Shown: piece by piece, positions 1 through 64,000 of the stretch | How positions within the stretch are numbered: position 1 is the first letter of the stretch | Layout: the number at the start of each line of letters is the position of its first letter | NCBI GenBank assembly: GCA_017460105.1 | Contig: JAFUBS010000002.1 | Coordinates: 1-64,000 of the forward strand | Direction: 5' to 3' | Source of the DNA: Candidatus Saccharimonadota bacterium | GTDB lineage: Bacteria > Patescibacteriota > Saccharimonadia > Saccharimonadales > Saccharimonadaceae | Length of the DNA stretch: 64,000 bases | Notes under the pieces: model-generated | Told to the model about the DNA's origin: nothing | The model's database searches: none | The model's input: the letters and a program-made list of their open reading frames with translations, nothing else | Position numbers and translations under genes: made by a program

Positions 1-140
1 AAATCGTAATGCCAGGCGATCAGGTAACCTTCAACGTCAAGTTGCTCGCTCCTGTCGCTATGAACAACAACGACCGTTTCGCTATCCGCGAAGGTGGCAA
101 GACCGTCGGTTCTGGTGTTATCACCAAGGTTATCAAGTAA
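1..140 (+). CDS. tuf: elongation factor Tu, C-terminal end (partial)
   Basis: The frame opening at base 3 encodes the last 45 residues of EF-Tu, including the domain III end [19 protein letters not shown] followed by VITKVIK and a TAA stop. This is the standard C-terminus of the GTPase that delivers aminoacyl-tRNA to the ribosome. The 5' part lies outside the window. A strong hairpin terminator follows 20 bp after the stop, so tuf is transcriptionally separated from the small genes downstream, although rpsJ normally sits close by. Confidence 0.95.
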
Positions 141-160
141 TCAATATTTGATAAATACCG

Positions 161-193
161 AAAATCTCCTCTAGAAATAGGGGAGATTTTTTG
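161..193 (+). terminator. intrinsic terminator after tuf
   Basis: The arms AAAATCTCC and GGGAGATTTT flank an 11-nt loop and run into a T tract. This is a classic Rho-independent terminator ending the tuf transcript. Confidence 0.85.
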
Positions 194-198
194 ATAGA

Positions 199-227
199 TT
201 GACTAGTTTTAGTTTTTATGGTATAAT
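199..227 (+). promoter_or_regulatory. sigma70-type promoter for the 305-805 gene
   Basis: TTGACT and TATAAT are separated by exactly 17 bp, directly after the tuf terminator. About 70 nt of leader follow, containing an AACAA/TTGTT mini-hairpin, before the SD and start. Confidence 0.75.
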
Positions 228-304
228 GTGGTTATGCACCTTAACAAAATTGTTTTAATATGTTTTGGCGCAGATTTTTTCTTATAATGGAGGTAATAAT
301 ATAT

Positions 305-805
305 ATGAGAAAAAGTGAAGTCAGTTTTGAAGAATTTGACGACTTATACGAAACAGAGTTATTCTTTGAGAGGTTCGTCGACTCACCTCATCCGATGCCG
401 AAAATAAGTTCGGAACAGGCCAATCAGTTGGTGCAGATGATGCCGCTCGACCAACAAGTCGAGCATTATCAGGAATTGAAAGGCGCTGGCGCCAAGCTGG
501 ACATTAATCTGTTACTAGAACAGGTGGAGCCGTATACCGCACTCCAGTATTTCTACGATTTCGTAGATAATGGAGCCGATATCAACCGGCTCGCTGAAAG
601 GCTCTTTGAGGATGAAGCCTTCGATGTTTTCTTTGAAGACGACGTTATCGACGAGCTACTTGAAAATGGAGCAAACCCGGATAAATTGTTTGAACTGTGC
701 CGTCCGGCAATTCAGAATAATGAAGACGATGAAGAAGTTAATACCTTCGTTAACCGTTTTCGCGGGTATCTGCCCAACGGCAAATTAAAACAATTTTTGA
801 GATAG
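305..805 (+). CDS. small acidic hypothetical protein, helical-repeat-like
   Basis: A 166-residue acidic protein I do not recognise. The ATG at 305 is preferred because GGAGG lies 11 bp upstream; an in-frame ATG at 260 has no such site. The sequence is predicted mostly helical, and units such as DFVDNGADINRLAERLF and ELLENGANPDKLFELC recall ankyrin-like or helical repeats (NGA-D/N-x-x-x-L). The 3463-3876 product has similar phrasing (KYGVEIDINQLV, ERDADPIALIDAI), so the two may be distant paralogues. The gene has its own promoter and terminator and is the first of five small accessory genes between tuf and rpsJ. There is no signal peptide or membrane segment, so it is probably cytoplasmic. Function unknown. 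Confidence 0.75.
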   Translation: MRKSEVSFEEFDDLYETELFFERFVDSPHPMPKISSEQANQLVQMMPLDQQVEHYQELKGAGAKLDINLLLEQVEPYTALQYFYDFVDNGADINRLAERLFEDEAFDVFFEDDVIDELLENGANPDKLFELCRPAIQNNEDDEEVNTFVNRFRGYLPNGKLKQFLR

Positions 806-826
806 GAGCCTTTAAGGCTCCTTTTT
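804..826 (+). terminator. intrinsic terminator overlapping the stop of the 305-805 gene
   Basis: GGAGCC and GGCTCC pair around TTTAA and are followed by five T residues. The stem starts at the last base of the stop codon. Confidence 0.85.
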
Positions 827-889
827 CTATACGCTATTGTAAGTAGCAACGAAAAGCCCCCGGCAACCAGTCAAGGCTTTCTGTTTACC

Positions 890-917
890 TTGACTTTTTA
901 GTTTTTTGTGCTATAAT
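890..917 (+). promoter_or_regulatory. promoter for the 1006-1881 gene
   Basis: TTGACT and TATAAT are spaced by 16 bp, followed by a ~80-nt leader. Confidence 0.7.
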
Positions 918-935
918 TAAAGCATATCCGTATAG

Positions 936-1020
936 ATTGTAGCTTAATAATGGAAGGGTTGAGCTATTTTTTACTCGGACAAACTCTAAGGGAGGTGATA
1001 ACAATATGTTATTAGAGTTT
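936..1020 (+). promoter_or_regulatory. structured leader with start codon in a hairpin loop
   Basis: Two hairpins can be drawn. TAGCTTAA and TTGAGCTA pair with one G-U. Then AAACTCTAA (981-989) is perfectly complementary to TTAGAGTTT (1012-1020), and the 22-nt loop between them holds the GGGAGG ribosome-binding site and the ATG at 1006. The second arm lies inside codons 3-5, so the pairing spans the translation start. A role in controlling initiation is inference. Confidence 0.5.
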
Positions 1021-1881
1021 TTAAGGGAGAGGGCGGATTCGATGAGACAAAATCTCACCGCGTGTAATGATCGCCTTGAACAGATTAATGCTAGGCTTCG
1101 GAGTCTTTCTAGTGCCTACAAATCCGTTCTTTTTAATCTGGATGGTGCCGAGAGTGAAATAAATGCGCTCTTGTCACAATTCAATTCGATGACTGAGGTC
1201 GTCGATAATGTTCGCAATCAGCGAGCCGACCTATGGTATTACCTGAGGAAAGTTGAAGATAGCCTCAAAACCGAGTCAGACCTCTGCAATGAATATAGGG
1301 AGAAAGCAGATGAATATTTCCAAGACGGAAATATCGTCGAAAGCAAGCTCTTTAGACGAAAATCCATTGAGAGGAAAGACCACTGCGTGCAGTTGCAAAC
1401 TCAAATTTCGAGCATCGAAAGAGATATTAATACTGAAATAAGAGAGCACGGAGCACGCTTTTCGTATGCGGAATATAAAAACATCGTTTTGAAGCTCGAC
1501 AAAGCCGAAAAGCGCAAGATCTCGCTCCAGGACTGGGCAGACGTTCAATCTGCAAAGATTAAAAAGCTGGAGCGCATCCGGGACATGCTCTCAGAGCAGT
1601 CTAACAGGTGCCACGAACAGTTCATCGAGGCGTGGGCATCCTACCACGATTTCGCTAAGGAAATCGCAGACATTCCGGTTCAATACCGGGAAGGAGCGAA
1701 AGTCTCCTATGACGAGGAGTCAAATCAGACTAAAATCATTTTCGATGAGAAGCCTGATGGCTCGCACGGTCATGTCCAAATAAACAATAGCGACGACAGC
1801 ATTATTTATTATCGGGCATCGAACGCATCCCATGGCTTGCAGAATTTTACTCGCAAGCACAGGGAAAACCTTCCAAGCTAA
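1006..1881 (+). CDS. coiled-coil protein with conserved C-terminal HGH motif
   Basis: A 291-residue, highly charged protein whose first ~225 residues are predicted long coiled coil (heptad-rich E/K/R/L). The last ~50 residues form a separate module with the pattern KIIFDE..DGSHGHVQINNS..IIYYRASNASHGLQNF. The downstream neighbour (2087-2818) has the same plan and the same tail pattern (GITHGHAEIDNS..VTYHRPPEAEHGSHNY), so the two are paralogues. There is no signal peptide or transmembrane segment. GGGAGG lies nine bases before the ATG. No known family is recognised; the paired histidines could bind metal or a ligand, which is a guess. It has its own promoter, leader and terminator. Confidence 0.8.
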   Translation: MLLEFLRERADSMRQNLTACNDRLEQINARLRSLSSAYKSVLFNLDGAESEINALLSQFNSMTEVVDNVRNQRADLWYYLRKVEDSLKTESDLCNEYREKADEYFQDGNIVESKLFRRKSIERKDHCVQLQTQISSIERDINTEIREHGARFSYAEYKNIVLKLDKAEKRKISLQDWADVQSAKIKKLERIRDMLSEQSNRCHEQFIEAWASYHDFAKEIADIPVQYREGAKVSYDEESNQTKIIFDEKPDGSHGHVQINNSDDSIIYYRASNASHGLQNFTRKHRENLPS

Positions 1882-1882
1882 A

Positions 1883-1909
1883 CGTCGAGCTAACGCTCGG
1901 CGTTTTTTT
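1883..1909 (+). terminator. intrinsic terminator
   Basis: CGTCGAGC and GCTCGGCG pair around TAAC with one T-G, followed by seven T residues. A near-identical terminator follows the paralogous gene at 2844. Confidence 0.85.
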
Positions 1910-1925
1910 AAATATTCAACCGCAG

Positions 1926-1954
1926 TTGACTTTTGCGTAACGCAATGTTATAAT
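1926..1954 (+). promoter_or_regulatory. promoter with palindromic spacer
   Basis: TTGACT and TATAAT are 17 bp apart. The spacer contains TTGCGTAACGCAA (1933-1945), a perfect 6+1+6 inverted repeat well placed to be a repressor operator. The operator role is inferred. Confidence 0.65.
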
Positions 1955-1980
1955 CATAACTAGCCGCAAGGCTTAACGCA

Positions 1981-2080
1981 TCCTCATGGATTGTACATTT
2001 ATAATTGGGAGTCACGCCTCCACGAGGATCTTTGTCATACGTTTAGAAGAGTGAGGGAGATAAACCCCTCCGAGGAGGCC
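1981..2080 (+). promoter_or_regulatory. structured leader with possible leader peptide
   Basis: TCCTCATGGA (1981-1990) can pair with TCCACGAGGA (2019-2028), one G-U. An ATG at 1986 opens a 22-codon frame that stops at 2054, just before the SD region. CCTC and GAGG around 2068-2078 can also pair and would occlude the AGGAGG of the main gene. The segment also carries TTGTACATT, related to the GTACATTA word in sister leaders. Function is inference. Confidence 0.4.
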
Positions 2081-2086
2081 AGATAT

Positions 2087-2818
2087 ATGGCAAATTTTAT
2101 TTCTTCATATGCCAAGGCTCAACTAGCTAAGGCTAATTCTGTGTATTCAGCAACAAAAGTGCGGCAAACGCAACTTGAACTTCAACGTCTAAAACTCAGT
2201 CTAAAAGAAGCTATAGCACTCGCAGACAGTCTGACGAGTGAGTACGACGAAGCGAAAGATAATTTGCGTAGAGCACGAAAGGTTCAGCGAGAATCCCTAT
2301 ATGAGATTCAGCGTATAGAAGGCAAGATTAATGGATTCGGTCATTCGAAAAAACGCAATTACAATCGCGATAATCGTAAATACGATTTGGAATGCGAACT
2401 TGCTACGCTGTCAATCACTTATGCTGAAAAAGTAAAAAATCTTAGGAAGGCTGAAGAAGCATTCATTAATGTAGGAAAAATGCATAGTAAAATCAGTGCA
2501 GAAATTAGGTCTTTGAGAAATAAAATCGAAAAGACAACCGCACAGTTACAAGAGGAAAGAAAAGAAGCGAATGAAAATTTCGCGTACCAAATCGTCTGTT
2601 GGGATGAAGTAAAGGCGGCTGCCTGCGACCTGCTCGAGTTGTCCGATGCGGATAGGAAAGATGCCACCATAGCCTGTCGCGATAGCGGTAGTACTAGAGT
2701 TATTTACGGCAACAACGGAATTACCCACGGTCACGCCGAAATCGACAATAGTACTGGCAAAGTAACATATCATCGCCCACCAGAAGCAGAACACGGTTCT
2801 CATAATTATATAAAATAG
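2087..2818 (+). CDS. coiled-coil protein, paralogue of the upstream gene
   Basis: A 243-residue protein when started at the ATG at 2087, which has a perfect AGGAGG eight bases upstream. An in-frame TTG at 1991 would add 32 residues but overlaps the leader hairpin. Residues ~1-195 are predicted coiled coil. The C-terminal ~45 residues (RVIYGNNGITHGHAEIDNS, then YHRPP..EHGSHNY) match the tail of the 1006-1881 product. Both genes end in nearly the same terminator, consistent with tandem duplication and divergence. No enzymatic motif, signal peptide or membrane segment is seen. Function unknown; the shared tail suggests a common ligand or partner. Confidence 0.75.
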   Translation: MANFISSYAKAQLAKANSVYSATKVRQTQLELQRLKLSLKEAIALADSLTSEYDEAKDNLRRARKVQRESLYEIQRIEGKINGFGHSKKRNYNRDNRKYDLECELATLSITYAEKVKNLRKAEEAFINVGKMHSKISAEIRSLRNKIEKTTAQLQEERKEANENFAYQIVCWDEVKAAACDLLELSDADRKDATIACRDSGSTRVIYGNNGITHGHAEIDNSTGKVTYHRPPEAEHGSHNYIK

Positions 2819-2843
2819 AGATTCTATGACTCCCACCTACAAA

Positions 2844-2872
2844 GCGTCGAGCTAATACTCGGCGCTTTTTCT
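2844..2872 (+). terminator. intrinsic terminator
   Basis: GCGTCGAG and CTCGGCGC pair around CTAATA, then TTTTT. The sequence resembles the terminator at 1883-1909. Confidence 0.85.
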
Positions 2873-2899
2873 TGACTTTTGCTATCTGTATGTTATAAT
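2872..2899 (+). promoter_or_regulatory. promoter for the 2946-3365 gene
   Basis: TTGACT, 16-bp spacer, TATAAT. The ~40-nt leader ends with GTACATTA directly before AGGAGG, a word shared with the leaders at 3450 and 36261. Confidence 0.7.
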
Positions 2900-2945
2900 A
2901 TAACTAGTGCTTTTTTTATAAGCCGTACATTAGGAGGTGAGGAAA

Positions 2946-3365
2946 ATGAAATACGATTATCTGTCAAATTGGCGTCCTGTTTTTCGAAAGAAGGATGGTG
3001 GCACCTTGAATGTGCTTCGCGCCATCAAACATCTGACTGATTTCATCTATCTAGATGACTCTGCAGAATTCGACGAAGAAGACTTCTACATACAGGGTGA
3101 CCTGTGGCAGAAAGAGGGCATTAAGCATGACGTGACAGTCGGCAGAATATCCAAGATGGCCAAAATTTCCGGACAGGAAAAAATTGACATCTTGATGGAT
3201 ATGATGCCAGGAATGGCGATGATTGATGATATCTATATCGCCACCACTGATCATGGCAGAAGATTTGCCCTATTTGCAAGTTCGGCTTCAACGGAAGCAT
3301 TAGAAATCCTCTCGGAGTGCTATCATCTCGAAAACCATTTCGAGGACACGGCCCTCCCCAATTAA
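2946..3365 (+). CDS. hypothetical protein
   Basis: A 139-residue acidic protein with no family I recognise. The ATG at 2946 is chosen because AGGAGG lies nine bases upstream; a GTG at 2937 sits too close to that SD. The N-terminus MKYDYLSNWRPVFRKK is basic, while the middle and end are rich in D/E and M. No signal peptide or transmembrane helix is present. It is the third of the leader-type small genes in this block, with its own promoter and terminator. Confidence 0.7.
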   Translation: MKYDYLSNWRPVFRKKDGGTLNVLRAIKHLTDFIYLDDSAEFDEEDFYIQGDLWQKEGIKHDVTVGRISKMAKISGQEKIDILMDMMPGMAMIDDIYIATTDHGRRFALFASSASTEALEILSECYHLENHFEDTALPN

Positions 3366-3390
3366 TCCCTAGTCTACTAGGGATTTTATT
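3364..3390 (+). terminator. intrinsic terminator
   Basis: AATCCCTAG and CTAGGGATT form a nine-pair stem with a TCTA loop, followed by TTATTT. Confidence 0.85.
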
Positions 3391-3418
3391 TGACTCTAGT
3401 AATAGATTGGGGTATGAT
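3390..3418 (+). promoter_or_regulatory. promoter for the 3463-3876 gene
   Basis: TTGACT and TATGAT with a 17-bp spacer. The leader contains ATGCT-TTT-AGCAT, then GTACATTA immediately before AGGAGG. Confidence 0.7.
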
Positions 3419-3462
3419 AGAGACTAGATGCTTTTAGCATTGGTACATTAAGGAGGTGGAGC

Positions 3463-3876
3463 ATGAATCGACAAAGGGTAGAGAGGCAGTTTGACGCGAT
3501 AACATTCGACTTCGACTATTGTGGACGCAGCGAATTCTGGAAAATCAGGCGCGCAATCCTCGATAATCTCGAGGAATACTTGGCGGCTGGATGTGGTGAA
3601 CGTATCCTGAATATTCTCGGTAGTGACGATGTGTTCGAGAACATCGAGCTGTTCATGAAATACGGCGTCGAGATTGATATCAATCAGCTGGTAAAGGACT
3701 GTGGGCCGCGCTTTGTGCGTAGCAACATCAAAGAATTCCTAGAGCGTGATGCAGACCCGATTGCGCTGATTGATGCGATTTCAGCACCAGAACTCTGCGC
3801 CGTAGACGAGTCGGTGGATACCGCAGAACTGATTGCTTCTTTTAAAAAGATTGTCAGCTTTCTTGTGACAGTCTAA
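3463..3876 (+). CDS. hypothetical protein, possible paralogue of the 305-805 product
   Basis: A 137-residue protein, probably all-helical and cytoplasmic, of no recognised family. The start ATG follows AAGGAGG by six bases. The internal phrases LFMKYGVEIDINQLV and FLERDADPIALIDAI resemble the repeat-like units of the 305-805 protein, suggesting distant homology that a profile comparison could test. It has its own promoter, hairpin leader and GC-rich terminator. It is the last accessory gene before rpsJ. Confidence 0.7.
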   Translation: MNRQRVERQFDAITFDFDYCGRSEFWKIRRAILDNLEEYLAAGCGERILNILGSDDVFENIELFMKYGVEIDINQLVKDCGPRFVRSNIKEFLERDADPIALIDAISAPELCAVDESVDTAELIASFKKIVSFLVTV

Positions 3877-3885
3877 CCTCCAACC

Positions 3886-3908
3886 GAGCCCCCCTGGGGG
3901 CTCTTTTC
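3886..3908 (+). terminator. intrinsic terminator
   Basis: GAGCCCCC and GGGGGCTC pair around CT, then TTTTCTT. Confidence 0.9.
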
Positions 3909-4005
3909 TTGCAAAAATAGCGAAAGTGTGATAAAATTACCCTGTTATTAAATAATATCAACCCTGAAAAACTCCATTCTTTCGAGGTTATCAGGGAAGA
4001 AAGGA
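3909..4005 (+). promoter_or_regulatory. rpsJ promoter and leader
   Basis: TTGCAA, 17-bp spacer, TAAAAT (3932-3937). The ~65-nt leader has CCCTGA (3962-3967) complementary to TCAGGG (3991-3996), just upstream of a GAAAGGA SD. The position would suit autoregulation by a ribosomal protein, but the hairpin does not match any r-protein leader I know. Confidence 0.5.
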
Positions 4006-4009
4006 AAAC

Positions 4010-4336
4010 ATGGCAGAAGCCAAAAAAGATGGCGGACTCACAATTCGTATCCGTCTCAAGGCCTACGATCACCGTGTGATTGACCAGAGCGCACGCCAAA
4101 TCGTTGATACGGCGATTCGCACTGGTGCATCAGTGAGCGGCCCAATCCCTCTACCAACTAAGCGCAGCACTTTCACTGTAGTAAAGTCCCCACATGTCTA
4201 CAAGACCGGTGGTGAAGCTTTCGAGATGAAAGTTCACAAGCGCCTCATCGATATCAGCAACGCTACTCCAAAGACGATTGAGAGCCTTCAGAATCTCTCA
4301 CTCCCAGCCGGCGTAGATGCTGAAATCAAGATGTAA
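4010..4336 (+). CDS. rpsJ: 30S ribosomal protein S10
   Basis: A 108-residue S10, the small-subunit head protein that also acts as NusE in antitermination. Family signatures are present in order: [24 protein letters not shown], then the loop region [24 protein letters not shown], ending [12 protein letters not shown]. Length is normal apart from a short N-terminal extension (MAEAKKDGG). The gene is monocistronic here: a terminator precedes and follows it, and rplC does not come next, unlike the usual S10 operon. The start follows a GAAAGGA SD. Confidence 0.95.
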
Positions 4337-4349
4337 TCTGTAAAAATCC

Positions 4350-4380
4350 AAAAATCCCTCTTTAATATAGAGGGATTTTT
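4350..4380 (+). terminator. intrinsic terminator after rpsJ
   Basis: AAAATCCCTC and GAGGGATTTTT flank a TTTAATATA loop. Confidence 0.85.
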
Positions 4381-4428
4381 GATGGAAAGCGCCAAGCACA
4401 AAACGTCTTCGCCACCCCTAATCCTCTC

Positions 4429-4457
4429 TTGACAATTATGCTTTTTTGGTGTATAAT
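4429..4457 (+). promoter_or_regulatory. promoter for the 4507-4851 gene
   Basis: TTGACA and TATAAT, 17-bp spacer. The leader holds the hairpin AGTGC-TTTTT-GCACT, then CATTAATGGAGG, the same layout as its sister leaders. Confidence 0.75.
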
Positions 4458-4506
4458 AATAGTATGAGTGCTTTTTGCACTTGCTCATTAATGGAGGTGG
4501 AAAATA

Positions 4507-4851
4507 ATGGGTATAGAAGATGTGAATATGGCGATAGAGAGCCTGATATCAGAGTGGAATCACAGGAGCTGGCAGTATGTAACGCTGTCAGCAAAGCTGG
4601 ATAAGAAAACCCAGCGCTATCAGTCTATTAAAATCCGGTGCAAGAACCGGGCGCTGCTCAATTACTTCTGGGACAACCTGGAAGAGATTGAGCTGATGCT
4701 CTCTATTAAATCCGACTACGCTCTGCGGATAGACCAAGGCGACGAAGCCTACCGTAGCGCCAAAATAGTCGTCAAAATCAGTCAAAGTAGACCATACGAC
4801 AAAAACATCGTATATGCAGTCACTTGGCTGCTCCACAACTACTTTGATTAG
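4507..4851 (+). CDS. hypothetical protein
   Basis: A 114-residue basic-to-neutral protein with several Trp/Tyr residues (SEWNHRSWQYVTLSAKL, YFWDNLEEIELML) and no family I recognise. There is no signal peptide or membrane helix. GGAGG precedes the ATG by nine bases. It is the only leader-type small gene on the far side of rpsJ and has its own promoter and terminator. Confidence 0.7.
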   Translation: MGIEDVNMAIESLISEWNHRSWQYVTLSAKLDKKTQRYQSIKIRCKNRALLNYFWDNLEEIELMLSIKSDYALRIDQGDEAYRSAKIVVKISQSRPYDKNIVYAVTWLLHNYFD

Positions 4852-4861
4852 TCACCCCCCT

Positions 4862-4886
4862 GCCCGCCGTATGGCGGGTCTTTTTT
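4862..4886 (+). terminator. intrinsic terminator
   Basis: CCCGCC-GTAT-GGCGGG followed by a T tract. Confidence 0.9.
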
Positions 4887-4943
4887 ATAGGGGTGGGGAA
4901 GCGGTTTTGTCCATTTTTACTCGGGCTGTGTTATAATAACTGT

Positions 4944-6215
4944 ATGACAGTAGCTCAGTTTAAGAAGCGATTTTACTTTGTTGCGGCAAAATATTTCCGT
5001 TTTTTTGCGAATATTGTTTTCCAGAGGTGGCATCCTAGAGTAATTGCGGTGACCGGCTCGGCCGGAAAGACTACCATGCTGAATCTCCTAGAGCACGAGA
5101 TCGGCAAAAAAGCGCACTATTCGCATGATGCGAATTCGGCTTTTGGAATCTCCTTTGACATTCTGGGATTGAAGGGGATTCGTGGATCAAAGCTACGCTG
5201 GGCGTGGCTTTTCTTTGCGGCGCCGTGGTGCGTGCTTTTTCGCTGGCGCAGGCAGCCATTCTACGTGGTAGAAATTGACGGTGAGCGTCCGCACGAAACT
5301 GAATTTCTCGCCACTTGGCTAAAACCAGAGGTAACAATCTGGGTGTCCATTGGGCTTTCTCACGCGGTGCAGTTCGAAAACGAAGTCAAGGAGGGCAAAT
5401 TCAAGGACCTTAGCACGGCGATTACCGCAGAGTTTGCGACTTTGCCAGCCAACACCACCAAGCGGGTATATATCGACGCTAGCTCGAAGCTAATGAACGA
5501 AGCAACCGCCAACATCAAAGCCAAGGTTATCCCAATTAAGAAATCTTTGATGCGAAAATATGTCGTTTATCCGGATTCGACAGACTTTACTTATGGCGAC
5601 ACGACTTTTCATTTCGACCATCCAGAGCCGAAGGATGTTGCATTTAATCTTTTCGTACTTCAGGATTTGATGAAATATCTAAAACTTAGCTTTAATCCAG
5701 ACTTTTCTAATCTCAAAATAGCACCTGGCAGAAGTTCACATTTCAAGGGCAAGAAGGGAATTGACATTATCGATAGTAGTTACAATGCACATATGATTTC
5801 GGTGGCCTCGATTCTGGATATGACCGAAAGGATGCATGCTGACCACAAATGGCTTGTGATTGGTGACATCGTAGACCAGGGGTCGATAGAGCACCACGAA
5901 CATGAAAGATTGGCGGAATTAATCGCAAAAGTCAGGCCAGAGAAAGTAGTCTTGGTGGGGCGCCGTACCAAGAAATATACCGCGCCAAAATTGAAAGAGC
6001 TCGGTGTTTCCGCTGTAGCAACGACCGATCCTAGAAAAGCCTTGGCGTATATTGAGAAGAGAATCACCGGCAGAGAGACTTTGATTTTTAAGGGCAGCCA
6101 ATATCTGGAATGGATTATCGAAAAACTACTGGCAGACCCGAAGGATGCCAAGAAACTATGTCGTCGTGAACGTGCCGCAGTGGCGCGCCGCAAGAGTTGG
6201 GGGCTGGATTCGTGA
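4944..6215 (+). CDS. murF: Mur ligase family protein, MurF-like
   Basis: A 423-residue ATP-dependent Mur ligase, most likely adding D-Ala-D-Ala to the UDP-MurNAc peptide. The P-loop VTGSAGKTTM is at residues ~37-46, an acidic central-domain segment VVEIDGERPHE follows, and the C-terminal domain carries the nucleotide/Mg region (GRSSHFKGKKGIDIIDSSYNAH, DIVDQG). The UDP-binding N-terminal domain of canonical MurF is missing, replaced by ~30 basic and aromatic residues that may contact the membrane, so the exact substrate is uncertain. The ATG is six bases after TATAAT with no SD, so the mRNA should be leaderless. The stop overlaps the next gene's start, and the operon continues into FemAB genes. 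Confidence 0.75.
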   Translation: MTVAQFKKRFYFVAAKYFRFFANIVFQRWHPRVIAVTGSAGKTTMLNLLEHEIGKKAHYSHDANSAFGISFDILGLKGIRGSKLRWAWLFFAAPWCVLFRWRRQPFYVVEIDGERPHETEFLATWLKPEVTIWVSIGLSHAVQFENEVKEGKFKDLSTAITAEFATLPANTTKRVYIDASSKLMNEATANIKAKVIPIKKSLMRKYVVYPDSTDFTYGDTTFHFDHPEPKDVAFNLFVLQDLMKYLKLSFNPDFSNLKIAPGRSSHFKGKKGIDIIDSSYNAHMISVASILDMTERMHADHKWLVIGDIVDQGSIEHHEHERLAELIAKVRPEKVVLVGRRTKKYTAPKLKELGVSAVATTDPRKALAYIEKRITGRETLIFKGSQYLEWIIEKLLADPKDAKKLCRRERAAVARRKSWGLDS

Positions 6216-6904
6216 AGAAAGGCGTGGCGGATTTGTATATCATTCATGGCTGGACTTATACAGTGGAGCCGTGGCGCGAGACGCTTGAGCTACTTGCCAA
6301 GGAAGGCCTGAAAGTAAAGATGCTGCGCGTGCCAGGGTTAACTGAGCCGAGTAAAAAAGAATTCGCTATTGATGATTACGTAAAATGGGCCAACCAAAAT
6401 ATTCCAGATGGCGCCATCGCTTTGGGACATTCGAATGGCGGCAGAATTTTGCTCAATCTCTGCGCAAGCAAACCAAACAAGCTCAAATATTTAATACTTC
6501 TAGACTCTGCTGGAATATACGAGCCATCACTGCGCAAGAAGATTGTTGAGAAACTCGCCAAAATCGGAAGACCGCTAAAGAAGATTCCTATCGTAGACAA
6601 GGTATTTCACCGCATCACTGGCTCTACAGATTATTCGAAGGCACCAGAAAATATGAAGAAGACACTAGTAAACATGCTAGAGTCAGACAAGACGCTGGAT
6701 ATCTCCAAAGTCACCACGAAGACTTTTATTCTCTGGGGCAAGAAGGATACCACCACACCACCACGCCAAGCTACAAAGATTTACGAAGCATTGCCGAATG
6801 CGGAATTAAAGTTCTATGCGAATTGGACTCATGCTCCGTATATTTCTTCGCCGAAGGAGCTAGCGCGCGCATTATATACTTTGGTGACGAGGATGCAAAA
6901 ATGA
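6212..6904 (+). CDS. alpha/beta hydrolase
   Basis: A 230-residue alpha/beta-hydrolase fold protein. It shows the oxyanion region IIHGW near the N-terminus, the nucleophile elbow LGHSNGG (Ser ~74), a late acid in LWGKKDTTTPP and a catalytic-type histidine in WTHAPYI, so the triad looks complete. The GTG at 6212 overlaps the previous TGA (GTGA), and the stop overlaps the next ATG, so it is translationally coupled. The substrate cannot be read from sequence. Its place between a Mur ligase and FemAB transferases suggests a cell-envelope role (inference). Confidence 0.8.
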   Translation: MKKGVADLYIIHGWTYTVEPWRETLELLAKEGLKVKMLRVPGLTEPSKKEFAIDDYVKWANQNIPDGAIALGHSNGGRILLNLCASKPNKLKYLILLDSAGIYEPSLRKKIVEKLAKIGRPLKKIPIVDKVFHRITGSTDYSKAPENMKKTLVNMLESDKTLDISKVTTKTFILWGKKDTTTPPRQATKIYEALPNAELKFYANWTHAPYISSPKELARALYTLVTRMQK

Positions 6905-8082
6905 AGCATTACTTTTTAGGCGCGGCGGCAAATTACAAGAAGGTATGGCGGCATGTTTCCGCACGTGGAAGCGAAAAAGATGCATCAGAGCTCACCTCGT
7001 ATCTAAGCGAGAAATACCGTGGCGAGACGATTTTGACCAAAAACGGTCGCTCTGCACTCAGCCTAGCGCTCAGAACGTATTTTAAGCCGGGCGATAAGGT
7101 GATGGTGAATGGATTTACCTGCTATGCCGTGGTGGAGGCACTCGAGGCGGCCGGCATCGTACCGGTATACGTAGACATCTCGGCAAAAGACCTTAATTTC
7201 GATGTTGCAACTCTAAAAAGAGCCTACGACAGAGTGGCTAGTACTAATGCGACGCAGAGCTCACCTGCGGTAAAGAATGAAGGCAACGAGGCAAATGCGC
7301 TTCCAAAAGGTATCATTATTCAAAACAGCCTGGGCAACCCCGTAGATATTGTGGCGATAGAGAAATTTGCGACGGAACGAAAAATGCTGATAATCGAAGA
7401 TTTGGCGCACTCTGCAGGAATAAAATATCCAGATGGGCGTGAAGCTGGGACGGTGGGGGCGGCCGTGGTATTTTCTTTTGGTAAGGAGAAGTCTATCGAT
7501 ACGATTTCGGGTGGTGCAGTAGTACTGAGAGATGCAATTTATAAGGTGAATGGGGCGCATGTGAATCTTCCGCAAAACAAGGCTCGCACCTCTGATAATC
7601 TGCGTGCTAGGTTCTATCCGCTATTTGGCAAAATCTATCGTGGTTTGTCGTATGTACGACTGAATGGCGCCTTTATGCGAATGTTGCTCGCGATGCATTG
7701 GGTAGAGAAGTCCGCCGACAATCGTCTAGATATGACTCGCAAAATTGCCAATTTTGAAGCAAAGCTCGCTCTAGAACAGTTCCGCGAGTTAGACAAGAAG
7801 GGTGGCGGACCTTTGCGAACATTCTATCTACTAGATAATCGCGCGGACGTACTCTCTTTGCTCAAAGAATCGGGGTATTTCTTTGATGGATTTTGGTATG
7901 AACGACCGGTTTCGCCGGAAAGGTATTATGCAAGGGTACGATTCCCAGAGATGGAGTGCCCAATGGCCGTAGCCGTGTCGCAAAGAATCATTAATATTCC
8001 AACTTATTATAGTAAATCGGAACTCGCACAGGCCGAACGCATAGTGCGAGAGCAAGGAAAAATTTGGGAGGGAGGAAAATGA
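6901..8082 (+). CDS. DegT/DnrJ/EryC1/StrS-type aminotransferase
   Basis: A 393-residue fold-type I PLP enzyme of the sugar aminotransferase family. Visible family features are TKNGRSALSLALRTYFKPGDKVMVNGFTC split over residues ~45-75, the cofactor aspartate context IIEDLAHSAG, and FSFGKEKSIDTISGGAVV, where the Lys is the likely Schiff-base residue. A hydrophilic insertion (ATQSSPAVKNEGNEANA) precedes the cofactor region. ATGA overlap joins it to the hydrolase upstream, and ATGA joins it to the FemAB gene downstream. It may make an amino sugar or amino donor for the wall; the substrate is unknown. Confidence 0.8.
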   Translation: MKHYFLGAAANYKKVWRHVSARGSEKDASELTSYLSEKYRGETILTKNGRSALSLALRTYFKPGDKVMVNGFTCYAVVEALEAAGIVPVYVDISAKDLNFDVATLKRAYDRVASTNATQSSPAVKNEGNEANALPKGIIIQNSLGNPVDIVAIEKFATERKMLIIEDLAHSAGIKYPDGREAGTVGAAVVFSFGKEKSIDTISGGAVVLRDAIYKVNGAHVNLPQNKARTSDNLRARFYPLFGKIYRGLSYVRLNGAFMRMLLAMHWVEKSADNRLDMTRKIANFEAKLALEQFRELDKKGGGPLRTFYLLDNRADVLSLLKESGYFFDGFWYERPVSPERYYARVRFPEMECPMAVAVSQRIINIPTYYSKSELAQAERIVREQGKIWEGGK

Positions 8083-9062
8083 ACTGGCAAGAAATACTCA
8101 AATTGTATCCAGAGGCGAATTTCCTGCAATCACCAGAGTATGGCAAGATGAACGAGATTCTGGGAGATAAGGTAATTCAGCAAGAGTTTGCTAAGACAAA
8201 GAAGCCCGGCTACGCCCAAATGATTGTGCGCAACGCAAAGCGTGGAAGATACCTAGAGATCCCATGCGGACCGCTACTAGACTGGAGCAACACGGCCACC
8301 GTCAAGCGAGCTTTTTCTGAGATTCAGAAAATCGCAAAGCGCGAGAAATGCGTATTCGTACGAGTGCGCCCGCAATTATTCGCTACAAGACAAAATTTGG
8401 ATTTGCTAACAGGTATGGGACTCAAAAAATCTCCGATGCATCTGGCAGCCGAGCATACAGTAATAATCAATCTAGCAAAATCCGAAGATGACATCTTGGC
8501 CGGGATGCGTCGTCAGACACGTTACGAGGTGAGGCAAGCTACAAAACGCGGCATTATCGTGGAAAAGGACGATTCGGAGGCGATTTTCCGCGAATTTCAC
8601 GCGGTTCAGGCGGAGACAGCAAGGAGGCAAAAATTCGTTCCGCCTTCATTGAAGGTTTTGCTAGCAGAGCGAGAGGCTTTTGCGGGAAATATTATGATTT
8701 ATGTCGCAAAGACTGCTGAAGGGGAGCCAATTGCCTATGGATTAATTATCAAAAACGGACGAGAGGCAGATTATTACGAAGCCGCTTCGACTCCGTTAAA
8801 TCGCAAACTGCCAGGAGCCTACGCATTGCTCTGGCAGGCAATCAAAGATTTGAAAAAAGAAGGCTATGAGAGATTCAATCTCTGGGGAATTGCACCGGCC
8901 GGACAGCCACATCACCGTTATGCTGGCGTGACGACATTCAAGACTGGCTTTGGCGGAGACATTGTAGAATATGTTCCTGCTCACGACATGGTGATTTCGC
9001 AATTTGGTTATTTGAAGAATTTGACCGTAGAGACAATCAGGCGCAAGAGGAGGCATTTATGA
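8079..9062 (+). CDS. FemAB/MurM-type peptidyltransferase (first copy)
   Basis: A 327-residue protein of the FemABX family, tandem GNAT-fold enzymes that use aminoacyl-tRNA to attach amino acids to the peptidoglycan stem peptide. Typical features are ANFLQSPEYGKM at the N-terminus, RGRYLEIPCGPLLDW, FVRVRPQ, then RRQTRYEVRQATKRGI and the late YERFNLWGIAPAG..HRYAGVTTFKTGFGG. It is ~35% similar by eye to the next gene, so the two are tandem paralogues. ATGA overlaps on both sides. The SD GGAGG sits inside the upstream coding end. Together they could build a two-residue cross-bridge (inference). Confidence 0.85.
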   Translation: MNWQEILKLYPEANFLQSPEYGKMNEILGDKVIQQEFAKTKKPGYAQMIVRNAKRGRYLEIPCGPLLDWSNTATVKRAFSEIQKIAKREKCVFVRVRPQLFATRQNLDLLTGMGLKKSPMHLAAEHTVIINLAKSEDDILAGMRRQTRYEVRQATKRGIIVEKDDSEAIFREFHAVQAETARRQKFVPPSLKVLLAEREAFAGNIMIYVAKTAEGEPIAYGLIIKNGREADYYEAASTPLNRKLPGAYALLWQAIKDLKKEGYERFNLWGIAPAGQPHHRYAGVTTFKTGFGGDIVEYVPAHDMVISQFGYLKNLTVETIRRKRRHL

Positions 9063-10084
9063 GCAAGATTACTGTTATCTCGGCAGAGTCGCGAGATGAA
9101 TGGGACGGCTTTATTACTTCGCACGAGGAAGCAAATTTCTTGCAGTCGTGGGATTTCTATGAGTTCCATAAGGCACGCGGCAAAAAGATTGCAAGACGTC
9201 TATTCTGTCGCGATGAGAAAATCGTGGGGGCGTACGCTGGAGTAGTAGAGACCGCCAAACGCGGCACATATATGGCGATAGCTGGTGGGCCAATTATTGA
9301 CTGGGCAGATAAAGCAATGATTGACGCTGTATTTGACGATATTCGCGAGCAGGGTAAGGCTCTAAAATGTGATTTCGTACGGGTGCGTCCACAGCTGGAG
9401 CTCTCGGATAATTCGTTGAAAATAATGAAAAACCACGGACTCGCGCCAGCGCCGATGTATTTATCAGTAGAATATGCCGGAGTGCTAGATCTTACAAAAA
9501 GCGAAGACGAGATTCTGGCTGGCGCATCGCAGGGTTTTCGCAGAAAACTGCGTAAAGCAATGAAGAACGACATTGAAATATCGGCTGACGCAGAGGATGC
9601 GTCCATAAAGGCTTTTTGTGAGTTAGAAAAGAAGCACGCTGAACGTCAAAAATACGTAGCTTTTTCTTCGTCATTTCTAACCAAGCAATTCGAAGCGTTC
9701 CGCAACGGCAACGAAGTATTAATATATACTGCGCGCAAAGATGGCGAGATACTTGCGCAGAATTTTATGATTTTCTACGGGAACGAGGCTAGTTATCATT
9801 ACGGCGTGTCATCAGAGCTCGGGACAAAATATTCTGCGGCGCCACTGCTCCATATGGAGGCGATGCGCGAAGCCAGGAAACGTGGTATCAAGAGATATAA
9901 TCTATGGGGAATTGTTGGTTTAGAGGAAAAATCACATCGTTTCTACGGAGTGTCCGAGTTTAAACGTTCTTTCGGATGCGAGGAGCTGAAATATACACCT
10001 GCGCACGATATGGTGCTCAACCACAAAAAATATTTGATTACAAAAATGGTGGAAACGGCGCGAAAAAAGATTCGTCACGTTTAG
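9059..10084 (+). CDS. FemAB/MurM-type peptidyltransferase (second copy)
   Basis: A 341-residue FemABX protein with the same order of motifs as its neighbour: ANFLQSWDFYEF, RGTYMAIAGGPIIDW, DFVRVRPQLE, SQGFRRKLRKAMKNDI, and RYNLWGIVGLEEKSHRFYG followed by VSEFKRSFG. The ATGA overlap with the previous gene and the shared architecture show a duplication inside one operon. GAGGAGG lies a few bases before the start. In Gram-positive FemA/FemB pairs each copy adds different residues of the interpeptide bridge; that division of labour is inferred here. The operon ends with this gene. Confidence 0.85.
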   Translation: MSKITVISAESRDEWDGFITSHEEANFLQSWDFYEFHKARGKKIARRLFCRDEKIVGAYAGVVETAKRGTYMAIAGGPIIDWADKAMIDAVFDDIREQGKALKCDFVRVRPQLELSDNSLKIMKNHGLAPAPMYLSVEYAGVLDLTKSEDEILAGASQGFRRKLRKAMKNDIEISADAEDASIKAFCELEKKHAERQKYVAFSSSFLTKQFEAFRNGNEVLIYTARKDGEILAQNFMIFYGNEASYHYGVSSELGTKYSAAPLLHMEAMREARKRGIKRYNLWGIVGLEEKSHRFYGVSEFKRSFGCEELKYTPAHDMVLNHKKYLITKMVETARKKIRHV

Positions 10085-10134
10085 TCAGTTTTGTTTAAAT
10101 GTGATATAATAAGCATAAGTAAATAAGGATTATT

Positions 10135-10761
10135 ATGGCTCATATCAATAGAAGATTTATCGACAAACATTGGATGGTATACGTGGTGCGTGGCGTGCTA
10201 GCATCAATTTTCGGTCTAGTCGCGATGTTTGGCATGATGGGCGATTTGCAGATGATGGTAACGCTCATCGGTGTATTCTTGCTATTTATGGGTATTGTGG
10301 ATTCGTTTAGCGCACTTAACGCCGCATCAAGGCGACGCGGCTGGGTCAACTCGGTGATCGATGCAGTAATTGACGTGGCGGTAGCTATGATACTGCTACT
10401 ATTTGCAAGCACTGATATTGTGATGAGTCTAATTACTATCGCAGTATACACGATTATCTCCGGTGTAATTGACATTTTTCATGGATTCTTGTCCACCGTC
10501 GACCCAACAGACCGTTTTATCCGTGTTCTCGCCGGTATTCTTGGCTGTGTGATGGGTGCAGTGATTATCAATGCGGGCGACTTTGATATTATGACCTTTA
10601 TCCGCTTCTTTGGTGCCTATATGTTGGTCGTCGGCGTAACGAGTATGATTTATGGTGTGCATAACCGTGCGCAAGAAGTTGAGGACAAAATCGCACGGAA
10701 AGAATCTCGCCAAAAATCCGTTCGCAAAACGAGCAAGAAGAGCAAAAAATCCAAGAGATAG
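10135..10761 (+). CDS. DUF308 / HdeD-like membrane protein
   Basis: A 208-residue integral membrane protein with about six hydrophobic segments in three hairpin-like pairs, as in DUF308/HdeD proteins. It starts with MAHINRRFIDKHWMVYVVRGVLASIFG and ends in a very basic tail (KESRQKSVRKTSKKSKKSKR) that is likely cytoplasmic. TATAAT at 10105-10110 gives a ~20-nt leader containing AAGGA. HdeD was named for acid resistance in E. coli, but the role of most homologues is not known. It is flanked by the wall operon and galU. Confidence 0.75.
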   Translation: MAHINRRFIDKHWMVYVVRGVLASIFGLVAMFGMMGDLQMMVTLIGVFLLFMGIVDSFSALNAASRRRGWVNSVIDAVIDVAVAMILLLFASTDIVMSLITIAVYTIISGVIDIFHGFLSTVDPTDRFIRVLAGILGCVMGAVIINAGDFDIMTFIRFFGAYMLVVGVTSMIYGVHNRAQEVEDKIARKESRQKSVRKTSKKSKKSKR

Positions 10762-10782
10762 ACTATAGAAAACAATTCAGAT

Positions 10783-10808
10783 GGGCCGGTTTTAATAAAA
10801 ACTGGCCC
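10783..10808 (+). terminator. hairpin after the DUF308 gene
   Basis: GGGCCGGTTTT and AAAACTGGCCC pair around AATA, one G-T. No T run follows, and the galU -10 box starts a few bases later, so termination here is only probable. Confidence 0.5.
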
Positions 10809-10845
10809 AATGTGTTATAATAAGGTTTCAAGGAGATATATTGAA

Positions 10846-11721
10846 ATGACAAACGTGAAAAAGGCCATTATCACCGACGCTGGTTTTGCTAGCCGATATT
10901 TGCCTATTACCAAGACTATTCCGAAAGCCATGATTCCAATTGGCGCCAAGCCAGTGATGCAACTGTGCGTAGAAGAGTGTGCCGAGGCCGGCATTGAGGA
11001 AATTATCATTGTTGCGACACCGAACACCAAGGCACGTGAGATTTATGACGATTATTTCCATAATCCTGCTAATAATGTGAAGGAACTTTTGGACAAGCAA
11101 GGAAAGTCCGAACGTTTTGAGCCGGTGGCGAAAGTTCTAAATTTCCCGAAGATTACTGTAATTGAACAGGACCCGACTTTGCCTTATGGTAACGGGTCGC
11201 CGATCGTCTCAGCGAAGCAGTTCGTAGAGAACGAAGAAGCTTTCGTAGTATTATATAGTGACGATTTGATTCTCGGCAAGGGTGACGTCAAAGTATTGAT
11301 TGACACTTATAATGCGAATCCTGGCGCTAAGGCCGTGATTGCCGCTCAAGAAATGCCAGAAGAAGTCTGGAGCAAGTACGGCATGATTGCGCTCAAAGAC
11401 AACGGCACGCTTAGTCACATCGTAGAGAAGCCAAAGACGCCGGATTTGTCACCGAGTAATCTCACGAGCTACGGGCGCTATTTGCTGACACCAGAAATTT
11501 TTGATTACTTAGTACCCTCGAACACTGGTCTAGATGGTGAACTCTGGACAGTGGATGCAATTACAAGGTTGGCTGAAACTGGCGATGTCCTAGTCGCGAA
11601 AAGCGAGGGGAAATGGATTACAACTGGAGATCCGAAGAATTACTTCTTCGCCCTACTTGAATATACCTTGAGAAATGCAGATTTTGCTGAAGAAGTAAAG
11701 AAATTTGTAGCAGAATACTAA
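10846..11721 (+). CDS. galU: UTP-glucose-1-phosphate uridylyltransferase-like nucleotidyltransferase
   Basis: A 291-residue sugar nucleotidyltransferase of the GalU type, making UDP-glucose from UTP and glucose-1-phosphate. Family features are ITDAGFASRYLPITK with IPKAMIPIGAKPVMQ, TVIEQDPTLPYGNGSPI, FVVLYSDDL, IVEKP and SYGRYLLTPEIFDYL. The glycine-rich loop is AGFASR rather than the common AGxGTR, a variant worth noting. AAGGAG lies eleven bases upstream of the ATG at 10846. UDP-glucose would feed glycolipid synthesis, for example through the glycosyltransferase at 20571. Confidence 0.85.
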   Translation: MTNVKKAIITDAGFASRYLPITKTIPKAMIPIGAKPVMQLCVEECAEAGIEEIIIVATPNTKAREIYDDYFHNPANNVKELLDKQGKSERFEPVAKVLNFPKITVIEQDPTLPYGNGSPIVSAKQFVENEEAFVVLYSDDLILGKGDVKVLIDTYNANPGAKAVIAAQEMPEEVWSKYGMIALKDNGTLSHIVEKPKTPDLSPSNLTSYGRYLLTPEIFDYLVPSNTGLDGELWTVDAITRLAETGDVLVAKSEGKWITTGDPKNYFFALLEYTLRNADFAEEVKKFVAEY

Positions 11722-11752
11722 TGTGCTATAATAAGGGTAAGGAGAAACAATA

Positions 11753-12043
11753 ATGGATGTAGCAGAATGGATTATCGTGGCGATTCTGAGTATGACTTTG
11801 CTCGTATTCTTGATTGTCGGGATAGTGCTAATGATAAAGTTAATGGGCGTAGCCGAAGAGGCAAGACGCGTAGCGATTAGGAGTCAAGACATCGCAGACA
11901 ATGCGAATGATGTCGTATCCAACGTGAAAGGATTAACATCAGTGGGTGGCGTAGTGCAAACATTCGTAGACAAGTATACCGATCAAAAAGCCAAAGCAAA
12001 AGAAGGGAGTTCAAAAAATGGCAGAAGAAGCACAAAAGAATAA
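11753..12043 (+). CDS. small single-pass membrane protein
   Basis: A 96-residue protein with an N-terminal hydrophobic segment (residues ~6-30) followed by an amphipathic helical stretch and a charged tail, reminiscent of DUF948-type envelope proteins but not firmly assignable. TATAAT and AAGGAGA precede the ATG. Its end overlaps the next gene by 26 bases, so the two are co-expressed. The pair probably acts at the cytoplasmic membrane. Confidence 0.65.
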   Translation: MDVAEWIIVAILSMTLLVFLIVGIVLMIKLMGVAEEARRVAIRSQDIADNANDVVSNVKGLTSVGGVVQTFVDKYTDQKAKAKEGSSKNGRRSTKE

Positions 12044-12371
12044 ATCAGGTAAGGGTAAGTTTTTCCTCGGGGCAGCGCTTGGCGCAATTGCAGGCGCAAT
12101 AGCAGGACATTTCGCTTCTCAGAAGGCCAAGGAATGCGAAGAAGAGTGTGACTGCGATGACAAAGAGAACTGCGTCTGCCACAAAGACGAGTTCGACGTC
12201 GAAGAGGTTGCAAAGAAGGTTGAAAAGCCAGTCAAAGAAGCAGCCAAGACGGTAGCAAAATCAGCCGAGAAAGCCAGCAAGGAAGTAAAGTCTGCTGCTG
12301 ATAAGACCGAAAAGGAGACCAAGAAAGCTGCCGAGAAGGTTGCGAAGAAAGTAGACAGCAAGAAAGCTTAA
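12018..12371 (+). CDS. YtxH-like membrane protein with Cys cluster and Lys/Ala-rich tail
   Basis: A 117-residue protein. GKFFLGAALGAIAGAIAGHFA is a glycine-zipper-like hydrophobic segment as in YtxH-domain proteins. A short Cys/acid segment (ECEEECDCDDKENCVCHKDE) with five cysteines follows; this is unusual and could bind metal. The rest is repetitive K/A/E helix (EEVAKKVEKPVKEAAKTVAK...). AAGGGAG inside the previous gene serves as SD. A terminator follows. Function unknown. Confidence 0.7.
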   Translation: MAEEAQKNKSGKGKFFLGAALGAIAGAIAGHFASQKAKECEEECDCDDKENCVCHKDEFDVEEVAKKVEKPVKEAAKTVAKSAEKASKEVKSAADKTEKETKKAAEKVAKKVDSKKA

Positions 12372-12380
12372 GACTAGAGA

Positions 12381-12408
12381 ATACGGCTCTGTAGGGGCCG
12401 TATTTTTG
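12381..12408 (+). terminator. intrinsic terminator
   Basis: ATACGGC and GCCGTAT pair around ~9 nt, then TTTTT. The dnaE -10 box follows at once. Confidence 0.85.
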
Positions 12409-12423
12409 TGCTATAATCTTACT

Positions 12424-15400
12424 ATGGAGCCAAAACTAAAGCCTAGTGATTTCGTGCATTTGCACAACCATACGCATTATTCTTTGTTGGATGGCCTGAC
12501 GAAGATTCCAGAGCTGGTTGATTTTGTGAAAGAAGAAGGCATGGAGGCAGTGGCGGTGACAGACCACGGTACGATGTCTGGTCTAGTAGAGCTATATAAA
12601 GAGTGCAATGACAAAGGCATTAAACCTTTGCTCGGGTTAGAAGCGTATGTCGCAGCACGCAAGCGCACCGACAAAGACCCAATGCACGACAAGCAGCGCT
12701 TCCATATCACCTTGATTGCAATGAATAATAAGGGATATGAGAACCTTTGTCGTATTATGAGCGACGCGGAAATAGAAGGAAAGTATTACAAACCGCGTAC
12801 CGACCACGATGATTTAGAAAAATACAACGAGGGAATTATCTGTCTGTCTGGCTGCATGGGCTCAGAAATCAGTGAGGCAATTAGGGCGGACGATGATGCA
12901 AGAGCATTAGAATTGATTGATTGGTACCGCAACGTCTTTAAAGACCGGTTTTATCTAGAAATGCAGGACCATGGCCATCCACTATCTACTACGCATTCGG
13001 CGGAGCAAAAGAAGATTAATGATTGGCATATGGCCCACGCGAAGGAGCTCGGATTGCCCCTAGTGGTAACTTGCGATGCGCACTACTTGCGCAAGGAAGA
13101 CCAGGATGCGCACGAGGTGCTACTGTGCATCGGTACGGCGGGGAACTTGTCTGATAAAAATCGTTTTTCTTTGAAGGACTATGATTTGCATGTGATTCCG
13201 GCTGAGGAGATTATCAGTCACTGGCAGGATACTTGCCCAGAGGCAGTGCTGAATACCAAACGAATTGCAGACCGGTGCAACGTGGATTTGCAGCTAGGCA
13301 GAATCTTGATTCCGAAGTTCCCAATCCCGACCGATGAGGACGAAAAGACCTACTTGGATAGATTAGTATTCCAAGGACTAGTCTATCGTTACGGTGGTAA
13401 GACCTTGGAAGAAGCAAGCAAAATACCAGTGCCAGAATGCCGCAAAATTCTAGAAGAAGCCGATAAAGAACGCGATGAAATCCACAAAGTCTTGCCGCGT
13501 ATTGACTACGAGTTGTCTGTGGTAGACAAAATGGGATACAACGGCTATTTCTTGATTGTGCAAGACTTCATCAACTGGGGAAAGTCGCAGCGTATTGTCT
13601 ACGGCCCGGGGCGTGGCTCGGCAGCTGGCTCTATTCTAGCCTATGCGCTGCGTATTACAGAGCTAGACCCGCTGAAATACGATTTGCTCTTTGAGCGGTT
13701 CCTCAATCCTGACCGTATCTCGATGCCAGATATTGATACGGACATCCAGGATACTAGACGCGACGAGGTGATTGAATACTGTTCGCGGAAATATGGCTAC
13801 GGCAGGGTGTCTAATATTGCGACTTTTGGTAAGATGATGGCCAAGAACGCGGTGCGTGACGTGGCGCGTGTGCTAGAGGTGCCGTATGCTGACGCGGACA
13901 GGCTGGCAAAGATGGTGCCAGACCCGGTGATGGGACATCACGTGAAGCTCGCCGACGCGATTAAGGATGTGCCGGATTTGAAGCACGAATACGAAACCAA
14001 CCCTACTTCTAAGGAAGTAATAGATTTCGCGTCGCGACTGGAGGGCACGATTCGCAACCACGGCGTGCACGCTTGCGGCGTAATTATTGCACCAGACGAT
14101 CTGGTAAAGTTCTTGCCACTAGAAGTGTCGGCTAAGGGGCCAATTGCGGCGCAGTTCCCGATGGGCCAAGTGGAGGAAATCGGGCTGCTCAAAATGGACT
14201 TTCTCGGGCTTTCTAACTTGTCGGTGATTAATAACGCGCTGAGGATGATTCGCAAGGTCTACCACAATGATATAGATATGTATTCATTGCCTCTGGATGA
14301 TAAGAAAACTTATGAACTATTACAACGCGCAGAGACCACTGGTGTATTCCAGCTAGAATCTGCCGGTATGAAGCGTTATTTGCGAGACCTCAAGGCTTCT
14401 TCGTTTGAAGATATTATCGCTATGGTGGCGCTCTATCGTCCGGGACCGATGCAATTTATTGATTCGTTCATTAAGCGCAAGCATGGCGAAGAGCCAATCA
14501 CTTATCTCCACCCAGGACTAGAGAATTCTCTCAAAAATACCTATGGCATTATGATTTACCAAGAGCAGTTCATGCAGATTAGTAAGGAATGGTGCGGATT
14601 TACTGGCGGTCAGGCAGATACATTGCGCAAGGCGGTAGGCAAGAAGAAAATTGACATGATGAAGAAGGTAAAGCCGCAATTTATCGAAGGTGCAGTGAAG
14701 ATTGGTGGCGCTACCGAAGAAATCGCTGAGACATTTTGGTCGCAACTTCTGGATTTCGCAAACTACTGCTTCAACAAGTCGCATGCTGCGTGTTATGCTC
14801 TGGTGGCGTATTGGACAGCCTATCTCAAGGCGCACTATCCGGACGCCTTTATGGCGGCCTTGATGACAGCAGATATGCGTTGGACTGACCGTCTGGCGAT
14901 TGAGATTGCTGAATGCAAGCGTATGGGCATCAAGGTGCTCGGCCCAGATATCAATCAGTCTTATGGTGATTTTGGTATCGTGGGCGGCGAGAACACGATT
15001 CGTTTCGGCCTGTCTGGTATTAAAGGGATGGGAAAGGCACTAATTGAAGAATACGTAATTCCTGAGCGCGATAAGAATGGGCCGTTTAAGTCAATCTGCG
15101 ACTTTGCCAAGCGAGTAGATTCGACGAAATTCAACAAGAAGGCCTGGGAAAGCGCAATCAAGACTGGTGCATTTGATAGTTTTGGCTATTCGCGGTCGGA
15201 TTTGCTATACAATCTAGAGGCAATTCAGGCGTATGGTGCGAAATGTCAGAAGGATGTAGGGACAGGGCAGACAGATTTGTTCGGCATGATGGGTGAGGCT
15301 GGCGCAGTGCCAGAAGTAGAGATCAAGCCCGCACCGACCCAATTCCCAGAGAAGGAACAGCTCCTATGGGAGAGAGATTTGATGGGGCTCTATCTATCGG

Positions 15401-16167
15401 CGCATCCACTGGATAAATACGACGTGTATTTCAACGAGCAGACCCATCCGTACGAATTAATCACACCAGAGAACAATGGCAAAGTCGTGACGATTGGTGG
15501 CATTATTACGGCAGTACGCACGATTCTTACCAAGAAGGGCGACAAGATGGCCTTCATCAAGATGGAAAACAAGTCTTCTGAGACTGAATTCATTGTATTC
15601 CCGTCGGTATTTGCTGAACACGGTGCCAAACTAGAGGTGGACAACGTGGTGAGAGTGCAAGGGAAGATAAATGCGTCCGACAAGGACGGAAATCTGACAT
15701 CCGAGGCAAAGGTACTCGCCGAAGTGGTAGAGCTGGTGTCCGATGAAGTGCTAGAATCCTACCAGCCAACAGGGACAAAACTCGCGATGCCAGTCAAAGC
15801 ACCAGAGAAGTCGTATCGTCGCTCGTCTAGAACGTCCGCAGAGCGAGTTTACAGGGGTAGTGGTGCGAAAGGAGCGCCTAGCAAAGTTCCGCAGACTATC
15901 GATACGCCGCGCGTACTAGCCGAGCCGCCGAAGGACCCGCGCAAAGAGAGGCTATACCTCCTAATCAAGAATCCAGATGACACAGAGACGCTGGCGTCGA
16001 TTAGACGCCTTGCTGATATCAATCTGGGCTTCCAGGAAGTGGTGATGGTACTAAAAGACGGCGAGACGAAGCGTCCGCTACGAATGCCATTCAAGGTAGA
16101 AGTAACGGATGAGCTAATGAAGAGTCTGAAGGAATTACTCGGCGAAGAGTGCGTGAAGGTGAAGTGA
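12424..16167 (+). CDS. dnaE: DNA polymerase III subunit alpha
   Basis: A 1247-residue DnaE-type replicative polymerase. The order is a PHP domain (VHLHNHTHYSLLDG, AVTDHGTMSG), the palm with PDIDTDIQD at ~435 supplying two catalytic aspartates, GPGRGSAAGSI, the fingers/tau-binding part (YRPGPMQFI, YQEQFM), helix-hairpin-helix elements, and an OB fold near residues 1010-1090 (VTIGGIITAVRTILTKKGD). Length is close to the ~1160-residue norm plus a tail. TATAAT ends six bases before the ATG with no SD, so the transcript is predicted leaderless. The PHP histidines look intact, so it may be a zinc-bound, possibly proofreading PHP domain (inference). Confidence 0.97.
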   Translation: MEPKLKPSDFVHLHNHTHYSLLDGLTKIPELVDFVKEEGMEAVAVTDHGTMSGLVELYKECNDKGIKPLLGLEAYVAARKRTDKDPMHDKQRFHITLIAMNNKGYENLCRIMSDAEIEGKYYKPRTDHDDLEKYNEGIICLSGCMGSEISEAIRADDDARALELIDWYRNVFKDRFYLEMQDHGHPLSTTHSAEQKKINDWHMAHAKELGLPLVVTCDAHYLRKEDQDAHEVLLCIGTAGNLSDKNRFSLKDYDLHVIPAEEIISHWQDTCPEAVLNTKRIADRCNVDLQLGRILIPKFPIPTDEDEKTYLDRLVFQGLVYRYGGKTLEEASKIPVPECRKILEEADKERDEIHKVLPRIDYELSVVDKMGYNGYFLIVQDFINWGKSQRIVYGPGRGSAAGSILAYALRITELDPLKYDLLFERFLNPDRISMPDIDTDIQDTRRDEVIEYCSRKYGYGRVSNIATFGKMMAKNAVRDVARVLEVPYADADRLAKMVPDPVMGHHVKLADAIKDVPDLKHEYETNPTSKEVIDFASRLEGTIRNHGVHACGVIIAPDDLVKFLPLEVSAKGPIAAQFPMGQVEEIGLLKMDFLGLSNLSVINNALRMIRKVYHNDIDMYSLPLDDKKTYELLQRAETTGVFQLESAGMKRYLRDLKASSFEDIIAMVALYRPGPMQFIDSFIKRKHGEEPITYLHPGLENSLKNTYGIMIYQEQFMQISKEWCGFTGGQADTLRKAVGKKKIDMMKKVKPQFIEGAVKIGGATEEIAETFWSQLLDFANYCFNKSHAACYALVAYWTAYLKAHYPDAFMAALMTADMRWTDRLAIEIAECKRMGIKVLGPDINQSYGDFGIVGGENTIRFGLSGIKGMGKALIEEYVIPERDKNGPFKSICDFAKRVDSTKFNKKAWESAIKTGAFDSFGYSRSDLLYNLEAIQAYGAKCQKDVGTGQTDLFGMMGEAGAVPEVEIKPAPTQFPEKEQLLWERDLMGLYLSAHPLDKYDVYFNEQTHPYELITPENNGKVVTIGGIITAVRTILTKKGDKMAFIKMENKSSETEFIVFPSVFAEHGAKLEVDNVVRVQGKINASDKDGNLTSEAKVLAEVVELVSDEVLESYQPTGTKLAMPVKAPEKSYRRSSRTSAERVYRGSGAKGAPSKVPQTIDTPRVLAEPPKDPRKERLYLLIKNPDDTETLASIRRLADINLGFQEVVMVLKDGETKRPLRMPFKVEVTDELMKSLKELLGEECVKVK

Positions 16168-16182
16168 TTGCCAAAGTAGCGA

Positions 16183-17691
16183 TTACTGGAGCAAGCAACG
16201 CACTGAATAACCGAAGTTGCGGTAATTGTCGTTCTGAGGGCTCACGTAGGACGAATACGCGCGGAGATTGTACATATTGCTGTCATTGTACCTCGTAGAG
16301 GACCAGAAGATGCCGTTGGAGCCCTGACCACTGGCCGAGCCACTGATGAAGTAGTTAGAGAGAGGTAACGAGAGGGCCGTTTGAACGTTCGTACCACTAA
16401 TAAAAGAGCTTGTGCTTCCAGTAATTGCTGTGGCTAGGGCTTGGTATTCACCTGTACTACCACCAGTAGGCATTCTCCAACCAGCTGGGCAAACATCAGC
16501 AGTGGCGTCACCAGTGGAAGTACCATAGCTAATAGTACCATTACCGTAGCAGTAAGTGCCTGCGCTAGCAGCGCAGTAGTTATAATAGACACCTATTTTG
16601 CCAGAACCATTACCGTACTTTACGCTAGCTACTGTATTTGGATTCCAGTTATCATCGGAGGCGTTCTTTATGGCAATTAGTGGGTCTGAGTTGCTATAGT
16701 TAGATGTCCAGTAGGATACAGCAGACGTAGCATATTCGTCTGAAGTAGTACCAGTAGATGTACCTTTGAGATAGGCGAGTTGAGTATTGGTAGCGTTGGT
16801 ATTATTTTCGTTTAAATCATCCCTATGGGCGACGAGATCTAGGCGGAGGTTATCTAGTAGCCATAGATTTCCATCAGCTAGCTTAGATACACAGTAAGGC
16901 TCTTCGTCACGAGAATCACGGAGGTAGTAAGCGCCGTCTTCTGTGAGTTGGGCCAGAATAGTAGCCTTGTTACTACTCGTGATTTCTTGCATATAAGTAA
17001 CATCTGGGACTGGAGTATTACAGGAAGTAGGTGGAGTAGGTGGTACTACTGGTGCCGGCGCCTCACTCGGATGGACAAGCGTATACTTCACTTTGCCAGT
17101 ATAAGTGCCAGCAGGATGACCTATGGCAATATAGGCACCATACTTGGTAGTAATAGCAGAAGTAGAGGAGGCAGTAGTAGCTGCATTGTACTCTGCTACT
17201 TTGGTGTAGGTAGTAGGAACTAAGGATAATGAATCAAAGTTATTAACAATAGTAGGAATAGAAGAGCCAGAGACATTATTTACCTGCATAGCCCATTGTG
17301 AAGTATTGGAGCTATAACTACCAGGAGCACTGGCAAAGTCATTACCAGTATTAATGTCAGTAGTACCAGCAGTAGTACTATGAAGAACATTATTACCTAG
17401 TGTATCATCACCAAAGCCTATAGCATAGATGGCATAGCCACCATTATCATTGCAAGTAATAGCAACATTGGTTAAGCCTATTTCTTTATTATAACCACCA
17501 GGAGCTATTGTAGCAGTATGAGCAGAAGAGACAGTACTGTCCATAGAACAAGATGCTCCTACAGTTACTACTGCATTCTTAGACGAAGAGCTAGTAGTAG
17601 CGATGACACTAGGCATAAGGCTAAATAGTCCTAGCATAGTAGTAACACCAATGGACGTGCCTAGGGTTACTTTGTATGGAGAGATAGACAT
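16183..17691 (-). CDS. secreted surface protein with FISUMP domain
   Basis: A 502-residue exported protein. An N-terminal hydrophobic segment (~12-32) is a signal peptide or anchor. Residues ~40-210 form a Thr/Ser-rich beta domain ending KYGAYIAIGHPAGTYTGKVKY, related to the N-modules of the other surface proteins at 28673 and 32810. A proline linker (APVVPPTPPTSC) leads to a C-terminal FISUMP (Fib_succ_major) module: DGNLWLLDNLRLDL, DVCPAGWRMPTGG and FGYSVRCLLQ at the very end. Base use is strongly biased to TAG/GTA-type triplets on the plus strand. It converges on dnaE with a 15-bp gap. Likely cell-surface contact protein (inference). Confidence 0.8.
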   Translation of the reverse strand: MSISPYKVTLGTSIGVTTMLGLFSLMPSVIATTSSSSKNAVVTVGASCSMDSTVSSAHTATIAPGGYNKEIGLTNVAITCNDNGGYAIYAIGFGDDTLGNNVLHSTTAGTTDINTGNDFASAPGSYSSNTSQWAMQVNNVSGSSIPTIVNNFDSLSLVPTTYTKVAEYNAATTASSTSAITTKYGAYIAIGHPAGTYTGKVKYTLVHPSEAPAPVVPPTPPTSCNTPVPDVTYMQEITSSNKATILAQLTEDGAYYLRDSRDEEPYCVSKLADGNLWLLDNLRLDLVAHRDDLNENNTNATNTQLAYLKGTSTGTTSDEYATSAVSYWTSNYSNSDPLIAIKNASDDNWNPNTVASVKYGNGSGKIGVYYNYCAASAGTYCYGNGTISYGTSTGDATADVCPAGWRMPTGGSTGEYQALATAITGSTSSFISGTNVQTALSLPLSNYFISGSASGQGSNGIFWSSTRYNDSNMYNLRAYSSYVSPQNDNYRNFGYSVRCLLQ

Positions 17692-17847
17692 GGTAGTTAA
17701 TTAACCTTCATTACTTATAATAATTATTCTAATAATTCTTATATTTATTGTACTAGATTTTAAGAAAAACACAAGCGTGCAATAGTAAAATCTTTATGAT
17801 GCCACTAGATGAGATTATAGGTATTCCTAGTGTGGTATAATTATCCT

Positions 17848-18264
17848 ATGAAAAAGAAAAAAGTTCCAGATTCTGTGACGGTGAATCGCCGGGCGAGATA
17901 TGATTATCATCTCGGGGATGAACTTTCTTGTGGAATGGAACTATCCGGGCCGGAAGTGCGCTCTATCCGCGATCATCATGTGCAGCTGAAGGGCTCTTTC
18001 GTCACTATTCGTAACGGAGAATTGTGGCTAAACAACCTGACGCTCGGCGCAGAAACGGCACGCAATATCCGTCTACTCGCCACGCGTAAGCAAATCGCCG
18101 CGCTAGAGAAGGAGAAAGTCGCTGGCTCCACAATCGTGCCAGTGAAATTATTAGCTGGCGGGCGCTATATCAAACTGGTGATTGCGCTCGGTAAAGGCAA
18201 GAAAAAATACGACAAGCGCGAAACTATCAAAAAACGCGATTTTGAGCGAGGACGTTATGCTTAG
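17848..18264 (+). CDS. smpB: SsrA-binding protein SmpB
   Basis: A 138-residue SmpB, the tmRNA partner in rescue of stalled ribosomes. Signatures are VNRRARYDYHLGDELSCGMELSGPEVRSIR split at the N-terminus, GSFVTIRNGELWLNN, and the C-terminal basic tail GKGKKKYDKRETIKKRDFER. The ATG at 17848 lies six bases after TATAAT without an SD, so it should be leaderless. The last bases overlap the xthA start. The tmRNA gene itself is not in this window. Confidence 0.95.
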   Translation: MKKKKVPDSVTVNRRARYDYHLGDELSCGMELSGPEVRSIRDHHVQLKGSFVTIRNGELWLNNLTLGAETARNIRLLATRKQIAALEKEKVAGSTIVPVKLLAGGRYIKLVIALGKGKKKYDKRETIKKRDFERGRYA

Positions 18265-19057
18265 AATATTCTCTTGGAATGTGAATGGGCTACGCGCAGT
18301 ACTGCGAAAAGGTACTTTTCAAGATTTTCTTAATACGGAAAAACCAGACGTCTTGTGTTTACAAGAAACCAAGGCACACAAGAATCAAGTGGAATTTGAC
18401 TCGCCAGACTATACTGAATATTGGAATTCGGCAGAGCGTAAAGGCTACGCTGGTACAGCGATTTTTGTCAAAAACGGCATTGAAGTACTAAATAGCTATG
18501 ATAACTTTGAAAAATATCCAGATTTAGATGTACCGGGTGATCAATTCGGTGAGCCGCTAAATGAGGGGAGAATCTTGACTCTGGAATTACCAGAACTATA
18601 TGTAGTTACGGTATATGTACCAAACAGCAAAAACGCCCTGGAACGCCTGAGGCTTCGCGAAAAAGCATGGGACCCAGCGCTGGCAGAATACCTGAAGCGT
18701 CTGGCGACAACAAAGCCAGTGGCGGTCTGCGGAGATTTTAATGCGGCGCACGAGGAGATTGACGTCGCAAGGCCGGCGACGAACCATCATTCGGCAGGCT
18801 TTACCGATGAAGAACGCCAGGGAATTACGAATCTAATTAACGCTGGATTTGTGGACACTTTTCGCACACTGCACCCAGAAGAGGTGCGCTACACGTGGTG
18901 GAGCCACTGGGGTCACGCCCGCGAGAACAATGTGGGATGGCGGATTGATTATTTCTTTGTGTCGGAAGCGTTGCGAGGTAAATTAGCAAATGCTGAAATC
19001 TACGAAAATGTGATGGGGTCTGATCATTGCCCGATTAGCATTGACCTGGATTTGTAG
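18257..19057 (+). CDS. xthA: exodeoxyribonuclease III / AP endonuclease
   Basis: A 266-residue Mg-dependent EEP-fold nuclease of the ExoIII/APE1 family that incises abasic sites in base-excision repair. Motifs are FSWNVNGLRAVLRKG, DVLCLQETKAH, the catalytic GDFNAAHEEIDVARP, YTWWSHW and the terminal GSDHCPISIDL. The ATG overlaps the smpB stop by eight bases (coupled translation), and the stop abuts the next gene. Confidence 0.95.
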   Translation: MLRIFSWNVNGLRAVLRKGTFQDFLNTEKPDVLCLQETKAHKNQVEFDSPDYTEYWNSAERKGYAGTAIFVKNGIEVLNSYDNFEKYPDLDVPGDQFGEPLNEGRILTLELPELYVVTVYVPNSKNALERLRLREKAWDPALAEYLKRLATTKPVAVCGDFNAAHEEIDVARPATNHHSAGFTDEERQGITNLINAGFVDTFRTLHPEEVRYTWWSHWGHARENNVGWRIDYFFVSEALRGKLANAEIYENVMGSDHCPISIDLDL

Positions 19058-19068
19058 TGGAGGCTGAG

Positions 19069-19851
19069 ATGGATTATATGAAAAAATACGACAAAAATCC
19101 GTTTGAAGATTCTTATTGGAATATCCCGGAGACTAAGCAAGGAACTGTCGGTATAGTAGGCGGGAATTCGCAAATGTTTAGAAGTTCTATCGCGGTCGCT
19201 GAATACTTGATGGGGAAATATCCGCTGAAAGAAGCGCGTTTGATTCTTCCGAATGCATTGGAGGGGAAGTTGCCGCCACTTGATAATCTGACATTTCTTC
19301 ATTCTACGGAGTCCGGGTCGTTCGCGGACGGCGAAGAAATGGTAGCTACGATGGATGCAAATGATTTCAACCTGTTGATTGGTGATTTTTCGCGCAACAA
19401 TATCACTGCGAAGGCTGTAGCGGGCGCGTCACAATCTTCCGCAAAACCGACACTCTTAACGCGCGACACCGTAGACCTTATCGCTGCTCCGGGTGCCGAA
19501 ATAACTCTCATGAACGAGAATCTTATCGTGATGGCGTCGATGGCACAGCTACAAAAACTATTCCGAGCCGTCTACTATCCCAAGGTTCTACTCCTCACGC
19601 AGCCACTCTTGCAGGTGGCGGATGCGATTCATAAATTCACGCTGAGCTACCCGGTTTCTATCATTACTTTGCATGATGGGCAGATATTAATAGCGAAAAA
19701 CGGCGAAGTGGCAGTGGTGCCGCTAGGAAAATCTGGCTACTCGCCGCTTACGATTTGGAGTGGCGAACTAGCAGCAAAAATAGTCGCACTAAATCTATAC
19801 AATCCGAATAATTTCGTGACAGCGAGCGTTGCGGCAGTTTTTGCGAAGTAA
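19069..19851 (+). CDS. NAD(P)H-hydrate dehydratase-like (YjeF C-terminal / carbohydrate kinase fold) protein
   Basis: A 260-residue protein resembling the ADP-dependent NAD(P)H-hydrate dehydratase (NnrD/CARKD) fold: QGTVGIVGGNSQMFRSSIAVAEYLM at the start and a C-terminal YSPLTIWSGELAAKIVALNLY segment. The strongest family motif (N-x-x-E-x-x-x-L and GTGD) is not evident, and the protein is shorter and diverged, so activity is doubtful. The ATG at 19069 follows GGAGG by five bases and is coupled to xthA. Confidence 0.5.
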   Translation: MDYMKKYDKNPFEDSYWNIPETKQGTVGIVGGNSQMFRSSIAVAEYLMGKYPLKEARLILPNALEGKLPPLDNLTFLHSTESGSFADGEEMVATMDANDFNLLIGDFSRNNITAKAVAGASQSSAKPTLLTRDTVDLIAAPGAEITLMNENLIVMASMAQLQKLFRAVYYPKVLLLTQPLLQVADAIHKFTLSYPVSIITLHDGQILIAKNGEVAVVPLGKSGYSPLTIWSGELAAKIVALNLYNPNNFVTASVAAVFAK

Positions 19852-19874
19852 ACAGAGGGACGTGGCCGTTAGTG

Positions 19875-20552
19875 CTACTTAGGATTGTTAGGCGTTCTAG
19901 GATTTTGGGATTTTTGAGATTGTCTGTGGCTGAGTTTTTCTTCTACATCTACGGCATAGCGGGAGATATTGTGGCGGCGCTGAGAGAGGAAGAACCAAAA
20001 GCCCACTGAGATAATTACGCCGATAATCGCAATGATATTCTTGGTCGTGAGTGACCATTCTGAAGCGTATAATGCCATGACTGAATAGACAAACATCAAA
20101 GTAATATAAAGCGCACGACGGGCGAGAATGATTTTCTTGGCGAGAGGGAAGTTCTTCTGAGTAAGGGAATCCGGCTTGGCGTCATCTGGGTGGCCATAGA
20201 GTTTGCCGTAGACAAAGAAGTCTATGGCGCTAGCCAGAACTGGGTAGCTAATAAACGTAACGACGCCAATCCAGAAGTTAACTCTAGTAGTGAAGAACAA
20301 CATAAAGGCGAATGCCAGCAAAGAGTCTGCGACAATGTCATATTTGGCAGCGTATTTGCGATACTTCGGAGCCTTGCCCTTGGGGAAGGGATATTTGGTG
20401 GACAAGGTGCCGTCGAATGCGTCGGTGATTTCGCCGATGAGGAACAGAATCAGACAGGCATGAATCGGTGCGCCTGTAAAAGTCATTATTATGAGGACAA
20501 TAGAAATTATTAGGCGGGCAAAAGTAAGAATATCTGCTAAATATTTTTTCAT
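19875..20552 (-). CDS. CDP-alcohol phosphatidyltransferase-like membrane enzyme
   Basis: A 225-residue membrane protein with about five hydrophobic segments. The active-site region GEITDAFDGTLSTKYPF..KYAAKYDIVADSLL contains the D-x-x-D-G and D-x-x-x-D parts of the CDP-alcohol motif, but with an insertion of ~12 residues and a replaced AR pair. Such enzymes transfer a phosphatidyl group from CDP-diacylglycerol to an alcohol in phospholipid synthesis. TATAAT ends six bases before the ATG, so it is leaderless. It lies downstream of a lipid-type glycosyltransferase on the same strand. Confidence 0.7.
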   Translation of the reverse strand: MKKYLADILTFARLIISIVLIIMTFTGAPIHACLILFLIGEITDAFDGTLSTKYPFPKGKAPKYRKYAAKYDIVADSLLAFAFMLFFTTRVNFWIGVVTFISYPVLASAIDFFVYGKLYGHPDDAKPDSLTQKNFPLAKKIILARRALYITLMFVYSVMALYASEWSLTTKNIIAIIGVIISVGFWFFLSQRRHNISRYAVDVEEKLSHRQSQKSQNPRTPNNPK

Positions 20553-20570
20553 AAGAATATTATAGCATGG

Positions 20571-21815
20571 TTACTGATGATTTTTGCTAATCAATTCCTT
20601 AAAGAGTTCTTCCAGGCGATCTACGCTACGAGAAACACGGACCTCGTCACGGTGGCTCAGCATCACTTCGCTCATTTTGCGGATTTTGTCCGGATGGTCA
20701 ATGAGGTGCTGAATAGATTTTGCCATGTCTTCTACGCTGGGGCTGTTTGCGAGGATGTATCCGCCGTGCGGGACGATTTCTTTCATGTCTGGGTCGACGA
20801 ACATGACTGGCACGCCAGCAGATTCTGCTTCAACCAGAGTGGAGCCGAAAGTGTCAAAATTATACGATACTAGCACGTCCAGATGGCTATCTAAAATACG
20901 GTGATATACCGCCTCGAAGTCTGTATTACCGTGAAAAATTACGTTCATATCGTGAAATCTGGCGTAGCGCCTGGCACGATAATAGTCTCCGCCGCCGCCA
21001 TAGATGTCCAAACGATAGCCATCCGGGATACGACTGAGCGCCCGAAGGAACGGCATCATGCGTTTTTCGGCGGAAATACGGCTATGCCAGACAATATGAA
21101 GGTCTTCGCGGCTCGGCTCAAAAGTTTTGGGCTTGAGTTTTTTGACAAAAAGGCGGTCTAGAACGCCATTCGGTATCACCTCGACGCGGCGCTTGACACC
21201 ATAGTGGATGAGTTTTTGGCGAAAATGCGCGGACGGCGTAATAACGAGATCGGCGCAGTTGGCGTGATTCACCATCATCCGCCACATATTAACGGCCGCA
21301 ATATTATTGGCTAGATAGTGGTCGCGATGAATCTTGGTGCGATGCGGAAGGTAAATTTCATGAAAAAGATTTAGCGCCACTGCGACCAGCGAACGAAAAC
21401 CCCACGGAATGATATTCTGCTCGCCCATATCTTCGCGGCCGTGCATGACTTGGACGGAGGGGATGTTGAATTGGTAGGCTAGGCGAAGGCCAGCAATAGA
21501 GCAACCCGCTTCGTAATGAATGTAAAAGATGTCAAAATCTTTGATTTCTGGATGATTGCTGTAAATCCATTTTTCTACGATGGCGGGACGACGCGCGATT
21601 GGCGTAAGTCCGCGAAAAAGGAATTTGCAACTAGGCACTGGAAAGATGTTGTGCTTCGCGAGTTCGGCTCTTTCTTCGGCAGAACGCGGATAAGAACTGG
21701 AGAATACGTAGACGGTGTGGCCACGATTCTCGAGCTCGGTTTTTTGAGCGTTAATCGTAGTCGTGATGCCTCCCGTCAAATCTAGATAGCAATCCGTGAA
21801 AAACGCTATTTTCAT
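20571..21815 (-). CDS. GT4-family glycosyltransferase
   Basis: A 414-residue GT-B glycosyltransferase of the GT4 family, similar in plan to diacylglycerol glucosyltransferases. The N-terminal domain starts KIAFFTDCYLDLTGGITTTI. The C-terminal donor-binding domain shows EVIPNGV, HSRISAEKRM, DIYGGGGDYY and the E-x7-E-like motif TFGSTLVEAESAGVPVMFVD. The likely donor is UDP-glucose from the GalU-like enzyme (inference). TATAAT is six bases before the ATG. It is followed on the same strand by the CDP-alcohol enzyme, which suggests membrane glycolipid synthesis. Confidence 0.8.
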   Translation of the reverse strand: MKIAFFTDCYLDLTGGITTTINAQKTELENRGHTVYVFSSSYPRSAEERAELAKHNIFPVPSCKFLFRGLTPIARRPAIVEKWIYSNHPEIKDFDIFYIHYEAGCSIAGLRLAYQFNIPSVQVMHGREDMGEQNIIPWGFRSLVAVALNLFHEIYLPHRTKIHRDHYLANNIAAVNMWRMMVNHANCADLVITPSAHFRQKLIHYGVKRRVEVIPNGVLDRLFVKKLKPKTFEPSREDLHIVWHSRISAEKRMMPFLRALSRIPDGYRLDIYGGGGDYYRARRYARFHDMNVIFHGNTDFEAVYHRILDSHLDVLVSYNFDTFGSTLVEAESAGVPVMFVDPDMKEIVPHGGYILANSPSVEDMAKSIQHLIDHPDKIRKMSEVMLSHRDEVRVSRSVDRLEELFKELISKNHQ

Positions 21816-21854
21816 ATTTATATTATATGATATAATCGGAATATTAACAAATTA

Positions 21855-21944
21855 ATATCAAGAAATGGGATAGGGAACGGCCCTGTGACCCCATACCAAC
21901 CTACTATCAGCAAGGTGGTAATTCCGACCAGAAAGGAAAGATAT
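21855..21944 (+). promoter_or_regulatory. compact SAM-I (S-box) riboswitch controlling metK
   Basis: The leader follows the S-box consensus in order: ATCAAGA, then a P2 stem ATGGG/CCCAT (21865-21869, 21890-21894) enclosing TAGGGAACGGCCCTGTGAC, then CCAACC, a very short P3 (ACCT/AGGT), and GGTGGTAATTCC forming P4 (TGGT/ACCA). P1 is ATATC (21855-21859) with GATAT (21940-21944), whose 3' strand includes the first bases of the metK ATG at 21943 and adjoins the AAAGGAAAG SD. Ligand-stabilised P1 would block initiation, i.e. translational feedback by SAM. The identification rests on motif order and the metK context. Confidence 0.8.
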
Positions 21945-22908
21945 GTTCTACAGAACAGCGGAGAGCGTTTCTCCAAAACACCCAGATAAACTTTGCGATC
22001 AGATTAGCGATGCTATTCTTGATGCATATTTGAGCGCCGACCCACAGGCTCGCGTAGCAGCCGAGACTTGCGGAGGGCACGGCGTAGTATTTGTAACGGG
22101 CGAAATTACATCTACGGCAGACGACGTGGATATTCCGGCAATTGTCCACAGAATTGCTGGGGACGATATTGAGGTACATACCAAAGTAGTAAAGCAGTCG
22201 CCAGAAATCGCGGCCGGCGTAGACACTGGTGGTGCGGGCGATCAGGGAATCATGATCGGTTACGCCTGCGACGAGACGCCAGAGTTATTACCACTTGAGG
22301 TGGTTTTATCGCGTCGCTTGAACCAATATATTTTTGAAAAATATCCGTATGACGGCAAGACACAAATTACGATTGCGCCAGACGGAACGATTGACTCTAT
22401 TGTGGCAAGTTTCCAGAATGTACCACATGACGAGTTGGAGAAATTGGTGCGCGAGTTTATCTCTGAGAATAGCTTAACAGGAAAACTGGAACTGCATATC
22501 AACCCGGCAGGGGACTGGAACCAAGGTGGCTTTGATGCCGATACTGGGCTCACTGGGCGCAAATTAATTGTAGATAATTACGGTCCACGCGTAGCGATTG
22601 GTGGTGGCTGTTATTCGGGTAAGGATGCAACCAAGGTGGACCGCTCAGCTGCCTACATGGCGCGAAGAATTGCAGTGGACTATTTGCGAAAACGTCATGC
22701 GCACGAAGTATTGGTGCGACTAGCCTACGCGATTGGTTACGCCGAGCCGCTAGAGAAGACTGTGATTGTTGATGGCGTTGCGGAGGAAATTGAAGGCTAC
22801 GATTTGACACCAGCTGGTATCATCAAGTATTTAGACCTTCGCCGCCCAATTTATGAGCAAACTGCCCGCTATGGTCATTATGGCGAAGGGTTTGGGTGGG
22901 ATAAATAG
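21943..22908 (+). CDS. metK: S-adenosylmethionine synthase (short form)
   Basis: A 321-residue MetK, making SAM from methionine and ATP. Conserved motifs are SVSPKHPDKLCDQISDAILD, the signature GAGDQGIMIGYA, HINPAGDWNQGGFDADTGLTGRK split, DNYGPRVAIGGGCYSGKDATKVDRSAAY, and the C-terminal end. The family is normally 380-400 residues; here ~60-70 residues are missing, mainly between the N-terminal and signature regions and in the central domain. GHPDK is KHPDK and GGGAFSGKD is GGGCYSGKD. It lies directly behind an S-box riboswitch whose P1 includes the start codon, and a terminator follows. Confidence 0.93.
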   Translation: MFYRTAESVSPKHPDKLCDQISDAILDAYLSADPQARVAAETCGGHGVVFVTGEITSTADDVDIPAIVHRIAGDDIEVHTKVVKQSPEIAAGVDTGGAGDQGIMIGYACDETPELLPLEVVLSRRLNQYIFEKYPYDGKTQITIAPDGTIDSIVASFQNVPHDELEKLVREFISENSLTGKLELHINPAGDWNQGGFDADTGLTGRKLIVDNYGPRVAIGGGCYSGKDATKVDRSAAYMARRIAVDYLRKRHAHEVLVRLAYAIGYAEPLEKTVIVDGVAEEIEGYDLTPAGIIKYLDLRRPIYEQTARYGHYGEGFGWDK

Positions 22909-22913
22909 ACCAC

Positions 22914-22943
22914 AAAAAATGACCCCTTCGGGGGTTATTTTTT
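22914..22943 (+). terminator. intrinsic terminator after metK
   Basis: GACCCC-TTCG-GGGGTT extended by an A-run/T-run pair. Confidence 0.9.
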
Positions 22944-22965
22944 CTGGTCTCGCTTTGCGGACCAG
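22944..22965. other. small inverted repeat
   Basis: CTGGTC (22944-22949) and GACCAG (22960-22965) flank TCGCTTTGCG. The purpose is unclear; it lies between the metK and tRNA-Leu terminators. Confidence 0.4.
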
Positions 22966-22980
22966 TGGGCGTCAGCTCGC

Positions 22981-23007
22981 AAAAGAAAAAGCAAGACTTT
23001 TTCTTTT
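22981..23007 (-). terminator. probable terminator of tRNA-Leu (bidirectional hairpin)
   Basis: AAAAGAAAAAG and CTTTTTCTTTT are perfect 11-nt arms around five bases. It sits just past the 3' end of the minus-strand tRNA. Confidence 0.6.
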
Positions 23008-23023
23008 GTCTCGCTTCCTGCAC

Positions 23024-23110
23024 TGGTGGGCGAGAAGGGACTTGAACCCTTACTCCATTGCTGGAACCAGATTTTGAGTCTAGCGCGTCTACCAGTTCCG
23101 CCACTCGCCC
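23024..23110 (-). tRNA. tRNA-Leu (anticodon CAA)
   Basis: Read on the minus strand: acceptor GGGCGAG pairs with CTCGCCC, discriminator A, and CCA is encoded. The D region GTGGCGGAACTGGTAGACGC, the anticodon loop CTCAAAA (anticodon CAA), a long variable arm typical of class II Leu tRNAs, and the T arm GGGTTCAAGTCCC are all present. Confidence 0.93.
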
Positions 23111-23158
23111 ATTGGTACTATTTTACCATATTTTGGGATTTTATGCTATAATAATTCT

Positions 23159-24385
23159 ATGGATTCAAATACCGGTGGGCAATCTTCATCCGACTTGCAA
23201 CGCCAAGCCGCAGCTCAGATCGCCAGACGCAAAGTCTTAGAGGCGTATAATAAGTCTGTCGCCAAAAAGAACGCCGACAAAGGCGCACATACTAGCGATA
23301 CGGCACATCTAAAAAGCGCTCCGGTAGAGAAAAAAATCAATTCTGAATCTTGGAAGCAATATCATTCCGCATGGCAGAATTACTATCAAAAGTATTATAG
23401 CGAATATTATTCCAACGCTGCGCGCGATTATATCGCAAAAGAAAAGCTAAAAGCCGAGCGCGCCAGACTGGAAGAAGAGGAGATATCATCGGCACTAGCC
23501 AGCGCTGGCAAGGCCACCAGTGATAAAACCGGACTGAATCTCGCCCAAGGGGGCGCGCAAAGATCTTCCGCATCAGGGAAGGAAGATATGAGCGAGGTAC
23601 GAGCATTTCTTCGCAAACGCATTCGTGCGAAGGCCACCGATAATGCCAAGATTGGCAGAAAATTCCGCAAATTTATTCCTTTGCTTGCTGGGCTCGCGGT
23701 AGTACTTGTGATACTATTTTTGCAGTATAACCGTTTGATTTTCGCGCCGCTAATGGCGTATGTGTCGCCTGGTAATGCTCCGGCCTCAGAAATAGAGGCG
23801 ATTGACCCGACTATTTCTAAACCAGTATCGGCTGACCCACGTCTAATTATCCCGAAGCTGAATATCGATGTGCCAATTCGTTTTGATATAGCCGTAACCG
23901 ACATTATGGCAGCAATGAACAACGGCGTGGCGCACTATCGCATCAATGGCGCGAGCGCCTATCCTGGAGAAATCGGCAATTTTATCATTACGGGGCACTC
24001 GGCGGGTGATGTCTATAGTTCTAATCCTTATAAATACATTTTCTCTGGGTTGGAGCGCCTAGAAGACGGTGATCTCATCTACGTCAATTACAATTCGGTG
24101 CGCTACACATACAAAGTAATCAAGAAAGAGGTTGTCGAACCATCCGATGTGGCAGCGTTAATAGTCCAGACCGACAAACCATTGATTACCTTAGTCACTT
24201 GTACGCCACTTGGGACATCACGCTATCGCCTACTTGTGACTGGCGAGCAGATTTCGCCTAGCTATGAGAACGCCTCGCAACCGTCTATCGACGATGCGAC
24301 ACCAGTGATCGACAGTGGGATGGAGCTACCGTCCAACGAGCCATCATTCTTTGAGAGAATCTGGAATTTCTTGACCGGGCAATAA
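23159..24385 (+). CDS. sortase family transpeptidase with long cytoplasmic N-terminus
   Basis: A 408-residue membrane-anchored sortase that attaches proteins to the wall. Residues ~1-170 are hydrophilic and charged with helical, Tyr-rich stretches; one transmembrane helix (~178-198) follows; the catalytic domain is external. Active-site residues are visible: His in IITGHSAGD (~280), Cys in LVTCTPLGTSRYRL (~347) and the Arg of that segment. Classic LPXTG motifs are not seen in the surface proteins of this window, so its substrates may carry another signal. TATAAT ends six bases before the ATG (leaderless). Confidence 0.85.
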   Translation: MDSNTGGQSSSDLQRQAAAQIARRKVLEAYNKSVAKKNADKGAHTSDTAHLKSAPVEKKINSESWKQYHSAWQNYYQKYYSEYYSNAARDYIAKEKLKAERARLEEEEISSALASAGKATSDKTGLNLAQGGAQRSSASGKEDMSEVRAFLRKRIRAKATDNAKIGRKFRKFIPLLAGLAVVLVILFLQYNRLIFAPLMAYVSPGNAPASEIEAIDPTISKPVSADPRLIIPKLNIDVPIRFDIAVTDIMAAMNNGVAHYRINGASAYPGEIGNFIITGHSAGDVYSSNPYKYIFSGLERLEDGDLIYVNYNSVRYTYKVIKKEVVEPSDVAALIVQTDKPLITLVTCTPLGTSRYRLLVTGEQISPSYENASQPSIDDATPVIDSGMELPSNEPSFFERIWNFLTGQ

Positions 24386-24392
24386 AGTCAAA

Positions 24393-25838
24393 TTATTTTG
24401 CGATAATCTCACGAACTAGGCTGCCATCAGAGAAATAGTACAACCATTTGTCGCTCGTAATCGTGACCGGGAAATGCGAAGAGACGTTGCTTGATAATTG
24501 ACGTCCGTTCTGGCCATCGAAATCGTATACCGTAAGTGTGCCGTCGGCGACCGAATAAATCATATTGTCATCTAGCCAACCAAAAGATGGACTCGTGGCT
24601 TGCCATTCGCGAACCGCCATCGCTTCCATGTCCAGTGTAGCAATCTGCGCATCTCTACTCATAGTGACGAAGTTGCCATCACGGCCAACTTTCATCGTGG
24701 CTGGCGAAAAAGTCAAATTGGATGACAAAACCTCCTTAAATTCATCTTTTTTATACAACTTTATGTTGGCGTCGGATAAGACCGAAATGTATTTATCGTC
24801 ATAAAACTTGCTAATAGTCACCTTGGCTGGCGCCTCTAATTCTGAAAGCGTGGTAGCCTCAGAATCGCCGAGCCTAACGAGACCCAGATAATATGGCGCT
24901 GGTGTGGCTGTATTAGTAGATTCATTTTCATCGTTGGTAGGTGACGAAGATGCTGGTACATAATCGGCAACAAAGACAATTTCGGACTCAAAATGGTCGA
25001 AACTGTGAATCTTTTCCACTAGGATTGCGGAAATTTGCCTACTACTTAGGTCGATTTTATGTAAATTGCCATCCCGTACGGCAAGTAGAGTACTAGCAGA
25101 ACTATCGAAGATTTTTATCTGGTCAAAATTCGCTGCAAAAGTGCGCGTAATATTGACGCTATTCTTAGGGTCTCTGATGTCTAAAATCACCCATTCGAAC
25201 GCGTCATTATATTTTACTTTAAAGAGGATATGTTCGCTATTGCCATCCCAATCGGCGGAAATAATCTCACCGGTAAACAATTTACTATTTTCGCTGTCCC
25301 CAGTGCCAGGAAACACTTTGGATATATCTATACTTCTTGGCTCTAGCTTGTTGTTCTCTAGGTTAATAAGCTTCCAGTCGGTAGTGGCGTTTGCTATCAG
25401 CATGCGATTGCGATTAGGCGATACCGTGGCAAAAGTGGCCGCAGTGACGTCTAGAACCTTCTCTTTCGTGCGGTCTTTCAGGAAGAGTCGCGGATAATGA
25501 ATACCATAAAGCAGACCCTCTTTGACATTAATGGTTTTTGACCAGGAATCATATTCGTCTTTTGTGAGGACAATGGTATGCTCGCCAGCAGTAAGAACCT
25601 TGCTGGTGTTGGTGCGCTGCAGCCATGAAGATTCACCATCTATGGTGACGCTAGCGCCAGTAGGGAAAGAAGATACTTGCAGTAAACCTTGCCGTTCTAC
25701 CTCAAAGTCTGAGTTTAGCCAATATCCAGAAACTAGAAAAACTAGCACACAGACCGTGGCGATTACCGCAAGGAGCATAATTATTTCAGAAATGATGACG
25801 CGACGGCTTTGGCGACGCGCACGCTCTTCTTGATTCAT
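24393..25838 (-). CDS. PEGA-domain membrane protein with beta-propeller-like region
   Basis: A 481-residue protein with a short cytoplasmic N-terminus, one transmembrane helix (~15-37) and a PEGA domain (LLQVSSFPTGASVTIDGE, AGEHTIVLTKDEYDSW; ~50-95). The remaining ~350 residues have repeating beta-blade phrases (MLIANATTDWKLINLEN, ILFKVKYNDAFEWVILDI, GWLDDNMIYSVADGTLTVYD) like a propeller. It is probably extracytoplasmic and structural or binding. TATAAT ends six bases before the ATG. It is convergent with the sortase gene (7-bp gap). Confidence 0.7.
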   Translation of the reverse strand: MNQEERARRQSRRVIISEIIMLLAVIATVCVLVFLVSGYWLNSDFEVERQGLLQVSSFPTGASVTIDGESSWLQRTNTSKVLTAGEHTIVLTKDEYDSWSKTINVKEGLLYGIHYPRLFLKDRTKEKVLDVTAATFATVSPNRNRMLIANATTDWKLINLENNKLEPRSIDISKVFPGTGDSENSKLFTGEIISADWDGNSEHILFKVKYNDAFEWVILDIRDPKNSVNITRTFAANFDQIKIFDSSASTLLAVRDGNLHKIDLSSRQISAILVEKIHSFDHFESEIVFVADYVPASSSPTNDENESTNTATPAPYYLGLVRLGDSEATTLSELEAPAKVTISKFYDDKYISVLSDANIKLYKKDEFKEVLSSNLTFSPATMKVGRDGNFVTMSRDAQIATLDMEAMAVREWQATSPSFGWLDDNMIYSVADGTLTVYDFDGQNGRQLSSNVSSHFPVTITSDKWLYYFSDGSLVREIIAK

Positions 25839-25930
25839 ATGTATATTATAACATATTTTTTGTGCGATTTTGCTCTTGCTTTTTCCAAAATACTTGTGTA
25901 TTATAGTATTAATATGAAAGCGAGGAGCTA

Positions 25931-27097
25931 ATGCAAAAAACCCAGAGCGAACAGATTAGTACTACAGCGCACCGCAAGGTGGCTTCTACTCCATACAAGA
26001 GTCGCAAGAATATGAAGCGTCCTACACTCGGGGAGATGCGCAGCAGTCAGACACAGAATATGAGCCAGACTCCCGCGACGGCTAAGGCTCCGGCGCAGAA
26101 AATCACCGTGCAAAAGATCACCGTACAGAAGGCTCCGATTAAACAAGCTCAGATGCAACAGGCATCAGCACAGCATGTTCAGACTCAACAAGCGCCAGCA
26201 CAACAAGTTCAGGCTCAGCAAGCTCAAATGCAACACGCGTCGGCGCAACAGGCTCAGACACAATCGGCCCCAATGCAGCAAGCTCAGATGCCACAAGCAC
26301 AAATGCAACAGACCCCGATGCAGCAGGCGCCTAAACAGCAGATTTATCCTCAGAAGACACCTCTACATCTAGCAATTCAGAAAATGAGTAGTACCAAGGC
26401 TCAGCAGGCTGGGATGATGCAGAAGTCTGAGAGTCAGACTGCTCAGTCCACTGTTTCGATGGTAAATATGGCCGGAATACACGAGAGAATGAGACAGCGT
26501 GCTCAGCAAATGCAAATGAAGCAGCAAAAACAGACTGCCAAGCAGGTAAAGCAGCAGGAGATTCAGAAGGCGCTGAAGGCGGCGTCTGCCACGCCAAAAC
26601 AGAAGAAGACCAAAAAGTCTGACGTCAAATTCCATTTTGGATTTGGCAGGGTAATGCTCGCTTTTGCGTGTGCTGCGGTAGCAGTTTTTGCGATTGTCTA
26701 TTTTGTGAATCTAAATTCACCAGATATTTCGCTTAAAGTTGCTGCGATGCAGACTGGGATTGAAGCCTCATATCCTTCCTATATCCCACGTGACTTTAGT
26801 CTATCCGATATCACATCCGAGAATGGTAGAGTTACTTTGAACTTCTCTAATTCTGCGACTGGCGATGCATATACGATCGTTGAAGAGAAATCTTCCTGGG
26901 ATTCTAACGCTCTTCTTTCTAATTACGTCAAGAAGACTTACGGTGAAGACTACACGACGATTCGTGAGAATGGGCTCACTATCTACATCCATAATAGCGA
27001 TGCTACTTGGGTAAATGGCGGCGTCGTATATAAATTACAGTGCAAGTCTGGTAGCCTCACCAAGAAGCAGTTGCGCGCGATTGCCGTATCGCTTTAG
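25931..27097 (+). CDS. Gln-rich membrane protein with DUF4367-like C-terminal domain
   Basis: A 388-residue protein in three parts. Residues ~1-215 are a low-complexity Q/A/M-rich region made of imperfect five-residue units (QAQMQ, QASAQ and variants). A single transmembrane helix lies near 236-258. A C-terminal ~115-residue external domain (SYPSYIPRDFSLSD, GDAYTIVEEKSSWDSNALL, NGGVVYKLQCKSGSLTKKQL) resembles DUF4367. GCGAGGAGC precedes the ATG by a few bases. The Gln-rich segment should be cytoplasmic. Function unknown. Confidence 0.7.
   Translation: MQKTQSEQISTTAHRKVASTPYKSRKNMKRPTLGEMRSSQTQNMSQTPATAKAPAQKITVQKITVQKAPIKQAQMQQASAQHVQTQQAPAQQVQAQQAQMQHASAQQAQTQSAPMQQAQMPQAQMQQTPMQQAPKQQIYPQKTPLHLAIQKMSSTKAQQAGMMQKSESQTAQSTVSMVNMAGIHERMRQRAQQMQMKQQKQTAKQVKQQEIQKALKAASATPKQKKTKKSDVKFHFGFGRVMLAFACAAVAVFAIVYFVNLNSPDISLKVAAMQTGIEASYPSYIPRDFSLSDITSENGRVTLNFSNSATGDAYTIVEEKSSWDSNALLSNYVKKTYGEDYTTIRENGLTIYIHNSDATWVNGGVVYKLQCKSGSLTKKQLRAIAVSL
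26146..26340 (+). repeat. imperfect tandem repeat coding for Gln-rich pentamers
   Basis: About 13 degenerate 15-bp units related to CARGCTCARATGCAA, all in frame. Such tracts can gain or lose units by slippage while keeping the frame. Confidence 0.7.
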
Positions 27098-27098
27098 A

Positions 27099-27127
27099 TT
27101 GACAATGTTTGCTAAATGTGATATAAT
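27099..27127 (+). promoter_or_regulatory. upstream gltX promoter
   Basis: TTGACA and TATAAT, 17-bp spacer. A second TATAAT at 27165-27170 sits seven bases before the gltX ATG, so gltX may have one leadered and one leaderless transcript. Confidence 0.75.
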
Positions 27128-27177
27128 ATAAGTATAAGATGTTTATTTTTCTCTTGTGAAGTGGTATAATGGTCGGT

Positions 27178-28620
27178 ATGAAAAAGGCTATTACTCGTTT
27201 TGCGCCGAGCCCAACTGGTTATATTCATATTGGGAACGTGCGTTCTGCTATTTATCCATATTTAATTGCACGTCAGACTGGCGGCAAAATGATTTTGCGT
27301 ATCGAGGATACTGACCGCGAGCGTTATGTGGAGGGAGCGACAGAATTAATCGAAGACACACTCAAATGGCTGGGACTAGAGTGGGACGAGGGGCCAATCA
27401 TCGGTGGGCCAAATGGACCATACTTCCAAAGCGAGCGACTAGACGTCTATCATGCTTGGGTGAAGAAACTGCTAGACAGTGGCCGTGCATATGCTGATCC
27501 GACCCCGCCAGAGAAGATTGACGAGTATCGCCGCGAATGTAACGAAAAGAAGATTCCCTTTCTCTATCGCAATTATCGCCCAGAGAACCCACCAAAATGG
27601 GAACCAGGCATGCCAATCCGCTTTAAGGCAGACCCGAAGGAGCGTGAATGGGTAGATGCAGTGATGGGAGAGATGAAGGCTGGCCCAGAGGTGCAGGACG
27701 ATATTATTTTGATCAAGAAGGACGGCTACCCGACTTACAATTTCGCACATATTGTGGATGACGCAGAGATGGGCGTGACGCACGTAATGCGTGGCGTAGA
27801 ATACCTTTCTAGTACGCCGAATTATCTCGCAATTTATGAGGCGTTAGGGCTGGAGAGGCCAGTCCTCGTGTCTTTGCCGCATATCTTGGCGCCACAGGGA
27901 AATAAGAAACTCGGCAAGCGCGATGGAGCAAAGTCTGTTACGGAATATCGTGACGACGGAGTACTCGCCGAGGCAATGCTAAACTATCTCGCATGCCTAG
28001 GCTGGAACGATGGGACCGAGCAAGAGATGTATACCAAGGACGAGCTAATCGAGAGATTTTCTTTGGACCGCATCCAGACGTCTGGAGCGAGATACGACGA
28101 GACTAAGTTACTCTGGATGAATGGACAGTGGATTCGGAGGATTTTTGACGAACAGGGTGCACACGCACTGTACGACAGGACTGCAGGATTCTGGCCAGAA
28201 GAGTCAGATACTTACCCAGAAGAGTACCGTATCAAAGTATTATCTATTATATATGATCGCCTAAAGACGCTCTCGGACCTTCGTGAGATGACGACGTATT
28301 TCTTCAAAGATCCGACAATCAATACCGATACGATAAAAACCAACAAGTTCCTAAAAAAGCTATCTGAGGCAGAACTGGAAGACTTGCTGAAAAAGTCTAT
28401 CAGTAAGCTGTCTAGTGTTGACGAATGGGACGAGGAACGGTTGCAAGCGGCACTAAATGAATTGCTCGCTGAGACCGGCAGGAAGCCAGCGGAGTTATTC
28501 AGCTTGATAAGAATAGCAGTGTCTTTCGCACCTTTTAGTCCGGCATTGAATCTGACGCTAAACGTGCTCGGCCGAGAGACTAGCCTAGCCAGGCTAAACG
28601 CCGTTGCGGCAGCAATATAA
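27178..28620 (+). CDS. gltX: glutamyl-tRNA synthetase
   Basis: A 480-residue class I synthetase charging tRNA-Glu. The nucleotide-binding HIGH-type motif is in FAPSPTGYIHIGNVRSA, the second domain has RIEDTDRERYVEGA, and the KMSKS-equivalent is KKLGKRDGAKSV. An anticodon-binding helical domain closes the protein. In a lineage that lacks GlnRS it could also misacylate tRNA-Gln for GatCAB (inference). The ATG at 27178 is seven bases after TATAAT. Confidence 0.97.
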   Translation: MKKAITRFAPSPTGYIHIGNVRSAIYPYLIARQTGGKMILRIEDTDRERYVEGATELIEDTLKWLGLEWDEGPIIGGPNGPYFQSERLDVYHAWVKKLLDSGRAYADPTPPEKIDEYRRECNEKKIPFLYRNYRPENPPKWEPGMPIRFKADPKEREWVDAVMGEMKAGPEVQDDIILIKKDGYPTYNFAHIVDDAEMGVTHVMRGVEYLSSTPNYLAIYEALGLERPVLVSLPHILAPQGNKKLGKRDGAKSVTEYRDDGVLAEAMLNYLACLGWNDGTEQEMYTKDELIERFSLDRIQTSGARYDETKLLWMNGQWIRRIFDEQGAHALYDRTAGFWPEESDTYPEEYRIKVLSIIYDRLKTLSDLREMTTYFFKDPTINTDTIKTNKFLKKLSEAELEDLLKKSISKLSSVDEWDEERLQAALNELLAETGRKPAELFSLIRIAVSFAPFSPALNLTLNVLGRETSLARLNAVAAAI

Positions 28621-28631
28621 AGACTCACGGC

Positions 28632-28661
28632 AAAAAAATAGACGGGTTGTCCCGTCTATTT
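28632..28661. terminator. bidirectional terminator between gltX and the surface protein gene
   Basis: AAATAGACGGG and CCCGTCTATTT are 11-nt perfect arms around TTGT, with A-runs left and T-runs right. Confidence 0.85.
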
Positions 28662-28672
28662 GTTGAATCTGA

Positions 28673-29608
28673 TTAGATTTCTTCTTCCTCTTCTTCGTCG
28701 TCATCATCCTTCTTGCGCTTCGCTAGGATGAAGAAGAAGATACCGGTAGCTGCGGCGGTGGCCGATGTGATAGCTAGGCCAGCAGCGAGTGGATTACCAG
28801 ATACGTTGGTAACACCGTGAGGGTTGGTATAAGTAGCAGTGGTGTCGCCAGGAGTAATCGTGGTCGTAGTAGTCTTGGTGCCGGTGGCAACTGGTGCAGT
28901 CTGAGTGCCAGTGGCGACCTGAGTATAGACGGTTCTATCGTTGGTACTGTCATAGGTAGGTGTGTCTGGCGTGATTGGCTCGACTGGAGTAGGAGTGTCT
29001 GGTACGACTGGATCTTGTGGGTCTACGTAGCCAGAAACAACGCTAAAGATAACTGTGTTGGCATAAGTACCAGAATCTACGGTAGCATCGGCCTTGGCAC
29101 CAAAGAAGATGTCTTTGTTTACTGTGGCAGGAGCGGTAGGATTCGCAAGGGTGATTAGAGAGGTCTGCATAGCGGAGTAGTTGGCGGTAGAACTACCAGC
29201 ATCTACATCGTCTAATGAGTAACCCCAGTAGTTAGCAGGAAAAGCACCGGCCGTAGAGGCGGACGCTAGTGTAGGAATGATAGAAGTGCTCTTTGATTGA
29301 TTGACAAGATTGGTCGTGTTCTTGCTAGCCATGAAAGCAGAGAACCCAGCGTCGTTGTTGGAAGTAACACTCAAACCGACTTTGTTGCGGAGCAGACCGC
29401 TATCGCCCGAAAGCGATACATCGCCACTAGCCCAAGTATCTGGCGTGGTGAGCGACACGGATAATACCTCGTTGATGTTTACTTGAAGTAAAACATCGCT
29501 GTTGTCAGCAGCGGAAACTAAGTTGATAGGAAGTTGTAATGCTAGTATCGAGACCAAAAGCACCGTTAAGGCGATCGATAGATTTGATTTGAGTGTTTTC
29601 ATGACCAT
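28673..29608 (-). CDS. surface protein with C-terminal membrane anchor
   Basis: A 311-residue exported protein. Signal peptide ~10-37 (SIALTVLLVSILALQLPINL, then VSAADN). The N-module shows VTSNNDAGFSAFMAS, STSIIPTLA, YWGYSLDD, FFGAKADAT and GTYANTVIFSVVSGY, shared with the 32810-34546 protein. A Pro/Thr linker follows, then a transmembrane helix and the tail KRKKDDDDEEEEEEI. The C-end resembles a sortase-style anchor (hydrophobic plus charged) but without LPXTG. TATAAT ends six bases before the chosen ATG at 29608; the next ATG at 29602 is possible. Confidence 0.75.
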   Translation of the reverse strand: MVMKTLKSNLSIALTVLLVSILALQLPINLVSAADNSDVLLQVNINEVLSVSLTTPDTWASGDVSLSGDSGLLRNKVGLSVTSNNDAGFSAFMASKNTTNLVNQSKSTSIIPTLASASTAGAFPANYWGYSLDDVDAGSSTANYSAMQTSLITLANPTAPATVNKDIFFGAKADATVDSGTYANTVIFSVVSGYVDPQDPVVPDTPTPVEPITPDTPTYDSTNDRTVYTQVATGTQTAPVATGTKTTTTTITPGDTTATYTNPHGVTNVSGNPLAAGLAITSATAAATGIFFFILAKRKKDDDDEEEEEEI

Positions 29609-29677
29609 AACCATATTATAACACAACCATTTTTAATTTGTGGTAAAATAAATATAAGTAATTTAAGGAAAAATTAG

Positions 29678-30889
29678 ATGCCTGTGGAAAACTCAACCAA
29701 AAAAGATATTCTACCAGAGAAAAAATCAGAAGGGAAGAGCTGGATTGTTTTTCTCTCGCTGGGTATTTTTGGTATTCTCGGCGGGGCGAGCGGTGCGGCT
29801 TTTAGCTTTTTGACACCGAAGGAAGAGTTGCCAGATTTGGCTTTTCCGCAAATTCCGTCAGCAAAAGCTGCAGATACTAATATATATAGCAACTTAACCG
29901 GCGAGGTGCTTGCGAGTGAAGACGAGAAAAACGCTCCGGTGTTTTGCATCCAGACGCCTAATGGTACCGATGGCGCCCGGCCGCAGGTAGGGTTGAACCA
30001 GGCCGGCGTGATATTTGAGGCGATTGCCGAGGCGGGCATTACGAGATTTGCCGCGATTTATCAGAATCCTTCATCCGCAGCGATTGGGCCGATTCGCTCG
30101 CTGCGTCTGTATTATCTAATGTGGGACACGCCGTTTGATTGCACGATTGTACATGCTGGTGGCGCCGACGATGCATTGGCGGCAGTGCGCAGTGGTGGAT
30201 ATAAGGACCTGACTGAGAACTATGCCTATATGTATCGGAGCGGCTCTGGTTCGCGCCGATGGAATAATCTATTTACCACGGCAGCGTATCTTAAACAAAT
30301 GAATGACGAACGCGGCTATGGCGGGTCTAACGTAAATGGCTTTACCAGAATGACACCGAGTGAATCTCGCAAGAATCTCATCGATCGTGGCGTAGAAGAA
30401 AAATTAGTGATTACCGAAGCCACAGACAAAGACACTTCAGCCATTAATCCTTCGGTCACGGATATTGCGTTTAATTTTGGCGGCTGGGCATCGTTCAATG
30501 TGCGATATCATTACGACAAGGAGTCCAATTCGTACGTCAGAAGCTATGAATCTGGTGCCGCAGCGGAAGTGTACATTTGTCCAAATGAGAATATGGGCGA
30601 ACCAAACCCCGACACGACCTGTGAACTATCCGCGATGTCGCCAAAGGTCGTAATCGCAATGATGGTAGAAGAACACAAGGCTGCTGATAATTATCATGAA
30701 GACATTAGTGCGATTGGCTCTGGCGATGCATATGTATTCCAAAATGGCTATGCCGTGAAGGGACATTGGAGCAAGGGCTCGGCCGGCGAGCAAATAAAGT
30801 TCACCGATGAAAATGGCGCAGAAATCAAATTGGCGCCGGGACAGACCTTCGTTTCGGCTGTCCCAACCTACGGTAGTGTTGAATATTAA
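29678..30889 (+). CDS. DUF3048 (YerB-like) extracytoplasmic protein
   Basis: A 403-residue membrane-anchored protein with one N-terminal transmembrane segment (~25-48) and a DUF3048 region. Conserved phrases include RPQVGLNQAGVIFEAIAEAGITRF, AAIGPIRSLRLYYL, DCTIVHAGGADDAL and VKGHWSKGS near the end. DUF3048/YerB proteins are exported and of unclear function. AAGGA lies ~11 bases upstream of the ATG. It is divergent from the surface protein gene at 28673-29608. Confidence 0.8.
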   Translation: MPVENSTKKDILPEKKSEGKSWIVFLSLGIFGILGGASGAAFSFLTPKEELPDLAFPQIPSAKAADTNIYSNLTGEVLASEDEKNAPVFCIQTPNGTDGARPQVGLNQAGVIFEAIAEAGITRFAAIYQNPSSAAIGPIRSLRLYYLMWDTPFDCTIVHAGGADDALAAVRSGGYKDLTENYAYMYRSGSGSRRWNNLFTTAAYLKQMNDERGYGGSNVNGFTRMTPSESRKNLIDRGVEEKLVITEATDKDTSAINPSVTDIAFNFGGWASFNVRYHYDKESNSYVRSYESGAAAEVYICPNENMGEPNPDTTCELSAMSPKVVIAMMVEEHKAADNYHEDISAIGSGDAYVFQNGYAVKGHWSKGSAGEQIKFTDENGAEIKLAPGQTFVSAVPTYGSVEY

Positions 30890-30920
30890 ATGGTTTTGTG
30901 GTAAAATATAAGAAGTGGCT

Positions 30921-30935
30921 CGTAAGGGAATTACG
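30921..30935 (+). other. short hairpin before tRNA-Glu
   Basis: CGTAA and TTACG pair around GGGAA, between the DUF3048 gene and tRNA-Glu. Possibly part of the tRNA precursor. Confidence 0.35.
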
Positions 30936-30972
30936 AAGCAATTTCTTGCGTAGCCTCGTTCGTCAAGACATT

Positions 30973-31049
30973 GGCTCCTTCGTCTAGTGGTCTAGGACGT
31001 CTGGTTCTCATCCAGAAAATCGCGGGTTCGACTCCCGCAGGAGTCACCA
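30973..31049 (+). tRNA. tRNA-Glu (anticodon CTC)
   Basis: Acceptor GGCTCCT pairs with AGGAGTC (one G-T), and CCA is encoded. D arm GTC/GAC, anticodon stem TCTGG/CCAGA with loop TTCTCAT (anticodon CTC), T arm GCGGG-TTCGACT-CCCGC. Confidence 0.95.
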
Positions 31050-31055
31050 GAAACT

Positions 31056-31080
31056 AAAAATAACCTTTAGGTTATTTTTT
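31056..31080 (+). terminator. intrinsic terminator after tRNA-Glu
   Basis: AAAATAACC-TTTA-GGTTATTTTTT. Confidence 0.85.
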
Positions 31081-31107
31081 GTTTCTGATAATTTCTTCGG
31101 AAATTGA

Positions 31108-31245
31108 ACCCGCGAAGCGGGTTCGCACCGAGCGTAGCGAGGTAAATTCTCCCGCAGGGGGATATTTCTGAGCGTAGCGATGTAACTACTCCCGCAGAGG
31201 ATATTTCCGAGCGAAGCGAGGTAAAACCTCCCGCAGAAGCTTAGA
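31108..31245. repeat. short tandem repeats carrying a tRNA-like 9-mer
   Basis: CCCGC-GAA-GCGGG starts the block. About two and a half ~39-bp units then follow (31149, 31189, 31228), each beginning CTCCCGCAG and containing GATATTTC, GAGCG(T/A)AGCGA and GTAA. CTCCCGCAG is also in the T arm/acceptor of the adjacent tRNA-Glu. Nothing in it looks coding. Confidence 0.6.
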
Positions 31246-31294
31246 CGGCTACAAAAATGCTTGCCCTGATTTTTCTGTGTTATATTAAAAGCAT

Positions 31295-31335
31295 ATTAAT
31301 AACTAGAAAGTTGTGCAACTTGTTTGGGAGGTGAA
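31295..31335 (+). repeat. 41-bp direct repeat, left copy
   Basis: It contains AAGTTG-TG-CAACTT, a perfect hairpin, then GTTTGGGAGGTGAA. The right copy is at 32523-32563 with one mismatch. The two copies bracket the RelA/SpoT-like gene. Confidence 0.75.
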
Positions 31336-31373
31336 CACGCAATAAAAACTTCATCCGATGGTATAATAGTATT

Positions 31374-32375
31374 ATGGAAAAGATGTCGAACACGGCTTTG
31401 AATAAAATAGGAGATATCATCCGCGCTCAAAAGCATGATTCTGATTATAAAAATGCCGTTGAAACATTAAACAACTGGCGTGAAGCTCACGGCGCAATAC
31501 TTGATAGCTATTACGATAAATGCGTCGAACTATCGAAAAAGATAGACAAAAATAATATTATTGTAGCTCAAAGACTTAAACGGCTTCCAACGATAATCGG
31601 TAAGTTAAACCGCTTCGAAGATATGAGACTTTCCAGCATGCAAGACATCGCAGGAGTCAGAATCATAGCTAGCGACATGAAGCAACTATCCGCTATAGAA
31701 AAAAGAATAGCAAAATGGAGACACTTGAAAAGAGTAAAGGATTATATAGGCAATCCAAAAGATAGCGGGTATCGTGGCAAACATTTTATATTCGAGAAGA
31801 ACGGAATGTTCGTTGAGATACAACTCAGAACACAATTCCAACACATATGGGCAACGTCTGTTGAGACGATAGACATTTTTAGAGGAACATCATTAAAAGA
31901 AAAAGACGACAACTCATATTGGCATGATTTCTTCTGCCAAGTTTCATCTATTTTCGCAATTGCTGAAGGTACTCCGGTTATTTCGGTTTATAGCAAATTC
32001 GGAATCGCCGAGTTATGTGGCCTACTTCAAGAAAATATGGACGCACACCAAATCAATAAGAAGATAGTAAGCTACGCATTGACGGATCCAATCGTCAATA
32101 ATGAGAAAGTCAAAAATGCATATTATATAGTCGTTACGTTGAATTTTAAAGAAAAGAAGGCAGACGTCATTAGCTTTAAGGAGTCCGAGTATCACTTAGC
32201 GTTTGAAGAATATAAAACAAGGGAACAGAATAACCCACAAATGGAACAAACCGTATTAATTGCACTTAACCAAATCAATAAAATACGTGAGGCTTATCCA
32301 AATTACTTTATGAATCTCAGCAACTTTTTAAGCATAATCGATTTCATACTTGCCAAAAATAAGAAAAAAGAGTAA
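31374..32375 (+). CDS. RelA/SpoT-domain (alarmone synthetase-like) protein
   Basis: A 333-residue protein with a RelA/SpoT nucleotidyltransferase domain, residues ~55-170: MRLSSMQDIAGVRIIASD, KDYIGNPKDSGYRGKHFIF and EIQLRTQFQHIWATSVET. These match the (p)ppGpp synthetase core, including the conserved D-x-x-G-x-R, Y-R and E-x-Q-x-R-T elements. There is no HD hydrolase, TGS or ACT domain, so it is a small-alarmone-synthetase type or a toxin-like relative. The ATG is six bases after TATAAT. Base composition is more AT-rich than its neighbours and 41-bp repeats flank it, which suggests acquisition. Confidence 0.8.
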   Translation: MEKMSNTALNKIGDIIRAQKHDSDYKNAVETLNNWREAHGAILDSYYDKCVELSKKIDKNNIIVAQRLKRLPTIIGKLNRFEDMRLSSMQDIAGVRIIASDMKQLSAIEKRIAKWRHLKRVKDYIGNPKDSGYRGKHFIFEKNGMFVEIQLRTQFQHIWATSVETIDIFRGTSLKEKDDNSYWHDFFCQVSSIFAIAEGTPVISVYSKFGIAELCGLLQENMDAHQINKKIVSYALTDPIVNNEKVKNAYYIVVTLNFKEKKADVISFKESEYHLAFEEYKTREQNNPQMEQTVLIALNQINKIREAYPNYFMNLSNFLSIIDFILAKNKKKE

Positions 32376-32385
32376 TATATAGATA

Positions 32386-32475
32386 ATGAACATCAAGAGA
32401 TTACAGCAACTTATCACTGAAGCTTTTGAACGCGAAGAAAAAGCTAAAGTAGACACACAAGTGGCTAATCGCTAG
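32386..32475 (+). CDS. possible 29-residue peptide
   Basis: A short frame (MNIKRLQQLITEAFEREEKA...) starts ten bases after the RelA/SpoT stop. It is amphipathic and charged, like an antitoxin tail or leader peptide, but it has no clear SD. It could equally be noise. Confidence 0.25.
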   Translation: MNIKRLQQLITEAFEREEKAKVDTQVANR

Positions 32476-32522
32476 CTTCTCTCTTTTTCATTTTTTAGTG
32501 AATGGATAAACTATTTTCGTTT

Positions 32523-32563
32523 ATTAATAACTAGAAAGTTGTGCAACTTGTTTGGGAAGTGAA
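32523..32563 (+). repeat. 41-bp direct repeat, right copy
   Basis: Same as 31295-31335 with one change that weakens the SD (GGGAGG to GGGAAG). Confidence 0.75.
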
Positions 32564-32677
32564 TCGTGCTATATTTATTCCGATGTGGGCGAATCGAACG
32601 GAGAAATACCAAAGATGGACCCGCTTCTTTTGATTATTTATTAGATTTACAGATTCTAACATCGCCGAGTACAAAAG

Positions 32678-32722
32678 AAGCTCTCGCGGTAGGTACCTTC
32701 GGCGCCGTGCGAGGGCTTCGAT
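32678..32722. other. GC-rich inverted repeat in the gap after the RelA/SpoT gene
   Basis: GAAGCTCTCGC and GCGAGGGCTTC are complementary with one wobble and flank ~21 bp. A second hairpin (TTGCTGCAGG/CCTGCGGCAA, ~32772-32796) lies just past the stop of the minus-strand surface gene and may terminate it. Apart from these and a doubtful open frame, the gap 32476-32809 holds nothing recognisable. Confidence 0.45.
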
Positions 32723-32809
32723 ATTATTATATTATCGCGTCTTCTGACAGATGTCAATTACGAGGTTGCTTTTGCTGCAGGGGTGTGCCTGCGGCAAGAG
32801 TCTGGCACG

Positions 32810-34546
32810 TCATTGTACCTCCCATGGGTCGGTGGCGGTGCCGGAGCCGAGGACACGGGTGCCAGAGGAGAGTGAAATGACTGGGCGCACGCCATAGGTG
32901 AAGTAGACGTCGAAGTTGCCGAGGGGGCCACTCGAGTACACGAAGAACCCGAGCGCATCGCCGTTCGAACGGCGGTAGAACGGCGAGAGCAACCAGAAGT
33001 GCGAACCGGAGCGGAGGTATGAATTGGCGCTGTAAGCATTGTATGAATTACTGTAACCACTACCAGCTAAGGAGGCTTCATCGGCAGTGAGGAGAGCTAC
33101 TGGGTAGGCAAGCTGACCATTACCATTACCGGAGTTACCTGAGTAGGAGTAGAGATCTACTTTACCACGTGGGCAGGTGAGGGTAGGGGAGAAGGTGGAA
33201 GCACCTACGTTTCTAATACGTGAGCCGAAGTTATACTCTGTCATGCCGGTAGTGCCGTATGGAATGATGGTGTCTGTATCTGCAAGTGGGGTGGTCCAGG
33301 ATTCACCTGTGTTTAATGTTCTATCGTTGCAGTAGCCAGCATCTCCTTCTAGCTTAGAAGTGTAGGCAGTCATATTAGAACCATACCAGCTTTCTAGATA
33401 CTGCTTAATGATGGAAGATTTGGTATTAGTAGCAGTATCATTGCCGGTAGAGCCGAAGATAGTAAAGATAGGAGTGGCGGCAGTAGTACCTGCAGCGAGG
33501 TTACTATAAGTGTAGCCTACGGTATGAATGTTCTTGTACTGGAGGCCGGTGTAGGTGGTGCCGGAGACGGTGGCGGAAGTATTATTGAATGGTGAGGTGG
33601 TAAGCTGGGCGCTAGTTGTGGCGTTTGCACAAGTACTAGTGCTACTGTTCCACATACCGTTATAGATTATCTTTACTCCACCAGTAGAAGTGGTACGGAC
33701 GATACGCCAGCAAGTATTGTTGGCAAGTTTTACATAGTTAGGATAGACATTAGCAGGGCCGTCAGAGCCGTAGGTGCCAGAGTCCTCGTTAGTTTCTAGG
33801 ATACCGCGGTAGAAGTAGATTGGATTAGAACCACCATTGCTGTCCTGACCATCCCATTCAAAGACGCCGGAAGTTGATTCGTCCTCAGTGCGATTCGTGG
33901 AAGTAGGAGCGGTAATATTAGTCCAGGAAAATGGAGAGTCTTGAGCTGTATTCTTGCCTCTGCTCATAGAAGCCACTGCGTTGTAGAGCGAAAATGATGT
34001 AGGCGGGACATAGTTGGCTACAGCAGTGAAGTTAATCGCTAGCTCATACGTCCCAGCAGGCTTGGTAGAATCTGCCTTGGCAGCGAAAGTGACGGTACTA
34101 GTAATAGCATTGGTAGGAGCATCAGTTACCAATAATTGATTAGAGAGTGCAAATGGGGAGTAATTAGTAGCAGTAGAGAGTTTATAGCCCCAAGCATTGG
34201 TGGTGAAGTCTGATTCGCTATAGCCATCAGTATTGGTGGCTAGAGTAGGAATAGTCTCCGAGCCACTACGAAGAGTGAGATTAGTATCAGTAGAAGACAT
34301 AGTAAGACTAAAGCCAGTAGGATTATTAGTAGATACTGTCACTGGAAGGCTAGCAGTATTAAATGGAGTAGTGAATGGATTAAGGTTTAGTGAAACAGTG
34401 TTAGAAGGGATAGTGACTGCCAGGCTAGGCTGGATGGAGACGTTGTAGTCTAATGATTCGGCGTGCACAGCCCTAGAGCCAATCGTGCCAAATGCGATAA
34501 TGCCACTGATTAATATTATGTATTTCGCTTTATTCCTAAACAGCAT
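32810..34546 (-). CDS. large secreted surface protein with shared N-module
   Basis: A 578-residue exported protein. Signal peptide ~8-29 (YIILISGIIAFGTIGSRAVHA). The N-module (~35-190) repeats the pattern STNNPTGFSLTMS, IPTLA, AWGYKL, FAAKADSTKPAGTYELAINF, shared with 28673-29608. The C-terminal ~370 residues include NTCWRIVRTTSTGGVKIIYNG, FWLLSPFYRRS and YGVRPVISLSS with a GSGTATDPWEV end, a domain plan seen in DUF6273-type bacterial surface proteins. AAGGA precedes the ATG. There is no C-terminal membrane segment, so attachment must be by other means. Confidence 0.8.
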   Translation of the reverse strand: MLFRNKAKYIILISGIIAFGTIGSRAVHAESLDYNVSIQPSLAVTIPSNTVSLNLNPFTTPFNTASLPVTVSTNNPTGFSLTMSSTDTNLTLRSGSETIPTLATNTDGYSESDFTTNAWGYKLSTATNYSPFALSNQLLVTDAPTNAITSTVTFAAKADSTKPAGTYELAINFTAVANYVPPTSFSLYNAVASMSRGKNTAQDSPFSWTNITAPTSTNRTEDESTSGVFEWDGQDSNGGSNPIYFYRGILETNEDSGTYGSDGPANVYPNYVKLANNTCWRIVRTTSTGGVKIIYNGMWNSSTSTCANATTSAQLTTSPFNNTSATVSGTTYTGLQYKNIHTVGYTYSNLAAGTTAATPIFTIFGSTGNDTATNTKSSIIKQYLESWYGSNMTAYTSKLEGDAGYCNDRTLNTGESWTTPLADTDTIIPYGTTGMTEYNFGSRIRNVGASTFSPTLTCPRGKVDLYSYSGNSGNGNGQLAYPVALLTADEASLAGSGYSNSYNAYSANSYLRSGSHFWLLSPFYRRSNGDALGFFVYSSGPLGNFDVYFTYGVRPVISLSSGTRVLGSGTATDPWEVQ

Positions 34547-34641
34547 CTATTTATCCTTCTTATACTTATTATAAGTATAAGCTACATGGGATGATTAGTC
34601 AATAATAGCGTAATCGTCGTTTTTATGGTATAATTATATAT

Positions 34642-36123
34642 ATGAAACGCCTTCCGATTGTAGCTCTAATTGGTCAGACTAACGCAGGTAAGTCTAGTAT
34701 TTTGAATCGGATGGCAAGGAAGAATATCGCTATTGTGGCGCGCGAAGAGGGTACTACACGCGATAATGTGGTCACGACGATTGATAATTCTTTTATTCTG
34801 GTGGATACAGCTGGGCTCAAAGACCCATCGGACGATTTCGAGGCATCTATCCAAGACCAAATCCAAGATGCGATAGAGTCGGCAGATATTATTCTCGTGA
34901 CACTTGATTCTTCTAAGTATTTTGACCATAGGGATGCGAAAATCGCCAAAGATGCGCTACGTTCGAAAAAACCAGTATTCCTAGTGCTTAACAAATGCGA
35001 CCTTGGCGAGTCGTTACCAGTGGAAGAGTTTCGTGCTCTAGGCATTGAGCCAGAGAAGATTTACTATACTTCGGCTACGACGGGGCAAGGCATAGGTGCT
35101 CTTAAAAAGGCACTAGCTGAAATGTCTTTTCGACGGGCCTCCGGAGCCTGGCAAGGCGAGGATGAGCGCGCCGTCCCCGTGGCGACGGGCGACGGCGACG
35201 CAGCCCGAGAAAAGAGCATTTCTGCTAGTGCCCTTAAAGAGACATCTAAATCTTCTACTAATAATCTTAAGATTGCCTTGATTGGGCGGCCGAATGTGGG
35301 GAAATCATCTCTATTTAATGCACTTGGCAAGAAACAGCAGGCAATCGTCTCGTCGCGCCAGGGAACGACGCGCGATGTCAATCGTGTGCAAGTTAAATAC
35401 AAGGGACGTGAGATTGAAATACTGGACACGGCTGGGCTACGCAAGCCTGGTAAACGTGAGGTCGGGATTGAGAAATTCTCCGCAATTCGAACTTTGGCCG
35501 CCATTGAAGAGGCTGATATCTGTGCACTGCTAGTAGACTCCACCGAGCCACATTCAAAACTAGACCAATCTCTAGCCGGTCAAATTGTAGAGGCGGGCAA
35601 AGGAATTGTAATAATCGTGACGAAGGCTGATTTGCTAGAAAATGCGGAGCCTACCAACTACTATGGCGAGGAAAATATCAATAATCGCACCGCGGCAGAC
35701 TTTTTGCTCGATGCGTTGGAGAAGGATTTTGATTTCTTGCCATACGCGCCAGTACTAATTACGAGCTCAGAGACTGGCAAAAATGTGACGCAACTGTTCG
35801 AACTGGCATTAGAGATTGATGAGGCTCGCCATACCGAGATCAAGACTTCGGAGTTAAACAAGATTCTCGCCAATGCCATCGTAGAGCATGCACCAGCAGG
35901 ACTGAAGAATACTCGACCAAAACCGAAATACATCGTCCAGACCGATACTTGCCCACCTTGGTTCGTGGTGCATGGCCATGAGCTGGGACTGCTTCACTGG
36001 TCGTGGAAACGCTATTTAGAGCGTAAGATTCGCGAGAAATATCCTTTCGTAGGAACACCAATTATGTTCTCGTATCGTAGCGACGAGCGCAGCGGTGCGG
36101 ACGAAAAATCCAACGCTAAGTAA
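34642..36123 (+). CDS. der: ribosome biogenesis GTPase Der (EngA)
   Basis: A 493-residue protein with two tandem Era-like GTPase domains and a C-terminal KH-like domain, needed for 50S assembly. Domain 1 has GQTNAGKSSI, DTAGL and NKCD; domain 2 has GRPNVGKSSLF, DTAGLRKPG and TKAD. The linker between them (~162-192) is encoded by a GC-rich palindromic element at 35125-35215, in frame, so the linker is longer than usual. TATAAT lies seven bases before the ATG (leaderless). Confidence 0.95.
   Translation: MKRLPIVALIGQTNAGKSSILNRMARKNIAIVAREEGTTRDNVVTTIDNSFILVDTAGLKDPSDDFEASIQDQIQDAIESADIILVTLDSSKYFDHRDAKIAKDALRSKKPVFLVLNKCDLGESLPVEEFRALGIEPEKIYYTSATTGQGIGALKKALAEMSFRRASGAWQGEDERAVPVATGDGDAAREKSISASALKETSKSSTNNLKIALIGRPNVGKSSLFNALGKKQQAIVSSRQGTTRDVNRVQVKYKGREIEILDTAGLRKPGKREVGIEKFSAIRTLAAIEEADICALLVDSTEPHSKLDQSLAGQIVEAGKGIVIIVTKADLLENAEPTNYYGEENINNRTAADFLLDALEKDFDFLPYAPVLITSSETGKNVTQLFELALEIDEARHTEIKTSELNKILANAIVEHAPAGLKNTRPKPKYIVQTDTCPPWFVVHGHELGLLHWSWKRYLERKIREKYPFVGTPIMFSYRSDERSGADEKSNAK
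35125..35215 (+). repeat. palindromic element inserted in frame in der
   Basis: The ends TCTTTTCGACGGGC and GCCCGAGAAAAGA are complementary. Inside are hairpins GCCT-GGCA-AGGC and CCCGT-GGCG-ACGGG. Loop sequences and linkers match the topA (41989), priA (61570) and intergenic (60994) copies while the stems covary. Confidence 0.8.
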
Positions 36124-36157
36124 GCGCAAGCATGATAAAAAAACAAACTACTTAGGC

Positions 36158-36268
36158 TCGACAATTTATCAATAATAAGATATAATAACTGCAAGTGGGA
36201 GAATCTTTGAAGTACGAGAAACTCCTGTTTTTATATCCTTATTTTTTTACTTCAAAGACTGTACATTA
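36158..36268 (+). promoter_or_regulatory. promoter and hairpin leader of the PIN-PhoH gene
   Basis: TCGACA and TATAAT (36181-36186), 17-bp spacer. In the ~95-nt leader TCTTTGAAGTA (36204-36214) is perfectly complementary to TACTTCAAAGA (36248-36258), followed by GTACATTA (36261-36268) and AGGAGGG. It is the same layout as the leaders at 2900, 3420 and 4460. Confidence 0.7.
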
Positions 36269-36283
36269 AAAAGGAGGGTGAAA

Positions 36284-37951
36284 ATGTCAGAGAAGAAGAT
36301 GGTTTCATATGTGATAGACACGAATGTTATTATTGACTACGTGGATATCCTGCCGAAACTCGGCGATGACGAAGTGGCGGAGCCAGCAGACCCGTCAATT
36401 GATTTTACGAGTGCACGGTTGATAATTCCTTCTACCGTCATCCGCGAACTGTCTAAGTTCAAGAAAGAACATTCGGAGCGCGGCAAAGCTTCGCGAGAGG
36501 CGCTCAAACGGATTCGAAAGCTCTTTAAGGTCAAATGTAAGACCATGAAAGAGATTTACGGTCTGGAAGAGACCGCCAATGTAGAAGCGCTGGGGCGCAT
36601 GTATGCGTTGCTCCCGATTCACAAGAATTTTAGGAAGCAGTCGCCATTCGCACCAGCAGACAATGATATGGATGGTCAGATTATTCTGGCGGCGTTGGTG
36701 GTAAAATGCGCCAATGCTGCGCTGCCCGTAGATGGCACAGCGGACCCAGATGCCGTGATGGAACTCCAGGACGAAAATGTCATCCTGATTACCAACGACA
36801 ATGGGCTGGCTGAGCGCGCGTGGGAGCGTGGAGTGCTGACTGCGGAATATCGCCATCAGTATCCGGACGATTACACCGGCATCCGCACAGTGGTTGTTCC
36901 GTACGAGTTGTATAAGAATTTCATCAATTTGCACAGAATAGAGCTGTCGGAATGGCAGGCAGCGATGCCGAACGAGCGTAGGTTGGTAGCAAATGAGTTC
37001 ATCGTGATGAAAATGGACGCCAGCAACGCTATCTACCCGCCAAACTACGACCCGCAGAGCGACCCGTATTTTACTTATATCGGAAGATATGATGTAGATG
37101 AAGAAGCGATTGTGGGACTGAAGCACGTCTCTTCCTTTCCAGTAAAACCGAAGAGTGTCGGGCAGGCGGTATATGCCGAAGCCCTTGCGGGAGATTTTGA
37201 CGTGGTAATCTGCACCGGGCCAGCTGGCTCGGGCAAGACTTACATGTCATCCATCTACGCATACCAGGCTTGCAAAGACGGCCGGTATCTGGGCGCAACT
37301 GTCGTGCCTTGCGAAGTAAACAAGAGCTACGGCGCATTGCCGGGGGATTTGAACGAGAAGTTAGACCCAGATGTCCAGCCTATCAAGAACGCACTCCGTA
37401 ATTATCTACTGAAAAACGACCCAAAATTGGGCAGAGAATTAGAAAAAATGCGCAAAAACGGGTTCTCGGGAGAGAATGGGTGCAAAAAGGCCAAGAAATG
37501 TCGGGATTATTCGGAGGATGAAGACAACGAAGCGTCTGAGAAGCGTCCTTTGAAACTCCGCGTCAATGACCGCGTGGACCTCATCTTTGACAATTGGTTC
37601 TCGGTAGTGCCGGTAGACAACGCACGTGGACGCGATTTTGCGTACGAGTTCGTAGAATATGACGAATTCCAGGACCAGAATATCGCGAGAGCCGATATGC
37701 TCATCAAGCGCATCGGCGAGAATGGTAAAGTCGTGATAACTGGTGACATCCAGCAAATCCATGCGCCATACGTAGATATCTGGAACAACGGCATCGTCTA
37801 TGTGGGTAGCCTGCTCTACGACTACAAGCGCGTAGTGCGAGTATCCTTGTCTAAAGAGGATGTCTGGCGCCACGAAGTGGTCAAAGAAATTGCTCGTCGC
37901 CAGGAGGGAAAACGAATCCCCGTCCCAGAAGACACCACTAACGAAGAATAA
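36284..37951 (+). CDS. PIN-PhoH fusion protein (PhoH2/YlaK type)
   Basis: A 555-residue protein joining an N-terminal PIN ribonuclease domain (~5-190; YVIDTNVIIDYVD, STVIRELSKFK, ITNDNGLAERA) to a C-terminal PhoH ATPase (~285-540; ICTGPAGSGKTYMS P-loop, and YDEFQDQNIARADML with GKVVITGD). Such PhoH2 proteins are ATP-dependent RNA unwinding nucleases. A charged insertion (~395-430) lies between Walker A and B. The ATG at 36284 follows AGGAGGG by six bases. It is the only core-like gene here with the GTACATTA leader. A terminator follows. Confidence 0.9.
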   Translation: MSEKKMVSYVIDTNVIIDYVDILPKLGDDEVAEPADPSIDFTSARLIIPSTVIRELSKFKKEHSERGKASREALKRIRKLFKVKCKTMKEIYGLEETANVEALGRMYALLPIHKNFRKQSPFAPADNDMDGQIILAALVVKCANAALPVDGTADPDAVMELQDENVILITNDNGLAERAWERGVLTAEYRHQYPDDYTGIRTVVVPYELYKNFINLHRIELSEWQAAMPNERRLVANEFIVMKMDASNAIYPPNYDPQSDPYFTYIGRYDVDEEAIVGLKHVSSFPVKPKSVGQAVYAEALAGDFDVVICTGPAGSGKTYMSSIYAYQACKDGRYLGATVVPCEVNKSYGALPGDLNEKLDPDVQPIKNALRNYLLKNDPKLGRELEKMRKNGFSGENGCKKAKKCRDYSEDEDNEASEKRPLKLRVNDRVDLIFDNWFSVVPVDNARGRDFAYEFVEYDEFQDQNIARADMLIKRIGENGKVVITGDIQQIHAPYVDIWNNGIVYVGSLLYDYKRVVRVSLSKEDVWRHEVVKEIARRQEGKRIPVPEDTTNEE

Positions 37952-37969
37952 TCGCCTTCCTATCGGCTA

Positions 37970-37997
37970 GGCCTTGCTGCGGCAAGGCCTTTTTTTT
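37970..37997 (+). terminator. intrinsic terminator
   Basis: GGCCTTGC-TGCG-GCAAGGCC then eight T. A degraded second copy (CTTGCTGCGGTAAGGCG then T's) follows at ~38010-38032. Confidence 0.9.
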
Positions 37998-38052
37998 ATA
38001 TCTGGTAGAACTTGCTGCGGTAAGGCGTTTTTATCTGTGGTATAATTAAGAC

Positions 38053-38577
38053 ATGAAATTAGTAGTCGGACTGGGGAACCCAGGGAATAAGTATAACTTT
38101 ACGAGGCATAATTCGGGCTTTCTGGCGCTGGATTTTTATTTTGCGCTACATAAGCTTAATTGGAGTGACAAACCGCGCCTAGGGGCCATAAATGGCCGTA
38201 CGGACGATGTTTTGTTCATCAAGCCACAGGATTTTTATAATGATAGTGGGCGAGCAGTGGCGGAATTTGCTAGGTATTATAAGGTGCCTCCCTCTGATAT
38301 TCTAGTGATTTGCGATAATTTCGATTTAGAGTTTGGCAAGGTCAGGTATCGTTCCTCTGGGGTGGCCGGTGGCAATAACGGGTTAAAGTCTGTAGATTCC
38401 TATCTAAAGACATCTGATTATCCGAGGATTAGGATAGGCACAGGGAATGATGCGTTGCGATTTAAATTAGGGGATGTAGAATTCGTATTGTCGCGGTTTA
38501 CGCCAGAAGAGAAGGAGCGTTTGCCAGAAGTACTCGGACAGGTCGCCGAGAAGATTGATGAATTCATCGCTAGCTAG
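38053..38577 (+). CDS. pth: peptidyl-tRNA hydrolase
   Basis: A 174-residue Pth that releases tRNA from drop-off peptidyl-tRNA. Signatures are VVGLGNPGNKYNFTRHNSGFLAL split at the N-terminus (catalytic His in the TRHNSGF context), FIKPQDFYNDSG, ICDNFDLEFGKVRYRSSGVAGGNNGLKS and PRIRIGTG. TATAAT ends six bases before the ATG (leaderless). The only unusual point is a slightly short C-terminus. Confidence 0.95.
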   Translation: MKLVVGLGNPGNKYNFTRHNSGFLALDFYFALHKLNWSDKPRLGAINGRTDDVLFIKPQDFYNDSGRAVAEFARYYKVPPSDILVICDNFDLEFGKVRYRSSGVAGGNNGLKSVDSYLKTSDYPRIRIGTGNDALRFKLGDVEFVLSRFTPEEKERLPEVLGQVAEKIDEFIAS

Positions 38578-38635
38578 CTGCTAGAAGAAGGGCGACTATT
38601 AACCACTGCGAAGGCTGCATAATGCGGTAAGGGGA

Positions 38636-38664
38636 TTGACGGGCGGATAGACTCAGTATATAAT
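38636..38664 (+). promoter_or_regulatory. promoter of a small RNA
   Basis: TTGACG and TATAAT with a 17-bp spacer, ~60 bp after pth. No open frame follows. Confidence 0.75.
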
Positions 38665-38670
38665 TGAACT

Positions 38671-38781
38671 ACAAATGTCAGTGATTTATCACTGCCGCCC
38701 CCTGACTAATAATCAGGGAAACGCAAAAAATAGCAGATTTGTCTGTTATCCCTCCGGAAAGAAATGACCGGAGGGTTTTTC
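38671..38781 (+). ncRNA. ~110-nt structured small RNA, antisense to the mazF-like 3' end
   Basis: From a consensus promoter to a strong terminator (CCCTCCGG/CCGGAGGG then TTTTT, 38750-38780) the transcript folds into four hairpins: CAGTGA-TTTA-TCACTG, CCCTGA/TCAGGG, CAGA-TTTG-TCTG and the terminator. It has no credible open frame. Its last ~35 nt overlap, on the opposite strand, the last codons of the MazF-like gene (38746-39168), so it could base-pair with that mRNA. I do not recognise the family. Regulation of the toxin is inference. Confidence 0.65.
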
Positions 38782-39168
38782 TTTAAATAAAAGAATTTTT
38801 AGTTTATGACAGATGTTTTTGAATTCCGTCTCGGACAATCTGTCAATTTTATTGTAGAGTCTAAATGCGCTATAACTGGATACTTGCGATAGTAATGCGC
38901 ATCTAGTAACGTTGTTGACATTGATAATGCTATACCATGGACCAGATAGATTTTTAGTACTAAGCGGAACACCAAGAAAAGTGGTCGCTCCATATTTACG
39001 GACAACCAATATCGGACGAGAAAACCGTCTGCCTTTACCATTTATTTCTGAGCCTATATTCTCACCTGCCGCATACCACCAAATGTCTCGCTCGTGATAC
39101 GTAATTAATTTACTATTTAGATTGATTTTCTTTTTTAGTTCATTCCATTCGTCAAAGCGTTTTTCCAT
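38746..39168 (-). CDS. MazF/PemK-like toxin family protein
   Basis: A 140-residue protein with a MazF/PemK-type core: RDIWWYAAGENIGSEINGKG, RFSRPILVVRKYGATTFLGVPLSTK, and a later LLSQVSSYSAFRLYNKI. These fit the SH3-like mRNA interferase fold. The ATG at 39168 follows AGGAGGAG and is 7 bp after the dprA stop, so it is in an operon with dprA. No MazE-like antitoxin gene is adjacent. Its 3' end overlaps the antisense small RNA at 38671-38781. Whether the catalytic residues are intact cannot be decided by eye. Confidence 0.7.
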   Translation of the reverse strand: MEKRFDEWNELKKKINLNSKLITYHERDIWWYAAGENIGSEINGKGRRFSRPILVVRKYGATTFLGVPLSTKNLSGPWYSIINVNNVTRCALLSQVSSYSAFRLYNKIDRLSETEFKNICHKLKILLFKEKPSGHFFPEG

Positions 39169-39175
39169 TCTCCTC

Positions 39176-40102
39176 CTAGCGTAATGCCCAGTTGTTGGCG
39201 CCGAGGGAATGGATGCGGCCTTTAATCTCAAGCAAGGTGACGGTTTGATTGAAAACTTCGGACGGAAGTCTGGTGAGTTTCATGATGTCATCACCATTAT
39301 GTGCGCCAGCTGCGATGGACTGGAGAACCTTGGTCTCCTGGTCGTTGTCGCCAATGAGGCCCTTACGGCGAAGGCGGCGCTGTTTCTTGGTATAATCATC
39401 TGGGAATAAAATACGCAAGATGTCGTCTGGCTCTGTGTATGGCGTCGCACCCTCAGTAATGAGCTTGTTGCAGCCCTGGGAATAGGGATTCGTAATATTA
39501 CCTGGGACAGCGAAAACATCTTTGCCCTGCTCTAGTGCATGCGCGGCGGTATTAAGGGTGCCGGAACGGTCTGCGGCCTCTACGATGACCACAATATCTG
39601 ATAGGCCAGAAATAAGACGATTGCGTTCGAGAAAACTAGTCTTGGGGTGAATCTCTGCGCCAGGAGCGTACTCTGAAATAATCGCTCCGCTCTGCTCGAC
39701 GATTTGCCGGGCCACCGATAGGTGCTCGCGTGGATAGATCTGGTCAATCGGCGTGCCGAGTATCGCGACAGTCGTCCCACCAGCATCCAGGCAGGCACGA
39801 TGCGCGATAGTATCAATGCCGTAGGCTAGGCCAGAGACGATGATGACGCCTTTCTTCGCAAGTCTGGAGGCAAGGTCATAGGCGACTTCTTCGCCGTATT
39901 TAGTATTGTGGCGCGAACCGACAATGGCGACAGTCTTGGGGCGGAATGGTTTGCCATTTTTTACCACATTTTCGGGCAATTTGCCACGAATATACAATGT
40001 TTTAGGCGTAAGCGCAATGGCATTTAACACCTCTGTAAAATCTTGCTCCAGGGGTGAAAATTGGTTGATTTTTTCAAAAAAGTGTGAAAAAGTTGTTGAC
40101 AT
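39176..40102 (-). CDS. dprA: DNA processing protein DprA
   Basis: A 308-residue DprA (Smf), the RecA-loading single-strand binding protein of natural transformation. The Rossmann-fold core is intact: VAIVGSRHNTKYGEEVA, IVSGLAYGIDTIAHRACLDAGGTTVAILGTP split, FLERNRLISGLSD, VVEAADRSGTLNTA and VFAVPGN. A C-terminal winged-helix part follows (~245-305). AGGAG lies before the ATG. The start codon overlaps the -35 box of the divergent ncRNA promoter, so the two outputs may compete. Confidence 0.95.
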   Translation of the reverse strand: MSTTFSHFFEKINQFSPLEQDFTEVLNAIALTPKTLYIRGKLPENVVKNGKPFRPKTVAIVGSRHNTKYGEEVAYDLASRLAKKGVIIVSGLAYGIDTIAHRACLDAGGTTVAILGTPIDQIYPREHLSVARQIVEQSGAIISEYAPGAEIHPKTSFLERNRLISGLSDIVVIVEAADRSGTLNTAAHALEQGKDVFAVPGNITNPYSQGCNKLITEGATPYTEPDDILRILFPDDYTKKQRRLRRKGLIGDNDQETKVLQSIAAGAHNGDDIMKLTRLPSEVFNQTVTLLEIKGRIHSLGANNWALR

Positions 40103-40124
40103 TTTTTCTCCTGTGTGATATAAT
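40096..40124 (+). promoter_or_regulatory. consensus promoter of the dprA-topA ncRNA
   Basis: TTGACA and TATAAT with exactly 17 bp between. It is the strongest promoter match in the window. It includes the complement of the dprA start codon. Confidence 0.85.
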
Positions 40125-40130
40125 CGGAAC

Positions 40131-40460
40131 AGTTAGGGCACAAAAAATGCTCTAGACCGCACCTAAATAAGTTATAATTTCACTATACTGATTTTAAGTA
40201 TAGCAGAAATTGCGTGCTTTTGAAACCCTTTCGGGCAATAAATTTCTTCATGGTTTATTGTTATAAGTATTACCTCCACTTTGAAAGGCCCCTTCGAAGG
40301 CATAGCAATCCCTCTAACCGGCGGGCCCCAATTATTGTGTGAGGTGGGTCGCGCTTCCGGGGTTCACCCGGTATAGTAGTGAAGAGTTAGAGGGCCAAAA
40401 TACCCCCATGCATTAGGTGATGCCCACCCTTACCTAATCGTGGGGGTATTTTGGTATTTG
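40131..40460 (+). ncRNA. ~330-nt structured non-coding RNA between dprA and topA
   Basis: Between the consensus promoter and a large terminal hairpin there is no credible open frame but many helices. AATTTC.CTATACT/AGTATAG..GAAATT spans 40176-40212. CCC-TTTC-GGG follows. CAATAAA/TTTATTG encloses ~11 nt near 40236-40260. CCCTCTAAC (40310-40318) pairs with GTTAGAGGG (40386-40394) around a GC-rich inner domain. The 3' end is CCAAAATACCCCCA/TGGGGGTATTTTGG (40395-40454) with an inner ATTAGGT/ACCTAAT. I could not match it to tmRNA, RNase P RNA, SRP RNA or 6S RNA signatures. Confidence 0.7.
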
Positions 40461-40483
40461 ACAAAGCTTATACAACGAAAGAG

Positions 40484-40565
40484 GCCCCGACACATGATCG
40501 GGGCGGTAGAAGACTAGTAGCCAAACAATGATGGCTGTAGCAAGATGCTACGACTGGCTATTTGG
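40484..40565. other. nested hairpins downstream of the ncRNA and small gene
   Basis: GCCCCGA/TCGGGGC (40484-40504). Then TAGCCAAA/TTTGGCTA encloses GTAGCA-AGA-TGCTAC. The second probably terminates the minus-strand gene at 40566-40757. Confidence 0.55.
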
Positions 40566-40757
40566 CTATTTGGAGCGTTCGACGAACTTTAAGATATCCG
40601 GAGAAATACATTTACCGTGGGCTGAATCCACGAGCTGAGTGACGTAGTCATACAACTCTTTTGAGATTCCATCTTTGGAAAATTCAGACCTTTCGGTAAC
40701 GACATCGGTCGTATTTTCCGATTTCTCTCCAATGCTAGTACCCTTCTTTCTAAACAT
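40566..40757 (-). CDS. small hypothetical protein
   Basis: A 63-residue protein (MFRKKGTSIGEKSENT..., ending DSAHGKCISPDILKFVERSK). The ATG at 40757 is preferred: AGGAGGG lies eight bases upstream and TATAAT a little further. A GTG nine bases earlier would be too close to the SD. It is charged, with no membrane segment. It lies between the ncRNA and topA on the other strand and ends in a strong hairpin. Function unknown. Confidence 0.6.
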   Translation of the reverse strand: MFRKKGTSIGEKSENTTDVVTERSEFSKDGISKELYDYVTQLVDSAHGKCISPDILKFVERSK

Positions 40758-40853
40758 AATGTTCACCCTCCTATATCTCTATTATAACATTAAAGGTATG
40801 ATTTTGCAAGGGATGGTTGGTTCGTGCTTGACAGGTGTGTTATTATTATATAT

Positions 40854-43331
40854 ATGCCAAAGAACTTAGTGATCGTGGAGAGCCCAGCAAAGGCTCATAC
40901 TATTGAAAAATACCTTGGTGCTGACTACAAAGTACTAGCGTCGGTTGGGCATATCCGAAAGGATACCAAGGTAGATAAGTCTACTTTTGATGTCACGTAT
41001 GAAATAGATCCTGGGCACAAATCCATCATCGCTGAGTTAAAAAAGGAGGCTCGTGCCGCTGACAAAATCTGGCTCGCGACGGATGAAGACCGCGAAGGGG
41101 AGTCAATTTCGTGGCATCTGTCAGAAGTTTTGAAGTTGCCGAAGGATACAGCACGTATTACTTTTCATGAGATTACAAAGCCAGCGCTACTAAATGCGAT
41201 TCAGAATCCACGCGTAGTAGATATGGATATGGTTGCCTCGCAGCAAGCCCGGCAGACGTTGGATATGCTGGTAGGTTATGATTTATCTGATATCGTACGA
41301 CGCAAAGTGCCAGGGGCGGTGTCGGCAGGACGCGTGCAGAGTCCAGCGCTGAGACTCGTCGTCGAGCAGGAGAAAAAAATCGAAAAGTTCGAAGGCAAAG
41401 CCAGTTTTAAGGTGACTGGGGAATTCGCGACGAAAAATGCCCCGAGTTCAAGCACATCGTTTGCGGCTGCATACGACGGGACCCCGCCAGACAACGAGGC
41501 TGCCGCCACCGAACTTTTGCAGTCCTTAGCCGGCGCCGATTTCGTAGTGGAGGATGTCGAGGAAACCGAGGGAACGAAGGCCAATCCTGTGCCATTTACC
41601 ACTGCCGCATTACAGATTGAGGCCAACGCCAAGCTAGGATTCTCTTCACGCACCACGATGAGCGCAGCGCAAGGCTTGTATCAGGCTGGTCTCATTACTT
41701 ATCACCGTACAGACTCCCTCAACTTATCGTCTCAGGCGATTGGGGCGATTTCTGGGTATATTAAGGATACTTTTGGCGCGAATTATTTGAAAGTGCGTCA
41801 TTTTAAAACTAAAGACGCGTCGGCGCAGGAAGCTCACGAAGCTATTCGCCCAACGGATGTTTCGCGTCTGTCGGCAGGGAAGAATAATTACGAAAAACGC
41901 TTGTACGAACTTATTTGGGCGCGCACTGTCGCAACACAGATGGCAAATGCCAAAGTCGCCAAGACTGCCATTAGGATAAAGGCCACTTCAGACTCGGCGA
42001 GGGTATTTCGGAGCGCGGCAGCGCGAGAATTAGCGCGCGAGCCCCGTGGCGACGGGAGCGAGCGACGCGACCCGAGCGAGTCTGATGCGGCCTTTATTGC
42101 CAAGGGCGAGGTTGTCATCTTTGACGGGTTTCTGAAGGTATACGGTAAGAGTAAGGATCTTGAACTTCCGCATGTAAGTAAAGGCGACAAGATGGATTGT
42201 CTTTCGCTCAAGGCTCGTCAAACCTTTGCCAAACCACCAGCTAGATATACGGAAGGTTCGCTAGTAAAGAAACTAGAAGAGCTAGGAATTGGACGTCCAT
42301 CTACTTACGCATCGATTATGTCTGCGATTCAGGCACGCGGTTACGTTATCAAGGGCGAATCCGAGGGGAGTATGCGCGACATAGTAGAACTCAGCGTAGA
42401 ACTCGGCGGTTCGGCAAATACAGGCGCCCCATCGGCCAAAAAACCAGAAGTGGTGCGTAGCGTTGTGCAAGAGAAATACGGCGCCAATAAGGGCCGCCTA
42501 GTGCCGACGCCGATTGGTGAGCTTGTGGCGGGATTTTTGACGGAAAACTTCAAGAACATTGTAGATTATAAGTTTACGGCAAATATCGAGAAGGATTTGG
42601 ACCTGGTAGCTGACGCCAAACTAGAGCGCGTGAAGATGCTAAGGGATTTCTACGGACCATTCCACGATACCGTCTTGATTGCAAACGGAGTGGAGCGATA
42701 TAACAACGCACGCTTGCTCGGTCATCATCCGGAGAGTGGATTGCCAATTTACGCTAAAATCGGCAAGACTGGTGGCTTTATCCAGCTTGGTGAAAACGAG
42801 AAAGAGTCCGGCGAAAAACCACGTTTTGCGCCTCTACCGGCGAGAAAGAGCGTGAAGACCGTGACTCTAGAACAGGCATTAAAACAGCTAGCGTTGCCGG
42901 CCTTGCCGAGGGAACTGGGCAAAGCGAAAGACGGAGCAATACTAATTGCCGCAAACGGACCGTTTGGGCCGTATCTGAAAGCTGGAAAATACAATGTGCC
43001 ACTGGGCGATTTGGACCCATACACTGTGACTCTAGAAGAGGCTTTACCACTCTATCAGAAGAAGATAGATTCCATGATTGCGGACTGGGGTGATATTCAG
43101 ATTATCAATGGAGCTTACGGACCGTACGTAAAGGGGCCAGGACGTCGCAACAATGCAAAAATTCCGAAAGATGTAGACCCGAAGACCATCACAAAAGAGC
43201 AGGCAGAAGAAATGCTCAAAAACAAGCCAAAGACTACACGTCGTGGTGTACGTGGTGGCAGGAAAAAGGGTGCTACAAAGACCAAAAAATCAGCTAGCGC
43301 CAAGACATCAAAGAAGACTACAAAAAAGTAA
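40854..43331 (+). CDS. topA: DNA topoisomerase I
   Basis: An 825-residue type IA topoisomerase relaxing negative supercoils. The Toprim domain has VIVESPAKAHTIEKYLG and ATDEDREGESISWHL. The catalytic tyrosine lies in the GLITYHRTDS segment, and GRPSTYASIMSAIQARGYV marks domain IV. Instead of Cys4 zinc fingers the C-terminus has repeated DPYTVTLEEAL / GAYGPYVKGP modules and a Lys-rich tail. A 96-bp palindromic element (41989-42084) adds a 32-residue Arg/Ser-rich in-frame insertion (FRSAAARELAREPRGDGSE). TTGACA precedes the start, and the ATG at 40854 has no SD. Confidence 0.95.
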   Translation: MPKNLVIVESPAKAHTIEKYLGADYKVLASVGHIRKDTKVDKSTFDVTYEIDPGHKSIIAELKKEARAADKIWLATDEDREGESISWHLSEVLKLPKDTARITFHEITKPALLNAIQNPRVVDMDMVASQQARQTLDMLVGYDLSDIVRRKVPGAVSAGRVQSPALRLVVEQEKKIEKFEGKASFKVTGEFATKNAPSSSTSFAAAYDGTPPDNEAAATELLQSLAGADFVVEDVEETEGTKANPVPFTTAALQIEANAKLGFSSRTTMSAAQGLYQAGLITYHRTDSLNLSSQAIGAISGYIKDTFGANYLKVRHFKTKDASAQEAHEAIRPTDVSRLSAGKNNYEKRLYELIWARTVATQMANAKVAKTAIRIKATSDSARVFRSAAARELAREPRGDGSERRDPSESDAAFIAKGEVVIFDGFLKVYGKSKDLELPHVSKGDKMDCLSLKARQTFAKPPARYTEGSLVKKLEELGIGRPSTYASIMSAIQARGYVIKGESEGSMRDIVELSVELGGSANTGAPSAKKPEVVRSVVQEKYGANKGRLVPTPIGELVAGFLTENFKNIVDYKFTANIEKDLDLVADAKLERVKMLRDFYGPFHDTVLIANGVERYNNARLLGHHPESGLPIYAKIGKTGGFIQLGENEKESGEKPRFAPLPARKSVKTVTLEQALKQLALPALPRELGKAKDGAILIAANGPFGPYLKAGKYNVPLGDLDPYTVTLEEALPLYQKKIDSMIADWGDIQIINGAYGPYVKGPGRRNNAKIPKDVDPKTITKEQAEEMLKNKPKTTRRGVRGGRKKGATKTKKSASAKTSKKTTKK
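41989..42084 (+). repeat. palindromic element inserted in frame in topA
   Basis: The ends CAGACTCG and CGAGTCTG are perfect complements. Total 96 bp, i.e. 32 codons. Internal hairpins are GCGC-GGCA-GCGC and CCCGT-GGCG-ACGGG. A 49-bp internal stretch is identical, on the other strand, to the intergenic copy at 60994-61179. Confidence 0.85.
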
Positions 43332-43440
43332 GTTATTTACAGCATAGTATTAAATATTGCAAAGCGCTAGTGTTTTATAATTTTTTTCCAAACTTGTAAA
43401 AAATGTGATACAATAATAGGAAGAAATTAAAAAATTACAG

Positions 43441-43469
43441 TTGACATACCATATATTTTATGGTATTAT
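43441..43469 (+). promoter_or_regulatory. promoter with operator-like palindrome
   Basis: TTGACA (43441-43446) and TATTAT (43464-43469), 17-bp spacer. The spacer is filled by ACCATA-5 bp-TATGGT (43448-43464), a perfect inverted repeat placed to block RNA polymerase. Confidence 0.7.
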
Positions 43470-43515
43470 AAGTATAATTAATTGGATTAACAGACAACGG
43501 GTAAGGAAAGCACCA

Positions 43516-44544
43516 ATGGAGCAAAATGCGGAAATTCTAAAAAAAGCAATCAGTGGCAGCCTAAAAATCATCGAACAAGATCGTGAAAAAGAAATTATTT
43601 CTCGCCGTTTTGGCCTAAAAGGCAACAAAGAAACTCTTGAACAAATCGGCGAAATGTTGTCAATTACACGCGAGCGTGTGAGGCAGCTAGAAAAAGCCAT
43701 TCTGATTCGTCTCCAAATTTCCGCTGAGGAGAACCTGATTCCAGAACTAGCTGCCGCAGAAAAAATCTTAATCCGCAATCTTACTGAGATGGGTCGCGTC
43801 GCCAAACTATCCGACCTTGCCGACAAAGTCTATGGACGTACTTCTACCGCTTCCGAAAGAACCGGCATTTATTTTATCGCAACGTTTGCGAAGAATCTCA
43901 CTGTAGTGGAAGAGAATGACCGCTACAATGCAGCTGTAGGAATTGCCGAATATGGTGATAGCCTCAAAATCCGCGAGAGAGTAGATGAAATCGTCTCCAT
44001 CATTAAGGCGAATAAAAAGCCGATGACATTAGACGAACTTGACGAAAAGCTAAATTATGAGCATCCTGACCACATCAAAGCCGTAGCGTCAATTTCTAAG
44101 CTGCTAGCCACCCTAAATGGACTCTGGGGTCTTGCAAAATGGCCAGAGGTGAATCCTAAGAATATTCGTGACAAGATTTTTGTAATTCTCGAAGCAAAGA
44201 AACAGCCAATGCATTTCTCGGAAATCGCAAAAGAGATCAAGGATTCCAATTTTAAGCGCAAGAACGTCACTGTGCAGGCGATTCATAACGAATTAATCAA
44301 AGATCCACGTTTTATTCTGATTGGACGCGGCATCTATGCACTGTCTAGCTGGGGATACAAGAAGGGAACGATTGCCGAGATTATTAAATCCATCCTCGAA
44401 AAAGCCGATAAGCCTCTGTCGCGCGAGGAAATTGTCAAGCACGTGCTTCACGTACGCAAGGTCAAAGAGACTACAATTTTGCTAAACTTGCAGAATAAGA
44501 AGAATTTCAAGAAGGTAGACAAGAATCTCTATACGCTAGCCTAA
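43516..44544 (+). CDS. sigma-70 region 4-like protein with HARE-HTH domains
   Basis: A 342-residue DNA-binding protein. Residues ~20-70 match sigma region 4 (REKEIISRRFGLKGNKETLEQIGEMLSITRERVRQLEKA split), the helix-turn-helix that reads -35 boxes. The rest is built of HARE-HTH-type winged modules, as in RNA polymerase delta subunits (MHFSEIAKEIKDSNF..VTVQAIHNELIKDPRFILIGRGIYALSSWGY; KPLSREEIVKHVLHVRKVKE). Region 2 is absent, so it cannot be a normal sigma factor. The ATG at 43516 follows AAGGAAAG. The promoter carries a palindromic operator, possibly for autoregulation (inference). Confidence 0.8.
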   Translation: MEQNAEILKKAISGSLKIIEQDREKEIISRRFGLKGNKETLEQIGEMLSITRERVRQLEKAILIRLQISAEENLIPELAAAEKILIRNLTEMGRVAKLSDLADKVYGRTSTASERTGIYFIATFAKNLTVVEENDRYNAAVGIAEYGDSLKIRERVDEIVSIIKANKKPMTLDELDEKLNYEHPDHIKAVASISKLLATLNGLWGLAKWPEVNPKNIRDKIFVILEAKKQPMHFSEIAKEIKDSNFKRKNVTVQAIHNELIKDPRFILIGRGIYALSSWGYKKGTIAEIIKSILEKADKPLSREEIVKHVLHVRKVKETTILLNLQNKKNFKKVDKNLYTLA

Positions 44545-44590
44545 TTGCGTATTTCGATTACTACTTTCAAGTTTATGTTATAATTACATT

Positions 44591-47581
44591 ATGGAAGCAG
44601 TCATACATTTTATTCTAATGCCAATTTTCTGGATACCAGTGGTAGGGATTTTGGCGTTTCTCACTTATAGAAATTATAAAAAACTCAACAAGCTGAAGGT
44701 ACTAAATGTAGATTCGGTACTTTTGATGCTAGAAATTCCGCGCACAAACGATAAAAAGGAGTTGGCTGCCGAGCAATTATTTGCTTCTCTACACGGAATT
44801 TTACGTGACAAGCAAGAGCTCCGCAATAGTGGTGGCGTGCAGGAGCATTTGTCATTCGAGATTGTATCTACCGGTGGACAAATTCGCTTCTATGTATGGG
44901 TACCAAAGGTATTACAGGGCTTCGTGGAAAGCCAGATTTATGCGCAGTATCCGACCGTACAAATCTATAAAATGAACGAAGACTACGCTGATGACCGCTC
45001 CAAATATCCAGTTAGCTATACCACCGAACTAGGACTAATCGAGAACGACGCATTGCCTATCAAAACTTTCGAAAATTTCGAAGTAGATCCACTCGCTGGC
45101 ATCACTGGCACATTGGCAAAGTTGAATACTGACCGCTCTGAAGAGATGTGGATACAGATTTTGACGCGACCAATCCCGGATGACTGGCACAAAAACACTA
45201 CCGACAGATGGGTAGAGCGTGTCAAGACTGGACGCAGAATGCCTGGTAGCGGGATTGATTGGACCTATCTCGTAGAAATTCTCGGAGCGCTGTTCCGTCC
45301 GCCAGCTGGTGGCACAAATTCCGAAGAGAAGGTAGAGCTATCCGAACGCGCTAAGACACAGATTGCCAAGGCCGAAGAGAAGGCCACAAAACTTGGCTAT
45401 GAGGTAAAAATTCGTTTGGCGTATTTGGGACAAAACCAGACTGATGCTAGATTAAATATGCAGGCACTGGTGGGTACGTTCAAGCAGTTTAACTCTACGA
45501 ATTTGAACGGTTTTAAGCAGGTCGGGAGTGGCAGCTTCAACCAAAAGGACTTGGACGATTATAAAGTGCGTCAATTTGCCGACCGAGGGTTTATTCTGAA
45601 TATTTCCGAACTAGCAAGCGTATATCATTTGCCGCACACTTCGGTAGAGACGCCGAATATCGTCTGGGCGTCATCGAAAACGGCCGAACCACCAGCCAAA
45701 TTGCCAGTTCTAACTGGTGTTGCGTCGGAAGACGAGAATATTTCAGCCTTTGGCCTGACAAACTTCCGCGGAATCAACCATCAGTTCGGGCTTTTGCGCA
45801 GAGATCGTTCACGTCATGTCTATATTATTGGGCAGACGGGAGCAGGAAAGAGCGGTATGCTAGAACTGCTAGCCCTTTCTGACATATTCTATAACCAAGG
45901 ATATTGTATTATCGACCCACACGGTGATTTTGCAATTGACAACCTTAAATTCGTGCCAGAATCACGCATTAAAGATGTAGTGTATTTCAATCCGGCCGAC
46001 ACCGCATACCCAGTGGCATTTAATCCGTTAGAGATTTCCGACCCTTCGCGCAAGCCTAACATCTGCTCAGAAGTAATAGGCGTATTAAAACGAATGTTCG
46101 GTGATTCTTGGGGTCCAAGACTAGAGCATATTTTGCGCTATACTTTGCTAGCCCTACTAGATAGACCTTCTACGACTTTGCTGGATATTTCACGGATGCT
46201 GACGGATAAAGATTTTCGCAAGGAGACCTTGGATTACTGTAAAGACGTGACTGTACTACAATTCTGGAAACACGAGTTCGGACAATGGAATGATAAGCAG
46301 GTCAACGAATCTATTGCGCCAGTACTCAACAAGGTAGGTGCGTTCACGGCTAACCCGATTATCCGTAATATCATCGGTCAGCCAAAGTCTTCTTTTGATA
46401 TTCGCAAGATTATGGATGAAGGCAAAATTCTGGTTGTGAACCTATCTAAGGGTCTAATTGGCGAAGACAATGCCGGTATCCTGGGCGCATTCCTCGTAAC
46501 CAAGGTGCAGCTCGCTGCGATGTCTCGTTCCGATATTCCACGTGTGGAGGATAGGCGACCATTCTATCTGTATGTAGATGAGTTTCAAAACTTCGCTACG
46601 GATTCGTTCGCGGTAATCCTCTCCGAAGCACGTAAATATGGCCTCAATCTCACCGTAGCGAACCAATATGTAGCCCAAATGACCGATTCGGTACGTGATG
46701 CGGTGTTTGGTAACGTAGGCACAACAATCTCCTTCCGTGTATCAGCCGACGATGCACCTATACTAGTAAAGCAGTTCGAACCGACATTTGAAGCTGGCGA
46801 CTTGCTGCAACTAAACAACCGTCATTTTGTGATTTCGATGATTATCAATGGCGAGAAAGTGCCGGCGTTCTCGGCAACGACATTGTCTATTCCGAAGTCG
46901 CCTAATAATAACTTTGATGCGATTATCGAGCATTCTCGTGCGAATTTTGCCCGCCCACGTGCCGACGTAGAGGCGGAGATTCGTGAGACAATCGATCAGT
47001 CTGAGAAATATAAGAAAGAGTTGTCGGATTCTGGCCGTCAAGCTGGTGAAAGCAATATGAAGCCTGTCTTTGCGCCAGTCGCATCACAGCCTCACGCGCA
47101 TAATTCCCCTTTGCCGACTTCTTCTGCACATACCGAACAAAGACCGAACTTAAAACGCCCGTCTACGCCTCAGGAAGATTTTCGCAAACAGAATCTAAGC
47201 CCGAATGCCGCCGAAGGTAAAACTAGCCTCGGATTAAAGGATTTGGCGGCGCTCGCAAAAGAAAAAACTCAGCAAACGCCAGGGAATAGCAATACGCCTG
47301 CGTCGGCCAAGAAAGGGAAGAAACACAAAAAGAAGAATAAACGTGGACAGATTACTACCCCTAAGGTACAATCCTCTGCTCAGTCAAATGGCTCCCCTGT
47401 GGAAAACTCTACAAACAGAGGTGCCACCCCTGTACATCCAGAGGTAGAATACAGGGAAAAGTCATCAGTAGAAATCACCCCGAAAAATACCCCTGTTTCC
47501 CTGTCTACCCCTGTTAAAAATCCTGAGGATTTCGCACCCAAGGATAACTCCGTCGACGGATTCTTGTCGATCAGGCATTAA
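44591..47581 (+). CDS. type IV secretion/conjugation-type ATPase (TraD/VirD4-like, orphan)
   Basis: A 996-residue membrane ATPase. One or two N-terminal transmembrane segments (~5-25) precede a ~370-residue DUF-like region. The ATPase domain follows: Walker A HVYIIGQTGAGKSGMLELL (~415-430), CIIDPHGDFAID, Walker B RPFYLYVDEFQNFATDSF (~660), and LTVANQYVAQM. The last ~200 residues are low-complexity Pro/Ser/Lys. Family members couple DNA or protein substrates to T4SS-like channels. No relaxase or other T4SS gene is near, so it stands alone here. TATAAT ends six bases before the ATG. Confidence 0.8.
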   Translation: MEAVIHFILMPIFWIPVVGILAFLTYRNYKKLNKLKVLNVDSVLLMLEIPRTNDKKELAAEQLFASLHGILRDKQELRNSGGVQEHLSFEIVSTGGQIRFYVWVPKVLQGFVESQIYAQYPTVQIYKMNEDYADDRSKYPVSYTTELGLIENDALPIKTFENFEVDPLAGITGTLAKLNTDRSEEMWIQILTRPIPDDWHKNTTDRWVERVKTGRRMPGSGIDWTYLVEILGALFRPPAGGTNSEEKVELSERAKTQIAKAEEKATKLGYEVKIRLAYLGQNQTDARLNMQALVGTFKQFNSTNLNGFKQVGSGSFNQKDLDDYKVRQFADRGFILNISELASVYHLPHTSVETPNIVWASSKTAEPPAKLPVLTGVASEDENISAFGLTNFRGINHQFGLLRRDRSRHVYIIGQTGAGKSGMLELLALSDIFYNQGYCIIDPHGDFAIDNLKFVPESRIKDVVYFNPADTAYPVAFNPLEISDPSRKPNICSEVIGVLKRMFGDSWGPRLEHILRYTLLALLDRPSTTLLDISRMLTDKDFRKETLDYCKDVTVLQFWKHEFGQWNDKQVNESIAPVLNKVGAFTANPIIRNIIGQPKSSFDIRKIMDEGKILVVNLSKGLIGEDNAGILGAFLVTKVQLAAMSRSDIPRVEDRRPFYLYVDEFQNFATDSFAVILSEARKYGLNLTVANQYVAQMTDSVRDAVFGNVGTTISFRVSADDAPILVKQFEPTFEAGDLLQLNNRHFVISMIINGEKVPAFSATTLSIPKSPNNNFDAIIEHSRANFARPRADVEAEIRETIDQSEKYKKELSDSGRQAGESNMKPVFAPVASQPHAHNSPLPTSSAHTEQRPNLKRPSTPQEDFRKQNLSPNAAEGKTSLGLKDLAALAKEKTQQTPGNSNTPASAKKGKKHKKKNKRGQITTPKVQSSAQSNGSPVENSTNRGATPVHPEVEYREKSSVEITPKNTPVSLSTPVKNPEDFAPKDNSVDGFLSIRH
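47132..47150. other. CCGAAC direct-repeat pair inside the ATPase gene
   Basis: CCGAACAAAGACCGAAC: two copies of the word 11 bp apart, the same arrangement as the pairs at 48229 and 48267. Confidence 0.5.
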
Positions 47582-47634
47582 AAAATCTCTGGCTAATGAG
47601 CCCAGTTAACGAAGAGCGGGAAGAATATAAAAAC

Positions 47635-47657
47635 CGGGTCGAACATGGCCCGATTTT
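47635..47657 (+). terminator. probable terminator after the ATPase gene
   Basis: CGGGTC and GGCCCG pair (one T-G) around six bases, then ATTTTT. Confidence 0.65.
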
Positions 47658-47766
47658 TGTGGAATTTGGACGATTGTTGGTTTGGCAGATTTCCATAGTC
47701 TTAACGTCGCACAATATAGATTTTAGGACATTATGGTTATGTTAAAAAGACGATAAAACACCCGTC

Positions 47767-48009
47767 TATAATAGGTGAATTTCGCCTATGGTCCGCTATT
47801 AATGCCCAAAAACGGGAATCGGCCGAATGATGAAAGGAGGTTTGTAGGCCTTCTAATTGGTAGCCTTGCGAGCGGTTCGCCTCACGCCTGTTTTCAAAAA
47901 TAATTTCAGGCAGGACTGCGCCGGTATTCCAGTACCGTACTCGTCCTGTGAAATTATTTTTGCAAACGGGTTCGCGAAAATGCTCGCAAAACTACTAATT
48001 AGAAGGCCT
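47767..48009 (+). other. 164-bp palindromic structure behind a TATAAT box
   Basis: From 47846 to 48009 two ~70-nt arms are complementary with few breaks: AGGCCTTCTAATT at one end and AATTAGAAGGCCT at the other, TTGCGAGC/GCTCGCAA, AAAAATAATTTC/GAAATTATTTTT, GGAC/GTCC and GGTA-TTCCAG-TACC in the centre. A TATAAT lies at 47767-47772 and AAAGGAGG at ~47834. A 130-codon frame through it is not convincing. It could be a structured RNA or a cruciform; I cannot assign it. Confidence 0.6.
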
Positions 48010-48048
48010 GCGAGCGTCCACAATCATCCGGATTTACGGTTTTTGTTC

Positions 48049-48140
48049 GGATTTTGGGTGATTTTGATGGATTTTGGGGTTTTTGAGCCGATTTTAGCCA
48101 AAATTCGCAGATTTGGGCGGATTTTCGTGGATTTGACTTT
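48049..48140. repeat. G/T-rich degenerate repeat tract
   Basis: Variants of GGATTTTGGG / GATTTTNG recur about eight times in ~90 bp on the plus strand. Otherwise the gap 47582-48289 holds no gene. Confidence 0.5.
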
Positions 48141-48228
48141 TCCCTGGTTGTATTTCCCTATTTTGTGTTTTTCCCTGGTGGGCGGGTGGGGTCGATGTTA
48201 TTCTAGTGCTGCAGTTTTGCGATTTTTC

Positions 48229-48284
48229 CCGAACAAATACCGAACATAGAGAAGAACATCACTATACCGAACAAATACCGAACG
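48229..48284. repeat. iteron-like CCGAAC repeats
   Basis: Four copies at 48229, 48240, 48267 and 48278. They form two pairs, each CCGAACAAATACCGAAC with 11-bp spacing. The same word clusters at 56423-56532, and a palindromic version lies at 61529. Confidence 0.65.
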
Positions 48285-48289
48285 CTTCC

Positions 48290-48979
48290 CTATTTCCAGT
48301 AGGCTTTGCCGTCAATGCGAACGTCGATATACTCAAAATCATGCACGTCGATAGATGCAAGATAGCGTAGCATGCGGTCGGCGTCTTCGGTGGATACACC
48401 GGCGCCACGATCAGTAACGAATTTGATATAGCCGGTAAATCCATCGAGATAAAAATCTACTTCGCGGACAGCGCCATTCGGTATCACGGCCCTGGTTGGC
48501 GTATAACCGAATTCGCGCAAATCTACTTCTACCTGGCCGATATATTCCTTCATGGTGCTAGTGAGGTGACCGCCAGTAGCCGGTGCCGCTTCGTCAACCA
48601 CTTCAATAGTAGGGGCGTACGGAATGACAATCGTAGTAGATGTTGCCGAGTCGTCAATCTCGGCCTCTTCTTCGCGGGGGCTGAATAGTTTTATTCCGAC
48701 AAAAATCGCAAGGGCGGCTAGCGCAATATAAAATACTATGGTAGATATCAGACGGCGGGTTTGCTTTTTCTTGACCTTCTCACGTGCAGCAGTGCGCTCG
48801 GAAGCGGTTTCTAGTCTTTCCCTGCGTTCGCCGATAGTACGGCCAGAAACAAGTGTAGAACGGCGATGTTCGCGGCGACTAACGAGCTTTGGTGGAGTAG
48901 GCGCAGTAGCCTTATCGGTGGCGGTGTTTTTGGCGTCAAGATATTCTAAGTCCGAGGTTTTGCGCCCACCCAATTTCAT
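48290..48979 (-). CDS. FtsQ/DivIB-like membrane protein
   Basis: A 229-residue bitopic protein with a basic cytoplasmic N-terminus (~1-85), one transmembrane helix (~86-106) and an ~120-residue external domain ending DFEYIDVRIDGKAYWK, which resembles the end of FtsQ/DivIB. Its place after murG in a division cluster supports that role, but a clear POTRA domain is not visible and the external part is short. The ATG overlaps the murG stop by one base. Confidence 0.6.
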   Translation of the reverse strand: MKLGGRKTSDLEYLDAKNTATDKATAPTPPKLVSRREHRRSTLVSGRTIGERRERLETASERTAAREKVKKKQTRRLISTIVFYIALAALAIFVGIKLFSPREEEAEIDDSATSTTIVIPYAPTIEVVDEAAPATGGHLTSTMKEYIGQVEVDLREFGYTPTRAVIPNGAVREVDFYLDGFTGYIKFVTDRGAGVSTEDADRMLRYLASIDVHDFEYIDVRIDGKAYWK

Positions 48980-50208
48980 TAGGCTTCCTCCAGAATAATA
49001 TCAGCGAGACGCTTGGCGGCGTCAGAACGAGCTTCCTTAGACAAGCGATCGGCCATGTCGGCACGCTGACGTGGACTTTTGACCAAATGACGAATTTCTT
49101 CAAGTAACTTCGTATGGTCGGCCATCATGTCAGAGTCTTTGAGCATCACAACGGCATCGGCAGACTGCAGGCGTTCGGCGTTTTTGAGCTGATGTCCGCC
49201 AGGCAGGCGTTCGAAAGGGACTAGAATCACAGCCTTCTTCAAGCGAGCAAGTTCCGCAATGGTAGTGGCACCAGCACGAGAGACTACGACATCGGCGGCA
49301 CCCATCAATTCATCCATGGTGGTGTTGAACTCCCACATGCGAAAGTTGGATTCTAGGGAGGCTTCTTCCCAATCTTCATATTTTTTGAGATCTATCATAT
49401 CTTCGTAATGTTTACGACCTGCAACGAGACCAACAGAAGTGATTTTGAGAAGTTCCGGCAAAATAGTACGCGTGGCTTCATTGAGATTCTCCGAGCCCTG
49501 AGAGCCGCCAGTAATAACCACGAGCGGCTTGTCTGGGTTAAACGAGAAGGCTTTCTTTAGAGACATTTGTTTACTACCGCTAATTGGTCTAAACTCTGGG
49601 CCAACTGGAATACCAGTCCATACGTAATTTGGATGTTGCTCTAGTATTTCGTCTGACAAAGGCATACCGAAGGCTACTTTGGTAGCTTTTTTCATCAAAA
49701 TACGATTAGCTAGACCTGGCACAACATCTGATTCATGAATGATATACGGGATCTTGAATAGTCTAGCAATTAGGCCGACCGGCAGACATACATATCCGCC
49801 TTTCAAAAAGATAACTTTCGGGCGCGACGACTTCTTTAAGAGCCTAAAAAGACAAGTGATAAGTCCACCAAGAAATCCAAAAAATCCAAAGATGTTGCCA
49901 AAAATCAAATCCTTCAACGTAATATCAAGATGAACAAAATAATCACGAAAGGTCCAGTTGGAATAGCGGTGAAACTTGCCAGCGGGAATGCGGCGGACGC
50001 GGATATATGGATCTTTATGCCGAGTAACTTCTTCTTCGCCCCAAGAAACACCTATCTCGGTAGTGAGCTTAGTGACGTTTTTGTGATACTTGAAATCAGT
50101 CCAAAATTCAATTTCGGCGCGTGGTTTTTCGTGTAGTATTTCGCGAATTACGGCTACTGCTGGAGTAATGTGTCCTCCGGACCCCCCGCCGACTATTAGT
50201 ATTTTCAT
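48979..50208 (-). CDS. murG: undecaprenyl-PP-MurNAc-pentapeptide GlcNAc transferase
   Basis: A 409-residue GT28 enzyme making lipid II from lipid I. Signatures are LIVGGGSGGHITPAVAV at the N-terminus, FLKGGYVCLPVGL, HESDVVPGLANRIL, VITGGSQGSENLNE, and the donor-site VVSRAGATTIAELARLKKAVILVP split with GHQLKNAE. It is longer than the ~360-residue norm owing to a central hydrophobic stretch (FGNIFGFFGFLGGLITCLF) that may bind the membrane. GGGAGG lies 12 bases before the ATG. Its first 101 bases overlap the end of ftsW. Confidence 0.95.
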   Translation of the reverse strand: MKILIVGGGSGGHITPAVAVIREILHEKPRAEIEFWTDFKYHKNVTKLTTEIGVSWGEEEVTRHKDPYIRVRRIPAGKFHRYSNWTFRDYFVHLDITLKDLIFGNIFGFFGFLGGLITCLFRLLKKSSRPKVIFLKGGYVCLPVGLIARLFKIPYIIHESDVVPGLANRILMKKATKVAFGMPLSDEILEQHPNYVWTGIPVGPEFRPISGSKQMSLKKAFSFNPDKPLVVITGGSQGSENLNEATRTILPELLKITSVGLVAGRKHYEDMIDLKKYEDWEEASLESNFRMWEFNTTMDELMGAADVVVSRAGATTIAELARLKKAVILVPFERLPGGHQLKNAERLQSADAVVMLKDSDMMADHTKLLEEIRHLVKSPRQRADMADRLSKEARSDAAKRLADIILEEA

Positions 50209-51373
50209 TGTAATTAATTACCTCCCTACTAGTATAGCATGAAATCTGCAAAACTTCACCTAAAGCAAAAGAAATAAAGATCATACTGGTGCCACCATAG
50301 GACAAAAGCGGGAGCGTAATGCCAGTAACCGGAACTAGGCTGGTCATAGCCATGATGTTAACGGTGACCTGCGCTAGAACCCACGAGAACACTCCGATGA
50401 CATAGAATCGTTCGTCGTTTGGCTGGGTAGTATCTGCAACTTTAAGCATACGAAGTAGCATAGCAATGAAGACCGAGATTACCAAAATTAAGCCAACGAA
50501 TCCAAAAGTTTCGCCCATAATAGCAAAGACAGAGTCGTTGATGGATTCTGGCAAATAGCCGGTAGCCTGGACAGAATTGCCGATACCCACGCCAAAAAAC
50601 CCACCCGTACCAATGGCCATCATGGCGTTTTCGATATGGTAGGTGGAGTCTGAACTCTCCCCGCCAGAAAGAGTGGCGATCCAGGCATCAACACGCTCCA
50701 TACGATGACTAGACAAGGCGACCGAACCAACGGCCACGGCCAGAACGATTGCTAGCATGAGTAGATATTGCTTAGCTGGTACGCCAGCGATAAGCAACAT
50801 GCCAAAAATGATAGCGATTAGCGCAACACCAGTACCGAGGTCGCCCTGTGCGACTACGACTAGCCCGAGTGAGGCGCCACAAACAATAATGAGTGGCACC
50901 CAAAAATCGCGCCACTTTCCGATGCTTCCCTCTTCTTTTTTGCGAGCCAAGAAGTCTGCGAGATAGATTACTAGCGCAAGCTTCAAAGCTTCGGCGGGCT
51001 GAAAGCTGATGATACCTAAATTATACCAGCGACATTCGCCGAGCTCACACTTGGCAAGCGGTGAGCCGACTTTGGCGAGAATCCAAAGTAAAGCAGATAA
51101 AATTAGCGCAACTATCATAATGGGCTTAGCCCATTTGCGAAGATATTTGTACGGGATTACCTTGAATGCTACAAAGAAAGCAACTAGCGACAGACCCACT
51201 GAGCGAAGTTGGCCGATGAAAAAATCATTTGGACCGTAATTAGAACCATAGGTAGAGTTAAGCACATTGGCGCGCATAGGGCCGATAGCATAGATAACAA
51301 TCAGGCCGAGCGCCATCAGACCGAGGGTGGCAAATAGTATTACGAGGTCTGATTTGTGTTTGCGGTTCTTCAT
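50108..51373 (-). CDS. ftsW: SEDS-family peptidoglycan polymerase FtsW/RodA
   Basis: A 421-residue ten-helix SEDS protein polymerising lipid II during division. Recognisable are FVAFKVIPYKYLRKWAKP, SFQPAEALKLALVIYLADFLARK, QGDLGTGVAL, GIGNSVQATGYLPESINDSVFAIMGETFGF split, and PVTGITLPLLSYGGTSM. The C-terminal tail (REVINYNENTNSRRGVRRTH then Ser/Arg-rich) runs 101 bases into murG in another frame, which is unusual. The ATG at 51373 follows the mraY stop by one base. Confidence 0.92.
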   Translation of the reverse strand: MKNRKHKSDLVILFATLGLMALGLIVIYAIGPMRANVLNSTYGSNYGPNDFFIGQLRSVGLSLVAFFVAFKVIPYKYLRKWAKPIMIVALILSALLWILAKVGSPLAKCELGECRWYNLGIISFQPAEALKLALVIYLADFLARKKEEGSIGKWRDFWVPLIIVCGASLGLVVVAQGDLGTGVALIAIIFGMLLIAGVPAKQYLLMLAIVLAVAVGSVALSSHRMERVDAWIATLSGGESSDSTYHIENAMMAIGTGGFFGVGIGNSVQATGYLPESINDSVFAIMGETFGFVGLILVISVFIAMLLRMLKVADTTQPNDERFYVIGVFSWVLAQVTVNIMAMTSLVPVTGITLPLLSYGGTSMIFISFALGEVLQISCYTSREVINYNENTNSRRGVRRTHYSSSSRNSRNTTRKTTRRN

Positions 51374-51374
51374 G

Positions 51375-52397
51375 CTATATAGCTCCACCGGTGGCGGCGA
51401 GGAAGATACCAATAATCGCGAAGACGCCAGCGAAAATCCAAAAACGCATCACGATTTTGGCTTCGCCCCAACCAATAGCTTCTAGATGATGGTGAAGCGG
51501 TGCAGAAATGAAGATTTTGCGATGGAAGAATTTCTTGGAGGCAAGCTGAATAAGGCTAGAACCTGCCTCAATCACGAAAGGTAGCCCGATAACTGGTAGT
51601 AGTAAGAATGAGTTGGTCATCATTGCGATAACGCCAAGTCCAGCACCAAGTGCGAACGAGCCGGTGTCGCCCATCATGAAACGAGCCGGAGGAACGTTAA
51701 ACCAAATGTAGCTAAGTAGCCAGCCAACCACGGTCATACAGAAGCCAAAGAGTAGCATATTTCCCTGGAAAAGCGCGATTACGCCGAAAGCACCGTAGGC
51801 TATCATAGACAAGCCACCGGATAGTCCGTCTAGGCCATCGGTGATATTGACAGCATTTGAGGTGGCGACTAGAGCGAACGCAAAAATCATAATCATGCCA
51901 AGAACACCAACCTCAAGGTCGCCGACGAATGGAATGAGAATAGTGGTCCAACCGAGTTTGACAGCAAAGAACCAGCCGAGTATTAAGCCTACAACAGTGA
52001 TAAGGAAGAATTTGACTGGACCGCGTAGCCCTGCAGCACCACGACCAGAGCCGAAGATATTGATACAATCATCAATAACGCCAACGAATGAGCCGCCAAG
52101 AAAGCCGACGAGTGGTAGCCAAGTCTGGCCACGATCGAGATTGAATATCCATGTAACAATAGTTACTGAGATAATACCAATAAGGCCTGCCATGGTTGGA
52201 AAGGCACGCTTGAATTTGTGCTTGTGAAGTTCGGTCATTATTGGAAGAGCTTTGCCGTCCACAGTGGTCTTTTTTTGTTTTTTCCAGAAGTGATATTTAT
52301 ATGCAACGTGAGTATAAATCGGGGTTAACATCATGGCAAACAAAAAACTAGCGAGTGCCAGCAACAGTCCATAAAACATTTCATCATTAATTGTCAT
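51375..52397 (-). CDS. mraY: phospho-MurNAc-pentapeptide transferase
   Basis: A 340-residue ten-helix enzyme making lipid I. Conserved segments are TMAGLIGI, the Mg-binding GVIDDCINI, NAVNITDGLDGLSGG, and FMMGDTGSFALG followed by the His-rich HHHLEAIGW. TATAAT ends six bases before the ATG at 52397, so this gene can start its own leaderless transcript inside the cluster. A palindromic repeat lies between it and ftsI. Confidence 0.95.
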   Translation of the reverse strand: MTINDEMFYGLLLALASFLFAMMLTPIYTHVAYKYHFWKKQKKTTVDGKALPIMTELHKHKFKRAFPTMAGLIGIISVTIVTWIFNLDRGQTWLPLVGFLGGSFVGVIDDCINIFGSGRGAAGLRGPVKFFLITVVGLILGWFFAVKLGWTTILIPFVGDLEVGVLGMIMIFAFALVATSNAVNITDGLDGLSGGLSMIAYGAFGVIALFQGNMLLFGFCMTVVGWLLSYIWFNVPPARFMMGDTGSFALGAGLGVIAMMTNSFLLLPVIGLPFVIEAGSSLIQLASKKFFHRKIFISAPLHHHLEAIGWGEAKIVMRFWIFAGVFAIIGIFLAATGGAI

Positions 52398-52424
52398 AAA
52401 CATATTATATCATACATAGTTACG

Positions 52425-52542
52425 TTATTCCGCATCACCTAGTTCGTGACGCGCTCGCTTCAGCCCGCCGTCGCGGGTGAAGCTTCGCTCTTACGCTCCC
52501 CGTTGGTCGCGTAGGGTCACGAACAATGGTGATGCGGAATAA
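52425..52542. repeat. palindromic repeat between ftsI and mraY
   Basis: Terminal arms TTATTCCGCATCACC and GGTGATGCGGAATAA (15/15), then TTCGTGAC/GTCACGAA, with an inner hairpin CCCGC-CGTC-GCGGG flanked by further pairs. A 30-bp stretch (52494-52523) is identical to 54934-54963. Confidence 0.8.
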
Positions 52543-52544
52543 TC

Positions 52545-54371
52545 CTACCATGCTGGTTTGATCTTCATGTAATCGATTACGTAGTTCGACAAAACATCGA
52601 ATAGTTCCTGTGCTTCCCCGCCCGAAAGCGCCTGACCTTCGCCCCACATTTTGGTCATAATGAGATATTTTGGCATTTCACCGGCTGGTGCTACAAAACC
52701 GATGTAAGAACCAATCAAATTAGTCATCGTGTCATCGTAGGCGCCGTTAACGATTACCTGAGCAGTACCAGATTTACCGCCCACGTCATACCCTTCCCTG
52801 TCGATGCCGGCACGGAGTTTGTAGCTGCGGTTGTTGATCAACATTTCGCGCATCATCGCAGAAGTTTCGTCTTTCAAAATCTTATCTTCAATGCGTCCTG
52901 CCGCCGTATTGGACGGGTCCTGCCGGCCACTGTCCTCCCCCACGTCGTGAACTCCGTGGGGGTCCCCCTCCGTGGCCGTCACCCGTCCATCCAATGGCAC
53001 AATTTCGCCGTCGTCGTTCAAGACACCCTTAACGATGGTTGGAGTGCGGTAGTAGCCGCCGTTAATGACCGCCGAGAAGGCCGTAGCAGTTTGAATCATA
53101 GTGGCGCTCAGGTTTTGGCCAAAAGTCATGTTGGCGTAGGCAGCGTTGAGGCCATAAATGTCAGCGTGTGGGTCCCAAATAAAGCCTTCAGCCTCGATGA
53201 GTTCGATACCAGTAGCCTGGCCGAGACGGAACTTGTTGTGATAGTAATCATACATACGCTCACGGCCGACGGCAGTAATTTCGTTTGGATTGTCGCCAAG
53301 GAATTTGAGCGCCTGGATAGAACCAACGTTGAGTGACCAATAGAGTGCCTGACGCATAGTGAGTGTGTGATTATTGAGGCTGCCGCGCTGCTCAGCATTC
53401 CAGATTTTGTTACCATCTATCTCGGTGTATGGTTCGTTGAAATAAGTGGTATCGGCGTCCATTTTGCCTTCGTTAATGGCGGCGGAAAAGATGAAATTTT
53501 TGAAAATTGAGGCTGGTTCGTATGGAATTTCGGTAGTGTAGTTATTGTAAGCGGAAGCATCTTTGACGGCACCATAATTCCCTGGATTATAATTTGGCAA
53601 ATTTGCCATGGCGATAACTTCGCCAGTATTTGGATCCATCACGAGCACTGCGGCGTGTTCGGCTGGAGAATTATTGAGAGTATCCTGAGTGATTTCTTCA
53701 ATACCGCGCTCCAGGCCACGATCAACGGAAAGCACTACGTTTTGACCATCTTCGGCGGGGATTTTGACATTGTCATCACCGATTGACAGCGCAACGTTGT
53801 TGACATCAGAGATAGATTTGAGCAGACCGTCTTTGCCCGACAAAATATTGTTGAGCGAGCCTTCCACTCCGTATTGACCGAGACCATCAGCATTGACAAA
53901 GCCTAAAATTCCGGAGGCCAGTTCCCCTTCTGGATAAACGCGCTGGTTGCTTTTTTGGAACCAAACGCCAGCGATACCTTTATCGGCAATTTTGGATGCG
54001 GCAGTATGCGAAACGCCACGCGCAACGATGGAATAGCGTAGTCCTTCGGTAGAGAAAACTTTATCTAGGTCTGCAGAGATGTTGTCCTTGGCATATTCGT
54101 TCAGAGCGGCTTTAATGCCGTCTTTGTCGGTAACGGCTGGGTCAATAATTACCGAATAGGTAGTCTGGTTCATTACGACAGCGACGGGTTCGTTTTGGTC
54201 CATCATATAGATTTCGCCACGCTTCGCGACGATAGTTTCTAGCATGGTGTGTTGTTCGTCGGCCTTTGCTACCCAAGCGTCATGCTCAATAATTTGGATA
54301 AAAAATAGTCGCACCGCAATAATCGCGAATGCGGCTAAAACTACTCTTTTTAGGATTTTACTCCGCTGCAT
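52545..54371 (-). CDS. ftsI: penicillin-binding protein 2 / FtsI transpeptidase
   Basis: A 608-residue class B PBP that cross-links septal peptidoglycan. It has an N-terminal transmembrane segment (~8-25), a dimerisation domain (GEIYMMDQNEPVAVVM) and a transpeptidase domain with the three catalytic motifs: EPASIFKNF (S-x-x-K), YWSLNVG (SxN) and GGKSGTAQ (KSG). A ~30-residue hydrophilic stretch (ATEGDPHGVHDVGEDSG) is encoded by a nested palindrome at 52908-52995. Its start overlaps the end of the ftsL-like gene by 14 bases. Confidence 0.93.
   Translation of the reverse strand: MQRSKILKRVVLAAFAIIAVRLFFIQIIEHDAWVAKADEQHTMLETIVAKRGEIYMMDQNEPVAVVMNQTTYSVIIDPAVTDKDGIKAALNEYAKDNISADLDKVFSTEGLRYSIVARGVSHTAASKIADKGIAGVWFQKSNQRVYPEGELASGILGFVNADGLGQYGVEGSLNNILSGKDGLLKSISDVNNVALSIGDDNVKIPAEDGQNVVLSVDRGLERGIEEITQDTLNNSPAEHAAVLVMDPNTGEVIAMANLPNYNPGNYGAVKDASAYNNYTTEIPYEPASIFKNFIFSAAINEGKMDADTTYFNEPYTEIDGNKIWNAEQRGSLNNHTLTMRQALYWSLNVGSIQALKFLGDNPNEITAVGRERMYDYYHNKFRLGQATGIELIEAEGFIWDPHADIYGLNAAYANMTFGQNLSATMIQTATAFSAVINGGYYRTPTIVKGVLNDDGEIVPLDGRVTATEGDPHGVHDVGEDSGRQDPSNTAAGRIEDKILKDETSAMMREMLINNRSYKLRAGIDREGYDVGGKSGTAQVIVNGAYDDTMTNLIGSYIGFVAPAGEMPKYLIMTKMWGEGQALSGGEAQELFDVLSNYVIDYMKIKPAW
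52908..52995. repeat. nested palindrome inserted in ftsI
   Basis: GGACGGGT/ACCCGTCC, GGCCAC/GTGGCC and CCCCCAC/GTGGGGG pair in nested order (52911-52988). It is GC-rich against its surroundings. It encodes a hydrophilic insertion. It does not share the loops of the der/topA/priA family. Confidence 0.7.
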
Positions 54372-54699
54372 ATCCCGTTACCGTAGCGTCTTCCATGGCG
54401 GCTGCTACAGTACTGCTTTTGGCAGTGGCAACTGAGGTGAGACGTGCTTTTTCTACTGCAAGATCATCGCGACGAGCGTTCATGTCGCTAATTTCAGATT
54501 CAACGGCGGAAATTTCATAATCAAAACTGGTGGCTTTGGTGCCTTCAGCTACATAAATCAAACCAAAAACGAGTGTGAGCATACTAACAATGACAATTTG
54601 AGAAATAGAACCCAGGCTTCTCTTGCTATGACGGATTGTATTGCGGTTGCGGGCAAAACTGACATTCTGTCGCCTTGTCACATATGTTTGATTACTCAT
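54358..54699 (-). CDS. FtsL-like division protein
   Basis: A 113-residue bitopic protein with a basic N-terminus, one transmembrane helix (~33-52) and a short coiled coil (SFDYEISAVESEISDMNARRDDLAVEKARL). Size, topology and position between rsmH and ftsI match FtsL/LtrA-type septum proteins, whose sequences are poorly conserved. The end overlaps ftsI. Confidence 0.65.
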   Translation of the reverse strand: MSNQTYVTRRQNVSFARNRNTIRHSKRSLGSISQIVIVSMLTLVFGLIYVAEGTKATSFDYEISAVESEISDMNARRDDLAVEKARLTSVATAKSSTVAAAMEDATVTGYAAE

Positions 54700-54789
54700 T
54701 TTGATAATAATTCCTTACTCTACTTTTGTTTTTGTTGTTTGTTTTTGGTTTTTTCTAGTTTTCGCAGTTTGATGTGTCTTAGTCCGGTA

Positions 54790-54826
54790 GGTTTTACGAG
54801 CAGAGCTATAAGTAACTCGTAAAACC
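54790..54826. terminator. strong hairpin upstream of the ftsL-like gene
   Basis: GGTTTTACGAG and CTCGTAAAACC are 11-nt perfect arms. A second hairpin GGCCT-TAAT-AGGCC lies at 54881-54894. Either may attenuate read-through from rsmH; no T run follows on the minus strand. Confidence 0.45.
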
Positions 54827-54905
54827 GTCCCGGGAAGGTCATACACTTCACACTCTCTGTGAAAACTCTATTTTTTGGTAGGCCTTAATAGGCCCATATG
54901 TGGTA

Positions 54906-54986
54906 GGTTCACAACGACATTTCGTTCGTGACTCGCTCCCCGTTGGTCGCGTAGGGTCACGAAACGAAACGTCGCTTGTGAATCCT
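54906..54986. repeat. palindromic repeat, second copy of the 52425 type
   Basis: GGTTCACAA..CGACATTTCGTTCGTGAC faces its near-complement at the other end. It shares 30 identical bases (54934-54963) with the element at 52425-52542. It directly follows the 21-codon frame at 54985-55050. Confidence 0.75.
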
Positions 54987-55050
54987 AGCGAAAGTTGACC
55001 TTGATGGTCTGTTTGCGAGATTTGTTCGCAATCATTATTTGCTTTGGCAT
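54985..55050 (-). CDS. 21-residue basic peptide (MPKQIMIANKSRKQTIKVNF..)
   Basis: A tiny frame with an excellent AAGGAGG seven bases before its ATG, between rsmH and the ftsL-like gene. The product has six Lys/Arg and no membrane segment. It could be a small protein or a translated leader controlling the ftsL-ftsI genes downstream. The strong SD is the main support. Confidence 0.45.
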   Translation of the reverse strand: MPKQIMIANKSRKQTIKVNFR

Positions 55051-55084
55051 ATAGCCTCCTTTTTGTTTTATGTTTTTATTTTTA

Positions 55085-55963
55085 TCAATTCCGCTTTGCT
55101 ACTCGCAGTTTGGCGCTTCTAGCTCGCGGGTTGATAACTAACTCCTGATTTTCCGCAACAATTGGTTTCTTGGTGAGAATGGTTAGTTCGGATTCTTCGC
55201 CGTGACTCGAGGCCTCTTTGAAGTATTCTTTGACTAACCGATCTTCTAGACTGTGAAAAGTGATAAATCCGGCACGACCGCCAGGATTTAGCAGCTTTGG
55301 GATGAGCGGCAGAGAGCGTTCTATCTCGCCGAGCTCGTCGTTGACCACGATGCGAACCGCCTGAAAGATGCGCGTGGCTGGATGGACTTTGAAGTAGCCG
55401 TGAATCCTAGTTTTGATAAGATTGGCTAGTTCCAAAGTAGAATTAATCGGGCGATGATGCACGATAACTCGGGCAAACATCGCGGCGCTACCTGGACGTT
55501 CTTCGCCGTATTTGACGAAGATGTCTGCTAGGTCCTTTTCGCTCCAATGATTAATAATATCACTGGCGGTCAAGGTCTGGCGCCGATCCATACGCATATC
55601 TAGAGGGCCATCGGTTTTTAATGAAAAACCACGCTCGCCTTGGTCTAGTTGCGGAGAAGAAACCCCAAAATCGGCAAGTATTATATCAAAAGTCTTTCCA
55701 CACTGTAAAAGCTGCAACATAGAACTGTAAAAATCTTCGTTGATAATGTTGACGTTTGTGCCAGCAAATTTTTGTCGCAGAAAATCTGCAGCATACTCGT
55801 CTCGATCTACCAAGACCGAATCTTTATAATTCTGTGTTACATCCAAAATTTCCTTAGCGTGCCCACCATAGCCAGCAGTGAGATCTAAATACGACTCTCC
55901 ACGCTGCGGTGACAGACTCGCTACGACTTCAGATAATAATACAGGGATATGTAGTTTCTCCAT
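55085..55963 (-). CDS. rsmH: 16S rRNA (cytosine(1402)-N4)-methyltransferase
   Basis: A 292-residue RsmH (MraW). Signatures are HIPVLLSEVV, YLDLTAGYGGHAKEIL (SAM-binding), ILADFGVSSPQLDQGERGFS, DGPLDMRMD, ARVIVHHR, FQAVRIVVNDELGEIERSL and FITFHSLEDRLVKEYF. It normally opens the dcw cluster after mraZ; mraZ is missing here. TATAAT ends six bases before the ATG, so it is leaderless. Confidence 0.96.
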   Translation of the reverse strand: MEKLHIPVLLSEVVASLSPQRGESYLDLTAGYGGHAKEILDVTQNYKDSVLVDRDEYAADFLRQKFAGTNVNIINEDFYSSMLQLLQCGKTFDIILADFGVSSPQLDQGERGFSLKTDGPLDMRMDRRQTLTASDIINHWSEKDLADIFVKYGEERPGSAAMFARVIVHHRPINSTLELANLIKTRIHGYFKVHPATRIFQAVRIVVNDELGEIERSLPLIPKLLNPGGRAGFITFHSLEDRLVKEYFKEASSHGEESELTILTKKPIVAENQELVINPRARSAKLRVAKRN

Positions 55964-55983
55964 ATCTCTATTATACTACGTTT

Positions 55984-56250
55984 GTTTGAGAACGCTCAAC
56001 TAGAAACTTAGCGTTTTTGTTTTTGTTTGATTTTTGTTTAAATTTTCACAATTAATCCACCACGATTTTACCAGCGCGAAGCTAATCATAATATCGCAGC
56101 CGTTGAGAGACTTATTGTGTAAATGATTGGTCATTTGACCTATAGAGTTTATTGGGAGGTGTGTTTGAAGGAAAGAGCGCACGATTTTGTTTTCGCATCT
56201 CGCTAAATATTTAATGCGCGCCAGAGCTCCTAGTTGACCGTTCTCAAACA
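55984..56250. mobile_element. MITE-like or RNA element with 20-bp terminal inverted repeats
   Basis: GTTTGAGAACGCTCAACTAG (55984-56003) and CTAGTTGACCGTTCTCAAAC (56231-56250) are complementary at 19 of 20 positions. An inner GGTCA-TT-TGACC hairpin is present. No transposase is inside, and an 83-codon minus-strand frame through it is unconvincing. It could be a small non-autonomous element or a structured RNA. Confidence 0.5.
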
Positions 56251-56357
56251 TTTTTAATGTGCATTTTTGTTTGTGGTTTTTGTGATTATGTCCACTGATT
56301 TGAGTTTAATATAATTTTTTGGAAAATGCAAGTGTTTTTTTGGACTTTTTTTATGAT

Positions 56358-56406
56358 TTTTCCACATATTGGGTGATCCTGGCGAGTTTTCCACAAGTGT
56401 GCATAA
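56358..56406. other. cluster of DnaA-box-like words, possible origin
   Basis: TTTTCCACA at 56358 and 56387, and TTATGCACA on the other strand at 56398-56406, follow an AT-rich stretch (56270-56350). Close spacing of three near-consensus DnaA boxes suits an oriC, but dnaA is not in the window. Confidence 0.4.
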
Positions 56407-56422
56407 CTCCCCTGTTAATCGA

Positions 56423-56532
56423 CCGAACACGATTATGGTATTTTCCCGAACAGTTTTGTTTTACAGAGTAGGGCGAAAAACCGAACAAACGGTGGTTGAC
56501 TGTTTAACGCTTTATGTTATAAATACCGAACA
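56423..56532. repeat. second cluster of CCGAACA words
   Basis: Copies start at 56423, 56446, 56481 and 56526, all on the plus strand. Confidence 0.55.
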
Positions 56533-56546
56533 GAGGTGACGAAAAT

Positions 56547-56616
56547 TTGACTTTAGTTCCATTCTGTGGTATAATTATAAGATAAATGCATGAGAGACCC
56601 CTTGAGGTCGTTTTTT
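56547..56616 (+). promoter_or_regulatory. promoter followed at once by a terminator-like hairpin
   Basis: TTGACT and TATAAT with 17-bp spacer (56547-56575), then GACC/GGTC and six T by 56616. It would give a ~35-nt RNA. No gene follows on this strand. Confidence 0.5.
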
Positions 56617-56656
56617 GTGCTTTAAAAAGCCTACGACTTTCCTGGATACTTCTTCC

Positions 56657-57379
56657 CTATTTCTTGTTTGCGGCAGTAGCTAATCGTGCACTGAATTCTT
56701 TCCCAAAAATATCAGCCTCTAGTTCGACGAGTTGCTTACTATAGGCCTCTTTTCCGTATTTTTTGACGTCCTTATAATAATTTATATTGACATTGTACAA
56801 CTTGCCTCGTTTGGTCTTTTTTTCCTTTGCTTCTTGATGTTGATAAGCGTGCCAAATTTCGTGTGCAAGAGTAGCCGCGGATTTTAGATTTGCTTCATTC
56901 GCTTCTTCCGTGTCTAGCTTGAGTGCATCGAAGCGATTATATAAAGTGATAGTACCATCAAAATAGCCACCGTGACAGGCACGGTCTTTGCCATCTTTAT
57001 AGATGATTTTGGGGCGGGTCTTAAGCCCGAGAATATCAGTCAATAAGTCGCAGATTTCGGCATCGCGTCTACGGTAATTCTCCTTATTCTGCACTGCGCC
57101 AACGCTACGTCTGTAGATTTCTGTCATTACAGAATCGGGAAGAAGCTTCAGTTTTTCGCTAATAGCGTCTGCCATTTCTCGTGGATCTGGGTAGTCATAA
57201 ATTTCTGGAAAAGTCACAAATGCTTCTATAGCGCGTTTTTCGTATTCTTGATCGCTGGTTGGCGTTTGTTTGCGCGAGAACAACCCAAAAAAACGTTTAC
57301 CGCGCCCATGTAATAATTTGCGCTCTCTCGATGTGTCTTGTTCAGTAGTAATCGCACGATGAGATTCTGGATTTTTCAT
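56657..57379 (-). CDS. putative zinc metallopeptidase (HExxH)
   Basis: A 240-residue protein with a gluzincin-like active site: TLAHEIWHAYQHQ (HExxH, ~170-180) and a downstream acidic LVELEADIFGKEF that can supply the third ligand. There is no signal peptide, so it is cytoplasmic; the N-terminus is basic. The exact family is unclear (ImmA/IrrE- or SprT-like in plan). The start ATG overlaps the stop of a four-codon leaderless mini-frame at 57376-57390 (see findings). The ORF ends at 56657 with no terminator visible on its strand. Confidence 0.65.
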   Translation of the reverse strand: MKNPESHRAITTEQDTSRERKLLHGRGKRFFGLFSRKQTPTSDQEYEKRAIEAFVTFPEIYDYPDPREMADAISEKLKLLPDSVMTEIYRRSVGAVQNKENYRRRDAEICDLLTDILGLKTRPKIIYKDGKDRACHGGYFDGTITLYNRFDALKLDTEEANEANLKSAATLAHEIWHAYQHQEAKEKKTKRGKLYNVNINYYKDVKKYGKEAYSKQLVELEADIFGKEFSARLATAANKK

Positions 57380-57390
57380 AATTGCCCCAT
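57376..57390 (-). CDS. four-codon leaderless mini-ORF (MGQL)
   Basis: TATAAT at 57398-57403 (minus) ends seven bases before this ATG, the same spacing as other leaderless genes here. Its TGA overlaps the ATG of the metallopeptidase gene (ATGA). It could load ribosomes for coupled translation of a gene that lacks a good SD. Inference. Confidence 0.4.
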   Translation of the reverse strand: MGQL

Positions 57391-57455
57391 TGGGTTTATT
57401 ATAACAAATTATCGACAGGTTGTGTTATAATGGTGGAAATAAGTGGAGGAAATTC

Positions 57456-58439
57456 ATGGAAAATACTGGTGAGCCATTTGATGTCTTTCTCTGGGCGAAT
57501 GAGATTGATGAGGTAAAGAACAATGTTTCAGCGGAATTGTTTTTGTTTAACAAGAATTACACGCCTTATAAGATAAAATACTCAGACAAATTGGCGGGAG
57601 CGGTGAAGTCAATGTTTATGCAGGAGGCTGTACATTACATCATTGAGGAAGCTGATAAAGGTCTAGAAGTGCGCGACTACGAGAAAGCCGACGGCGAGGA
57701 GAAGGTCGTTTATCGTACTTCCCTGTCTAAGGTGGGCCGTGCGGAGACTTTGATTCATCTTATCGAGAACGAGTACAAAGATATTGATTATTTCTCCGAA
57801 AATGAATACGACTTCAAGAAAGTAAAAGGCATTATCGCGAGGTTTACTTATCCGGGCGAAGATGGCATGAAGACTTTCTATATCGCAAAGTTGATTTCTG
57901 CGTCAGCGGCACTCAAAGGCGCTTCGTCTTGGGAGATTAACGGCGAGTCGTTTGAGCCGTTTTCGGCAGAAATCGCCTTAAAGATGCCAGATGACAACCA
58001 AGTCGCCATCGTTGACGGTACGATTATCGTGTTTAATCAGGCAAAGTTTGAGAATTTGTTCCAGTATGATTACAAATCTCAGGTGATTGCCGAGGCAAAG
58101 GCAAAAGAGTTAACCGAGAAATATAAGTTGTCGTTCGCAGAAGGTTTGACGTTAGATGGTTTACTGGCGGACAAAAAGCCGATTTTGAAAAAGGTCCAGG
58201 CGATGGATATCGCAGAAGAGATGCCGCAGGACAAACTGTTAGAGTATGCTGACGAGATGCAACTGGAACTGATGACGGACGATGACGGCTCCATTATTAT
58301 TATGGACGATAAGGATCTCACTATGTTTGTAAATCTCTTGAATGAAGATTATTATGTATCACCAGTAAATGGTAAACGTTACGAAATCAAGTCCAAGAAA
58401 CTACTCGGTGAGCCAGACGGTGAACCACCGAGAGGATAG
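57456..58439 (+). CDS. possible DUF4868 (KwaB-like) protein
   Basis: A 327-residue soluble acidic protein. The central segment VAIVDGTIIVFNQAKFENLFQYDYKSQ resembles the core of DUF4868, the family of the Kiwa anti-phage protein KwaB, with a preceding domain of mixed alpha/beta type and a charged C-terminus (ending LLGEPDGEPPRG). The link is weak and no KwaA-like membrane partner is adjacent. The ATG at 57456 follows GTGGAGG by seven bases; TATAAT is ~30 bases upstream. It is divergent from the metallopeptidase. Confidence 0.45.
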   Translation: MENTGEPFDVFLWANEIDEVKNNVSAELFLFNKNYTPYKIKYSDKLAGAVKSMFMQEAVHYIIEEADKGLEVRDYEKADGEEKVVYRTSLSKVGRAETLIHLIENEYKDIDYFSENEYDFKKVKGIIARFTYPGEDGMKTFYIAKLISASAALKGASSWEINGESFEPFSAEIALKMPDDNQVAIVDGTIIVFNQAKFENLFQYDYKSQVIAEAKAKELTEKYKLSFAEGLTLDGLLADKKPILKKVQAMDIAEEMPQDKLLEYADEMQLELMTDDDGSIIIMDDKDLTMFVNLLNEDYYVSPVNGKRYEIKSKKLLGEPDGEPPRG

Positions 58440-58442
58440 AGA

Positions 58443-58973
58443 TTACAATTCAAAGTAGGCACTCTCCACGATGTCTGTCTCGCCGAGCGTGGCGAAGGTC
58501 TTGCGGAGGTCTTCCCTGGCAGCGGTGACAGAATCGTTGCCTTCGAGGATGCTCTCAATTTTGGCGTATTGCTCCTCGCGGCCGTCAATGGAATCCAAAT
58601 AAATCATCGTGCCATCACCCATATCCAAGTCTTGACGGCGACGCGAAACTTCGCCCGCCGGCTTGAAGCCGAGCTGGAGGATGATGTTTACGGTATTTGC
58701 ATAGTCAGTAACAGGAGTTTCCTCAACGATATCTGCACCGGAATCCTCGATGTGACGGCGCAAAATAAGTGCGTACTTCGGCGTCTCGTCTACAGCGTGC
58801 ATCTCTGTGCGCATTATAAGGCGCGGGAGGTTAACTCCGCGTTTGTATCCGCGTGGCACATAGACGCGGTCATGCTGCCAATAAATCGGACCAAAATCAA
58901 AGTCAATGTCGCTAAGTTTGTCTTCAAAACTGTCACGACTTTCTAATTTACACTTGAGAATTGCTTTCTTCAT
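58443..58973 (-). CDS. CYTH-domain phosphohydrolase/cyclase-like protein
   Basis: A 176-residue CYTH-type tunnel-fold protein. It shows the early K-x-K/E pattern (ILKCKLESRDSFEDKL), a Tyr/Arg-rich strand (QHDRVYVPRGY), LIMRTEM, YALILRRHIED, RRRQDLDMG and IYLDSIDG..YAKIESIL. Family members are inorganic triphosphatases, thiamine triphosphatases or class IV adenylate cyclases; the substrate is not clear from sequence. TATAAT ends six bases before the ATG. It is convergent with the DUF4868-like gene (3-bp gap). Confidence 0.75.
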   Translation of the reverse strand: MKKAILKCKLESRDSFEDKLSDIDFDFGPIYWQHDRVYVPRGYKRGVNLPRLIMRTEMHAVDETPKYALILRRHIEDSGADIVEETPVTDYANTVNIILQLGFKPAGEVSRRRQDLDMGDGTMIYLDSIDGREEQYAKIESILEGNDSVTAAREDLRKTFATLGETDIVESAYFEL

Positions 58974-58995
58974 AGGGTAATTATAACATCAAACC

Positions 58996-60618
58996 TTATT
59001 CTTGGGAAATAATATCTATCAGCCGGGCCTCTACGGAGCGGGTGCCGCGGAATTCATTGATGACGGGCTGGATGAGAATGTCATAGACGTCATCTGGATA
59101 GAGATTGAACCATTTCTCCGGTGCATAGAAAGCGATACATTTAATAATCTTGCCGTCTTTGCCCTTGATATCCAGACGAAGATGTTTGCCGTCAGCACCA
59201 AGGCGACGAGCCTCCACAATCTCTGCGCCGCAAATGCGAAAAATCGGTTCTTCGTTCCCTGGGCCGAAAGGCTCCAAAAGCGCCATTTCCTCCATTAGTT
59301 CCAGTGTAAAGTCGCCGATACCATCCGTGGCGAGGTCGGCAGAGGAACGGAGATATTTTTCTTGGTCGGTGAGGTGAAGGCTATCGTAATAGGCATTGAT
59401 CTTCTCGCGAAATTCGTAAAGTTTGGCACCATCCACGCGAACTCCGGCGGCGCCCGCGTGACCACCACCACCGATAATGCTATCTTTGGCGTAGTTCAGA
59501 GCCTCAGCGAGACTAAAATCGCCAAAACTACGGCCAGAACCTTTGTAAATATTGTTTTCTACCTCTGTCAGGACAAAGGCAGGTTTGTGGTATTTTTCCA
59601 CTAAACGGCCGGCCACAATGCCGAGAATGCCTTCGTGCCATTTCCCTGTTTCGATAATAACCGGGCCTTCTGTAAGGCCACGCTTCGCGATTTCGTCGGT
59701 AGCGGCACGCTGTTCGTCGCGGCGCTTTTTATTGAGTATTTCTAATTCGGCGGCAAGAGAGGCGGCCTCGGCGGCAGACTTAGTCCGGAGGAGATTCAAA
59801 GAGATTTCGGCGGTCTCTAGGCGCCCGGCGGCATTGAGGCGTGGGCCAATCTGAAAGCCGATGGATTCAGAGGTAACTTTGGTGACGCCGGCATTTCGCA
59901 TGAGTTCTTTGAGGCCTGGGCGGCGAGTCTTCTCTAGCACTTTGATACCGTAGAAACCAAAAATACGATTCTCTCCTGTGAGAAGCATGCTGTCACAAAT
60001 GGTGCCAATTAAGACAAGGTCCAGGAGCCATTTTTCTTGGCCCTTCTCAATAAGACCAGCATCTACTAGACCTTGTGCGACTTCGAACGCCATCCCGACG
60101 CCCGCCATTTCCTTGAGGGCGGCCGGACCAGTAAAGTCTTTGCGCTTGGGGTTGACGACTGCGACGGCCTCTGGAAGAGTATCTTCGCACTCGTGGTGGT
60201 CAGTAACGATGGTATCTATGTGATGCTCATTCAATTCTGCTACGATTGCATGATTGCGAGAGCCACAATCTACCGTGATGACTAGGCTTACCCCTGTATC
60301 TACAGCGCGAGTAACCAGACGTGGGCTCATGCCATAACCATCTAAGAAACGATCCGGCAACATAATAGAGATATCTTCTGGCCTGGTGCCGGCGAGAGTA
60401 AGTGCATCTTCCATTACCGTACTAGCGGTGACGCCATCCACGTCATAATCGCCGTAGATGAGAATTTTCTCGTGACTACCTATAGCCTGCTTGATTCTGG
60501 CGATAGTTTTGTCCATATCTGGCATACTGGATGCCGGAATGAGGTCCTGGTATTTGGGATGCAAAAAACTTTCATCCAAATGACGTTTTTCTACAAGTTG
60601 AGCAAATAATTTATTCAT
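58996..60618 (-). CDS. recJ: single-stranded-DNA-specific exonuclease RecJ
   Basis: A 540-residue DHH/DHHA1 nuclease acting 5'-3' in recombination and repair. DHH motifs are ILIYGDYDVDGVTAST, DRFLDGYGMS, ITVDCGSRNHA and VTDHHECEDTLP; the DHHA1 part has GGGGHAGAAGVRV, and an OB fold follows. The ATG comes 12 bp after the winged-helix gene, with AGGGGTG as SD. Confidence 0.93.
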   Translation of the reverse strand: MNKLFAQLVEKRHLDESFLHPKYQDLIPASSMPDMDKTIARIKQAIGSHEKILIYGDYDVDGVTASTVMEDALTLAGTRPEDISIMLPDRFLDGYGMSPRLVTRAVDTGVSLVITVDCGSRNHAIVAELNEHHIDTIVTDHHECEDTLPEAVAVVNPKRKDFTGPAALKEMAGVGMAFEVAQGLVDAGLIEKGQEKWLLDLVLIGTICDSMLLTGENRIFGFYGIKVLEKTRRPGLKELMRNAGVTKVTSESIGFQIGPRLNAAGRLETAEISLNLLRTKSAAEAASLAAELEILNKKRRDEQRAATDEIAKRGLTEGPVIIETGKWHEGILGIVAGRLVEKYHKPAFVLTEVENNIYKGSGRSFGDFSLAEALNYAKDSIIGGGGHAGAAGVRVDGAKLYEFREKINAYYDSLHLTDQEKYLRSSADLATDGIGDFTLELMEEMALLEPFGPGNEEPIFRICGAEIVEARRLGADGKHLRLDIKGKDGKIIKCIAFYAPEKWFNLYPDDVYDILIQPVINEFRGTRSVEARLIDIISQE

Positions 60619-60630
60619 TTATCACCCCTG

Positions 60631-60921
60631 TTAGCCGATGGTTTTGGAAGGTTTGCTGCCCTTTTGGCTCTTGATAACGATGGACTGAAGCTCCTTTAAG
60701 ATCGGGTATTGTTTGTTGGTCTGATAGATCTTGGTGTTACCTTTTTTGGTTACGATAAGAAAATTACCCTCGGCCATACGGGTGAGTTCACGCTGGATAT
60801 TGCCAGGATCCTCCTTTATGAGCTTGGCGAGAGCGCGAGTATGGGTCTTGAAATCTGGATATTTAGCAAAAACCACGATGATTTTGCGGCGCACTCTTGA
60901 TGATACGAATAAATCTAGCAT
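60631..60921 (-). CDS. small winged-helix DNA-binding protein
   Basis: A 96-residue wHTH protein: residues ~10-75 form helix-helix-turn-helix-wing (VRRKIIVVFAKYPDFKTHTRALAKLIKEDPGNIQRELTRMAEGNFLIVTKKGN split). The pattern resembles ArsR/MarR-like or nucleotidyltransferase-linked regulators. GCGAGG precedes the ATG. It is the first gene of an operon with recJ and may regulate it. Confidence 0.75.
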   Translation of the reverse strand: MLDLFVSSRVRRKIIVVFAKYPDFKTHTRALAKLIKEDPGNIQRELTRMAEGNFLIVTKKGNTKIYQTNKQYPILKELQSIVIKSQKGSKPSKTIG

Positions 60922-60993
60922 ATTACCTCGCTTAACTTTCTCTATTATAGCACAGAAAATGTGAAAATTACAACGAAATTAATCGGTTCTATA

Positions 60994-61179
60994 GAACAGC
61001 AATATATTCTTTTCGTGGCCGCGTCGCTCGCTCCCGTCTGGGGAGACACCGCTGCCTCGCTCGAGATTCCGAGCGAGCTCGGAATCTACTCGCTTCGTTG
61101 CGTTGTCGCCACGGGGCTCGCGCGCTAATTCTCGCGCTGCCGCGCTCCGAAATGCCACGAAAAGAATATATTACTGTTC
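60994..61179. repeat. intergenic palindromic element with nested insertion
   Basis: The ends are 26-bp complements with one mismatch (GAACAG..AATATATTCTTTTCGTGGC and its partner). On the minus strand it carries the same 49-bp block as the topA copy, plus a further palindrome (GATTCCGAGCTCGCTCGGAATC type) inserted at its centre. It lies between the wHTH gene and the priA promoter. Confidence 0.8.
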
Positions 61180-61213
61180 TCCGGGACAATATGTAATATG
61201 CTATAATGGTCGT

Positions 61214-63277
61214 ATGTTTTACGAGGTGATACCAGGGAGAAATATTGGGAAGGGGCTAGATGTGCTGACGTATGCTTTTGATGATTCCCTGCCCACTGGC
61301 ACACTTGTAGAAATCCCGATTGGCCATACGAGAGCCGCGGGGATTGTCGTAAAAAAAGTTGCTCAACCAAATTTTGCCTGCAAAAAAATTTCACGAATTT
61401 TGTATTCAAAGCCATTACCAAAACATTTGGTGGCAACGGCGAAATGGATGGCTAGCTACTACGCCACACCGATCTCTGGTATCGTGGCTACAATACTACC
61501 AACTGGGGTACTCAAAAAGCGCAGAAAAACCGAACAAATGTTCGGTGAGACGGCGAGAACTGAGGTAATGGACGAAAAGTTCTGCTCGGGGTCGCGTCCG
61601 GCCGGCCCATCGCCATGGGCGGCCGGCGCTCAGCCTCGCGCTGCCGCGCTCCGGAAGACCCCTTCGCCAGAACATTTTCGTCCAACAACACGTTTTTCAT
61701 CCATCCCACTGAATACTGCTCAGAAAAATGCGCTACAAGGCCTCCAGAAGGCTCCAGGAGCCACGAAACTACTGTTTGGTGTTACTGGTAGTGGTAAGAC
61801 AAACGTGTACCTCAGCGAGGCCGCTAAGGCCCTTATAGCGCAAAAATCTGTAATTCTTTTGGTGCCAGAAATTGCTTTAACTGGGCAATTAGTACAGGTT
61901 TTTGGTGAAGTTTTCGGTAACAGTGTGACAGTGATACATTCTAAACAAACTGAGGCCGAGCGTCATTTGATATTTGAAAGAATTCTGACATCTGAGCAGC
62001 CGCAAATAGTAGTGGGACCACGTTCTGCCCTATTTGCGCCAGTTGCCAACCTGGGGCTCATTATCGTGGATGAGGAACACGAGAATACATATTATCAAGA
62101 CAATACGCCAAAGTATTCGGCGATACGGGTAGCGAGTTCTATGGCGAAGGAGGCGGGAGCACAGTGCATATTAGGGTCAGCAACGCCAGCAGTGGATGAT
62201 TATTACTTGGCGAAACGCCGCGACTGTCTAGTCGTGATGTCTGAAAAAGCCAAAAAAACCGCGATAAGACCAGAAATCCAGGTGATAGACTTCAAAAAAC
62301 GTGAGCATTTTAGCAAAAATCGTTATTTTAGCAACCCTCTTCTTGCCGCAATAAAAGACAATCTCGAAAATGGCCGGCAGACACTGATTTTTCACAACCG
62401 TAGGGGGTCGTCACCCCTGACGATTTGCGAGAGCTGCGGCGAGGAGTTGCTATGTCCGAATTGTTTTTTGCCTCTGACCTTGCATGCGGATAGTTACGAG
62501 CTGATGTGCCATACTTGCGGATTTAAAGAGAAAGTGCCGATGGCTTGTCCAAAATGCGGTGCTCCTGAGCTGATACATAAAGGATTCGGAACAAAGTTGC
62601 TAGAGACGGAGCTAGAGAAGCTCTTCCCTAAGGCTCACGTAAAGAGATTTGACGCAGATACTAAGAGAGGCGAAAGCCTAGACATAATATATGAAGCGGT
62701 CAGAGATGGTCAGATAGACATATTGGTAGGAACGCAGACTCTGGCAAAGGGATTAGATTTACCAAAACTTGCGACCGTAGGAGTGGTTCAGGCGGATGCC
62801 GGGCTGTCGCTCCCTGATTATGCGGCCGAGGAACGGACTTTTCAATTACTGACGCAGGTGATTGGGCGAGTCGGACGGGGGCATATAGACAAGGCGCAGG
62901 TGTTTATCCAGACTTTCCGGCCGGAACATCCAGTGATAAATCTGGCGATAAAAGAAAACTATGTGGATTTTGCCGACTACCTGTTAAAAAAGAGGCGAGC
63001 GAGTGGATTTCCGCCATATATGTTTGTAGCGAAGTGCGAGATTACGATAAAAACAGAGGTGACAGTACTAAAAAAGGTGCGAGAATTAGTAAAGGTTCTC
63101 TCTGGCGACAAGAGGCTATATGTTTCGCCACCAATTCCGGCGTTCCATGAGAGAACGAACAGAGGATACACTTGGCAGATAATTGTACGGTCACGCTCGC
63201 GCACGGCGCTAACAGAGGCGCTATCTGGGATAGATCATAACTTTCGTGTGGCCCTAGACCCGCCGAGTTTGCTGTAG
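61214..63277 (+). CDS. priA: primosomal replication restart helicase PriA
   Basis: A 687-residue PriA. It shows the 3'BD domain at the N-terminus, helicase motif I LLFGVTGSGKTNVYL, DEEHENTYYQ (DEEH), LGSATPAVDDYY, a zinc-binding block with eight cysteines (ICESCGEELLCPNC..LMCHTCGFKE..MACPKCGAP), then VGTQTLAKGLDLP and TQVIGRVGRG. A 114-bp palindromic element (61570-61683) inserts 38 residues (SRPAGPSPWAAGAQPRAAAL) before motif I. The ATG at 61214 is six bases after TATAAT; the in-frame upstream stretch lies in a repeat and is not used. Confidence 0.95.
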   Translation: MFYEVIPGRNIGKGLDVLTYAFDDSLPTGTLVEIPIGHTRAAGIVVKKVAQPNFACKKISRILYSKPLPKHLVATAKWMASYYATPISGIVATILPTGVLKKRRKTEQMFGETARTEVMDEKFCSGSRPAGPSPWAAGAQPRAAALRKTPSPEHFRPTTRFSSIPLNTAQKNALQGLQKAPGATKLLFGVTGSGKTNVYLSEAAKALIAQKSVILLVPEIALTGQLVQVFGEVFGNSVTVIHSKQTEAERHLIFERILTSEQPQIVVGPRSALFAPVANLGLIIVDEEHENTYYQDNTPKYSAIRVASSMAKEAGAQCILGSATPAVDDYYLAKRRDCLVVMSEKAKKTAIRPEIQVIDFKKREHFSKNRYFSNPLLAAIKDNLENGRQTLIFHNRRGSSPLTICESCGEELLCPNCFLPLTLHADSYELMCHTCGFKEKVPMACPKCGAPELIHKGFGTKLLETELEKLFPKAHVKRFDADTKRGESLDIIYEAVRDGQIDILVGTQTLAKGLDLPKLATVGVVQADAGLSLPDYAAEERTFQLLTQVIGRVGRGHIDKAQVFIQTFRPEHPVINLAIKENYVDFADYLLKKRRASGFPPYMFVAKCEITIKTEVTVLKKVRELVKVLSGDKRLYVSPPIPAFHERTNRGYTWQIIVRSRSRTALTEALSGIDHNFRVALDPPSLL
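61529..61546. other. palindrome ACCGAACA-AA-TGTTCGGT inside priA
   Basis: Perfect 8+2+8 inverted repeat made of the same ACCGAACA word that forms the direct repeats at 48229 and 56423. It resembles Gram-positive LexA boxes (CGAAC-4-GTTCG) but lies in a coding region. Confidence 0.5.
61570..61683 (-). repeat. palindromic element inserted in frame in priA
   Basis: The ends GGACGAAAAGTTCTG and CAGAACATTTTCGTCC face each other; total 114 bp (38 codons). Read on the minus strand it has GCGC-GGCA-GCGC and CCCAT-GGCG-ATGGG: the same loops as the topA and der copies with a compensatory G-C to A-T change. Confidence 0.85.
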
Positions 63278-63343
63278 AATGTAGGTTTTTGCTATGTACG
63301 AGCGCAAGTTGAGTTTTGTTCTTCCCTGTGGTATAATAGGCTT

Positions 63344-63916
63344 ATGAAAATAATTACGACGCCGGATGGCCGGCTAAGGGAGAAGTCCGAAAAAGTTCGC
63401 GAGATTGATGATGAGATTCGCGGGATTATTGATGATATGCGAAAATTGTCCCTAGATTGGGAGAAGGAACATCCGTACGAACTGTCTGCTGCGATGGCGG
63501 CGCCACAGATGGGTGTACTAAAGCGAATTATTATTGTGCGCGATGATATGGAAGATAAGAAGAACGCTACTTTTACCGCGCTAATTAATCCAGAAGTGAT
63601 TCGTACTGAAGGCAAAACCGTGCGCGACTACGAAGGCTGTCTTTCTGTTCCCTCTATTTATGGTATGGTGCCACGTCCGTCCAAAGTAAAGGTAAAAGCA
63701 AAACTAGAGGACGGAACAGAGGTGAGAATCAAGGCCTCTGGAGAGCTTGCTCGTACACTGCTTCACGAAATAGACCATCTAGATGGAATTTTGTTTATCG
63801 ATCATATTCGCGATGACAAGGACGCATTTTACGAGATGAACGATAAGGGCGACCTGATACCGGTAGATTACGAAAAACAGATAAAAGACAACCCTGAGCT
63901 CTGGGGTGAAGAATAA
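63344..63916 (+). CDS. def: peptide deformylase
   Basis: A 190-residue metallo-deformylase removing the N-formyl group from new proteins. Motif 1 is SAAMAAPQMG, where the usual first glycine is Ala/Met; motif 2 is EGCLSVP with the metal-binding Cys; motif 3 is LLHEIDHLDG with the HExxH metal site. TATAAT ends six bases before the ATG. fmt follows after 14 bp. Confidence 0.93.
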   Translation: MKIITTPDGRLREKSEKVREIDDEIRGIIDDMRKLSLDWEKEHPYELSAAMAAPQMGVLKRIIIVRDDMEDKKNATFTALINPEVIRTEGKTVRDYEGCLSVPSIYGMVPRPSKVKVKAKLEDGTEVRIKASGELARTLLHEIDHLDGILFIDHIRDDKDAFYEMNDKGDLIPVDYEKQIKDNPELWGEE

Positions 63917-63930
63917 ATTTGGAGGTGCGG

Positions 63931-64000
63931 ATGATTGGCGATTCTGATGGTTCAGCTCGTGAGAAGGTGATTTTTCTCGGTAACGGAATGCTTGCAGAAT
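63931..64000 (+). CDS. fmt: methionyl-tRNA formyltransferase, start only (partial)
   Basis: The first ~23 codons: a short hydrophilic lead, then KVIFLGNGMLAE, which matches the first strand and loop of Fmt. GGAGG lies seven bases before the ATG. The def-fmt order is common and functionally linked (formylation and its removal). The gene runs past the window end. Confidence 0.7.
   Translation, partial: MIGDSDGSAREKVIFLGNGMLAE

Follow-up and report, generated by a model that had tools for sequence, protein, structure and literature searches.

In S. aureus, RNAIII, which is large and structured, and the sRNAs with C-rich motifs carry C-rich loops that are complementary to Shine-Dalgarno sequences. 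In Bacillota and Actinomycetota, raiA/ModT (RF03072) is an independent structured RNA, about 200 nt or longer, that occurs in >2,500 species, has a strong consensus sigma promoter, pseudoknots and highly conserved single-stranded nucleotides, and often lies beside the competence gene comFC (PMC11706538, PMC11751092). On the phage side, RNA anti-CRISPRs (Racr, solitary repeat units) provide a case in which phages encode isolated copies of the recognition hairpin of a host RNA (PMC10651486). The RNA described here comes from the window, the whole 64,000-nucleotide stretch that was analysed (Candidatus Saccharimonadota bacterium, a minute parasite; GenBank assembly GCA_017460105.1, contig JAFUBS010000002.1, positions 1 to 64,000). 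It shares no family, function or system with known ones; large structured ncRNAs of unknown function are, as a kind, already known.

The gene (Table 1) had been singled out in a first-pass annotation as a highly structured RNA of about 330 nt, a description borne out by its fold energy, its homologues and strong covariation among them. From position 40131, 340 nt of sequence have a predicted fold energy of -121.1 kcal/mol; dinucleotide shuffles give -89.5 +/- 6.1 (z = -5.2), and 0/100 shuffles equal the energy of the native sequence. Its sigma70 promoter is the only 12/12 site within 39000-41500, and the -35 box does, as stated earlier, overlap the dprA start codon. Across 155 homologues the -35 box reads TTGACA in 99, TTGACT in 41 and TTGACG in 12, the -10 box is TATAAT in 104 and the spacer is 17 nt in 153, counts that come from a relaxed promoter pattern itself biased to such sites. 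The terminal stem and its inner stem are likewise present, T-runs follow the terminal hairpin in relatives, and the claim that the gene holds no open frame stands, the longest frames inside it being 42-43 aa; indels between homologues have lengths that are not multiples of three. Conserved promoter, terminator, covariation and lack of a frame together mark a stand-alone structured ncRNA.

Table 1. Coordinates of the RNA gene and of its parts in the window.
Feature	Position	Strand	Basis or remark
RNA gene, predicted transcript	40131-40460	+	inferred ends: 5′ at 7 nt past the -10 box, 3′ beyond the terminal hairpin
sigma70 promoter TTGACA-17-TATAAT	40096-40124	+	12/12 consensus; -35 TTGACA 40096-40101, 17-nt spacer, -10 TATAAT 40119-40124; TG before the -10
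dprA start codon (CAT)	40100-40102	-	partly covered by the -35 box
P1, 5′ hairpin (TTAGGGCA/TGCTCTAG)	40133-40155	+	MFE fold; variable sequence
Module A, first C-rich segment CGCACCTAAATAA (CGCACCTTATACCCCC in other genera)	40158-40170	+	homologue comparison, viral copies; near-invariant
P2 hairpin CTATACT/AGTATAG	40183-40203	+	MFE fold
P3, long helix and inner hairpin	40209-40309	+	covariation of counterpart
Second C-rich segment TTACCTCCACTTT	40270-40282	+	in P3 loop
P4, closing helix CCCTCTAAC/GTTAGAGGG	40310-40394	+	covariation; strands 40310-40318 and 40386-40394
P5 helix	40320-40355	+	40320-40328 with 40346-40355, around invariant GTGTGAGGTGGGTC segment containing GGTGGG
Variable hairpin TTCCGGGG..CCCGGT	40356-40371	+	
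Terminal hairpin, terminator-like	40395-40454	+	fold; stem 40395-40414 with 40436-40454
Hairpin C, apex AGGT-GATGCCCACCCTT-ACCT (= AGGTGATGCCCACCCTTACCT)	40415-40435	+	inner stem of terminal hairpin; loop 40419-40431

No confident counterpart was found among described families. Rfam 15 gave no match at the locus at the gathering threshold, and only chance matches of miRNA type at E <= 10, in keeping with the unknown class first assigned to it; the confident Rfam match that the first-pass annotation had named as refuting it did not turn up. RNase P RNA and tmRNA resemble this RNA in size, in single copy and in having their own promoter and terminator; however, both are present elsewhere in the same genome (G000), which upholds the earlier view that the RNA is neither. 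RNase P RNA (RF00010) has its sole match in the genome at C4:10944-11279 (222.9 bits) and none at the locus, tmRNA (RF00023) has a full-length match at G000:C4:14756-15110, and ARAGORN found no tmRNA in the window. The exclusion of SRP RNA and 6S held too: neither SRP RNA (RF00169, RF01854; controls positive) nor 6S RNA (RF00013) had a match above cut-off in 20 Saccharibacteria genomes. This very absence is what could be said for a highly derived SRP RNA or 6S that the models miss, an explanation that we regard as very improbable. Nothing of these families appeared at E <= 10 at the locus or at E <= 1 in four other homologues, and the RNA has a multi-helix plan (P3/P4/P5), as against the long hairpin with a central bubble of 6S. 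None of its conserved blocks fits SRP domain IV or the 6S bubble as these are generally described. In the related phylum Parcubacteria, moreover, both ffh and ffs are absent (PMC4508563), so lack of an SRP is not unusual in this radiation.

The RNA and raiA/ModT are both stand-alone, strongly promoted, highly conserved RNAs near a competence gene, a resemblance in features with no sign that the RNA belongs to that family. Here the neighbour is dprA (pth and topA further away), the domain plan includes a terminator hairpin with an invariant loop, and no sequence or covariance match between the two RNAs was found. RF03072 had no match above cut-off in 20 Saccharibacteria genomes, a result to be read with the fact that its control matched nowhere either, and none at E <= 1 in four divergent homologues. 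We know of no phage copies of raiA modules.

The first-pass annotation had placed the RNA between dprA and topA, which is correct for the window and fails as a general rule, the conserved neighbour being dprA only: topA lies downstream only in the window's genus, and the downstream gene differs elsewhere. No fixed downstream gene in the same transcript, as a riboswitch or cis-leader would have, was found, and the RNA ends in a terminator-like hairpin. Upstream, dprA is divergent in 199/220 loci with enough upstream sequence, which, with the overlap of its start codon and the -35 box, is what would make the RNA a cis-regulator of dprA by transcription from the divergent promoter. However, about 20 loci of the family keep the RNA where dprA is missing (pth adjoins it in several of those read), and several other families also keep it without an adjoining dprA, some with topA in dprA's place. 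The RNA is retained where dprA is absent and is therefore not a cis element of dprA, so that this role, largely refuted as the main function, deserves hardly any weight. On the far side of dprA in the window, a PemK/MazF-like toxin gene (38746-39231, minus strand; PF02452, E 1.3e-7) adjoins it with no obvious antitoxin alongside; such a gene lies near the RNA in only 5/239 loci.

The first-pass annotation had also proposed a search for covariance in other Saccharibacteria, whose outcome was strongly positive: 26/49 base pairs carry both-sided compensatory changes, a level matched by no shuffle. The 5′ and 3′ domains were aligned separately because all types aligned together yielded a poor consensus fold. 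In the 5′-domain alignment (A3; 33 non-redundant loci from other genera of the family and from family f26), which covers P1, P2, P3 and the inner P3 hairpin, 90.6% of cells are paired, 15/27 pairs change on both sides, and the covariation score is 0.377 vs. 0.173 in shuffles (0/500 reach 0.377); slid control versions are 28-43% paired. The counterpart of P3 has compensatory changes in 10/11 pairs with 97% of cells paired, that of P1 in non-window genera is 85.5% paired with both-side changes in 2/6 pairs, and that of P2 is 100% paired, though nearly invariant. In the 3′-domain alignment (A2; 34 loci, the window's genus included), P4, P5 and the stem of hairpin C are together 97.9% paired with both-side changes in 11/22 pairs (0/500 shuffles). 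Within it, P4 and P5 each have 9 pairs of which 4 change on both sides, with 99 and 95.8% of cells paired, respectively, and the stem of hairpin C has compensatory changes (columns 147-150). RNAalifold, unprompted, recovers P3, P4, P5 and hairpin C. By this comparison the predicted MFE fold is only partly right, as the covariation-supported helices P4 and P5 nest around the invariant GAGGTGGGTC segment. In many other genera a large multi-helix insertion between P4 and hairpin C replaces the variable/P5 hairpin. In every sequence, the GUUAG of P2 is also able to pair alternatively with the CUAAY immediately before P4, a possible switch.

Three C-rich single-stranded segments are near-invariant, CACCUUAUACCCCC, UACCCUCCACU and loop C (which holds UGCCCACC), the 13-nt loop C being so throughout the family, and in hosts and phages alike the loops are conserved far beyond base-pairing needs, whereas the stems vary yet stay complementary. 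GGTGGG, the complement of the CCCACC of loop C, occurs upstream of that loop in 169/174 distinct homologues vs. 3% of shuffles; it falls within the P5 region in the genus of the window, and close to P4 in the others. One locus (L361) keeps loop C and lacks GGTGGG. This suggests that loop C may pair with GGUGGG as a pseudoknot, a pairing beyond proof by covariation because both partners are too invariant. In L015 and L068/L154 the 3′ terminal hairpin is followed just downstream by a tandem duplicate with its own stem. In other families (L353-L371) the P3 strand reads GTTTTAGAGCGTGC...GCGCTCTAAAAC. Its first 10 bases are identical to those with which many type II CRISPR repeats begin, probably a coincidence.

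A DNA search found homologues in 86/150 relatives, and an iterated profile recovered the RNA at or near full length in each of the 70 loci used, which include two from a different family of the order. Scanning GTDB contigs with a 21-mer of the 3′ hairpin gave at least 116 matches, nearly all Saccharibacteria among the matches listed. A search of 295 genomes from the class for the 13-nt loop GATGCCCACCCTT found it, usually once, in 147 that belong to the window's family, in one of f26 and in no other, and the reversed pattern, as a control, occurs in 3; extra 13-mers in four host genomes (G222, G280, G282 and G331) have no stem and were set aside as chance. A covariance model (R1) built from the 3′ domain matched 170/175 genomes within the window's family, 29/88 from the remaining families in the order and 0/32 in other orders of the class. 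Copy number is almost always one per genome; in the window, whose sequence is among those from which the model was built, R1 has a single match (40304-40435, 109.6 bits). Of the divergent matches, 23 were read by eye, and all 23 keep the conserved blocks, namely the CCCTCCAC segment, CTAAYCCCTTTAA or a strand that differs from it by one base, a partner strand of the TTGAAGGG type and the GTGCCCACC loop; the promoter and the 5′ ACCTT..CCC segment are present in 22/23, one locus being cut 5′ by a contig end, and GGTGGG in 22/23. Their apex is CGGTGCCCACCCCCTC in place of GTGATGCCCACCCTTAC. The RNA is, by these marks, spread across the order with two loop types; its length is roughly 250-430 nt. 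At the level of sequence, then, it is shown to be a core gene in much of the order Saccharimonadales, independent, strongly promoted, structured, noncoding and usually single-copy. We consider it almost certainly a real RNA family that had not been described before, and no prior description was found in open-access papers (subscription papers and bioRxiv lay outside the search).

Two modules of this RNA recur as stand-alone copies on viral contigs, many of which have clear tailed-phage genes: the 3′ hairpin with its invariant loop, module C, and the 5′ C-rich module, module A, which comprises the first two C-rich segments and the hairpins that bear them. In IMG/VR, 38 contigs contain GTGATGCCCACCCTTAC, and 34/38 sites have a perfect stem of at least 6 pairs vs. 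0.3% of random positions; the stem sequences differ from each other. For the order-type CGGTGCCCACCCCCTC, 34/43 sites (a count that includes the full RNA of L406) have a stem of at least 5 pairs vs. 0.9% of random positions. Over both loop types, hairpin C has 68 viral sites with a matching stem (chance <1%), and viral copies exist for each host loop type, GATGCCCACCCTT of the window's family and CGGTGCCCACCCCCT of other families. The contigs tested carry genes for terminase, portal, head-maturation protease and tape-measure proteins. Module A in viruses has the form ACCTTATACCCCC, a hairpin, then TACCCTCCACT, with a P3-like helix ending in a T-run; it is separate in L277, L278, L279, L319 and L098, reduced in L280 and permuted in L282. 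Both modules stand on one viral contig in IMGVR_UViG_3300037069_000499 (L231 with L277), and in L098 a phage-like region carries them as separate neighbouring RNAs. These data show tailed phages carrying modules A and C apart from each other, as predicted genes for small RNAs or as elements at mRNA ends. Searched by BLAST, phage and plasmid records gave no match to the RNA, similarity to phages of known host gave only distant matches, and we infer that the hosts of the module-carrying phages are Saccharibacteria.

Some of these loci call for comment. L098 (contig NZ_JAEMNW010000001.1, about 50% GC) belongs to the assembly of an actinomycete, Antrihabitans, and shares sequence with module-carrying viral contigs; the region may be a prophage of the actinomycete or lie on a foreign contig. 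At first sight it resembled raiA in an actinomycete, a reading rejected because the region is phage-like and has module A and module C RNAs of its own. In the viral contig L406 (6838-8370), hairpin C lies beside genes for RecT, a PD-(D/E)XK exonuclease and two methylases, and a full-length copy of the RNA lies about 1 kb from this separate hairpin, which sits on the other strand; that copy is either viral or due to integration next to a host gene or host flank. Other candidate segments in viral contigs were discarded, GTGAGGTGGGTCACGC as coding coincidences only and GTTGTTACCCTCCACT as coincidences except in L406. Downstream of module A, the phage contigs L278 and L280 have repeats, for example GATTAACGTATTAAAGTATCTTAA and AACTGATTGTTACGTCAGAAGTAACAG.

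The setting of the viral hairpins bears on what the modules do. They lie within 80 nt of an ORF 3′ end at 38/68 sites vs. 23% of random positions, just after a -10-like box at 18/68 vs. 4%, and run into a T-run at 17/68. The main rival to the reading that we favour below is accordingly an RNA-end signal common to host and phages, in which hairpin C, and perhaps module A, would act in cis as a terminator, a stabiliser or a signal for processing that some host factor recognises, used by the ncRNA for its own maturation and by phages at the ends of mRNAs or small RNAs, the function of the ncRNA being separate. Besides these positions, it accounts for hairpin C forming the 3′ end of every copy of the ncRNA seen and for the tandem end-hairpin duplicates. 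However, with essentially a single copy in each host genome instead of one for every gene, hairpin C is no general host mRNA-end signal, and the phage copies of module A are left unexplained. We hold it to be possible, if somewhat unlikely.

Two weaker rivals start from the loops. A trans-acting antisense regulator resembling RNAIII, itself large and structured with C-rich loops, would pair with G-rich ribosome-binding sites, and the phage copies would be antisense RNAs or sponges of the same network. The CCUCC of the C-rich loops is identical to the anti-Shine-Dalgarno core, the near-invariant UACCCUCCACU and UACCCCC segments are complementary to G-rich sites, and small phage RNAs carry segments of these types. 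Pairing with a ribosome-binding site would, however, account for only part of the conserved loops, loop C is not anti-SD, and two distinct loop types are each kept whole; the loops are also longer than those of RNAIII and nearly invariant, and no peptide is encoded. Antisense action appears unlikely. Alternatively, the CCCACC of phage hairpin C could pair in trans with host GGUGGG, break the internal pseudoknot and switch the host RNA off, which would use both the near-constant GGTGGG of the host RNAs and the perfect 6-bp complement present in all viral loops. CCCACC would be enough for such pairing, yet phages keep the whole 13-15-nt loop (in scans that required the whole loop and did not sample shorter matches), and the host's own loop C would compete in cis at high local concentration. 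We regard such disruption as improbable.

The reading that we tentatively prefer is that the RNA scaffolds a ribonucleoprotein, that its modules dock a host factor and that phages copy the modules to capture it. The host RNA would fold on itself, the CCCACC of loop C with GGUGGG, into the scaffold, and at modules A and C one or more host factors would dock, the likeliest being RNA-binding proteins or factors associated with the ribosome or RNA polymerase. Phages, by expressing the docking modules alone, would titrate or recruit the same factor, much as RNA anti-CRISPRs mimic CRISPR repeats. Racr are a precedent in that isolated copies of a host RNA's hairpin are borne by phages, but the RNA copied here is a single-copy core ncRNA and no CRISPR repeat. 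The phage copies mimic an ncRNA hairpin and not a CRISPR repeat, and no Cas context was seen at them. Conservation and covariation, survival of dprA loss, conservation of the loops, the stems around the viral loops, the joint presence of both modules in L098 and on one viral contig, the viral copies of each host loop type and the GGTGGG of nearly all homologues count for docking; against it stand the invariance of loop C and GGTGGG, the lack of GGTGGG in L361, and the many phage hairpins just after stop codons, which fit a cis-acting mRNA-end element equally. An order-wide core ribonucleoprotein RNA targeted by phage mimicry, whose protein partner is captured by free-standing modules and perhaps sometimes by a whole copy, is likewise put forward as a tentative account.

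The gene adds a large, widely conserved structured RNA to an order otherwise read from protein genes alone. It is kept in reduced genomes of 0.6-1.3 Mb, which suggests that it may have an important role, and the phage copies suggest that it docks something that phages need or must block. Since cultured, transformable Saccharibacteria hosts exist (PMC10633639), deletion and pull-down are feasible. The viral copies are an independent handle, with 13-15-nt loops worth copying across many phages, and make the search for a partner factor concrete, while the module sequence can serve as a tag for Saccharibacteria phages, few of which are known. If docking and capture are true, phages and their epibiotic bacterial hosts would be in conflict over a housekeeping RNA outside CRISPR. 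A structured RNA of a known class was also seen in the window, a SAM riboswitch at 21852-21947 on the plus strand (RF00162, 54.5 bits); biosynthesis is sparse in this genome.
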